Source: a virus. Taken from it: a stretch of DNA of 35,544 nt. The notes beneath the pieces are model-generated. The model did no database searches. It had not been told where the DNA came from and worked only from the letters and a program-made list of their open reading frames with translations. A program made the position numbers and the translations under genes. The stretch lies in IMG/VR virus record IMGVR_UViG_3300050119_000344, positions 1 to 35,544 of that record; one strand, given 5' to 3'. This document shows positions 1 through 35,544 of this stretch, piece after piece; position 1 is the first letter of the stretch, and every line of letters begins with the position of its first letter.

Positions 1-68
1 TTTGCTCCCGCTGAAACCGTGGCGTTTGCTTTTCCAGCACCCTGACCTTCGGTTAAAATAAATCTCGC

Positions 69-350
69 ATGACTCGCCGCGCGTGCTTCAGCCGTTTAGC
101 CCTCGCGCTAGCCGCTTCGCTTGCGCGTTTGGCGTTGCCCGCGCCGGTGGAGCGGAAACTGCTGAAGCCGTCGCGACCGGAATGCCAGCCCGACAAGCAT
201 AAGTCCGGCCATCTCTACCTGCAACGGTTCAAGAGCGTCGACGGAACGACACGCATGGAGTGGGTAGACCTGGGACCCTGCAAGGTCACAATAACGCTGC
301 CATCGCCCTCCGCGTTTGGCGGCTTCACCCTCAAGTACCATGTTCGCTGA
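69..350 (+). CDS. Hypothetical protein, left-edge ORF
   Basis: A 93-residue open frame beginning at ATG 69, with an in-frame stop just upstream (54-56), so it is not the tail of a longer gene. The first 25 residues are Arg/Ala/Leu-rich and could pass for a crude signal sequence, but no clear Shine-Dalgarno precedes the ATG. The C-terminal half (HLYLQRFKSVDG...KYHVR) looks more protein-like. I do not recognise a family. Its last 15 codons lie inside the first copy of the 587-bp tandem duplication, so the same C-terminal peptide recurs at the end of the next ORF. It may be a real small phage gene or chance coding in GC-rich DNA. Confidence 0.35.
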   Translation: MTRRACFSRLALALAASLARLALPAPVERKLLKPSRPECQPDKHKSGHLYLQRFKSVDGTTRMEWVDLGPCKVTITLPSPSAFGGFTLKYHVR

Positions 351-1482
351 AAATAGTTTGCAGCCGAAGCGTGCGTTTGGGCCGCGAAAACCCACAGCAG
401 TATGTAGGCACATCGCACTCGATCCGCATCGAGTAACGCCTGAAGGGATGGCGTTGGCTATGCCCGGCTAAGTTCCCCGCAGTCATTCAGTAACCACACT
501 TGCGCCCAAAAGCACGTCCGGCCCCCAACATTTACCTGCGGCATCTCCTGTCCCACCGTGGCCTTACGGTCTACGACCGGCGCACGGGCGGCATCGGTTT
601 CATGACGGAAGAAACCGCACTGGCTTATATCGCGCAGGGCAAAATACAGGCGATGGGCGATAGGCGCGCGATCCGCGAGCTGCACTGGATCGGCGAAACA
701 CGCTGGGAGCCGATCATGATCCCGGAAGAAGCGGCGGGCTATAAACCATCCGATGGCCATCCGACCGAGTACTCGCATGACCGCGAGACGCGCGACAATC
801 CCAAAAACAATTGGATGCTGATCCGGCTGCCGTCCAGCACGCGAAGGCTTTTCGTTTCAGTTCCCAACGGCTGCATCGCAACGTTTTTCGATCCCTCCGC
901 GTTTGGCGGCTTCACCCTCAAGTACCATGTTCGCTGAAAATAGTTTGCAGCCGAAGCGTGCGTTTGGGCCGCGAAAACCCACAGCAGTATGTAGGCACAT
1001 CGCACTCGATCCGCATCGAGTAACGCCTGAAGGGATGGCGTTGGCTATGCCCGGCTAAGTTCCCCGCAGTCATTCAGTAACCACACTTGCGCCCAAAAGC
1101 ACGTCCGGCCCCCAACATTTACCTGCGGCATCTCCTGTCCCACCGTGGCCTTACGGTCTACGACCGGCGCACGGGCGGCATCGGTTTCATGACGGAAGAA
1201 ACCGCACTGGCTTATATCGCGCAGGGCAAAATACAGGCGATGGGCGATAGGCGCGCGATCCGCGAGCTGCACTGGATCGGCGAAACACGCTGGGAGCCGA
1301 TCATGATCCCGGAAGAAGCGGCGGGCTATAAACCATCCGATGGCCATCCGACCGAGTACTCGCATGACCGCGAGACGCGCGACAATCCCAAAAACAATTG
1401 GATGCTGATCCGGCTGCCGTCCAGCACGCGAAGGCTTTTCGTTTCAGTTCCCAACGGCTGCATCGCAACGTTTTTCGATCCC
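306..1482. repeat. Perfect 587-bp tandem duplication
   Basis: Bases 306-892 are repeated directly and without spacer at 893-1479. I found no mismatch between the copies on reading, and the same translated frames recur exactly 587 bases apart. The three bases CCC at the start of each copy also follow the second copy (1480-1482), giving a 3-base microhomology at the junction. Each copy carries the end of the left-edge ORF, about 150 bases of apparently non-coding DNA and most of a 145-147 codon ORF. The identity implies a very recent event or an assembly artefact. Confidence 0.95.
500..937 (+). CDS. Hypothetical protein, duplicated copy 1 with altered C-terminus
   Basis: A 145-residue frame opening at TTG 500, the first possible start after an in-frame TAA at 491; ATG 602 is an alternative start. 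No strong ribosome binding site is visible. The first 132 residues equal those of the downstream copy, but the tandem duplication joins them to the last 13 codons of the left-edge ORF (SAFGGFTLKYHVR), so the C-terminus is chimeric. The body is mixed alpha/beta in composition, with no signal peptide or membrane segment, and I do not recognise the family. If the duplication is real, this copy is probably the derived one. Confidence 0.45.
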   Translation: MRPKARPAPNIYLRHLLSHRGLTVYDRRTGGIGFMTEETALAYIAQGKIQAMGDRRAIRELHWIGETRWEPIMIPEEAAGYKPSDGHPTEYSHDRETRDNPKNNWMLIRLPSSTRRLFVSVPNGCIATFFDPSAFGGFTLKYHVR

Positions 1483-1530
1483 GATCCCCCTTATGTTCAC
1501 AGCAGTCATCCTGAGAAGCTACGCCGATAG
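1087..1530 (+). CDS. Hypothetical protein, duplicated copy 2 (probable intact version)
   Basis: A 147-residue frame from TTG 1087, identical to copy 1 up to residue 132 and then ending in its own tail (DPPYVHSSHPEKLRR). Its 3' end overlaps the following gene by 38 bases, a compact phage-like arrangement and a reason to regard this as the ancestral version. The sequence contains a GLTVYDRRTGGIGFMTEETA segment and a Trp-containing stretch (ELHWIGETRWEPI) that look like a folded soluble domain, but I cannot name a family. ATG 1189 is an alternative start. Confidence 0.5.
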   Translation: MRPKARPAPNIYLRHLLSHRGLTVYDRRTGGIGFMTEETALAYIAQGKIQAMGDRRAIRELHWIGETRWEPIMIPEEAAGYKPSDGHPTEYSHDRETRDNPKNNWMLIRLPSSTRRLFVSVPNGCIATFFDPDPPYVHSSHPEKLRR

Positions 1531-1894
1531 TTCGCTTGCCGCGATCTCCTTCCAGGAGACCGTGGTGGACGATACGCTGCTACCGGCCTTCGACGGCCAG
1601 GTCGCGGCGGGCGGCGTAAACGTCGAGCTGTTTGTCAGCTTCACGAAAGCCAACCTCAAAGCGATTGCGCTGCAAAGCGACCAGCCGATCACGCTCTACA
1701 CCAACGCGCCCTCGACCGGCGCGCCACAGGACACCATCGCGCTGGTTAAGGGGCAAGCGATGATCTGGACGCTTCAAACCGATGGCTCGGGCGAGTGCCC
1801 GTTCGCCGGAAACGTCACTGCCATGTATGCGACCTGCCCGGGCGCTACGCTCGCCAACGTCAAGATCCGCGGCATCTGCCACCAGCACTCATAA
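1493..1894 (+). CDS. Phage small structural-type protein, 133 aa
   Basis: A 133-residue protein from ATG 1493, overlapping the preceding ORF. After a short N-terminus it is dominated by beta-prone segments (VNVELFVSFTKANLKAIAL, ITLYTNAPSTG, QAMIWTLQTDG). This layout, with an 'I-L-Y-T-N' turn followed by 'D-T-I-A-L-x-x-G-x-x-x-x-W', resembles small beta-sandwich proteins I have seen beside virion genes in phages of GC-rich bacteria; that resemblance is from memory and not a search. No signal peptide or membrane segment. The next gene starts two bases after its TAA, so the two are probably co-translated. A virion role is inferred. Confidence 0.65.
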   Translation: MFTAVILRSYADSSLAAISFQETVVDDTLLPAFDGQVAAGGVNVELFVSFTKANLKAIALQSDQPITLYTNAPSTGAPQDTIALVKGQAMIWTLQTDGSGECPFAGNVTAMYATCPGATLANVKIRGICHQHS

Positions 1895-1895
1895 A

Positions 1896-2135
1896 ATGAA
1901 ACGTTATTTTGAGAACTTCTTGTTCTGGATCGCGCGGAGGCTTCCGCGCAGATTGGTTTACTGGTGCGTCATCCGCGTAGCGTGCGAGCGGTGCCCCGAC
2001 AATCCAGCTGAGCGCACATGCGGCGACGCGCTGGAAGCGTGGTCTGGCGTCGACACATTCAAGGGCGCGGGAGCGATGAAGTCTCGCACCGTTGTCGAAC
2101 GCTGGTTTGGCGTCCGCATCGGATTGACCAAATAA
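1896..2135 (+). CDS. Small conserved phage protein, 79 aa
   Basis: ATG 1896 follows the previous stop by one base. The 79-residue product is basic and begins with an aromatic, amphipathic helix (FENFLFWIARRLPRRLVYWCVIRV), followed by a Cys-containing segment and a short basic C-terminus. Small proteins with a 'LPRRLVYWxxIR' N-terminus are common in phages, especially of actinobacteria, often near tail and lysis genes; their function is unknown. The N-terminal helix could be membrane-peripheral. The longer frame opening at 1782 overlaps the preceding gene and is not preferred. Confidence 0.65.
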   Translation: MKRYFENFLFWIARRLPRRLVYWCVIRVACERCPDNPAERTCGDALEAWSGVDTFKGAGAMKSRTVVERWFGVRIGLTK

Positions 2136-2137
2136 TC

Positions 2138-2500
2138 ATGTGGACCTACTCGCAATCGACAGGACGGCTCTCGCGCGACGGCGTACGGTGCGGCATCGGC
2201 TATTCAGGCTTAGGCGGCGATAAAGACAATCCAGTCGATCAAACCGTCATCGGCCAGGGACCGATCCCAGCGGGCGCATGGAAAATTGGAACGCCTCACG
2301 CGGACGCACAGTTGGGACCTCACGTGATGTCACTGACCGCCGAACCCGGCACCGATACCTTCGGACGGTCGGCCTTCTTCGTCCACGGCGATTCGCTAGC
2401 GCATCCCGGCCAAGCTTCCCACGGCTGTCTGATTTTGTCGCTTCCGCTGCGGGAAGCCATTTCATCGTCCGGCGACACCTGCCTCACCGTAGTCGCTTAG
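2138..2500 (+). CDS. DUF2778-type L,D-transpeptidase-like protein (possible lysis enzyme)
   Basis: A 120-residue protein from ATG 2138, two bases after the preceding stop. Residues 83-97 carry the pattern HGDSLAHPGQASHGC, matching the catalytic His...S-x-G-C signature of DUF2778/Tlde1-like proteins, which have the L,D-transpeptidase fold and act on peptidoglycan stem peptides. H83 and C97 are the predicted active residues. The N-terminus (WTYSQSTGRLSRDG) and the 'GPIPAGAWKIG' strand-turn are also typical. It has no signal peptide, so if it is the phage lysin it would need a holin or virion delivery. No other lysozyme-like, amidase or endopeptidase gene is visible here, which makes it the best lysis candidate. 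The family call is fairly secure; the lysis role is inferred. Confidence 0.8.
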   Translation: MWTYSQSTGRLSRDGVRCGIGYSGLGGDKDNPVDQTVIGQGPIPAGAWKIGTPHADAQLGPHVMSLTAEPGTDTFGRSAFFVHGDSLAHPGQASHGCLILSLPLREAISSSGDTCLTVVA

Positions 2501-2547
2501 TATCCCCATTTTCAAAACCGGCTCAAACCCGGAAGAAAGAGCTACTC

Positions 2548-2847
2548 ATGTTTTCAGCCGGTAATCCAATGTCCAATGCCTCGATCAGCGAAGCCCATCA
2601 GTTGATGGCTTTGCTGGCCGCGCAAAAGATCGAAGGCGCGGAACTGTTCGTCTGTCCCGTCGGCGTTCCCGGTGCGAACGCGGGCGCCTTGATCCCGGAA
2701 GCGCAGTTCACAGAAAACGGCGTTCCAACGAATGCCCCGATTTATCTGATGATCACAGTCACCGGCAAGCCGGACGCCTATACGGTCGGCATGATCTGGT
2801 TCATGTTCGCCATTCAGGGCATTCCGCTCGCCAGTTGCCTGGTCTAA
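2548..2847 (+). CDS. Hypothetical phage protein, 99 aa
   Basis: Starts at ATG 2548 with a purine-rich ribosome binding site (GGAAGAAAGAG) about 6 bases upstream; the frame is open further upstream, but those codons overlap the DUF2778 gene. The product is neutral to acidic, Ala/Val/Ile-rich, and ends in two hydrophobic stretches (IYLMITVTGKPDAYTVGMIWFMFAI, GIPLASCLV). These could be buried strands or weak membrane segments. No known family. Its position between the putative lysis enzyme and the methyltransferase would fit a lysis accessory or a small virion protein, but nothing in the sequence decides this. Confidence 0.6.
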   Translation: MFSAGNPMSNASISEAHQLMALLAAQKIEGAELFVCPVGVPGANAGALIPEAQFTENGVPTNAPIYLMITVTGKPDAYTVGMIWFMFAIQGIPLASCLV

Positions 2848-2880
2848 GAAGCGGATCGAAGCGATGCAGCGGAGGGAATC

Positions 2881-3063
2881 GTGCTCGAAAATTACCCGGC
2901 GAATCCGGCGGACGACTACGATACCGACTATCCGTCGTTTGAAGACAGCCTCAATGAGTGGGAAGCGTTAGGTGCCAAACAAACCCGCCAAGAAAACGCC
3001 CGCCGTGGTCGAGCAGCAGTACTCCCTAGTACCTGTAGGCCAGATAGCCCCTCATCCGCGTAA
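2881..3063 (+). CDS. Small acidic protein overlapping the methyltransferase start
   Basis: A 60-residue frame from GTG 2881, preceded by a good ribosome binding site (GGAGGG, about 4 bases upstream). The first 32 residues are strongly acidic and Tyr-rich (NPADDYDTDYPSFEDSL) and look like a real small protein. The last 28 codons overlap the methyltransferase gene in another frame and are of low complexity. No family recognised. The overlap suggests translational coupling to the methyltransferase. It could be a leader peptide or an acidic DNA-mimic-like protein; both are speculative. Confidence 0.5.
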   Translation: MLENYPANPADDYDTDYPSFEDSLNEWEALGAKQTRQENARRGRAAVLPSTCRPDSPSSA

Positions 3064-4270
3064 CCCGCGCAAGGGCGCCGTTGAGGCCATCGACGAGAGC
3101 ATCCGCGAAAACGGCTTTTACGGGGCCGTCGTGGCGCAGAAGTCGACCTCCCTGATTCTCGCCGGCCGGCACCGCTGGGAGCGCGCACAGGGCCTGGGAA
3201 TCGCGGCTGTGCCGGTTATATGGGTGGATGTGGACGACGCGACCGCGCTCCGCATCATCGCGGCGGACAATCGAACCTCGGACATGGCTGGCTACGACGC
3301 GCAAGCGCTGGCCGAGCTGCTGGAGTCCGTGAGGACCGATACCGGCGGCTTCAGTGGCACGGGCTACGACGAGGCCGCGTTCAACGAAATTCTGGCGCTG
3401 GCGGGCGACGCGATCCTGGCGGCCTCGGGCGTGGCAGCCGTGGTCGAAGACGAGCCTCCGCAGATTGACCGCGCCGAGGAGCTGCTCGCGAAGTGGCCGG
3501 TTGAGCGCGGGCAAGTTTGGGAAATCGGCAAGCATCGGCTGATGTGCGGGGATTCGACCGATCAATCCGACGTGAATACGCTGATGCGGGGCGAACGGGC
3601 AGGCCTGATGAATACGGACCCGCCGTACGGAATCAATTACGACAGCGCCGACTTACATGAGCACGGCGTTTCCTTCGCTCGAATCAAAAACGACGAGCGC
3701 CACGACGCCGACATCCAGCAGTTTCTCGAAAAGGTTTTTACGGTAGCGCTTACCGCGTTAAATCCGGATGCCGCATGGTACCTCTGGCACGCGATGCTCA
3801 CTCAAGGATTCTTTGCTGCTGCTGCTGCTGCTGCTGCTGCGCACGTTATCCTCCATCGTCAAATCATCTGGGTGAAGCCGGTTTTGGTTTTCGGTCGAGG
3901 GCAGTATCACTGGAAACATGAGTTGTGTTTCATGGGTTGGGTCAAGGGGTTCGAGCCGCCGGACTACGGAGCCGGTCACAATGAACGCAACCAGACGACC
4001 ATCTGGGAAGTTGGACGCGTAAGCAATTCAGACCGGAAAGAATTCAGCCACTCGACTCCCAAGCCTGTCGAACTGTTTTCGATCCCGATCACGAAGCACC
4101 TTAAGCGCGGAGAACTCTGCTACGAACCGTTTGCGGGATCGGGGCCGCAGTTCGTTGCCGCCGAGCAGCTTCAGCGCCGCTGCTACGGATTGGAAATCGA
4201 GCCGAAATACTGCGCTGTAATTCTGGAGCGCATGCAAAAGCTTGGCCTCACACCAAAGCTGGCGGAGTAG
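2972..4270 (+). CDS. ParB-domain / beta-class DNA methyltransferase fusion
   Basis: A 432-residue protein from GTG 2972 (GGGAAG upstream). Residues 17-120 form a ParB/sulfiredoxin-type domain with the motif GRHRWERAQ (65-73) and a following ADN. Residues 175-432 form a DNA modification methylase: catalytic DPPY at 216-219 comes first and the SAM-binding FAGSG at 387-391 comes last, the motif order of beta-class N6-adenine or N4-cytosine methyltransferases. It should transfer methyl from S-adenosylmethionine to the exocyclic amine of A or C in phage DNA, protecting it from host restriction or marking it for packaging. No partner restriction nuclease is present, so it is probably an orphan phage enzyme. 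A run of nine alanines, eight encoded by GCT, lies at 3815-3841 between the WYLWHA and IIWVKP segments. Confidence 0.92.
   Translation: MPNKPAKKTPAVVEQQYSLVPVGQIAPHPRNPRKGAVEAIDESIRENGFYGAVVAQKSTSLILAGRHRWERAQGLGIAAVPVIWVDVDDATALRIIAADNRTSDMAGYDAQALAELLESVRTDTGGFSGTGYDEAAFNEILALAGDAILAASGVAAVVEDEPPQIDRAEELLAKWPVERGQVWEIGKHRLMCGDSTDQSDVNTLMRGERAGLMNTDPPYGINYDSADLHEHGVSFARIKNDERHDADIQQFLEKVFTVALTALNPDAAWYLWHAMLTQGFFAAAAAAAAAHVILHRQIIWVKPVLVFGRGQYHWKHELCFMGWVKGFEPPDYGAGHNERNQTTIWEVGRVSNSDRKEFSHSTPKPVELFSIPITKHLKRGELCYEPFAGSGPQFVAAEQLQRRCYGLEIEPKYCAVILERMQKLGLTPKLAE
3815..3841 (+). repeat. (GCT)8 trinucleotide tract encoding polyalanine
   Basis: Eight uninterrupted GCT codons followed by one GCG encode nine alanines in the methyltransferase domain. 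The surrounding gene uses mixed Ala codons, mostly GCG and GCC, so the pure GCT run is a true microsatellite and not only an Ala-rich helix. Slippage would add or remove alanines without breaking the frame. Confidence 0.9.
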
Positions 4271-4279
4271 GCGGATGGA

Positions 4280-4933
4280 GTGCCGATTTATGACGAACGA
4301 CAGCCGGGCGAAACCGCTAAGGCCTGGGCCGCGTTCACCTTCTACCGCGACCTCACGACCGCCGACCGCTCGATCCGCGCCGCCTGGCGAAAAGCGAACA
4401 ACCGCAAACGCGGCGACGCTCCCGGACGTTGGGAGCTATGGTCTCGCGAACATCGGTGGGTAGAACGCACAGCCGCCTACGAGCAGCATCTAGACGACCT
4501 CCGGCGAGGCCTTCGAGAAACGGGCCTGCTGAAAGTCGCCGCCCGCATGATGGAGTTTGAAACCGAAAACCAGGACCGGGCCGAGGCTCTGGTAGCAACT
4601 TTAGGCGACGTGATCCAAAAACAGGCCGCGCTTCCATCGACGGACATCGAAAAGATCGAAGACAAAGAAGTAAACGCCGAGCAGGGAGCGATTACCGTTA
4701 CGAGCGTAAAGACGCGCGTAAAAGGCATCCGGATCGCGGGCTTCGCGCGCGCCACCGACAGCTACCGCAAGGCCATGGTGACCGCCGTCAATCCACGCAG
4801 GATACCGGACGAAATTGCGGGCGCAAAGCAGGGGCTGGCGCCGAAAGCTCCGCTACCGGAATTCATGCGGCGCTCGATTGAACTGGCCAATGCCGAGAAG
4901 CAACAAAAGAAACTCGCCGATGCGAAGACATAG
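4280..4933 (+). CDS. Putative small terminase subunit
   Basis: A 217-residue protein from GTG 4280, beginning 10 bases after the methyltransferase stop with purine-rich sequence (GGCGGATGGA) just upstream. The N-terminal 70 residues contain 'FYRDLTTADRSIRAAWRKANN' followed by 'WELWSREHRWVERTAAYEQHLDD'. This pattern (a Y-R-D...R-S helix, then W-S-x-x-x-x-W-V-x-R-x-x-A-Y-x-x-H-L) is typical of DNA-binding helix-turn-helix small terminase-like proteins that sit upstream of large terminases. The rest is helical and charged with a basic, Lys-rich tail, consistent with an oligomeric DNA-recognition subunit. The large terminase is not immediately next but follows two genes later. Function is by pattern and context. 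Confidence 0.7.
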   Translation: MPIYDERQPGETAKAWAAFTFYRDLTTADRSIRAAWRKANNRKRGDAPGRWELWSREHRWVERTAAYEQHLDDLRRGLRETGLLKVAARMMEFETENQDRAEALVATLGDVIQKQAALPSTDIEKIEDKEVNAEQGAITVTSVKTRVKGIRIAGFARATDSYRKAMVTAVNPRRIPDEIAGAKQGLAPKAPLPEFMRRSIELANAEKQQKKLADAKT

Positions 4934-5726
4934 ACCGATCAGAATTCTGGCGCTGGCCGCGATCCTCTCCGGAGTGGTCACGGCGCAGCAGGCACAGCAG
5001 CAGAAGCCGACGCTTGAAAGCGTGGATAAGACCGTGAAGCAGGCCGCGGCGCAGCAGGCCACGGCCGCCACGCAGGCTAAGACGGACGGCGCGCAGCAGT
5101 CCGCCGCCATGAACAAGGTCCTCTTGCAGCAGGCGCAGTCGGAAATTACGGCGCTCAAGGTCAGCGCGGACGCCAAGGACAACGCGGCGCTGGCGCAGTA
5201 CAAGCAGGACCAGCGTATGCTGGCCATCGAACTGGCGCTTACCCAGGCCAAACGCCAAAAAGAGCAGGACGCCGCCGAAGCCAAGCGAAGCCGCGACGAT
5301 CTCATGAATCGCGCCGGTGAACTGACGATCGGTCTGCTGCTGACCTTGGTCGCATGGGTGGCAAAAGAGCTGTACGGACTTTTCCTCGACGGGCGACGGC
5401 ATCGGGCCGAACAGCAGGGGCGCGAGCTGGCTGCCGAGGCGGCGAAGAGCCAGGCAGCGAAACTCGATCAAATCCACACGTTGGTCAACGGAAGCGTGAC
5501 AGTCGCGCTGGAAAACGAGCTGGACGCCCGAAGAGCGAATCTCGTGTCGCTTCAGGAAATCCTCCATCTGCGGATTGCATCGGGCGGCCCTCCCAACCCC
5601 GAGGCCGTCCACGTGATCGAAGCGCAGCGGACCAAAATCGCTGTGCTGGAGACGCAGTTGAATGAACGGCTGGCGTCCACACACAGCGCCAACGCACAGT
5701 TAGACCGAACCCAAAAGGACTCTTGA
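4920..5726 (+). CDS. Coiled-coil membrane protein with signal peptide
   Basis: Starts at ATG 4920, overlapping the previous gene by 14 bases; the upstream extension of the frame is ignored because it is a shadow of the small-terminase gene. The 268-residue product has a basic N-region and hydrophobic core ending VTA-QQ (signal peptide, residues 1-22), a Gln/Ala-rich coiled-coil region (23-130), a transmembrane helix (133-154, GELTIGLLLTLVAWVAKELYGL), then a second helical region. Residues 184-201 (QIHTLVNGSVTVALENEL) match a motif I have seen in small phage membrane proteins near lysis genes. A holin-associated or spanin-like envelope role is possible. The next gene begins inside its stop codon, suggesting coupled translation. 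Confidence 0.7.
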   Translation: MRRHRPIRILALAAILSGVVTAQQAQQQKPTLESVDKTVKQAAAQQATAATQAKTDGAQQSAAMNKVLLQQAQSEITALKVSADAKDNAALAQYKQDQRMLAIELALTQAKRQKEQDAAEAKRSRDDLMNRAGELTIGLLLTLVAWVAKELYGLFLDGRRHRAEQQGRELAAEAAKSQAAKLDQIHTLVNGSVTVALENELDARRANLVSLQEILHLRIASGGPPNPEAVHVIEAQRTKIAVLETQLNERLASTHSANAQLDRTQKDS

Positions 5727-6283
5727 AAACACCCATGTTCAATCCAACCGCAAAGTATTCCGCAATGGTCGGCATCGCCGTCATCGCCCTGCTCTTTCAA
5801 ACCGCGTGCAGCCAGAGCCAGATCACGCTTACCCTCGGCCTGGTAGACACGGCGGTCGAAACCGTGCTCAACGCAGCCGCTCCGCAAGACGCAGCGCTGG
5901 TCAATCCTTACCTAACCGGCGTAACCGACGCCGTATCGTATGCGACCACCGAGTGGGCCACCGCGGATTCGGCTGCACTGAAGTTCACGAAGATCGCGGC
6001 TCAATTCGCCTTGATCGCTCAACCGGATCTACCGCCCGGAACGCCGGCAACGGTCATCGCCGACGCAGGGCTTGTGACGAAGGCTGTCGAGACCTTTCTA
6101 GCGTCGATCGAGACCACCACCGCCGCCATTACCGCGACGCCCGCCGGAGCGCAGGCCTTCTTCGCACCCGCGGCGAGCGCTAAAGCTCCCAAGCTTTCGC
6201 GTGGCGACAAACAGGCCATCCCAAAGATAGTGGCCAAGAACGCACTGCTCAAGGCGCGGCTGAAAGCGAGCCGGGGCAAGTGA
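5723..6283 (+). CDS. Putative lipoprotein, 186 aa
   Basis: The preferred start is TTG 5723, because AAAAGGA lies about 4 bases upstream; ATG 5735 is the alternative. The start overlaps the preceding TGA. Residues 14-28 form a hydrophobic stretch ending Q-T-A-C29, a passable though non-consensus lipobox (Gln at -3). The mature part is Ala/Thr-rich and helical (DTAVETVLNAAAPQDAALVNPYLTGV), with a basic tail rich in Lys and Arg. Together with the coiled-coil membrane protein before it, this could be an inner/outer-membrane pair, but no spanin family signature is visible. It ends in GTGA, where the large-terminase start appears to overlap its stop. Confidence 0.65.
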   Translation: MKTPMFNPTAKYSAMVGIAVIALLFQTACSQSQITLTLGLVDTAVETVLNAAAPQDAALVNPYLTGVTDAVSYATTEWATADSAALKFTKIAAQFALIAQPDLPPGTPATVIADAGLVTKAVETFLASIETTTAAITATPAGAQAFFAPAASAKAPKLSRGDKQAIPKIVAKNALLKARLKASRGK

Positions 6284-7661
6284 GCGGGCAATTCGGTTTG
6301 CTGGGGCCGCTGCGCTGGCGTTAGGCGAACGCGACTGGAAGTACAAACCGCTTCCAAGCGGCGAAATCTTCCATGACGAACGCGCGCACACGTTCAAGGG
6401 CTTCTCCGGTCCCGTTGGAAGCGGCAAGAGTTTCGCCTTCGGCTACGAAGCTTTGTTTCTGGCTTCCTGGAATCCGGGTTTGATGGGGCTGATCGGCGCG
6501 CCGACCTATCGCATTTTGCGGGACGCCACCAAGCGGACCTTTCTCGAGATCCTGGAGCTGGAAGAGGTCGCCTACCGCTCGCACAAGTCCGAGAACTCGA
6601 TTACGCTGCTCGACAACGGATCGCAAATCATCTTCAGGTCGTTGGACGAAGTCGAGCACTTGCGCGGACCGAACCTGGCCTGGTTCGGCGTCGACGAGCT
6701 GACGTATTGCAAGCAGGAAGCCTGGAACCGTTTGGAAGCCCGGCTCCGTCATCCGCAAGCGAACATGCTGCGCGGTTTCGCGGCCTGGACGCCCAAGGGA
6801 TACGACGCAGTGTACGAGCGGTTCGTTGGAAGCCCCGGTCCCGATTACTGGGCCGTGCTCGCCTCGCCGCGCGAGAATCACTATACCGCCGAAACCGGCC
6901 TATACGACCGGCTGGCCGCCAGTTACGACGAGAAGCAATACCGGCAAGAGGTGCTGGGCGAGTATCTCAACGTCAATTCGGGCGTCGTCTACTACGCCTT
7001 TGAACGCCGGCAGAATATCCGGCAGACGACGTACGATCCGAACCTGCCCCTGATCTGGGCGCTGGATTTCAACATCAACCCGATGTGTTCGGTGCTGCTG
7101 CAGACCACCGACACCTTCGACCGGAATGATCTGATGTCCGGACGCCGGCGGCCGACGGTAAGCGTGCTCGATGAGCTGTACTTGCCGAACTGCCCGACAC
7201 CGCAAGCGTGCGAGGAGTTCCACCGGCGCGCATCGAAATACTTCAACGCGGGCGCAATCATTCAGGTGAGCGTCTATGGCGACGCCACGGCGAAACGCCG
7301 ACAGACGGCGAGCGCCGGCGCTACCAGCGACTGGGAGGCGGTGCGGGACTTTTTCACGCGCCACCGTGAGTACAAGCCCATTTACAAGTACGCGCAAAGC
7401 AACCCGCAAGTGCGCGATCGCGTGGCGGCCGTCAATGGCATGCTGTGCAACACGCTCGCAGAGAGAAACCTTTTTGTGGATCCGCGCTGCGAGAAACTGA
7501 TCCGAGATCTCGAGCGCGTCGTCTGGATAGCGGGCACGGCCGAGCTCGACCAGGATACCGATCACGGTCTAACGCATCTGTCGGACGCGCTGGGCTATTA
7601 CATCGAGGCCGAATTTGGAACGCGGCGCAATGGCGGACCGCGAGCAACGCGGGTCAATTAG
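6280..7661 (+). CDS. terL: Terminase large subunit (apparent 5' frameshift)
   Basis: The ATP-driven DNA packaging motor and headful nuclease. Walker A is GFSGPVGSGKS at 6399-6431; a Walker B-like block is LAWFGVDELTYC (about 6675-6710), followed by FAAWTPKGYD. The C-terminal RNase H-like nuclease begins at WALDFNINP (about 7057) with a second acidic site VSVLDEL and a third near DQDTDHGLTHLSDALGYY. The frame is open from 6264, but no in-frame ATG, GTG or TTG precedes Walker A; the first is TTG 6453, inside the ATPase. GTG 6280 overlaps the upstream stop as GTGA and would read into this frame if one G were added to the GGGG at 6303-6306, giving about 460 aa, a normal length. Identity is secure; the 5' end is not. 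Confidence 0.9.
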
Positions 7662-7703
7662 GCGCACGCGCCCTGTGTTGCCTCCGGCGGAAAGAAAAAG
7701 GAC

Positions 7704-7991
7704 ATGACTATACGCGCGAGCAAAAGATTCCGGATCGCCATGATCAGCCTCGCTGTGGTCGCCGGGCTGGGACGCGTCTTCATCACGCCGCGCCTGACGA
7801 ACATACCGACCGTCGAGGGCACCTACGAGACGCTCGCGCACCTGCTGGTCGGCTTTCTCATCATCGTGCCGTTTTACGACCGGCAGCAAAACCTGGGACC
7901 GTCCCGGCTTTACGGCTGGATAGGCTGGTCCCTCGCCACATGGGAGCTCGGCTGGTTCCTTGTCCAGAAATGGCATTCAGGGGGATGCTGA
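7704..7991 (+). CDS. Small three-helix membrane protein
   Basis: A 95-residue product from ATG 7704, 42 bases after the terminase, with GGAAAGAAAAAGGAC upstream as ribosome binding site. Three hydrophobic segments are visible: 11-27 (basic N-terminus in front), 43-57 (TLAHLLVGFLIIVPF) and 70-87 (YGWIGWSLATWELGWFLV). The small size, multiple helices and phage context make a holin one possibility, but the motif GWIGWxLxxWELGWF is not from a holin family I know. Its place between terminase and portal is unusual for a lysis gene. Confidence 0.7.
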   Translation: MTIRASKRFRIAMISLAVVAGLGRVFITPRLTNIPTVEGTYETLAHLLVGFLIIVPFYDRQQNLGPSRLYGWIGWSLATWELGWFLVQKWHSGGC

Positions 7992-7997
7992 TTTTCC

Positions 7998-8318
7998 ATG
8001 ACCATCACCACGCACCTGATCACCTTCGGAGCCAGCGCCGTGCAGTTTCCGGTGGACGCGCCGGGCCTGTGCCGCGTGTTCTGCGAGCCGCTGCGGACCA
8101 ACGCGAACATTTGCTACGTCGGAACCTCCAACGTGACCAACGACGGCTCGGGAACCGGCGTGATTCAAGAGATCGCCGAACCTTCCGCCACGGCCACGGT
8201 GCCTTGCGACAACTACGACCTGGAAAACAACGAGAGCGACGACACCATCGACCCCAGCCAACTGTGGGCCCACGGAACGACAGGCCAAAAGCTGAAGGTC
8301 ACGTACTACCAAAACTAG
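7998..8318 (+). CDS. Small phage structural-type protein, 106 aa
   Basis: Starts at ATG 7998, seven bases after the previous stop, and ends one base before the portal gene. The acidic 106-residue product has a beta-rich pattern: ITFGASAVQFP..., then 'RVFCEPLRTNANICYVGTSNVT...GTGVIQEI', then a Thr/Val strand and 'GTTGQKLKVTYYQN'. The combination of 'E-P-x-x-x-N...V-G-x-S-x-V...G' resembles small beta-barrel phage proteins often listed as decoration or minor structural proteins. A virion role adjoining the portal is inferred, not demonstrated. Confidence 0.65.
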   Translation: MTITTHLITFGASAVQFPVDAPGLCRVFCEPLRTNANICYVGTSNVTNDGSGTGVIQEIAEPSATATVPCDNYDLENNESDDTIDPSQLWAHGTTGQKLKVTYYQN

Positions 8319-8319
8319 A

Positions 8320-9933
8320 ATGCAGTTTCCAGCGTCGGCAGCCGTAAAAAAGCTCGATCAGGAGCACCCGGAATACAGCTTCTTCAAGGACACCTACCAG
8401 AAGATCGGGCTGCTCTACCAGGGCGGCACGGCATTAGCTGAAGCGGTCATCCACAGCGGCCTGTTTCTATTGCAGGCGCCGAAGGAGATGCCGGAAGTTT
8501 ACGCGATCCGGCAGCTTCGCTTCAGCTATACGAACCTGCTGGGCAACATCATCGGCTGGTACACCGCAGCGTTGTTCAAGGAGCCGCCGCAGCTCACCAA
8601 GAAGGTGGACGGCGTCCAAGGCGAAGCTGCTCTCGCGATTCCGAAGCCGGCGGCCGAGTTCTGCACCGCGTTTGAAAACGATTGCGACCGCGCCGGGACA
8701 TCGCTGATCGACTTCATGGCCGAAATCGCCGAGACGTGTCTGCTCTACCGCAAAGCTTATATTTGCCTGGACATTCCGTCGCCACTGAGCGGAGACGCGC
8801 CGCCGCTCACGCTGCAACAGCAAAAAGACGGCGGCCTGTTGAATCCGTTTCTGGTGCGGTACACGCCGCGCGACGCGATCAACTGGGAAACCGACGCGTA
8901 CGGAAACCTGGAGTGGATCGAGATCAAGATCAGCATCCGCGAGCAGGAATTCATGGGCGAGCCTGTCGTCACCGATTACTGGTATTTCTTCGACCGGCAG
9001 AATGTCGCGCTCTATCAACGGACGGTGCAGGCGGGGGGAAGTTCGGCCAACCTGATAGGCGCCGACGCCCCGGCGGCCGAGGAAATGGCGCAGCTCGTCG
9101 ATGGCTATCCGCGAAGGCACGCCACGGCCAACCAAAACACAGTGCCGATCCGCGCCGTGCAACTGCGCGAAGGATTGTGGCTGGCCAATCGCGTGTTTCT
9201 GCCGCTGGTGAATCACTTAAACCAGGACAACGCTCTCGATTTTGGATTGTTTCAGTCCAACCTGCCGCAGCTCGTCATCACGGACGGGGAGAACGGGCGC
9301 TACGAAGAGCCGGTGACGATATCGCCTGTCGGATACCACCAGTTACCGTTCGGCGCCATAATGAGCTTCCTCGAACCCGAGGGTAAATCGTTCGCCGTAT
9401 CCCAATCGCGAATCGACAGCCTCGAAGAACGGATTTACAAGGCCTGCTATCTGAGCGACCAGGCGCGGACGAACAAGGCGACGCCGGCGGCGCAGTCGGG
9501 CCTTTCCAAACAAATGGACAAGATGCCCTCGCGCGACGCGCTCTCGGGGGTAGGCAAAGTAGTCCGCGCGGCGACTCAATCGGTCTACACCGACGTGCTC
9601 GCAATCGCGGGCTTTGCGACGATCCGGCCCGACATCCGCGGATTGGACTTTTCCGATAAGGCCACCGCCGACGACATGGCGTTAATCGAGCAATCGACCG
9701 TCATTCCGGTCAACAGCACGCTATTCGAGCGGGAGATCGCGAAAAAGAATATTAGGCTCGCGTTGCCGGACGCCAACACGGGAACCATCGACGCCATTGA
9801 CGCCGAGATAGACGACAATCCGACGCCGTCCGAGCAGCGGGCGCAGCAGCAGGAAGCGCAACGGCAGGCCAGCATCCAGCAGTTCCAGGCTTCGCTCCAG
9901 GCCGCCGTGCCGACCGAGGCCCAAGGCCAGTAA
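8320..9933 (+). CDS. Portal protein
   Basis: A 537-residue protein starting at ATG 8320 directly after the previous TAG. The N-terminus (DQEHPEYSFFKDTYQKIGLLYQGG) followed by 'YAIRQLRFSYTNLLGNIIGWYTAALFKEPP' is the hallmark of the DUF4055-like portal group: a His-Pro-x-Tyr opening, then an R-x-x-x-x-Y-x-N helix before the wing. Portals form the dodecameric ring at one capsid vertex through which DNA enters and leaves. Length, position after the terminase and the Gln/Ala-rich helical C-terminus (EQRAQQQEAQRQASIQQFQASL) all fit. The family assignment rests on motifs; the portal role is well supported by context. Confidence 0.85.
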   Translation: MQFPASAAVKKLDQEHPEYSFFKDTYQKIGLLYQGGTALAEAVIHSGLFLLQAPKEMPEVYAIRQLRFSYTNLLGNIIGWYTAALFKEPPQLTKKVDGVQGEAALAIPKPAAEFCTAFENDCDRAGTSLIDFMAEIAETCLLYRKAYICLDIPSPLSGDAPPLTLQQQKDGGLLNPFLVRYTPRDAINWETDAYGNLEWIEIKISIREQEFMGEPVVTDYWYFFDRQNVALYQRTVQAGGSSANLIGADAPAAEEMAQLVDGYPRRHATANQNTVPIRAVQLREGLWLANRVFLPLVNHLNQDNALDFGLFQSNLPQLVITDGENGRYEEPVTISPVGYHQLPFGAIMSFLEPEGKSFAVSQSRIDSLEERIYKACYLSDQARTNKATPAAQSGLSKQMDKMPSRDALSGVGKVVRAATQSVYTDVLAIAGFATIRPDIRGLDFSDKATADDMALIEQSTVIPVNSTLFEREIAKKNIRLALPDANTGTIDAIDAEIDDNPTPSEQRAQQQEAQRQASIQQFQASLQAAVPTEAQGQ

Positions 9934-9955
9934 AGGAAAGAAAGGGAAAAACACC

Positions 9956-10345
9956 ATGACCCCAAATACGACCACGATTCATCCAACTCCCGCTTCCGCG
10001 GGGACCAGCGCCGCGAGCCTGAAGCCAGTCGACGCGTCCAAAGAACACTTCGCCGAGGCACCCAAGAAAACCGAGCCAAAGGTAAACCCGTTTGAAGCGG
10101 CGACGCATTTTCTGTTGCGCCACGTCGTCCGGCATGGCGACGGCGTAGCGGCGCCGCAGGCGGCGGCGCATCTGGAAGCCATCACCGCCGCGCAAGCCGA
10201 CCCCGAGAGTGACTTTTACGTGCCGCCCGCCAAAGCGAAACCGGCGGCTCCGCACACGCTCGCAACGCACGCCGCCGAACTATCGGGCGCGGCGGGCGAC
10301 TTGAAAACCTCGATTCAGAAGACGGACGCGTCGCGCCCGCACTAA
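9956..10345 (+). CDS. Hypothetical low-complexity protein, 129 aa
   Basis: ATG 9956 is preceded by AAAGGAAAGAAAGGG, a strong ribosome binding site. The product is Ala/Pro/Thr/Lys-rich and probably disordered at both ends, with one helical block in the middle (NPFEAATHFLLRHVVRHGDG, about residues 44-63) and a possible second (PQAAAHLEAITAAQ). No family recognised. Located between portal and scaffold, it may be a small head-assembly or protease-adaptor protein; no protease motif is present. The gene is followed by the only sizeable non-coding block of the head region. Confidence 0.6.
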   Translation: MTPNTTTIHPTPASAGTSAASLKPVDASKEHFAEAPKKTEPKVNPFEAATHFLLRHVVRHGDGVAAPQAAAHLEAITAAQADPESDFYVPPAKAKPAAPHTLATHAAELSGAAGDLKTSIQKTDASRPH

Positions 10346-10367
10346 GCGATCCGCGTAAAAGCAGCAC

Positions 10368-10410
10368 AGCCCGCCGTGGGGCTTTGAGGCCTGGCGCTTC
10401 GGCGCCGGGC
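10368..10410 (+). other. Two RNA hairpins, one with a UUCG tetraloop
   Basis: Just after the preceding stop codon, AGCCC (10368-10372) pairs with GGGCT (10379-10383) across a 6-base loop and is followed by TTT, a weak terminator shape. Next, GCCTGGCGC (10389-10397) pairs with GCGCCGGGC (10402-10410) around a TTCG loop: nine pairs with one G-U, an exceptionally stable stem. There is no long T tract, so intrinsic termination is uncertain; mRNA processing or 3'-end protection are alternatives. Confidence 0.6.
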
Positions 10411-10415
10411 AACAC

Positions 10416-10537
10416 GGGGTAACACCGTTTCACAACTGGCCGCGCAGTCTCGCGGGTGCTGGCCGCGCAGTCTCGCGGGGTAACACCGTTTCACAACTGG
10501 CCGCGCAGTCTCGCGGGTGCCGCGCATTCTCGCGGGG
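10416..10537 (+). repeat. Short hairpin repeat block upstream of the scaffold gene
   Basis: A 44-base unit beginning GGGGTAACACCG occurs at 10416-10459 and again at 10477-10520. Within and between these, the 20-mer starting TGGCCGCGCAG recurs at 10437-10456, 10460-10479 and 10498-10517, and a degenerate fourth copy with one internal change lies at 10520-10537. Every 20-mer is itself a small hairpin: CCGCG pairs with CGCGG around CAGTCT (first copy 10440-10455). The last copy provides the GGGGAAAG that serves as ribosome binding site of the scaffold gene. No coding frame explains the region. Confidence 0.85.
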
Positions 10538-10549
10538 AAAGACCAATCA

Positions 10550-11263
10550 ATGCCATTCGACGTTGTAAGTAGAGGTTCGCTCATGGACCCCGATCCGGCG
10601 CCTCCCGCTGGCGGAGATCCACCAGCCGCGTTCGATCCGGCGCCGCTGAAGGCCGAGATGCTCGCCGAGCTCCGCAAGGAATTAAACGGCGCGGTCAGGA
10701 CCATGAAAGCCGAGTTCGTCAAGCTGATTCCCAGGCCGGCCGACCCGCCGCCTCCGGTGGATCCGCCCGTCGATCCCCCGCCGCCTGGCGGCGCGCCCAA
10801 GACGCCGGCCGAAAATGCGCTCGCGCTTGAGCTGAAGAATTACAGGACCAGCTCCGAGCTCCGCATTAAGGCGCTGGAGACCAGCAACCTGGAAACCGCC
10901 AAGACTGCGGAAAAGGAAAACCGCGAGTCGCGCGTTCGCAGCGAGGTGGCTAAATATCTGTACGCCAACGACAAGGCGCGCGAGACAGCCTTCCGGCTGT
11001 TTAACAGCGAGGTGACCCGCTCCGAAGATGGATCGCTGGTCGCCAACGGGCTGCCGTTCGAGAAGTTCATCGAGACGGAGCTACCGAACAGCCACGCATA
11101 TCTTTTAGCGCCCAAGGAAGTCGGAGGCGCCAGCGCTCGGACCGGCAACGCGCCCGGCGGCAAGAAGTGGGATCTCACCACGGTTCTGATCCCCGAGAAT
11201 TTCAACAAGTTGAGTCCGCTAGAACAGGCCGAAGTTCGGCAGTTCATCGCCACGAGCCAATAA
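10550..11263 (+). CDS. Putative capsid scaffolding protein
   Basis: The start chosen is ATG 10550, with GGGGAAAGA about 8 bases upstream; ATG 10583 is nearly as good, and a GTG at 10517 inside the repeat block is unlikely. The 237-residue product has a short helical segment (LKAEMLAELRKELNGAVRTMKAEFVKLI), a Pro-rich linker (about 61-85), a charged helical/coiled-coil region, and a C-terminus that is Lys/Gly-rich then helical (SPLEQAEVRQFIATS). That composition, together with its place immediately before the major capsid gene, is typical of scaffolds that guide procapsid assembly and are lost on maturation. No serine-protease motif is seen, so it is not an obvious fused protease. Confidence 0.7.
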   Translation: MPFDVVSRGSLMDPDPAPPAGGDPPAAFDPAPLKAEMLAELRKELNGAVRTMKAEFVKLIPRPADPPPPVDPPVDPPPPGGAPKTPAENALALELKNYRTSSELRIKALETSNLETAKTAEKENRESRVRSEVAKYLYANDKARETAFRLFNSEVTRSEDGSLVANGLPFEKFIETELPNSHAYLLAPKEVGGASARTGNAPGGKKWDLTTVLIPENFNKLSPLEQAEVRQFIATSQ

Positions 11264-11323
11264 ACACGGAAGCGTACCGCGATTGACGCCTGAGTTTTCG
11301 GCCATCCCGAAAGGAAACAAGAA

Positions 11324-12238
11324 ATGGCCAATGAAATCCTGTCCACCAACGCTCTGCTCGCGATCCCGAAACTGGTTGCGGCCGACGTGCTGCCGGCTGT
11401 CGTCGGCACCCTTGTGATGGGCCAGCTCGTCAATCGCGACTACGAACCCACTCTCGCCCAGGCGGGCGATGTCGTCAACGTACCCATCGCACCCAATCTC
11501 ATAGCAAACAACATCGCCGAGTCCGGCTCGGTTCAGAATCAGAACAAGTCGCTCGGCAACGCGGCCATCACACTGAGCCGCCACTTCGAATCGTCCTTTG
11601 CGATCCCCGATGTGACGCAAGTTTTCACCCGCCCCGACCTCGTGCGCACCTTCATGCAATCCGCCGTGATTGCGGTGGCCGAGCAGATCGAGTCGGATCT
11701 CTTTAACAACTACGCTCAGTTGAATTACAACGCGAGCGTCGGCACGTCCAACACCGCGCTTACCGAAGCCGTGGTGGATCTCGCCGAGACGAATCTGTTT
11801 ACCGCCAAGGTGCCCGCCGGCCAGCCGAAGTTCCTGGCTGTCAGCCCGACGACCTATAGCGCGCTGCGCCAGATCGGCCGCTTCTCGGAACTGCAAACCG
11901 CCGGCTTCGTATTGAACGGCCAGCAGAGCCCGATCCTGACCGGCCAAATCCTTCAGGTGAAGGGTTTCAACGTTTTCCGCTCCCAGTATGTCCAGAAGGT
12001 CGGCTCGACCACCTACAACATCGGGTTCCTGCGCGATGCGCTGGCACTGGTTGTTCGCAAGCTGCCGTGCGTTCCTCCTGGGATGGGCGCGATCCAGACC
12101 TATGCCGAGTACGGCAACTTCGGAATGCGAATCACCATGTCTTACATTCCGGGGCAGCTCGAACAGCAGTTCACCGTCGACGTGCTTTACGGCACCGGCG
12201 TGCTGCGTAACAACTTCGGCGAGCAGGTTCTCAGCTAA
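11324..12238 (+). CDS. Major capsid protein (P22 coat-like)
   Basis: A 304-residue protein from ATG 11324, preceded by AAAGGAAACAAG. The N-terminal segment 'LLAIPKLVAADVLPAVVGTLVMGQLVNRDYEPTLAQAGDVVNVPIAP' is the typical opening of the P22 gp5-like coat group (long helix, then V-N-R-D-Y and a G-D-x-V strand). The middle holds helices around 'RTFMQSAVIAVAEQIESDLFNNY', and the C-terminus has the beta-rich segments expected of the HK97 fold's P- and A-domains. Hundreds of copies would form the icosahedral shell. A strong hairpin pair follows the gene. Confidence 0.88.
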   Translation: MANEILSTNALLAIPKLVAADVLPAVVGTLVMGQLVNRDYEPTLAQAGDVVNVPIAPNLIANNIAESGSVQNQNKSLGNAAITLSRHFESSFAIPDVTQVFTRPDLVRTFMQSAVIAVAEQIESDLFNNYAQLNYNASVGTSNTALTEAVVDLAETNLFTAKVPAGQPKFLAVSPTTYSALRQIGRFSELQTAGFVLNGQQSPILTGQILQVKGFNVFRSQYVQKVGSTTYNIGFLRDALALVVRKLPCVPPGMGAIQTYAEYGNFGMRITMSYIPGQLEQQFTVDVLYGTGVLRNNFGEQVLS

Positions 12239-12243
12239 CCCGC

Positions 12244-12297
12244 GCCGGGATCGAGGCCCGGCACCAACCGCCATCGGGAGCTTCGATGCTCCCGATG
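12244..12297 (+). other. Tandem hairpins after the major capsid gene
   Basis: GCCGGG (12244-12249) pairs with CCCGGC (12257-12262), and CATCGGGAGC (12272-12281) pairs perfectly over ten bases with GCTCCCGATG (12288-12297) around TTCGAT. Both lie between the capsid stop and the ribosome binding site of the next gene. Without a T tract they are more likely to protect or process the abundant capsid mRNA, or partly attenuate transcription, than to stop it completely. Confidence 0.65.
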
Positions 12298-12311
12298 CGC
12301 CAAGGAAGACC

Positions 12312-12743
12312 ATGAACATCAAAGAATATTGGAAAAGCGTCCGCGCTAAAGCGGCTGAACTCGATCCCGAGGCCGCGCGGAAGGACGCCGACGAACAGGA
12401 CCCGGCGCTGCGGCAAAATCTAGATCTCAGCCAGAAAGAAATATGGCTCTTCTCGATTCGCAACGAAACGGTCGGCACCTACGGAGGCCGCGTGGTCTCG
12501 GCTCATCCGGTCGTCGCCGCGCGAATGCTGAAAGAGCAAACACATCAGCTCGCCACACCGAAACAGGTCAGCGAGTACGAAGCGGAATTGGCGAAACGGC
12601 GAGAGGACACGCTCGCGGCCGAGCGGGAACGCAAAGGCCAAAACGCCGCGCCTCAGATCCTGATCACACAGGACCTCGTCAACGCGGTCGCCGCCGGCGC
12701 CAAACAACCCCGCGGGAAGCCCGCGGCTGAACAAGGAGATTAA
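12312..12743 (+). CDS. Hypothetical head-region protein, 143 aa
   Basis: ATG 12312 has AAGGAAG about 5 bases upstream. The product begins with a helical charged segment (NIKEYWKSVRAKAAELDPEAARK), contains a compact part 'EIWLFSIRNETVGTYGGRVVSAHPVVAARMLKEQTHQLATPKQVSEYE' and ends in a Lys/Ala-rich, probably disordered tail. Small proteins of this shape often follow the capsid gene. No family recognised, and no membrane or signal features. The frame is open further upstream only as a shadow of the capsid gene. It is followed two bases later by the next gene, so the two are co-translated. Confidence 0.7.
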   Translation: MNIKEYWKSVRAKAAELDPEAARKDADEQDPALRQNLDLSQKEIWLFSIRNETVGTYGGRVVSAHPVVAARMLKEQTHQLATPKQVSEYEAELAKRREDTLAAERERKGQNAAPQILITQDLVNAVAAGAKQPRGKPAAEQGD

Positions 12744-12745
12744 AA

Positions 12746-13129
12746 ATGAGTATCGCAGCACTTACGACCGGGCAGCAGACCGTTACCGGCACAGGGCCGG
12801 TAACGCCCACCACCGGCCTGGACATTTCGGGCGTCACCGGCGATTGCACGGTGCACGTTCGCGTGCAGGGTCTCTCCGCGGCCAGCGGCAAGGCCTCCGC
12901 GGCCATCACGCTCGAAGACTCGGTGAATGCCTTCACTGCCTCTGTTCCCGTCAAGGAGATCCAGGCGCAATCGACCGTAGAGGCGCAGGCCGAGCAGCAC
13001 TTCATCTTCCGCAAGTACGAGCTGCCGACGTGCCGCTTCGGTACCGCCAGCGCTGTGCTTCGCGTCAACGCGGTTGCTCTTACCGGCACCACGCCTTCAC
13101 TCACCCTCGACGCCTGGCTTGAGGACTAA
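12746..13129 (+). CDS. Putative head decoration or minor structural protein
   Basis: A 127-residue protein from ATG 12746 with AAGGAGA immediately upstream, one of the best ribosome binding sites in the window, suggesting high expression. It is Thr/Ala/Val-rich, with alternating beta strands (GDCTVHVRVQGLSAASGKASAAITLEDSVNAF) and ends 'PSLTLDAWLED'. Such compact all-beta proteins immediately downstream of a major capsid gene are commonly decoration (cement) proteins. A small tail or adaptor protein is the alternative. The role is from composition and position only. Confidence 0.65.
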   Translation: MSIAALTTGQQTVTGTGPVTPTTGLDISGVTGDCTVHVRVQGLSAASGKASAAITLEDSVNAFTASVPVKEIQAQSTVEAQAEQHFIFRKYELPTCRFGTASAVLRVNAVALTGTTPSLTLDAWLED

Positions 13130-13182
13130 AGCATTCTTCGCGTCGCGAGGTGCAACCACACCGGGGCCTCGCGTTCCTTTTT

Positions 13183-14193
13183 ATGCTCTTAGTCGACTCA
13201 GACATCATCGGCGTCGCCGCGCTTACGCTCGTCGATTCTGAGGTTGCGACGGTAGCAGCCACAGCCGTGCCCGCGATTACCGTCGATGGACCCGGCTCGA
13301 TCTGCGAGCAGGCGTGGTCTGAGTGCTCGCAAACGATTCTCGCGGCGATGCAGAGCTATGTCAGCGTTCCGGCTCAATCGGGCGCGGGCTATCATACCGC
13401 CGCCGTCCAGAACACCGGCGTGCCGGCGCGGACGCAAGCGCGGGTGCGGTTGAACCAGATCGTCGCCACCGATCCCTACTACAGCGTCTCCCAATCGCCC
13501 TTGCAAACGTGGATGGCCTATCACGCGTTGGCCATGTTTTACCGGGACGCCAGCGCGCGCTTCAAGCAGGACCGCTTCAAGGATAAGTTCACGCGCTACG
13601 CGCAGGAAGCCGACTTCAAGTGGCGCAGGTTGCGAAGCACGGGCCTTCCGATGGTCTATAACCCGCTCGAAGCTCCGGGGGCCAAGCACGCCTTCCGCGC
13701 GGGCGTTTGGGGTGCGGCGAACGTTACCGCGTCTGCTGGTGGAACGAACCCTGCGGCGCAGCCGATTCTTGTCGCGATCACCTGGTACGACGGCTCGCTC
13801 TACACGTCGCGCCTTACGCCGCCGGCGGGCGACATCGATCCACAGCACAACGCCGAGTCCGGATCGTCGCTCGTGCTGCCGTTCGTGATTCCAATCGATA
13901 ACTTTCTAACCGTCAGCATCGCTTCGCTGAATCCGCCCACCGGATATCCCGACCCGGTCGGCTTGTCGTCGGGCACCTGGACGCCGCGCAACGCGACGAA
14001 CTGGAACATTTATGCCGGTCTGGTTCCGGCGGCGAACGTGCCCGCGACGTTGTACCTGCAGCAGGAAGGCATCCCTATTGCGACCAAACAGGTCACCCTG
14101 GCCGCGGATCCAATTTACATCGCCCCGGTGCTCTCGTTGGGGCAGTATTCCGATATTCCGCTCGCGTTTCTGAATCTCGCGATGCGGGCGTAA
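13183..14193 (+). CDS. Putative head-tail connector protein
   Basis: Taken from ATG 13183; GTG 13150 would add 11 residues, and neither start has a convincing ribosome binding site. The 336-residue product has a helical part (about 25-170) containing 'SICEQAWSECSQTILAAMQSYVSV' and 'SPLQTWMAYHALAMFYRDASARFKQDRFKDKFTRYAQEADFKWRRLRSTG', which looks like the helical bundle of head-completion/adaptor proteins that dock beneath the portal. The C-terminal half is beta-rich (ITWYDGSLYTSRLTPPAG..., LYLQQEGIPIATKQVTLA), unusual for a plain adaptor and possibly an added Ig-like or carbohydrate-binding domain. The connector role is inferred from position. Confidence 0.65.
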   Translation: MLLVDSDIIGVAALTLVDSEVATVAATAVPAITVDGPGSICEQAWSECSQTILAAMQSYVSVPAQSGAGYHTAAVQNTGVPARTQARVRLNQIVATDPYYSVSQSPLQTWMAYHALAMFYRDASARFKQDRFKDKFTRYAQEADFKWRRLRSTGLPMVYNPLEAPGAKHAFRAGVWGAANVTASAGGTNPAAQPILVAITWYDGSLYTSRLTPPAGDIDPQHNAESGSSLVLPFVIPIDNFLTVSIASLNPPTGYPDPVGLSSGTWTPRNATNWNIYAGLVPAANVPATLYLQQEGIPIATKQVTLAADPIYIAPVLSLGQYSDIPLAFLNLAMRA

Positions 14194-14231
14194 ACAAGTT
14201 TAACGTTCGACCTTTCAAAGGAGACTTTTCC

Positions 14232-14435
14232 ATGGCAGCCGCCGTAACCGGATCGAAGACACTTTCCAAGGACGCGTCGCCGCTTTTGACCGCGGCCGCG
14301 TTGACTACTATCCTCGCGCTCGCGCCCGAAAACATGACCGTCGGGCAGTTCCAAAAGATCGCCGACGCACTCAGTCGTGTGCCGGGCGGCACCGATGTGG
14401 CGGGCACCAAGACCATCGGGCAACTCCTGCTGTAA
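14232..14435 (+). CDS. Small hypothetical protein, 67 aa
   Basis: ATG 14232 follows AAAGGAGAC by 7 bases, a strong ribosome binding site, so this short frame is very likely translated. The product is Ala/Thr/Leu-rich and probably helical (LLTAAALTTILALAPENMTVGQFQKIADALSRV), with no signal peptide and no clear membrane helix. No family recognised. It lies between connector and minor head genes in the same transcript. Confidence 0.65.
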   Translation: MAAAVTGSKTLSKDASPLLTAAALTTILALAPENMTVGQFQKIADALSRVPGGTDVAGTKTIGQLLL

Positions 14436-14449
14436 GTCTGGGGAGCATC

Positions 14450-14743
14450 ATGCGAAAGATCACAATCGACGGCGTGCAGATCGAGTGCGACGACAGTGTG
14501 GAGCTGGTCATCGAGGGCCGCAAGGTAACGATCAAGGCTGCGGCACCGACCGTGGTGTATCACTACTACCCGGCCCAGATGCCGCAGCAGTTTCATCCCT
14601 ACGCCTTCACCGTGCCTCAGATGACCTGCACCAACACTTCCGATGGCGGCGATCCGTCGATGACCTCGGGCTATGTCCCGGTCTCACTCGACAACCCGGA
14701 TCCATTCCTGCCGAATGGAGCCTTTGCGCTCATGGTTCACTAA
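14450..14743 (+). CDS. Hypothetical structural-region protein, 97 aa
   Basis: ATG 14450 has GGGGAG upstream. The first 32 residues form an amphipathic beta pattern (KITIDGVQIECDDSVELVIEGRKVTIKAA), typical of a small beta-domain. The rest is Tyr/Pro/Phe-rich and probably loops onto other virion proteins. Its stop is followed immediately by the GTG start of the minor head gene. No family recognised. Confidence 0.65.
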   Translation: MRKITIDGVQIECDDSVELVIEGRKVTIKAAAPTVVYHYYPAQMPQQFHPYAFTVPQMTCTNTSDGGDPSMTSGYVPVSLDNPDPFLPNGAFALMVH

Positions 14744-15562
14744 GTGAACCTCAGCCTCGCCGACATCCACCGCAGGCAGGATCAGTTTTACGACTCCTTG
14801 ATCGAGGGCTTTCAACGGAGCCTGCAGCACATCGTGACCATGGCGCAGGCCCGGATGTCCGGTTACCTGCAAGCCAACTTGAGCATCACCGCCGGCAAGA
14901 TCGACCGGACGTCCGGCAACCTCCGCCTCATGCGGACGCTCGACGACAAGTTCATGGGGTTTCTGGACGATGCCGGTTACACGTCGCTGCTCAATGCCTA
15001 TGTGACCTCGTTCGCGGGCGAAAAGGTGTTTCTGCAGGAAACGCTCGAATCGCTTGGGTATAAGCCGGTGGATTTCACGGCGGGCGACTTGAATATTTTT
15101 GCGAGCCTGCAGCTCAACGCGGTAACCAGCATGACGACCGTCGCCGAAGCCGCCGCCGGGGCCGCGATGCAGCAGGCGCTATTTAGCGTCGGCGGGTTAA
15201 AGTTCGCGGACTTGGTCGAATCGCTGGCCTCCAAGATCGACGCGTCGCTTCCGCGCGTTACGACAATCGCCGAAACCGCGATGACTAGCTTCTTCCGCAC
15301 CATGACGGATCAGGCGTTCCAAAAGATCGAGAAGGACTTGCCGGAGATCGATCAACGTTATCGATACAGTGGGCCGGAAGACATGCGCACTCGCCCGTTT
15401 TGCGAACGGCTGCTGCTGGCCGACAAAACGTATTCGAGAGCCGAAATTGATGCGATGTCAAACGGCCAACTTCCCCAGGTCATGACCTCGGCTGGCGGCT
15501 TCAACTGTCGCCACCAGTGGCTCATCCAAGTGCGGAAAACCGAACTCGCGCAAGTCGCGTAA
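14744..15562 (+). CDS. Minor head protein (Mu gpF / SPP1 gp7-like)
   Basis: Starts at GTG 14744 immediately after the previous TAA. The 272-residue protein is helical for about 200 residues. The C-terminal part (207-265) carries the diagnostic pattern of the phage head-morphogenesis family: RYSGPEDMRTRPFC, then 'KTYSRAEIDAMSNGQ', then GGFNCRHQWL. In Mu gpF and SPP1 gp7 this domain marks minor head proteins that sit inside the capsid near the portal and influence DNA ejection. The family's usual neighbours are portal and capsid genes, as here. Confidence 0.85.
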   Translation: MNLSLADIHRRQDQFYDSLIEGFQRSLQHIVTMAQARMSGYLQANLSITAGKIDRTSGNLRLMRTLDDKFMGFLDDAGYTSLLNAYVTSFAGEKVFLQETLESLGYKPVDFTAGDLNIFASLQLNAVTSMTTVAEAAAGAAMQQALFSVGGLKFADLVESLASKIDASLPRVTTIAETAMTSFFRTMTDQAFQKIEKDLPEIDQRYRYSGPEDMRTRPFCERLLLADKTYSRAEIDAMSNGQLPQVMTSAGGFNCRHQWLIQVRKTELAQVA

Positions 15563-15579
15563 GGAGGAGAGCGAACGCC

Positions 15580-16077
15580 ATGGCCACCTTTGCCGAAGCT
15601 CCCGGAGATATCGACGCGCTGACCGAGCAAATCGAATCGCACCACATCGTGACGGAGGCGGATCGGCGATTCGGCGGCCAGTTCATCCGCTCGCGCATAG
15701 CGGACCGCACCGCGCAAGGCGTCGACGTCGATGGCCAACCGTTCGCGCCTTATTCAGCCGGATACGCCAAGCGCAAAGCCAAAGCGGAAGGCAGGGTCGA
15801 CCAGGTCGACCTCTACGGCTTTCTGCACCATCCGCACATGATGAATCTGATCCTTACGCGCCCGACCGAGGCCGGTTTCGAAGTCGGATTCTGGGGCGAA
15901 GAAGCCGTGCGCGCCGAAGCTTTGAACGAAGGGCTTGGCCACCAGGTAGAGCGGCGCTTCTTTGCGGCCAGCGAGCAGGATGTAGCCGAAGTCCGCGACG
16001 CCATTGGAACGCGCATCGCCGCGCGCATGCAACGGGCGACGTCGCTCTCGAACTTAGGCGCGGCGCTCGGCGAGTAA
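15580..16077 (+). CDS. Putative tail-completion / virion morphogenesis protein (gpS/G-like)
   Basis: ATG 15580 has AAGGAGGAG 6 bases upstream, so the longer frame from 15517 is rejected. The 165-residue product contains 'DRTAQGVDVDGQPFAPYSAGYAKRKAKAEGRVDQVDLYGFLHHPHMMNLI', matching the pattern of phage virion-morphogenesis proteins (G-x-D-x-x-G-x-x-F-x-P-Y-S-x-x-Y, a Lys-rich stretch, then V-D-L and a small helix). These proteins finish the tail or join it to the head. The C-terminus is helical with a Glu-rich segment. Position between minor head protein and tail terminator supports the role. Confidence 0.75.
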   Translation: MATFAEAPGDIDALTEQIESHHIVTEADRRFGGQFIRSRIADRTAQGVDVDGQPFAPYSAGYAKRKAKAEGRVDQVDLYGFLHHPHMMNLILTRPTEAGFEVGFWGEEAVRAEALNEGLGHQVERRFFAASEQDVAEVRDAIGTRIAARMQRATSLSNLGAALGE

Positions 16078-16080
16078 GGA

Positions 16081-16614
16081 ATGCCCAAGATCTCAAAGAC
16101 CGCCGTCGACGCCCTGCTCTCCAGGCTTTCGGATCCCGACACCGGTTTTAACGCGAACCTGCTGCTGGTAGCGGCCTTGTACGGCATTACGCCCTATACG
16201 GTCGACTGGACTCCCGCGACCAGCGTGAATTTCATGATCGGCCAGATCCTGCCGGACCAGGTGGAAGAGAGCGCGAGTTTTACTTATCCCTTCACCACCA
16301 TCGATTCTCCGGCAAGCATCGACGACGCGCGCGTGGTGAGCGCGGTTTTCGCGGGCGCGATCGCGCTGGTGATCGAGGTCCATATTTCGAGTCCCAGCGA
16401 TGCGCTGCCGCGCGGCCTCACGCCGCTTGCCCAAGCCATCGAAGACGCCATGTTCGCGAGCGTGAACAACCTCGAAATGATCGGCGTTTACATGAGCGCC
16501 GGGCTTACATACAACGGCAAGTGGAGCCTCAGCAAGTCCAGCATCGCATTCGCCGGAACTAACTGGCGCAGGACCTTGCGGTTCACGGCGAGCGTCGGCT
16601 TCATCACGGATTGA
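16081..16614 (+). CDS. Putative tail terminator protein
   Basis: ATG 16081 follows the preceding TAA by three bases, with AAGGA directly abutting. The 177-residue product has an N-terminal helix, then alternating strands and helices including 'SFTYPFTTIDSPASIDDARVVSAVFAGAIALVIEVHISSPSDALPRGLTPLAQAIEDAMF' and a closing beta region 'RRTLRFTASVGFI'. This pattern (a strand carrying 'V-x-I-E-V-H-I', then a long helix, then antiparallel strands) resembles gpU-like tail terminators, which cap the tube at the head end. Assignment depends heavily on position before the tail tube gene. Confidence 0.6.
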   Translation: MPKISKTAVDALLSRLSDPDTGFNANLLLVAALYGITPYTVDWTPATSVNFMIGQILPDQVEESASFTYPFTTIDSPASIDDARVVSAVFAGAIALVIEVHISSPSDALPRGLTPLAQAIEDAMFASVNNLEMIGVYMSAGLTYNGKWSLSKSSIAFAGTNWRRTLRFTASVGFITD

Positions 16615-16658
16615 ACGTTTTTCCCCGCGCGCAACTTCGCGCACAAAGGATTTTCACC

Positions 16659-16991
16659 ATGTCGATCTACCGCTTCATTGGCGATTGCGCCGAGATCTAC
16701 AACCCGGCGTATCAATTCCGGCGCTTCGGGCAGAAGGCGGATCTGGACGACGCTCTCGCGAAGCACGTCGTCTCGCAGGGCGTCCAACTGATCCCCGAGG
16801 CCGAGTTCGAGGCCATCGGATTTACTGACGCCGAGCTTGCCAAGTATCCAAGCGCGATCAGCCACATGAACGCGACGGATGAATTTAAGCGGAAAAAAGC
16901 CACCGCGATGGTAGCACTGGCCGAGTACCGCCAGTCACTTGCGGCGCCGGTCGCTGCTCAAGCCGCCACGCCCGCGAAAGAAGGGGAGTAA
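16659..16991 (+). CDS. Small tail-region protein, 110 aa
   Basis: The chosen start is ATG 16659 with AAAGGA 8 bases upstream; the frame is open from 16611, but those codons are Arg-rich and lack a binding site. The 110-residue product starts 'SIYRFIGDCAEIYNPAYQFRRFGQKADLDDALAKHVVSQGVQLIPEAEFEAIGF' and ends in an Ala-rich, disordered tail. No family recognised. It is translated just before the tail tube protein and may help in tube assembly. It has no membrane or signal features. Confidence 0.65.
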   Translation: MSIYRFIGDCAEIYNPAYQFRRFGQKADLDDALAKHVVSQGVQLIPEAEFEAIGFTDAELAKYPSAISHMNATDEFKRKKATAMVALAEYRQSLAAPVAAQAATPAKEGE

Positions 16992-16994
16992 TCC

Positions 16995-18032
16995 ATGTCT
17001 ATCGCCAACTATAATTCGCCGTTCATCGAACGGGTCTTCGTAGTCAATCAAGGCAGCACCCAAGCCTCGATCCTGGCAGCGCCCGCTCTTGCCGAAGCCA
17101 AGCTTCTTCGCATCCCGCCCAACGGACTGAAGCTGAATCCGGCCATGCCGATTACGCCCGTGCCCTGGAAGACCGGCACGCGTTCGCCGCAGCCCGGTAT
17201 CTCGGGTCGGCAAGCCGCGACGTGGGAGCTGTCCAATATGCCGGTCATCCCGTCCGGCGCGGCTGGTACGGCGCCCGACGCCGATCCTTTGTATGCGGGC
17301 ATCTTCAATTCCGCGGCCGCCCTGGTCGCTTCCGTCTCGGCCACTTATGGATTCTCCGATTCCGGCCTGCAGCCCTTCACCCTCGCGTCGTTCTATCACG
17401 GCGTTTCGACTCTTACGCAACGCCTGATCTTCGGATGCTGCGCCGAGCAGGTCTCCTGGCAGTTGAACGGGAATGTCTTCACGCAAACGGCCTCGGGTTC
17501 GGGCGTCTACCGGCTGGATTCGGACAATTTCGCGAATGAAGCCACTGCGCAGAAGGGCGGCCTGTCCGCGTTTCCAACCGAACCGTCCACACCAACCACC
17601 GTGGGAGCCATCATCCCCGGTTTCGGAGGCACCGCGGTGATCGACGGTGTGGATATGGCGCTGCAGCTCCGCGCCTGCACCATTTCGCTCAAGACCGGCA
17701 ACCGGCTGATGCCCGATCTGTTCGGATCGCCTATTCCACAATTCCAAGTGGGTGGACAGCGCGAGGTAACGCTCAGTCTGGGACTTGTCGACAACGACGG
17801 CGCGGCTCTGATCGCGATCAAGAATCTGGCCAAACAGTATGGCGTCACGAACGTGGTCATCACCGTAGGCACGGTCGCGGGCTACAAAGCGGTCTTTACC
17901 CTCAACTCGGTGCAGCTTGCCGTTCCCGACATGAACGATGAGACCGACTTCGTCACCACGGCGTTCGCGGCGTCGGCGGCGCACGCTTCCGTGATTGCAA
18001 ACACGGATGATATGACGCTCGCCTTCGAATAA
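16995..18032 (+). CDS. Major tail tube protein
   Basis: A 345-residue protein from ATG 16995 with GAAAGAAGGGGAG upstream. The segment 'SGRQAATWELSNMPVIPSGAAGTAPDADPLYAGIFNSAAA' is characteristic of siphophage tail tube proteins: a strand, then P-S-G-x-A-G-x-x-P-D-A-D and a helix. The remainder is beta-rich with one long C-terminal helix-strand section 'ALIAIKNLAKQYGVTNVVITVGTVAGYKAVFTL'. It forms the stacked hexameric rings of the tail tube. No sheath protein gene is found next to it, which supports a non-contractile tail. Confidence 0.8.
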   Translation: MSIANYNSPFIERVFVVNQGSTQASILAAPALAEAKLLRIPPNGLKLNPAMPITPVPWKTGTRSPQPGISGRQAATWELSNMPVIPSGAAGTAPDADPLYAGIFNSAAALVASVSATYGFSDSGLQPFTLASFYHGVSTLTQRLIFGCCAEQVSWQLNGNVFTQTASGSGVYRLDSDNFANEATAQKGGLSAFPTEPSTPTTVGAIIPGFGGTAVIDGVDMALQLRACTISLKTGNRLMPDLFGSPIPQFQVGGQREVTLSLGLVDNDGAALIAIKNLAKQYGVTNVVITVGTVAGYKAVFTLNSVQLAVPDMNDETDFVTTAFAASAAHASVIANTDDMTLAFE

Positions 18033-18047
18033 CTCCGATTCCCCAAC

Positions 18048-18632
18048 ATGAATTACCTCTCCACAGAATCCTTTGAATCCCTCGCCTTCCCCGGCGTCAC
18101 CGTAAAGCTCAAGAAAATGAGTTCGCGCCGCCGCGCCGAATTCAACCTCTCGATGGCCCCGCTGCTCGCCAAAGCGCGCGAGAGCGCCATCGCGTCGGAA
18201 CCGCTCGAACAGGAATACCTCGACTTCCAGAAGGCGCTCGAAACGGCGAAAGCCTCGAATGCCGTGCTGCCTGAAGCCAAACAGTCCGAGCTGCCGAAGT
18301 TCCCGGACGATAAATCGATCGCCTTGCAGTCGGTCTGGAACGAGCAGCGCCGCTTCGAGCAGGACGAAATGACCGGGCCGCTCTTGCGCTGGGGCATCCA
18401 GTCGATCTCCGGACTCAATATCGACGAGAAGCCCGCCGACGTAGGCTCGTTGATCGAAGCAGGACCTCCCGAGCTGGCCGAGGAGCTGGTCAAGGAAGTC
18501 ACGCGCGTCATGCGATTGAGTTCCGCCGAAATAAAAAACTCCGCGTCGCCTACCACTTCCGAGGTACCGGTGGATGGAGCGACGAACAGTTCGACTGCGG
18601 CACCTGCAAAGAGCGACACTTCTACGAACTGA
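18048..18632 (+). CDS. Tail assembly chaperone, short form (gpG-like)
   Basis: A 194-residue helical, Lys/Glu-rich protein from ATG 18048. It sits between the tail tube and tape measure genes, the canonical site of the lambda G/GT-type chaperones that coat the tape measure protein while the tube polymerises around it. Residues up to 164 precede an A_AAA_AAC slippery site. The zero-frame tail after it (31 residues, Ser/Thr/Ala-rich) looks like non-conserved run-out, as in lambda gpG. The stop at 18630-18632 lies well inside the reading frame of the long form. Confidence 0.85.
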   Translation: MNYLSTESFESLAFPGVTVKLKKMSSRRRAEFNLSMAPLLAKARESAIASEPLEQEYLDFQKALETAKASNAVLPEAKQSELPKFPDDKSIALQSVWNEQRRFEQDEMTGPLLRWGIQSISGLNIDEKPADVGSLIEAGPPELAEELVKEVTRVMRLSSAEIKNSASPTTSEVPVDGATNSSTAAPAKSDTSTN

Positions 18633-18970
18633 GAAACTGCCATCGCTACTTCCCGGAGCTGGCGAAGCCCGAAGCGCTCGCGCCGATTGCGTGGCAGGCC
18701 ATCTATAAGCTACCGCCCAGCACCAGCTATGCAATCGACGGCACCGAATGCGCCGAATGCCCGGTGTCGCTCATCACGCCCGAGTCGTTTCAGTTGGTTC
18801 AGATTTTCACGGACGCACAGCACGTCCAGAAGTTAACAGGGGCTGTATCCTATAGCCCCGATGCCGGCGAATGGCCTGCGCGTCTCTATGACGCGGCGAA
18901 GGCGCTGGCCATCGAAGATATCCGCATCAACAATTCCCTCCAAGAAGCGCTCGCGCGCACCCGCCCGTAA
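18048..18970 (+). CDS. Tail assembly chaperone, frameshifted long form (gpGT-like)
   Basis: A -1 slip at 18533-18539 joins the first 164 residues of the short form to 143 residues in the overlapping frame, giving about 307 residues ending at TAA 18970. The downstream frame has no ordinary start codon between the slip and GTG 18764, yet reads as clear protein (VAYHFRGTGGWSDEQFDCG, a Cys-x-x-Cys pair, then 'YFPELAKPEALAPIAWQAIYKL'). It therefore needs the frameshift to be translated fully. The -1 direction and location match G/GT systems of siphophages. The Cys-bearing part (CGTCKERHFYELRNC) may bind a metal. The 68-residue frame at 18764 is only the tail of this product. Confidence 0.85.
18533..18539 (+). 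promoter_or_regulatory. A_AAA_AAC programmed -1 frameshift site
   Basis: In the zero frame of the chaperone gene the codons read ATA AAA AAC, so the heptamer A AAA AAC is positioned exactly as X XXY YYZ. This is among the most efficient bacterial slippery sequences. Slipping back one base continues into an open frame that runs 143 codons. GC-rich sequence follows within 10-40 bases and could fold to stimulate the slip, but I cannot define a clear stem-loop by eye. Confidence 0.9.
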
Positions 18971-19006
18971 CTCCCACCAGCTTTTCCTTTTTGAGATTCC
19001 ACACCC

Positions 19007-22000
19007 ATGTCTTACATCCTGGATTTCCCCGTCAATGTCGGTAGCGCCGCGCCTTTGAAGAGCCTTAGCGACCAGATTCAGGAAGTCGCCAACCGCACCA
19101 AAGCCTCGCAGGGAGAACTGAACCTCTTCAAATCCGTGCTCGAAAGCGACGCCAAGGCCGGGATCGCGCTTGCGAAAACCCTCAACGACTTGAAGAACAG
19201 CGCGGCCACCGCTTCGCCCGGTGTAAGGGCGCTCGCCTCGGAATTTCAGAAGCTTTCCCAGGTCCAGGTTCAGTCCCAAAACGAAACCCAAAAATGGGGC
19301 CGGATGATGGAGTTGGCGTATCAGGACAACGCCAAACGAGCCGAGGCTGCCTCCGCGCGAATCATCGCCGCCAAGAAGAAAGAGCTGCAAGAGGCCGAGG
19401 CCGTCGCGAAGCAGCAAACAACTCTCGCCAACAACCTGGCCCGCGCCACGGGTTCCGCGTCATCGGTTCCCGGCGGCATCGGCACCATGAGTCTCCTGGG
19501 ACAAGCGGGCGGCGCTCCAACACTAATCGGCGTCGCCGCGCTCGCCGCCGTAGCCGTCGCCGCCGCCGCCGCCACCAAGGAAATTATCGCCCTCGCCAAT
19601 GAAACGGGCGATTACGCGCGCGAGCAATCGAACCTGGCGACACGCACCGGACTTACGCTCCGCGAGACTCAGGAATTCTCGCAGATGGCGGGCGCCGCGG
19701 GCGTCAATGTAGGCTCGCTCACTACCGCGATGCGCGGCCTGTCCAAGGGCCTCTCCGAGAATTCCGACGAAGGCAAGAAAGCCAAGGCGGCGCTCTCTGA
19801 ACTCGGCCTCAGCTCATCGGTGGCGTTCGAGCCTGCGGGCCGCGCCATGAAGGAGATCTTCGAGCGGCTAGGGCAGATGGACGCCGGATTCGAGCGGGAC
19901 CGTCTCGCAATTGAGCTGTTCGGACGTGGCGGCCTCGAGTTACTTCCGCTGATCGAGAACTTCAAGCAACTCGAAGCGCGTATCGACAGCGCCGGTCATA
20001 TCATGGACGAGGCTGGGATTGCGAAGGCCAAGGAGTACGCAATCCAGGTAAGCCTTCTGTCGCAGGAATGGGCCGCGCTCCGCCGCGAGATGGGCGAGAA
20101 GGCAATCGGCCTGATCGAGATCGCTCTCAATGGCGACTTGAGTATCGGTAGCATCGCGAAAGCTGTGGGCCAGGGGCCGGGCGGTCTCCTGGCGAACTGG
20201 ATAGCCGATCAATCGCACCAGAAGCACGCGGGATCGATCTTCGGCGACACCGATGTCTCGGGAATCAAGGTTCCCAAGGTGTCGCTAACCAAGGGAATGG
20301 AAGATCCCGCCGCGCGTTCTAAATTTGAGCGCTCGCAAAGCGTCGAAGCGCTGGAGTCGGACACCGGAACGCCGCGCCAGCGGCTCGAAGCGCAACTGAC
20401 GAAGGCTAGGAGCGACCAAAAGGCCGCGGGCGACGCATTCACCGAATCGAACAAGCCCGAGGATCTCCAGAAGGTCAAGGATTTCAAAAAGACTATCGAC
20501 GGCCTGGTGGAGCAGCTCGGCGCTGCAAAGAAGGCGACAGAGTCCTACGCGGACGCGCTGGCTAAATTCTCCAATCGAGGCCTGCCGAATGAGATGGATC
20601 GCCGAATCGCAGAAAACGACCAGCAGGCCAATGCGTTAAATCGCCAGTTTCCCAAGAACAGGGCTACCACCGAGACCACGCGCCTTTCTAATCTCGGCGA
20701 AATAGGGGACGAAGCCAGAACCAAGATCGCCAAGGGCAAGGCCGACATCGCGAGGTTCCAATCGCGCCTGCAATCGGAAGGCGAGGAGGCGTCCGAGAAA
20801 TTCTACACCGAACAAATCAAGGCGCGGGCCGGCACAGAGAAGGAACAGAAGGACCGAACGCTCCGCACCACCGTTGGCGACACCGGCCTCACGGTGCAAG
20901 ACTTCGCGCAGCGCTACAAGGCCGGCAAGGTCGAATTCGCGGGCCAGGAGCGCGCGATCGGCGACACGGCAACGCTTCGGGAACGCCAGCAGCAGATTGG
21001 CCAGGCCCGCTCGGCGGGCTCGCTGGGGATCGCGCGGGCGAGCGGGCGATATACGCCCATGCAACTCGCGAGCATGGGCCTAACGGATCAACTCAGCAAT
21101 ATTGCCTCAACGCGCGATATTCAGACCGGGCAGTTCAACGCACAAGCCTCTCTGTACACCAGCCGCGCGTCGAATACCTACGGGGACGATGCGGAAAAGC
21201 AGCGGCTAACCAACCAAGCATCGGAGGCGGCCGCAAAGTCCAAGGAAGCCGAGACCAAGGCGACCATCGAGACCGTCGAAGCTCTGAATAAATTCCGCGA
21301 AACAGCCGAGGAAGCCTCCGCCAAGATCCGCGAGCAGTTCGGCAGCTTCGCGTCGGGGCTGGTCGGCGCGGCGCGCGAAGGCCACGGCGGGAGCTACGCG
21401 CGCAACTACATGCTCGGCCAGATGGACAAGATGGTCGGCAACGCGGCGGAGAGCCTCTACAAGCCGGGCATGTTGCAACTGCCGGGCCCGCTCGGGAAAC
21501 TCGCCAAAGGCACCATGTTCGGCGAAGATCCGAAAGCGCACGTGAACGATGCGCTCATATCGGTCACCGACAAAAGCGTGACGGCCACCACGGACCTGAA
21601 TAAAGGCGTAGTGGATCTCACCGTGGCAATGGCGGCGGTATACCAAGGTCTCGGCGGCGATCCCACCTCCCTCGGATTGACTGGCCTGCCTGCCCTTCCG
21701 AACCTCCCCTCGGCAGCAGACGTATTGTCGGGGGGCTTGTCGTCAGGTGGATCAACGTCGGGCCTGAGCACGCTCGCCCTGGGCGGCGCGGCGGCGGGCG
21801 CAACGGCGGCTACGTCTTTATTCGCCAGCGCGATGAAGACTGTATCCGGAGGAGCAACACCCTCCGCCATTGGTGCGGACATCTCCGGTTTCACCAGCCT
21901 GGCAAAGAGCGCCAGCTCCTTCTCCTTCTCGAACCCGTTCACGAACAACGCTCCCAACGCCAGCGCGCAACCCGGATGGACCGGCGTCGCGGCGCCGCCT

Positions 22001-22789
22001 CCCGGTGGGTACGACCCGAACTCCGGAGTAAGCTCGAACACATCCGGCTACAGCAACCCGTGGGGCAGCTCGGTCGAAGCCCCCCTGTTCGCTCCCGGCG
22101 CCAGCACCGGCTCTCAAATCAGCGCGGGCGTCGGCACCGCCGCTGCCATCTACGGCGGCGTCTCGGGCGCCATGGACATCTCGAAGGGCGGCGGCCAGAA
22201 CATCTCCATGGGGATTAGCAAGGTCGCCGGATCGGTGGCCGCGCTCGATCCAGAACCCATCAGCAAGAGCATCCTTGCGGGCGTAGCTCTGGCGGCGGGC
22301 GTGGTTTCGTCGCTGATCGGCGATCCGAGAGCCAACCGCGCAGCCTCGATCAACCACGAGCTATTCAACAACCAGTACGTCGCGCCGCAAGCCATCAACC
22401 GCACCATGGACACCTCGGGCAATTATTCGAGCATCGATTTCCGGGGCAACGTGCGCGGGTCGGATCTATCGTCGATTCCGATTATTCAGCAGGCCTATGA
22501 AGATCCGCGCCACGGCGTCGTCGTACCGGGTCAGGTGCTATCGCCCTTCGGCGGCGGCGGCGCGCCCACCAGCAGCAGGATCGGCGAGAACACCGGGGCA
22601 ATCGGCATTACCTCGGGAGCCACGCCCGCCGCCGCGCCCAGCATTGTAATCAATAACCATGTGAGCGCAATCGATCAGGACTCGGTTGCGAAGTTCTTCC
22701 AAAGCAATCCACAAGCGTTGGGCGACGGAATGGTCAATGCGATGAACAAGGGCGGCACCGACCTGGTGAACCGCATGAGGACTATCTAA
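19007..22789 (+). CDS. Tape measure protein
   Basis: At 1260 residues this is the second-longest gene here and follows the chaperones, as expected. The N-terminal 150 residues are Lys/Glu/Ala-rich helical coiled coil. A hydrophobic segment lies at about 171-196 (TLIGVAALAAVAVAAAAA), and 'LATRTGLTLRETQEFSQMAGAAGVNVGSL' is typical of tape measure N-domains. A long charged coil spans about 420-820, followed by a Gly/Ser/Ala-rich C-terminal region. Tape measure length sets tail length; at about 0.15 nm per residue, it implies a tail near 190 nm. The hydrophobic segments may enter the host membrane during DNA ejection. No lysozyme or peptidase motif is evident. Confidence 0.88.
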   Translation: MSYILDFPVNVGSAAPLKSLSDQIQEVANRTKASQGELNLFKSVLESDAKAGIALAKTLNDLKNSAATASPGVRALASEFQKLSQVQVQSQNETQKWGRMMELAYQDNAKRAEAASARIIAAKKKELQEAEAVAKQQTTLANNLARATGSASSVPGGIGTMSLLGQAGGAPTLIGVAALAAVAVAAAAATKEIIALANETGDYAREQSNLATRTGLTLRETQEFSQMAGAAGVNVGSLTTAMRGLSKGLSENSDEGKKAKAALSELGLSSSVAFEPAGRAMKEIFERLGQMDAGFERDRLAIELFGRGGLELLPLIENFKQLEARIDSAGHIMDEAGIAKAKEYAIQVSLLSQEWAALRREMGEKAIGLIEIALNGDLSIGSIAKAVGQGPGGLLANWIADQSHQKHAGSIFGDTDVSGIKVPKVSLTKGMEDPAARSKFERSQSVEALESDTGTPRQRLEAQLTKARSDQKAAGDAFTESNKPEDLQKVKDFKKTIDGLVEQLGAAKKATESYADALAKFSNRGLPNEMDRRIAENDQQANALNRQFPKNRATTETTRLSNLGEIGDEARTKIAKGKADIARFQSRLQSEGEEASEKFYTEQIKARAGTEKEQKDRTLRTTVGDTGLTVQDFAQRYKAGKVEFAGQERAIGDTATLRERQQQIGQARSAGSLGIARASGRYTPMQLASMGLTDQLSNIASTRDIQTGQFNAQASLYTSRASNTYGDDAEKQRLTNQASEAAAKSKEAETKATIETVEALNKFRETAEEASAKIREQFGSFASGLVGAAREGHGGSYARNYMLGQMDKMVGNAAESLYKPGMLQLPGPLGKLAKGTMFGEDPKAHVNDALISVTDKSVTATTDLNKGVVDLTVAMAAVYQGLGGDPTSLGLTGLPALPNLPSAADVLSGGLSSGGSTSGLSTLALGGAAAGATAATSLFASAMKTVSGGATPSAIGADISGFTSLAKSASSFSFSNPFTNNAPNASAQPGWTGVAAPPPGGYDPNSGVSSNTSGYSNPWGSSVEAPLFAPGASTGSQISAGVGTAAAIYGGVSGAMDISKGGGQNISMGISKVAGSVAALDPEPISKSILAGVALAAGVVSSLIGDPRANRAASINHELFNNQYVAPQAINRTMDTSGNYSSIDFRGNVRGSDLSSIPIIQQAYEDPRHGVVVPGQVLSPFGGGGAPTSSRIGENTGAIGITSGATPAAAPSIVINNHVSAIDQDSVAKFFQSNPQALGDGMVNAMNKGGTDLVNRMRTI

Positions 22790-22790
22790 C

Positions 22791-23567
22791 GTGGGCGCGA
22801 TTCCGAATGTCCGAGGCCACGGCCAGGCGCTTTATCCGCTCACGCGATCCCGCGAGTATTCGACCGACCTCGCGCAATTCGTGAACGGCACCGAGCAGCG
22901 TTTCAAAGTGCGGGCGGGATTAACGCGCCTGAAGCTGCCGTACTCGGCGCTGGTAGCGGCCGACGCGAGCAACCTCGATACGTTCGTCGATTCGGCGAAG
23001 GGCATGTTCGATACGACGGGGACGATCACGCTCACCGATTCGCTGGGCAACTCGAACACCTTCGATAATTTAACGCTCGATCAGGACACCATCGCCCTGA
23101 TCGAGAAGGAGCCGCTGCTTTTTTCGACCGAGCTGGACCTGCACCAGACGCAAAATCGCAACACGCCCGCCCCGGTCGTCGCGGCGGCGTTTCCGGTGTT
23201 CGACGTCGGACTCTCGGCGCAGCTTCCGTTGCAGCAGATCCGGCGCCTGCTGTCGGCGGTGGTCGATCAGCCTTCGGGCATCCGCTACGCATGGGCGTGG
23301 TACGGCGAGGGACTCGTTGGATTTCCGGATGGAGCGCTGGAGGCGTGGGAGCTTACGCTGCTGTTGTCGGACGTGAACCTGGTCACGCTTGAAACCTTCT
23401 TCCGCGCGATGGAAGGCCGGATGTGGACGTTTTCCTTTATCGACCCCGAGAGCGAAAGCGTGTATCCCAATTGCCGCTTCGGATCCGACGTGCTGCAGAT
23501 CCAGCACGCCGGCGTGAATGACAACCGGGTCGTTTTGCAGATCGTCGCGTTTCAGGTGAACGTTTAA
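22791..23567 (+). CDS. Putative distal tail protein
   Basis: Starts at GTG 22791, one base after the tape measure stop. The 258-residue product seems to contain two similar halves. Each begins with an aromatic strand and a segment like 'SREYSTDLAQFVNGTEQRFKVR' or 'FPDGALEAWELTLLLSD', and has 'LDTFVDSAKGMFDT' or 'LETFFRAMEGRMWTF' as a following helix-loop. This resembles the beta-sandwich of distal tail (Dit-like) proteins that form the hexameric ring joining the tube to the tail tip. Position right after the tape measure agrees. Its TAA overlaps the stop of the convergent gene in the palindrome TTAA. Confidence 0.7.
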   Translation: MGAIPNVRGHGQALYPLTRSREYSTDLAQFVNGTEQRFKVRAGLTRLKLPYSALVAADASNLDTFVDSAKGMFDTTGTITLTDSLGNSNTFDNLTLDQDTIALIEKEPLLFSTELDLHQTQNRNTPAPVVAAAFPVFDVGLSAQLPLQQIRRLLSAVVDQPSGIRYAWAWYGEGLVGFPDGALEAWELTLLLSDVNLVTLETFFRAMEGRMWTFSFIDPESESVYPNCRFGSDVLQIQHAGVNDNRVVLQIVAFQVNV

Positions 23568-24163
23568 GCGACGCCGTACAGTGTGTCGATAGTGATCCGG
23601 TGCCTCATCGAATCCGGGTCGTAGGAAAGAACCGCCCGAACGGATACATCTCTCGCTTCGCACCGAGCGGAGATCGCGCCGATGCCGCGAAGGATCAGCG
23701 GATGTTTCGCATAACAGAGAACACTCCGTCCTTTGCAATCATCCGTGATGCTTTCGGCGAGCGCTAACTGAGCTGTGACCATGTATGCCCGCTGCAGCGC
23801 CGGATTGTCGAGAACCTCTTCGATGTCCGGGACGGCAACCGTGCTCTCCATATGGCGCGTCAGTCGGACGCGTCGTCCACCCGGAAATATTACGGTGTCG
23901 AAAGCGGTCCCCACGTGCGGGCTCTTGTGTATGAGTATCCCCAGAGGAAACTTGAGCTCCGCCTGAATCCCCGCCGCCGCCTCGGCAGCCAGGATGCGGA
24001 GTTTCGCTTCGATCTTGGCGAGCGCATCGATGGGCTGAGGCCCCGGAGAAGGAACCTGCTTCCCCGGCTCGACAGCATACGCCTTAGCTTCGGGGATGTT
24101 GTGAATGATCGATCCCCCGGCGGCTCCAACCCCGAACGCTCGTAAGAACCCTCGTCGATCCAT
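23564..24163 (-). CDS. Twin-arginine signal protein, moron-like, minus strand
   Basis: The only convincing minus-strand gene. The 199-residue product starts MDRRGFLRAFGVGAAGG: a twin-arginine (Tat) motif R-R-G-F-L-R followed by a weak hydrophobic core and A-K-A (about 25-27) as possible cleavage site. This predicts export in folded form. The mature part is mixed helix/strand, with 'ALAKIEAKLRILAAEAAAGIQAEL', several Cys residues and a C-terminal 'SMRHRITIDTLYG'. No enzyme family is recognised. Start is ATG at 24161-24163; no strong ribosome binding site is seen. Inverted orientation amid tail genes suggests an independently acquired 'moron', perhaps expressed in a lysogen or altering the host envelope. 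Those roles are inferred. Confidence 0.75.
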   Translation of the reverse strand: MDRRGFLRAFGVGAAGGSIIHNIPEAKAYAVEPGKQVPSPGPQPIDALAKIEAKLRILAAEAAAGIQAELKFPLGILIHKSPHVGTAFDTVIFPGGRRVRLTRHMESTVAVPDIEEVLDNPALQRAYMVTAQLALAESITDDCKGRSVLCYAKHPLILRGIGAISARCEARDVSVRAVLSYDPDSMRHRITIDTLYGVA

Positions 24164-24310
24164 GACTTAAGTGTAGCTGCCGGGCTTGCCTCGTCCCGGC
24201 GCGCCGAGGCCCTCTGGGTTCGCATTCGCCAACAGCTACGTCGGCTATAGCCAGACCAAACGGCGCCGCCCGGTCCGCACTGATTCCTCGGTCCCCTTCC
24301 AAACAGCTTC

Positions 24311-27300
24311 ATGATCCCTCTTTCCGGCACAGTAAACGCGAATAAAGATAGCGCTTCGGCGTACCAGCCACTTCTGTTGGCCACGGTTGCGTTTGCCGAT
24401 GGCTCCATTCTCAACCTCTCGACTCACCCGATCAATGAACCGGAAGGCGGCTTCCCCTGGCCCGGCGCGGCGAACCTTCCGGGGGGCGAATACCTCGCGC
24501 GCATATCCACGCAGGACATGGGACAGTTGCAGTCGCGCTCGCAGGAAGGCGTCGACCGCATCCCATCCATCGCGCTGCATTTAGCCGACCCCGACAAGTT
24601 TCTGTGGACCAACTTCGAGCAACAGATCGGCTTCAAGGGCGCGACCGTCTCCCTGAATCTTGTGATGTGGCAGGCCGACACCGCCAACTTCAGCTCCGAT
24701 GCTCCGCTCCAATTCCAGGGCGTCTGCGACGGGCCGAACTACGAAGGCGGTCTCGATACGATGACCGTCACCGCGAATTCGAGCCACAACACCTCGCGCG
24801 TGTATTTCCCGATCGTGCCGCTCGGCCCGACGTGTCCATGGGCTTTTCCGCCGGGCGGCCCAACAGCGAACCCCGGCGCGCTCAGGCTCGACGGGGCGAC
24901 CAATCGCAGCTCGGTTTACTGGGAGTGCGGCTACGATCCCGACCAGGCCGGAACAGATCCCGACACGCTGGCCGATGCGCGCTGCGGCAACCTGACCACG
25001 CCAAACGCCACTGACGCGGCTGGAAACATTGTCGCGGACGCGAACGGCGTTTTCATCACTTGCGATTACACCAAGCCCGGCTGCGTGGCGCGCGGCATGT
25101 ACACGCAAGACAGCGCCGCGCGCCCGACCGGGCGCTTCGGCGGCGTCCAGTGGTCGGCCGATCCCGGCGAGAGTCAGCACAACAGCTATCTGGACGGCCA
25201 CGATGTCACCGTCTTTAACTCCCAAAACACGTCGATCATCGGCAATGGAATCAACCAGCTCTATGGAACCGAATGGGTCAACGGGCAGGTCGTCAATATT
25301 CAGGCGGACGGCAACCTCACTCAATTCGAGGTGATCGTTTGCCTGGGCGACGTCGGCATCCCAACTTACGTCGGTGGGACGTTCGTTAGCGGCATCGAGA
25401 AGGTGCTCGTTAACGGAATTCTGATCAACTACACCAACAATTTCGGGACGATGATCGACGGGGTTAAGAAGACCGGCGAAGGTTTCGACCCACTGACGGT
25501 TTCGATCAACTTCGATTCCGACATGAGCTGGTCGCACGTGACCACCGGACTGCGGACGGGCGCGCAGGACACCGCGCTCTACTACGGAGGCCCCGGCGAT
25601 CCCTACGGCTCCATCTGCACCATCGTTTGCCAGGTCTACCAGCAGCTCGGCGGCGATGGCAGCCAGTTTCCAACCGTCCAAGTCCTCGCCTCCGGCACAC
25701 GCGTCGCGGTCTTCAGCGATCCGACGCAAACCGGCTCGACGGTCCCGATGGTCCAGTCCAACAATCCGGCCTGGGTGCTGATGGACATCCTCACCTGGGC
25801 CAACTGGCAATACAGCGATTTCGATCTTCCGAGTTTCATGGCGGCGGCGGCCTTCTGCGACACCTGGATCACATATACGGACCTTACCGGCAACCCTGCC
25901 GCGGTGCACGCCCGCTTCATTTGCGAGGTGGCCATCGACCAGCGGCGCACGGCGGCCGAGCTCATTCAATCGATCCTGTGGGGCTTCCGCGCGCAGCTCA
26001 TCAACAATTACAACGGCAACGGGCTGCTCTATCTGATGATCCGCGAGTCGACCGCCGACCAGCAGCCTCTAGCCATCGCGGGATCGAACTACAACACGGC
26101 GATTACGTCGGTGACCGCCAACGGCACGATTGCGCTGGGCTACCTCGCGTATCTGTTCGACGAGAACTCCATCATACGAACGCAGGAAAACGGCAAGCCG
26201 GCGATCAGCATGAAGATGCTGCCTAACTCGTCGACGCCCAACCGGATCATATTTCCGTTTCAGGATTCGGCCAACGCCTATGTGTCGGACTCGCTCAACA
26301 TCGTCGATACCGACGCGGTCCAGCGCGCAGGCGGCTACCTGGGCGGCGGCGGAAACGAGGTGCCGCAAAACGTCACCGTCATGGGCGTTTCGAACTTCGA
26401 CCAGGGGATACGGATGGCCAACACCATCCTGGCCGAAAGCCTGCGCGGCAACGAAGCGCAGGACACGCGCGGCACGCGAACGTTCACCGTCACATCGACC
26501 GTCCGGGTAGCGCACTTGCGCGTCGGCATGATCTGCATATTCGCTTACCAGCAGTTGCAGCTAACGCCCATCGTGGGCGTGACCGACGGCTCGGGCAATC
26601 CGGTCACGGGCATCCTCGTGCGCATCACGAGCCTCCAGCCGACCACCAACTACACGCGCACCCAGATCACCTTCGCCTGGCATGACGACGATTGGTATGA
26701 GGACACCTTCGGGCAGAATCCGGCGCCGTTCTATGCCGCCGCGGGCATCGCCGGCGCGGGGATCCCTCTGCCGTGGCGTCCGGACTCGGAAGTCCCGCAC
26801 TCGAACCTGTTTTCGGCCACCGACCTGAATTTTTCCGTATCGCAGATCTACCAAACCCTGAAAGACGGCTCCGCTCTCGCGCAGCTCATCATTTCAGGCC
26901 GGCCGCCGGCAAACACGTTCTCGAAGCTCAACCCGGGCCCGCAGCGCCCGCTTGTGCCAAGGCAGGGCTTAACGGCGGCCACCGGCGGTTCCATCCTTGG
27001 ACCAACCGCAGGCAGCCAGGCCTATGTCATCGCCATCTGCGCCGTCGATTCCACGGGCGCGCTCACGCCCATGTCGCACTTAATCCAATGCGCGATTCCG
27101 GCGGGCACGGACACGAACACGCTCGATACCGGAACCCTCTTTTGGACCGCCGAGACATCCGGCTACCAGGTCTTTGCCGGGACGGACATCAACCATCTGA
27201 GCTGGCAGGCTACAGGGACCGGGACGCCCGACTCGATTACGCTTACCGCGCTGCTCGACGCCTCCTACGGGCCGCCCGATCCTTCGTTCGATCATTTCCG

Positions 27301-28873
27301 CGTGCGGGCCAAGCGGGTCTTTCACGACGGCGTTTTCGGGCTTGCAATCAACGGCGTTACGGCCACCACCGTCACGTTCGGCGACGAGACGTTCGGCGTC
27401 AATCAATGGGCGGGCTATACGCTCTCGATCATCGGCAAGCCCTCGTCGCAGGCCAACGTCAAAATCATCGACCTGTTAATCGCATCGAACACGGCGACGG
27501 TTTTGACGCTCGATTCAAGCGCGCCGGATCCCACTTCGCTGGGCGTCGCGATCGGCGACGTGGCCATTATGCGCGCCTTGGCCGACACCTTCAGCGCGCT
27601 CAGCATCGGCTGCTCGAACTTCATTAATTCGGTGAACTATTACGATCCGCCGATCGCGATCGCGAGCGTCAGCATCTCCGGAACGACGGCCACCATCGTT
27701 ACTGTGACCGCGAACGGCTACGAGACCGGCCAGGACGTAATTTTAGCGGGCGCCGGGCCGCTCAACGGCGAGTACGCAAGCATCACCGTGATCGCCGACG
27801 ACACCTTTACCGTGACCATCACGGGGCCGGTGGGCGACTATCCCGGCGGCGGCACGGTGCAGGCCTCGACCAACGGCTTAGTGGTCAATGGCGAAGTCGG
27901 CAACATGCTGCGGATTATCGCCGGCACGGGAGGCGGGCAGCGGCCGCGGCTGATTGCATCGAACACCAGCACGGTTTGTGTGCCCGCCAGTCCCTTCAAT
28001 CCGGTGCCGGACGCCACGAGCATCTTCATCATCGAGGAAGCGAGCTGGCAGTACGACGTAGACACCGCCAAGGGCTTGATCGTCTCGAACCCGAATCCGG
28101 CTACGGCGCCGCAGATCGGCATTTTGAACGTCGACAATCTGCAGGGCGAAACGATCCTGGTCGAAGTGCTGACCGCCGACGCGGTGGACACGCTTTCGCT
28201 CGAGAATTACGCGCCCTTCCGTGAGATTTTCCTCTTTGGAGCTCCGGGCAGTCTGCAAAAGCAGTTCGATAAAGCGATTTGGAATTTGGGCATGACCGGC
28301 GACATCACCGTCGCCACCGATATCGCGCCGCACTACCGCGTCAAGAACGCCGGTTCGCCCTTGAGCACGGTCTTTGAGGCGAAGATTCCGCCGCAAGGCG
28401 GGAGCCTCATCCTCGACATCATCTGGACCAACGCCGCAGGCACTTCGACCGCCAGCATTTTCGCGTCGCCCAATAGCGGCGGAAGCAACCAGAGCACCGC
28501 GGACGCGGTCGGCGCGGGAAGCACAACGCTTCAGTCGGCGACGGCCAATTTCAACGCGTCGGTGGTCGGCGCGGCGATTCAGCTTTCCGGCGGCACCGCG
28601 GCGCTGGTTTCGAGTTGGTATTACGTCGTCGGATTTACGAACGCGACGACCATCACAGTGGATCGAATCGTACCGCTCGGCATCGGCGCGAGCATGACCG
28701 TAGGCGGCTACGCGATCGCGATTCCCTCGGGCGATGCGAGCCTGCTTTCCGACGACATATTCACGAGCGTCCAATTCGCGCAAAACGATTTGCTGACCGT
28801 GAATTGCCTGGAGACGGGGCCTGTGCAGGCGGGCCGAATGGTCACATTGGAGCTTAAGTGGACGATCGGTTAG
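24311..28873 (+). CDS. Tail tip / host-specificity protein (gpJ-like size), 1520 aa
   Basis: The largest gene. The N-terminal 350 residues are beta-rich and contain a Cys cluster (C175, C206, C225, C251, C258; the last two in TCDYTKPGCVARG), reminiscent of the Cys-containing segment of central tail-tip hubs. A typical hub pattern follows, 'LYGTEWVNGQVVNIQADGNLTQFEVIVCLGD'. Residues about 480-800 look like the second hub part. The C-terminal 600 residues are Thr/Ser/Ala-rich beta modules: an FCCH-like repeat (about 1117-1187, ending 'YPGGGTV') and a module at about 1390-1470 shared with the spike gene. The protein should close the tail tip and contact the host. No murein hydrolase motif is seen. 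Confidence 0.8.
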   Translation: MIPLSGTVNANKDSASAYQPLLLATVAFADGSILNLSTHPINEPEGGFPWPGAANLPGGEYLARISTQDMGQLQSRSQEGVDRIPSIALHLADPDKFLWTNFEQQIGFKGATVSLNLVMWQADTANFSSDAPLQFQGVCDGPNYEGGLDTMTVTANSSHNTSRVYFPIVPLGPTCPWAFPPGGPTANPGALRLDGATNRSSVYWECGYDPDQAGTDPDTLADARCGNLTTPNATDAAGNIVADANGVFITCDYTKPGCVARGMYTQDSAARPTGRFGGVQWSADPGESQHNSYLDGHDVTVFNSQNTSIIGNGINQLYGTEWVNGQVVNIQADGNLTQFEVIVCLGDVGIPTYVGGTFVSGIEKVLVNGILINYTNNFGTMIDGVKKTGEGFDPLTVSINFDSDMSWSHVTTGLRTGAQDTALYYGGPGDPYGSICTIVCQVYQQLGGDGSQFPTVQVLASGTRVAVFSDPTQTGSTVPMVQSNNPAWVLMDILTWANWQYSDFDLPSFMAAAAFCDTWITYTDLTGNPAAVHARFICEVAIDQRRTAAELIQSILWGFRAQLINNYNGNGLLYLMIRESTADQQPLAIAGSNYNTAITSVTANGTIALGYLAYLFDENSIIRTQENGKPAISMKMLPNSSTPNRIIFPFQDSANAYVSDSLNIVDTDAVQRAGGYLGGGGNEVPQNVTVMGVSNFDQGIRMANTILAESLRGNEAQDTRGTRTFTVTSTVRVAHLRVGMICIFAYQQLQLTPIVGVTDGSGNPVTGILVRITSLQPTTNYTRTQITFAWHDDDWYEDTFGQNPAPFYAAAGIAGAGIPLPWRPDSEVPHSNLFSATDLNFSVSQIYQTLKDGSALAQLIISGRPPANTFSKLNPGPQRPLVPRQGLTAATGGSILGPTAGSQAYVIAICAVDSTGALTPMSHLIQCAIPAGTDTNTLDTGTLFWTAETSGYQVFAGTDINHLSWQATGTGTPDSITLTALLDASYGPPDPSFDHFRVRAKRVFHDGVFGLAINGVTATTVTFGDETFGVNQWAGYTLSIIGKPSSQANVKIIDLLIASNTATVLTLDSSAPDPTSLGVAIGDVAIMRALADTFSALSIGCSNFINSVNYYDPPIAIASVSISGTTATIVTVTANGYETGQDVILAGAGPLNGEYASITVIADDTFTVTITGPVGDYPGGGTVQASTNGLVVNGEVGNMLRIIAGTGGGQRPRLIASNTSTVCVPASPFNPVPDATSIFIIEEASWQYDVDTAKGLIVSNPNPATAPQIGILNVDNLQGETILVEVLTADAVDTLSLENYAPFREIFLFGAPGSLQKQFDKAIWNLGMTGDITVATDIAPHYRVKNAGSPLSTVFEAKIPPQGGSLILDIIWTNAAGTSTASIFASPNSGGSNQSTADAVGAGSTTLQSATANFNASVVGAAIQLSGGTAALVSSWYYVVGFTNATTITVDRIVPLGIGASMTVGGYAIAIPSGDASLLSDDIFTSVQFAQNDLLTVNCLETGPVQAGRMVTLELKWTIG

Positions 28874-28890
28874 ATCGCTAGGACTTATCG

Positions 28891-29601
28891 ATGCTTTTCG
28901 ACCCTCAGTTCGCCTACGACACGATGCTGCCTCTGGCAGAGGCAGCCTACGACCTAACGTTGATTCCCGCGCCGTGGAAGCTCGTCGCCGCGATCCAGCC
29001 GGGCGACTTCGGCTTCATTGCGGTGGCTGGAAACATCATCGTAATCGCCTTCCACGGCACCGAGACCAAGGGCGAATGGCTGGAAGATTTCGAGGGCGTC
29101 GCCGTCCCAAACCGTTTCGGAAAAGGCATGGTGCATCAAGGCTTCCAGGATCAGTACGCGGCGGTGCGTCCTTCCATCCTGTTTGCGCTCGCGCAGGTCT
29201 CGCTCTCGGAAGCATCGTTGCTCCGGGCGCCCGATCAGATCTGGATTACCGGACATTCGCTCGGCGCATCCCTCGCCACGCTGTGCGCATCCGACACGGC
29301 GATCGCCGGCGGCCGGGCGAATCTCACTTACACCTTTGCGGGACCGCGCGTCGGCTGGCACGATTACTCGGGCTGGTTCAAGCAGTGGTGGGGGCCGATC
29401 TTCCGCATCGTGAACGAGTGGGACGTGGTCTGGCACACCCCCACCGCGCTAATGGGCTACGAGCACGTCGGGTCGGAAGTATTGATCGATGGCGGCCGCC
29501 CGAAAATGGACGGCGAGTTTTTGCGGCACGCTCACAATCTGCAACTGAGCTACCGGCCCGGACTCGCGAAGCTATTGCCGCTCCCGAAAGTCATCGTCTG
29601 A
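28891..29601 (+). CDS. Class 3 lipase-like alpha/beta hydrolase in the tail cluster
   Basis: A 236-residue enzyme from ATG 28891. It carries the class 3 lipase signature: oxyanion region AFHGTE (54-59), nucleophile elbow GHSLGAS (121-127, Ser123), an Asp at 178 in 'FRIVNEWDVVWH', and His at 213 or 215 in RHAHN. The triad is complete, so it should hydrolyse lipid or other ester bonds. It lacks a signal peptide and membrane segment and is followed by a fibre gene through a TGATG overlap, so it is probably made with, and perhaps built into, the tail. An esterase removing acyl groups from host surface polysaccharide or lipid during adsorption is one reading; late membrane disruption is another. 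Both are inference. Confidence 0.85.
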   Translation: MLFDPQFAYDTMLPLAEAAYDLTLIPAPWKLVAAIQPGDFGFIAVAGNIIVIAFHGTETKGEWLEDFEGVAVPNRFGKGMVHQGFQDQYAAVRPSILFALAQVSLSEASLLRAPDQIWITGHSLGASLATLCASDTAIAGGRANLTYTFAGPRVGWHDYSGWFKQWWGPIFRIVNEWDVVWHTPTALMGYEHVGSEVLIDGGRPKMDGEFLRHAHNLQLSYRPGLAKLLPLPKVIV

Positions 29602-30935
29602 TGCCGATCGCCGACGCCGGGGGCATCAACGTATGGACGGAATTCGACGGCTCGACGCGGAATAACTACATCGAAGGACTGACTACCTCGTTGCTGCTCG
29701 CCGGTTGGTCGCTGTCTGAAAAAGTGTTTTCCTCGATCACCGGAACGTTCGGCTCGAATCCATCTCCGGGCCAGACGATCACCGCCGGATATCAGACTTA
29801 CACTTTCGTCGCCGCGCTCGGAAGCCCTGCCAACGAGGTCCTAATTGGGGGCAGCTTAGGGGCTAGTCTGGCCAACCTGGCCGCGGCGGTCAATCTTGCG
29901 GCCGGATCCGGTTTGGCGTACTCTTCAGCCACTCCGATCAACCCTATCATTCAGGCCTCGACCACGGGAAGCGATGTGACGTTCAGCTTCCGCTATGCCG
30001 GTCCCATGGGCAATTCGACGCCAACGACGTTCGGCTTGACGGTAGGCGGCGGCTTCAAACTCACGGGCCAGAGTCCGCAGGCGCAGGCCGGATCGCTCGC
30101 GCAGATGTCGTCTAAATTGCACATTTACGACCGGGGCGCGGCCGCGTTCGGAAATCTCTACGCCAACGCCCAGTTTTTGAGCACGGACGAAACGCTATCG
30201 AGCGGCGAACAATACATCAAGGTAGCCCGCGCCCTCACCTACCGTTGCGTCGCCAATCAAGCGCAGTTCTTCTGCTACATTCCCGGCACGGCGGCCGACA
30301 AAGCAGGATCGGTGTTGTGCGGAGGCGTGCCGTGGATCGCGCCGGCGTCGGCCTGCGCCGGAGATGTGCCGCAGATTCCGGCAACGCTCTCGTTCTGGAC
30401 CTCGGGCGATTACGGCGGCTTCGGTGGAGGGGGAGTCGAGCAGACGACGCCGCGCACGGTTACGGTTGGGATTTCGGCCGCCCACTTTTCCGATGTCGAT
30501 CAGCTCGCGCAGGTCATGACCAACAAGGGCGACGCCAACGGCTGGGGAAGCTCGGACGCCGCGTATAACGGCGACGTGACCTCGGGCGATTTTCACTTGA
30601 CGACCATGAGCCCGGCCTACAATTACGGCGTCGACCTTGCGGGCAACCTGGTCGATTCCCTGCGCTGGCACGGAGGCAATGGCGTTATTGGACGCCGGAT
30701 GCTTTTAGAGCCGCTGGTCGCCTGGTCTCCGTCTTCCGGAGGCGCGCCGCTGGTGCGGGGCCAGCTTTGGAACGCCTGGATCGGAACCGACCAGGTCCCC
30801 ATGGATACGGTCCAGCAATTCGGCGACGGAAATTTCTATGTCGCCTTCACCAACGCCTGCAAGTTCGGGACGTTGTGGCTGCAAGTTCCGGGCCCCAATC
30901 CGTTCGTGCTCGAATCGGTCAGCTACGCGCACTGA
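29601..30935 (+). CDS. Tail fibre-type structural protein A, 444 aa
   Basis: ATG 29601 overlaps the lipase stop by one base (TGATG), so the longer frame upstream is a shadow. The 444-residue product is Gly/Ala/Ser/Thr-rich and beta-structured. Residues about 52-105 form a small module, 'SPGQTITAGYQTYTFVAALGSPANEVLIGGSLGASLANLAAAVNLAAG', known from many phage fibre and tip proteins. The N-terminus (GLTTSLLLAGWSL) and C-terminal part (LWNAWIGTDQ...DGNFYVAFTN) parallel those of fibre B further on, so the two look paralogous. The likely role is tail fibre or baseplate decoration; no catalytic motif is seen. Confidence 0.75.
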   Translation: MPIADAGGINVWTEFDGSTRNNYIEGLTTSLLLAGWSLSEKVFSSITGTFGSNPSPGQTITAGYQTYTFVAALGSPANEVLIGGSLGASLANLAAAVNLAAGSGLAYSSATPINPIIQASTTGSDVTFSFRYAGPMGNSTPTTFGLTVGGGFKLTGQSPQAQAGSLAQMSSKLHIYDRGAAAFGNLYANAQFLSTDETLSSGEQYIKVARALTYRCVANQAQFFCYIPGTAADKAGSVLCGGVPWIAPASACAGDVPQIPATLSFWTSGDYGGFGGGGVEQTTPRTVTVGISAAHFSDVDQLAQVMTNKGDANGWGSSDAAYNGDVTSGDFHLTTMSPAYNYGVDLAGNLVDSLRWHGGNGVIGRRMLLEPLVAWSPSSGGAPLVRGQLWNAWIGTDQVPMDTVQQFGDGNFYVAFTNACKFGTLWLQVPGPNPFVLESVSYAH

Positions 30936-30937
30936 AA

Positions 30938-30972
30938 AAGTTCCATTCCCGATTTATTCCGATAATATATTC
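30938..30972 (+). promoter_or_regulatory. AT-rich promoter-like island before the molybdopterin gene
   Basis: The 67-base gap between fibre A and the next gene contains an AT-rich stretch (TTTATTCCGATAATATATTC), unique in a GC-rich cluster. GATAAT (30961-30966) and TATATT (30966-30971) each match the -10 consensus at five of six positions. No good -35 is visible at 16-18 bases. A separate promoter would fit an independently expressed cargo gene. Confidence 0.4.
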
Positions 30973-31002
30973 AACCGGAACGCCGGAAAGGACTTGTCGA
31001 TC

Positions 31003-31974
31003 ATGAAAGCGCTGACTGTTGAACTAAACCAGGCGATGGGACGAATACTGAGCTGCACGCTGTTTCGCGCGGGCGGCAAGAAATTGCTGGCCAGGGGCCA
31101 TGTAATCAGTGAAGAGGACGCCCGGATGCTAGGCGCCGAAGGGATGAGCGAGGTCTCGGTCGCGGATCTCGAAGAACACGAAGTAGGCGAAGACGACGCC
31201 GTCATGCGGGTCGCCAGGGAACTAGGCTGCGGATCGCTAGAAATCCGTCTCGCCGCCGGAGGGCGGGCCAACCTCTACGCCACCGAGGGGTGCTGCGTCT
31301 TGGTGGACGACGAGCTGTTAAACCAAATCAATTACGTGGCGTGCATCGCCATAGCCACCGTTCTGAACTTTTCTTATGCGCGCGCGGGACAACGGGTGGC
31401 CTCGATCAAGAGCGTGCCGTTCGCGGTTGCCAAGCCGGAACTCGCCGCGATGCTCACAATCGTCCGGGAGCGAGGTCCCGTCCTGCAGGCCCGGCCCATC
31501 CGCGATCCGCGCGTGGCTATTCTCTATACCGCCCCGGAGAACGGCGAACAGGCCCGGCAATGGTTTGAAACTATCATGAGACAGCGCTTGGATCGGTTCG
31601 GAACCTACCCATGCTTCGTTCTTTCGTCGGCCGAAGCGGAAAGCGACGTGGCCCGCTCGCTCCAGCATTTGCTGCGCGCGAAGCCAACCGCCGTCCTGAT
31701 CGCTTCCACCACCGCGCCCGCCGGACCCGACGATGTGATTGGCCGCGCCATGGTTCGAGCCGGGTGCCACATCGAGCGGTTTCTCGCCCCGGTGGAGCCG
31801 GGCAATCTCTTCTTACTGGGCTACAAAGACGATGTTCCGATTGTGTCCGCTCCGGGCTGCTTCCGATCCGCGCGGCTCAATGTCCTCGATTTAATGCTTC
31901 CTCCCATGCTTTCGCGCTATCGAATTTCGGGGCCTGAAGTAGGGCGGCTTGGACACGGCGGATTGCTCGGCTGA
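31003..31974 (+). CDS. Molybdopterin-binding (MoCF-domain) protein, phage cargo
   Basis: Chosen start is ATG 31003 after GGAAAGGAC; the frame is open to 30838, but that part overlaps fibre A. The 323-residue soluble protein resembles cellular molybdopterin-binding proteins: an N-terminal domain with 'ILSCTLFRAGGKKLLARGHVISEEDARML', a middle GRANLYA motif (87-93), and a C-terminal MoCF domain (about 170-323). The latter includes 'VLIASTTAPAGPDDVIGRAMVRAG', then VEPGNLFLLG and SAPGCFRSARLNVLD, ending LGHGGLL. Related proteins, sometimes fused to MobA-like nucleotidyltransferases, act in molybdenum cofactor handling for enzymes such as xanthine dehydrogenase. It has no structural-protein character. 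Lying between two fibre genes, it is best read as an auxiliary metabolic gene. Confidence 0.82.
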   Translation: MKALTVELNQAMGRILSCTLFRAGGKKLLARGHVISEEDARMLGAEGMSEVSVADLEEHEVGEDDAVMRVARELGCGSLEIRLAAGGRANLYATEGCCVLVDDELLNQINYVACIAIATVLNFSYARAGQRVASIKSVPFAVAKPELAAMLTIVRERGPVLQARPIRDPRVAILYTAPENGEQARQWFETIMRQRLDRFGTYPCFVLSSAEAESDVARSLQHLLRAKPTAVLIASTTAPAGPDDVIGRAMVRAGCHIERFLAPVEPGNLFLLGYKDDVPIVSAPGCFRSARLNVLDLMLPPMLSRYRISGPEVGRLGHGGLLG

Positions 31975-32031
31975 AGAGTCTCTGCCTGCGAACGACCGTC
32001 CTGAAGAGCGCCGGAAGAAAAGAGAATTCCA

Positions 32032-33852
32032 TTGGCCGATCTAACCGGATATATCGGGCCCAACGTGCAGAGCTTCGACTTCGTGGCGGGCGTGATTTCG
32101 TTATTGCCGCCCGACGTCAACACTTCAATCGGCGCGCTGCGCGACGAGCTCGTCGGAAGCGGCTGGACCAACCCCACGTTGCCCGATGGAGATCAGGACG
32201 GAACGCTCGCCACCGGATCGCTCACCGCTCTCAGCTTTCCCGCGCACGCCGAAGGGAGCGATGGATCGGGAGTGCCCGATATCGGCGGCGGCCAGTTCGC
32301 GGGGACCTTCGACGGGATCACGTTTAAGTTCTACGATCCGCTCGCGGTGCCCCCCGATCCCGATCCCATCGAGGGCGGCGTGATTTGGGTTCCGCTATCG
32401 ACCACCGCGCTCGGCACGCTCGGCACCTTCCTGGGTCTCGTCTCGGACGCCACGCGGTGGGCCTTCGGCTTCGTTTCCGGCAACGCCATCGAAGCCACGC
32501 TATCGGTAACGGCGCACGATACCGGGCCACAGGGAAATATTGACGCATACACCGGAAGCTGGGCGCCAGGCGGCGATTATCTGGGCGGCCAGGGCCCGAC
32601 CGGCGGCGGCTGGAACGTTTACTCAGAGCCCGCTCCGGTCACCGGCGACACGATGAAGCTGACGATCTTCCAGGGAGAATTCGGGTCGCCTTCTCCGGCC
32701 TTGAAATTTGAACTGCCTTCGGGATCGGGAAACACCACAACCTACGCGCTCGCGCAGTTAGAGTACAACTATGGATTCAATCCCTACCAGGTCGCCATCC
32801 GATGTCTGCCTGGCACGGGAGGATCGAGCGTCGTCGGGACGCAGAAAGTCCTCGCCGCCGCGCTCAACGTTCCTGCCGTGCTCGGTCCCGTGAGTATCAA
32901 CATTTCGGGCGTCGTGAACACCGCCGGAAGCGTGCCTGTAGTCATCGAGACCACGCTTCCGCACGGACGCACCATGCAGGACCGCATAAAGCTGGCCGGG
33001 ATCGCGGGCGCCGCGCACGCCAACGGCGCCTGGTGGGTAGCCAAGATTCCTACGCCCACGTCGTTGTGGATCAGCAACGCGCCGCTGGTCTTCGTGTTTG
33101 GCGATGGCAACGCCTATACGGGCGGAGGCTCGGTCTACGAGATCGGCACCTCGGCCGTGTTCGCTATCGCCAACGTGGTAAACGATCCCTCGGGGCCCGT
33201 GGTCATCACGACGGTGCTTCCAAATGGTTACCAGCCGGGCGATTTCGTCTCGCCGTCCGGAGCTGGTGGAATCGCGAATCTGAGAGGCGTCTATTCGGTG
33301 GCCGCAGTGCTCTCGCCCACCGAGTTTGAAATCGCTAAGTTCGACGCGGGAATCCTCGACGGCGACGGCAATGCGTACACCGGCGGCGGGACGCTTACCA
33401 GCGGCATCTTTCAGGCCATGTTCGCCGCGCAGATCGACACGCTGTTTTACGACGACGGCAATACGAGCGGATCGGTTGTCGCCGCGCAAGGCGTCTTCGG
33501 CTCGTTCACGCTCCAGCAGCGTTTGTACCTGGACGGCAGCATGGAGTTATCGAGCCTTGCCACCTACTCGATGGCGATCCACGTCCCTTGGTCGGGCGAG
33601 GCGGGCGACGGAGAAACGAGCGCTCTGAAGCCGATTCTCGTCGCGCCCTACGTGGCCTTGCGGATCGCGGCGGGGCAGGAAACGCGGTTGGCCGGAACGC
33701 TCTGGGATTCCTACGTTGAATTGCAGAACTACGATTACGGACAGCGCGCGACGCACGAAGGGATTTCCTATATGGCGTGGGTAACGCACGAGCCGACGCT
33801 CGCGACGTTGAACGCGACGCTGTTTATGAAATCGGAAACCACCAGCAGTTAA
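32032..33852 (+). CDS. Tail fibre-type structural protein B with FCCH-like repeats, 606 aa
   Basis: Begins at TTG 32032 (GGAAGAAAAGAG upstream). The product is beta-rich, Gly/Ser/Thr-rich. Residues 291-368 and 378-455 are two copies of an approximately 80-residue repeat: 'T-x-L-P-x-G', a short domain, then G-D-G-N-A-Y-T-G-G-G. Such 'YTGGG' repeats in bacterial and phage tail proteins are often annotated as ubiquitin-activating E1 FCCH-like domains; the name reflects fold similarity and not ubiquitin chemistry. The N-terminal helix and the C-terminal 'LWDSYVELQNY...GISYMAWV' parallel fibre A. Probable adhesin or fibre that forms the distal host-contact apparatus. Confidence 0.75.
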   Translation: MADLTGYIGPNVQSFDFVAGVISLLPPDVNTSIGALRDELVGSGWTNPTLPDGDQDGTLATGSLTALSFPAHAEGSDGSGVPDIGGGQFAGTFDGITFKFYDPLAVPPDPDPIEGGVIWVPLSTTALGTLGTFLGLVSDATRWAFGFVSGNAIEATLSVTAHDTGPQGNIDAYTGSWAPGGDYLGGQGPTGGGWNVYSEPAPVTGDTMKLTIFQGEFGSPSPALKFELPSGSGNTTTYALAQLEYNYGFNPYQVAIRCLPGTGGSSVVGTQKVLAAALNVPAVLGPVSINISGVVNTAGSVPVVIETTLPHGRTMQDRIKLAGIAGAAHANGAWWVAKIPTPTSLWISNAPLVFVFGDGNAYTGGGSVYEIGTSAVFAIANVVNDPSGPVVITTVLPNGYQPGDFVSPSGAGGIANLRGVYSVAAVLSPTEFEIAKFDAGILDGDGNAYTGGGTLTSGIFQAMFAAQIDTLFYDDGNTSGSVVAAQGVFGSFTLQQRLYLDGSMELSSLATYSMAIHVPWSGEAGDGETSALKPILVAPYVALRIAAGQETRLAGTLWDSYVELQNYDYGQRATHEGISYMAWVTHEPTLATLNATLFMKSETTSS

Positions 33853-33881
33853 TCAGCAAACAATCAGAAGGAGTTTTCACC

Positions 33882-34310
33882 ATGGCAGGATTCAAGGGTC
33901 AAGGCGCGTGCAAATCCACGCTCGCCGCTCTTCTCAACACAGCCGCTACCGCATACTGGGCGCTCTTTACGGCGGCTCCAACGGAGGCGGGCGGCGGGAC
34001 CGAAGTCACGGCGGCGGATTACGCGCGTCTGGCGGTCGTGCTCAACACCACGAACTTCCCGGCGGCGGTAAGCCCGAGCGTCGGATCGACCGGTGCGGCG
34101 AGCATGGCCAACGCCGTGTTGCAAACCATCAGCTCGGGGACGACCAACAACTGGGGAACCGTAGTGGGCGTGGCGCTGGTAACGATCCTCACGGGCGCGC
34201 TCGGGGTAAGCAACATCATCTACTACGCGCCGTTGTCGGCGAGCCGGAATATCTTGACCGGCGATCCGGTCGAGATCCCCATCGGCGGATTCATCGCGAC
34301 GGAAGCGTAA
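33882..34310 (+). CDS. Small tail-associated protein, 142 aa
   Basis: ATG 33882 has AGAAGGAG 8 bases upstream; the frame upstream of it is a shadow of fibre B. The 142-residue product contains 'TAYWALFTAAPTEAGGGTEVTAADYARLAV', the common motif of small phage tail proteins (A-L-F-T-x-x-P-T-x-x-G-G-G-T-E-V...Y-A-R), followed by a Thr/Ser-rich middle and hydrophobic strands. These lie next to fibre or spike genes in many phages and probably form a connector or baseplate piece; the exact function is unknown. Confidence 0.75.
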   Translation: MAGFKGQGACKSTLAALLNTAATAYWALFTAAPTEAGGGTEVTAADYARLAVVLNTTNFPAAVSPSVGSTGAASMANAVLQTISSGTTNNWGTVVGVALVTILTGALGVSNIIYYAPLSASRNILTGDPVEIPIGGFIATEA

Positions 34311-34313
34311 TCC

Positions 34314-35544
34314 ATGTCCACGATTTGGGAAGTCCGGCCCACGGTCGGCAGCGACACCAACGGCGGCGGGTTTACGTCCGGCGGCGCGGGAACCGATTAC
34401 TCCCAGCAGAACGCCAAAAACTCCAGCGGCAATAACCAGAGCACCACGGACGGCGTCGCCAACGGCACAACCACGTTTACAAGCGCCACGGCCAGCTTCA
34501 CGGCGGCCATCGTGGGCAATCTGCTTTATCTTGCCGGCACGGGCGTTACAACGGGCTGGTATCCGGTCGCGAGCTTCACCAATGCGACTACCGTCGTGCT
34601 CTCTAGCTCGCCCGGTACCGGGACGGGGATCACGATGCACGTCGGCGGGGCGTTTGCAACATTCACGCCCGTGGTTGCGGCCTATGGAACCGGCGACACC
34701 GCGTACATCAAGGCAACCGGGACACTGACGATTACGGCGAACATCGGCCCCCTTCACTACTCGATCTCCATCGTGGGCTACTTCAGTGTTCGGGGGGACG
34801 GTGGCCAAGCGACGATAACCACCGCGACCAGCTCGATTTCGCTGATCCGTTTCAACAATGGCCCGTGCGCTTACTCGTTTTTCAATCTCATACTCAGCAA
34901 CACGGCATCCGTGCGCGCGCCTGCTCTTTCAGCCGACAATTCGGTCTACGCCGTCAATATTGCCTTCGTGAATTGCGTGATCGACGGGTGCAGCACGCTC
35001 ACCGATATCGGGAATAACGACATCAACGCCGATCCTTTGCTGCTCGATTCGTGCGAAATCAAAAACTGCACCGGATCGGGATTCAGTTGGGCGTACAACA
35101 CCGCCTTCAACGCGCAGGTGCTGGCCTGCTACTTCCACAACAATACGGGCGACGGCTGGCACTCGACCTCGCAAAACGGCGCGCACGTGTTTGAGCGCTG
35201 CGTCTTTGCGTCGAACGGCGGTCGCGGCTTCAACGTCGGCGGCTCGGGCGGCACGAATCAGATGGTCCTCATGAACTGCGCGGCCTGGGACAACACGGGC
35301 GATGGATTCAAGTTTTTAGACGTCACGGGCGAAATCATCTGGAACACCATCGCGTACGGCAACGGCGGCTACGGCATCGACCAGGGCAACAATGCGCAGC
35401 CGCCCTTTACCGACGTCCGCAACTGCGCGTTCGGATCCAACGCCTCGGGCGCGCACACCGGCCTTGCCACCACGGGCGACGTGACGCTAACCGCCGATCC
35501 GTTTGTGAGCGCAGGCACCGGAAACTTCCGGCTCAACAATACCT
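34314..35544 (+). CDS. Beta-helix tail spike or receptor-binding protein, 3' end outside window
   Basis: ATG 34314 lies three bases after the previous stop, and the frame stays open to the right edge (410 codons seen), so the gene is partial. It opens 'STIWEVRPTVGSDTNGGGF', a widely seen start of phage tail proteins, then has a 75-residue module also present in the tail-tip protein, and from about residue 190 onward a long series of short Asn/Gly/Cys-containing strands ('VNIAFVNCVIDGCSTL', 'EIKNCTGSGFSW', 'HVFERCVFASNGGRGF'). That is the pattern of a right-handed parallel beta-helix, typical of polysaccharide-binding or degrading spikes. Active-site residues cannot be assigned. Confidence 0.8.
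   Translation, partial: MSTIWEVRPTVGSDTNGGGFTSGGAGTDYSQQNAKNSSGNNQSTTDGVANGTTTFTSATASFTAAIVGNLLYLAGTGVTTGWYPVASFTNATTVVLSSSPGTGTGITMHVGGAFATFTPVVAAYGTGDTAYIKATGTLTITANIGPLHYSISIVGYFSVRGDGGQATITTATSSISLIRFNNGPCAYSFFNLILSNTASVRAPALSADNSVYAVNIAFVNCVIDGCSTLTDIGNNDINADPLLLDSCEIKNCTGSGFSWAYNTAFNAQVLACYFHNNTGDGWHSTSQNGAHVFERCVFASNGGRGFNVGGSGGTNQMVLMNCAAWDNTGDGFKFLDVTGEIIWNTIAYGNGGYGIDQGNNAQPPFTDVRNCAFGSNASGAHTGLATTGDVTLTADPFVSAGTGNFRLNNT

Follow-up and report, generated by a model that had tools for sequence, protein, structure and literature searches.

A gene of Bryobacterales origin with a predicted molybdopterin-binding fold in the tail cluster of a tailed phage

Genes for biosynthesis of the molybdenum cofactor (Moco) have been described in phages, with moeB listed as a phage-borne gene (PMC11097641) and moaA and moeZR present on viral contigs (PMC13288924). 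The initial annotation of the gene described here regarded Moco handling as a class not known to be common in phages; these reports show that such genes have precedents, but the subfamily to which the gene belongs appears to be new in a phage, and a literature search for this protein family in phage recovered no report. The gene lies in a 35,544-base IMG/VR virus record, IMGVR_UViG_3300050119_000344, which we refer to at its full length as the window. This contig is a genuine tailed-phage genome: ahead of its tail and fibre genes it encodes a ParB/methyltransferase, the large terminase subunit, a portal, a major head protein and a tape measure. No tRNA genes were found in it. Viral genes are present on both sides of the gene of interest, which is embedded in the tail cluster as first described, with tail/fibre-type, lipase, Gp80/phrog_240 and beta-helix genes flanking it, all on the + strand. 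A related and syntenic phage, L009 (IMGVR_UViG_3300037853_000055), does not carry the gene. The features of the region are:

24311–28873, + strand: 1520-aa tail protein with a weak Phage-tail_3 match (Pfam), 78% identical in L009
28891–29601, + strand: Lipase_3 esterase flanked by tail genes, with a counterpart at the matching position in L009
29601–30935, + strand: upstream neighbour, a 444-aa tail/fibre-type protein, 72% identical to L009:15282–16616
30936–31002, + strand: 67 bp leader running from the stop of the upstream gene to the ATG, with an AAAGGA Shine-Dalgarno-like run 5' of the ATG
31003–31974, + strand: host-derived MoeA/MogA-like protein (molybdopterin-binding fold), 323 aa, from the open reading frame, homologues, model and profile
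31975–32031, + strand: 57 bp downstream spacer, within which the insertion ends on its right side
32032–33852, + strand: downstream neighbour in the tail/fibre cluster, a 606-aa protein with 62% identity to L009:16652–18493
33777–34310, + strand: Gp80 fibre/phrog_240 protein (domain/PHROG match)
34314–35544, + strand: right-handed beta-helix protein, running off the window and complete in L002

The 31003–31974 reading frame is intact, encodes 323 aa, and contains all four of the motifs that the initial annotation had quoted. Its ATG at 31003 aligns with an invariant Met1 in 18/18 cellular orthologues (alignment A4), and a longer reading frame opening at 30838 was therefore rejected as the gene. 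Scans for a consensus promoter or a clear terminator beside the gene gave nothing above chance, and it is plausible from this arrangement that it shares one transcript with the tail genes. Direct repeats flanking the gene are only weak and at chance level, and no host leader or trailer was detected as having moved with it.

The absence of the gene from L009 provides a view of the site without the insertion. About 36 bp separate the 444-aa and 606-aa genes in L009 (the stop ends at 16616 and the next start is at 16652), compared with 1,096 bp (30936–32031) between the matching pair in the window. The empty site indicates that the segment was gained in the lineage of the window or, less likely, lost in L009, loss being the poorer account because the phage gene nests inside cellular sequences. 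In the virus searches, relatives of the neighbouring tail genes were limited to L008 and L009, so that carriage can be compared in just two lineages.

Two tandem repeats were noted elsewhere in the contig, an exact 590-bp duplication near its left end (306–895 and 893–1482), which may be recent or may instead reflect an assembly fault, and an imperfect 73-bp repeat, 90% identical, at 10415–10544. The contig is metagenomic, and if the 590-bp duplication is an assembly fault then the gene, too, could in principle owe its position to a chimeric join of phage and chromosome, but we consider this extremely unlikely. A second record, IMGVR_UViG_3300050122_000236, is 100% identical across 18845–35544 of the window (16.7 kb), has different ends, and extends 2.6 kb beyond the window end; although the two assemblies may share reads, the junctions are the same in both. 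Moreover, chromosomal sequence beyond the gene was detected on neither side, and the identity to any known cellular copy is only 75%. A chromosomal chimera, named at the outset as a finding that would refute the observation, is therefore not what the two contigs indicate.

Relatives of the phage protein were sought across 84,980 genomes, with 581 confirmed. The best 42 of these are mostly 55–75% identical and come from records labelled Bryobacterales or other Acidobacteriota (with one labelled Acidimicrobiia), the closest being a Bryobacterales protein with 75% identity; beyond Acidobacteriota (Chloroflexota, Alphaproteobacteria) identity falls to about 36%. Plasmid-borne homologues were matched by tblastn with E values down to 3e-34, covering 98–100% of the query, so the similarity lies well outside what chance would give. 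The gene is present in 228 of 257 genomes of the Bryobacterales, the order of the genome with the closest copy, usually as a single copy. Maximum-likelihood trees place the phage protein within the Bryobacterales together with copies from the genome G001 (support 96/93), in a set of eight sequences with support 100/98, and its end branch is long, at 0.37 changes per column compared with 0.08 for G001 copy 1. The phage gene thus descends from a cellular gene, captured from the Bryobacterales (Acidobacteriota), and the cellular character first ascribed to it is borne out. In the MAG labelled Acidimicrobiia, the copy (L027:4001–4936) is of Bryobacterales type and has the argC-argB-GNAT context; its contig is probably mis-binned or mislabelled.

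To assign the protein to a family we combined profile and structure comparisons. An AlphaFold2 model built with 45 sequences has a mean pLDDT of 91, and its top Foldseek matches are gephyrin-E, MoeA and Cnx1E (E about 1e-8 to 1e-6). In this predicted model residues 167–308 adopt the molybdopterin-binding-domain fold of MogA, MoaB and MoeA domain III, and superimpose on the MoaB/MogA-type domain of MoaB2 with Z 12.3 and an rmsd of 3.0 over 133 residues; the whole-chain rmsd to MoeA-type chains is 16 A, so the domains are placed differently from those chains. A family profile matches MoeA 1uz5 at E 2e-5, with D244 and the PG loop aligned. Simpler searches were less informative: the phage protein has no Pfam match, to PF00994 or otherwise, PF00994 is weakly matched in 6 of 19 relatives (best E 0.0057), and neither a PHROG search nor a direct PDB sequence search with the single phage protein gave a match. 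The MoeA/MogA-like call made from sequence motifs is thus backed by profile and structure in spite of the missing Pfam match. As modelled, the protein has the build of a molybdopterin-binding module. It is nevertheless distinct from MoeA, because it lacks domain IV (the protein stops at 323 and the MoCF domain ends near 308) and because the lysine of the MoeA PGKP loop is Asn in the phage protein (VEPGN) in the profile alignment to 1uz5; identity as a MoeA Mo-insertase was accordingly rejected. The position among tail genes could also point to a virion structural protein or adhesin merely resembling cofactor proteins, but the chance of this is close to negligible given the MoCF fold, the 75% identity to a near-universal chromosomal gene, and the PHROG search, which leaves no phage structural family as best match.

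Captured DNA need not be used by its new owner, and the gene might be a passenger, host DNA acquired by illegitimate recombination and unused by the phage. Consistent with this, it is a single gene in a single virus lineage, its GC3 of 0.71 is nearer to that of the host copy (0.73) than to those of phage genes (0.76–0.81), and it departs from cellular copies at four columns that are otherwise at least 97% fixed (K31R, D177A, R183Q and W311P), with D177 and W311 conserved in cellular copies and altered in the phage copy alone. The pattern of substitution argues the other way. Comparison with G001 copy 1 gives dS 1.49 and dN 0.16. Their ratio, about 0.11, resembles that between cellular copies, and the phage copy keeps 89 of 93 columns that are at least 97% fixed in cells; selection therefore maintains the phage gene, although the estimate is approximate, with synonymous sites near saturation and one phage allele. 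A three-point split of 4-fold distances assigns about 0.66 synonymous and about 0.21 amino-acid changes per site to the phage branch, values that are rough for the same reason, the near-saturation of synonymous sites. The branch is long with the frame intact and change mostly synonymous, whereas neutral simulation of the host gene to 80% identity left it stop-free in only 27 of 300 runs, and the gene fits tidily between its same-strand neighbours with a ribosome-binding site. We therefore regard the passenger explanation as quite unlikely.

The role of the gene is less readily defined than its origin, as its cellular relatives occur in two different settings. In loci outside the Bryobacterales (L053–L090) an XdhC-type gene is directly upstream in 36 of 38, frequently accompanied by MoxR, VWA and xanthine-dehydrogenase genes, and the phage protein is homologous to this XdhC-linked family over the full N-terminal 320 residues. 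Where the flank is long enough, most Bryobacterales loci have argC-argB-GNAT upstream; on the downstream side are genes for a polysaccharide deacetylase, an enolase-like protein or FabF. Queries for XdhC, MoxR, VWA and xdh found none in Bryobacterales flanks of up to 4 kb. Likewise, neither XdhC nor molybdohydroxylase genes were found by Pfam or PHROG among the phage neighbours. A Moco role for the Bryobacterales subfamily consequently draws on the fold and on distant relatives, and the argC-argB-GNAT setting allows for another function. The subfamily might thus have a non-Moco role, for example in arginine biosynthesis or regulation, with the phage carrying the host-derived auxiliary gene for that role. 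The conserved argC-argB-GNAT context, the PGKP loop without its lysine, the missing domain IV, the weak MoCF profile scores and the position of extra G001 copies beside a response regulator or Crp-type regulator agree with such a role; nevertheless, columns shared with XdhC-linked homologues are kept (18 residues are invariant over the 45 sequences, XdhC-linked homologues included) and molybdohydroxylases and XdhC are plentiful in the hosts. We view a non-Moco role as possible, though on balance unlikely.

The cellular machinery that a Moco role would call for is well represented in the host order. XdhC is present in 60 of 61 genomes, and MoCoBD_1 xanthine-oxidase-family hydroxylases are found in 12 of 12, with 1–11 matches each, some of which are pieces of one gene; a true MoeA is present besides in 12 of 12. 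G001 is among the genomes richest in these hydroxylases and has four copies of the gene. Its three extra copies (L128, L129 and L130, on contigs C27 and C28) include two near mobile-element genes: one is close to a TOPRIM primase, a replication-initiator-like gene and a phage-type integrase, and another has an integrase-core transposase and an SNF2-type helicase on the same stretch. Because of these surroundings, transfer of the gene by mobile elements is perhaps not confined to phage, although the two G001 regions were only sampled. It is conceivable, but in our estimation quite unlikely, that the Bryobacterales subfamily serves a new role as a mobile accessory, one whose dosage limits a step (molybdohydroxylase loading or a non-Moco one) that benefits mobile elements.

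Relatives of the tail protein bear on the host of the phage. Of 396 Acidobacteriota genomes, 6 contain one; the two longest belong to the Bryobacterales genomes G196 and G001, of which G001 is also the source of the closest cellular copy; relatives of the 1520-aa tail protein in two Bryobacterales genomes are 31–34% identical. From the ancestry of the gene and the restriction of tail-protein relatives to few Acidobacteriota genomes, we infer that the host is a member of the Bryobacterales. Portal homologues near 30% identity, some with internal stops, are found in 198 of the 257 Bryobacterales genomes, too many for them to be proof of host. G196 (L167:8200–18465 and L168:11–5452) and G001 (L169:2686–12637) each contain a phage-like head-tail cluster with a 1306–1308-aa tail protein; in both genomes the cluster ends close to a shared M24 peptidase gene, and it looks like a vertically inherited element, either gene-transfer-agent-like or a fixed prophage.

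Taken together, we think it reasonably probable, as a whole chain, that this is an auxiliary metabolic gene from a Bryobacterales chromosome, kept working and aiding cofactor delivery to xanthine-oxidase-family molybdoenzymes. On this reading, a tailed phage of Bryobacterales captured the gene from its host's chromosome. The empty site in L009 places its entry between two tail/fibre genes after the two lineages split, and the dN/dS of about 0.1 and the retention of conserved columns show that it has been maintained as a working protein. In the predicted product a MoeA-like part at the N-terminus precedes a MogA/MoaB-like domain (167–308), and the chain is truncated before domain IV. It may bind molybdopterin or Mo-molybdopterin, and by analogy with distant relatives could hand the cofactor to the XdhC/nucleotidyltransferase branch, which loads the xanthine-oxidase-family hydroxylases; each host has several of these. 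Expressed late, presumably alongside the tail genes, it would keep active molybdohydroxylases (for CO, aldehyde or purine oxidation) supplied during virion production. The original suggestion that the gene could redirect purine, CO or aldehyde oxidation gains no support: the hallmarks of MoeA are missing, and in the source order the gene sits with argC-argB-GNAT and not with molybdoenzymes.

Scans of IMG/VR (2.9 million contigs) with the phage protein, a broad alignment and a Bryobacterales alignment recovered the same phage only, although pattern scans can miss divergent copies; the gene in this tail context is seen in the second contig of this phage and, in these scans, in no other virus. 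Matches in named 'phages' were rejected as probable host DNA, being unannotated, 23–27% identical (fragments to 40%) and from Enterococcus or gut records. One such match is a 23% homologue in an unverified 'Enterococcus phage Efs 1-1-1' record (L006:6001–6963), probably host DNA in a phage assembly.

The Bryobacterales are an abundant, hardly cultured order of Acidobacteriota with few known phages, and this analysis ties an unclassified phage to them. It suggests that the phage gene may prop up a host metabolic function, which would extend phage-carried metabolic genes by a late Moco-handling step, and it draws attention to a gene that is near-universal in the Bryobacterales, as yet uncharacterised, and conserved in its arginine-cluster context.

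The phage protein can be compared with four known groups. Its Bryobacterales chromosomal orthologue (e.g. L011/L132 in G001) is alike in length, start, domains and clade at 75% identity, but the phage copy differs in its late tail cluster location, long branch and four substitutions (K31R, D177A, R183Q, W311P). The XdhC-linked molybdopterin-binding/glycosyltransferase (NTP transferase) proteins of Alphaproteobacteria are about 30–36% identical over 323 aa and share the 18 invariant residues; these are placed after XdhC and often have a C-terminal NTP-transferase fusion, whereas the phage and Bryobacterales proteins stand alone. With the Mo-insertases MoeA, Cnx1E and gephyrin-E it shares a MoeA-like N-terminal part, a MogA-like domain, the D244 Asp and the PG loop, but at 10–18% identity, without domain IV and with Asn for the PGKP lysine. 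Finally, phage moeB, moaA and moeZR (PMC11097641, PMC13288924) are likewise cofactor-biosynthesis genes on viral contigs, but belong to unrelated families acting in molybdopterin synthesis or sulfur relay, whereas the product of 31003–31974 would act at a late delivery step.
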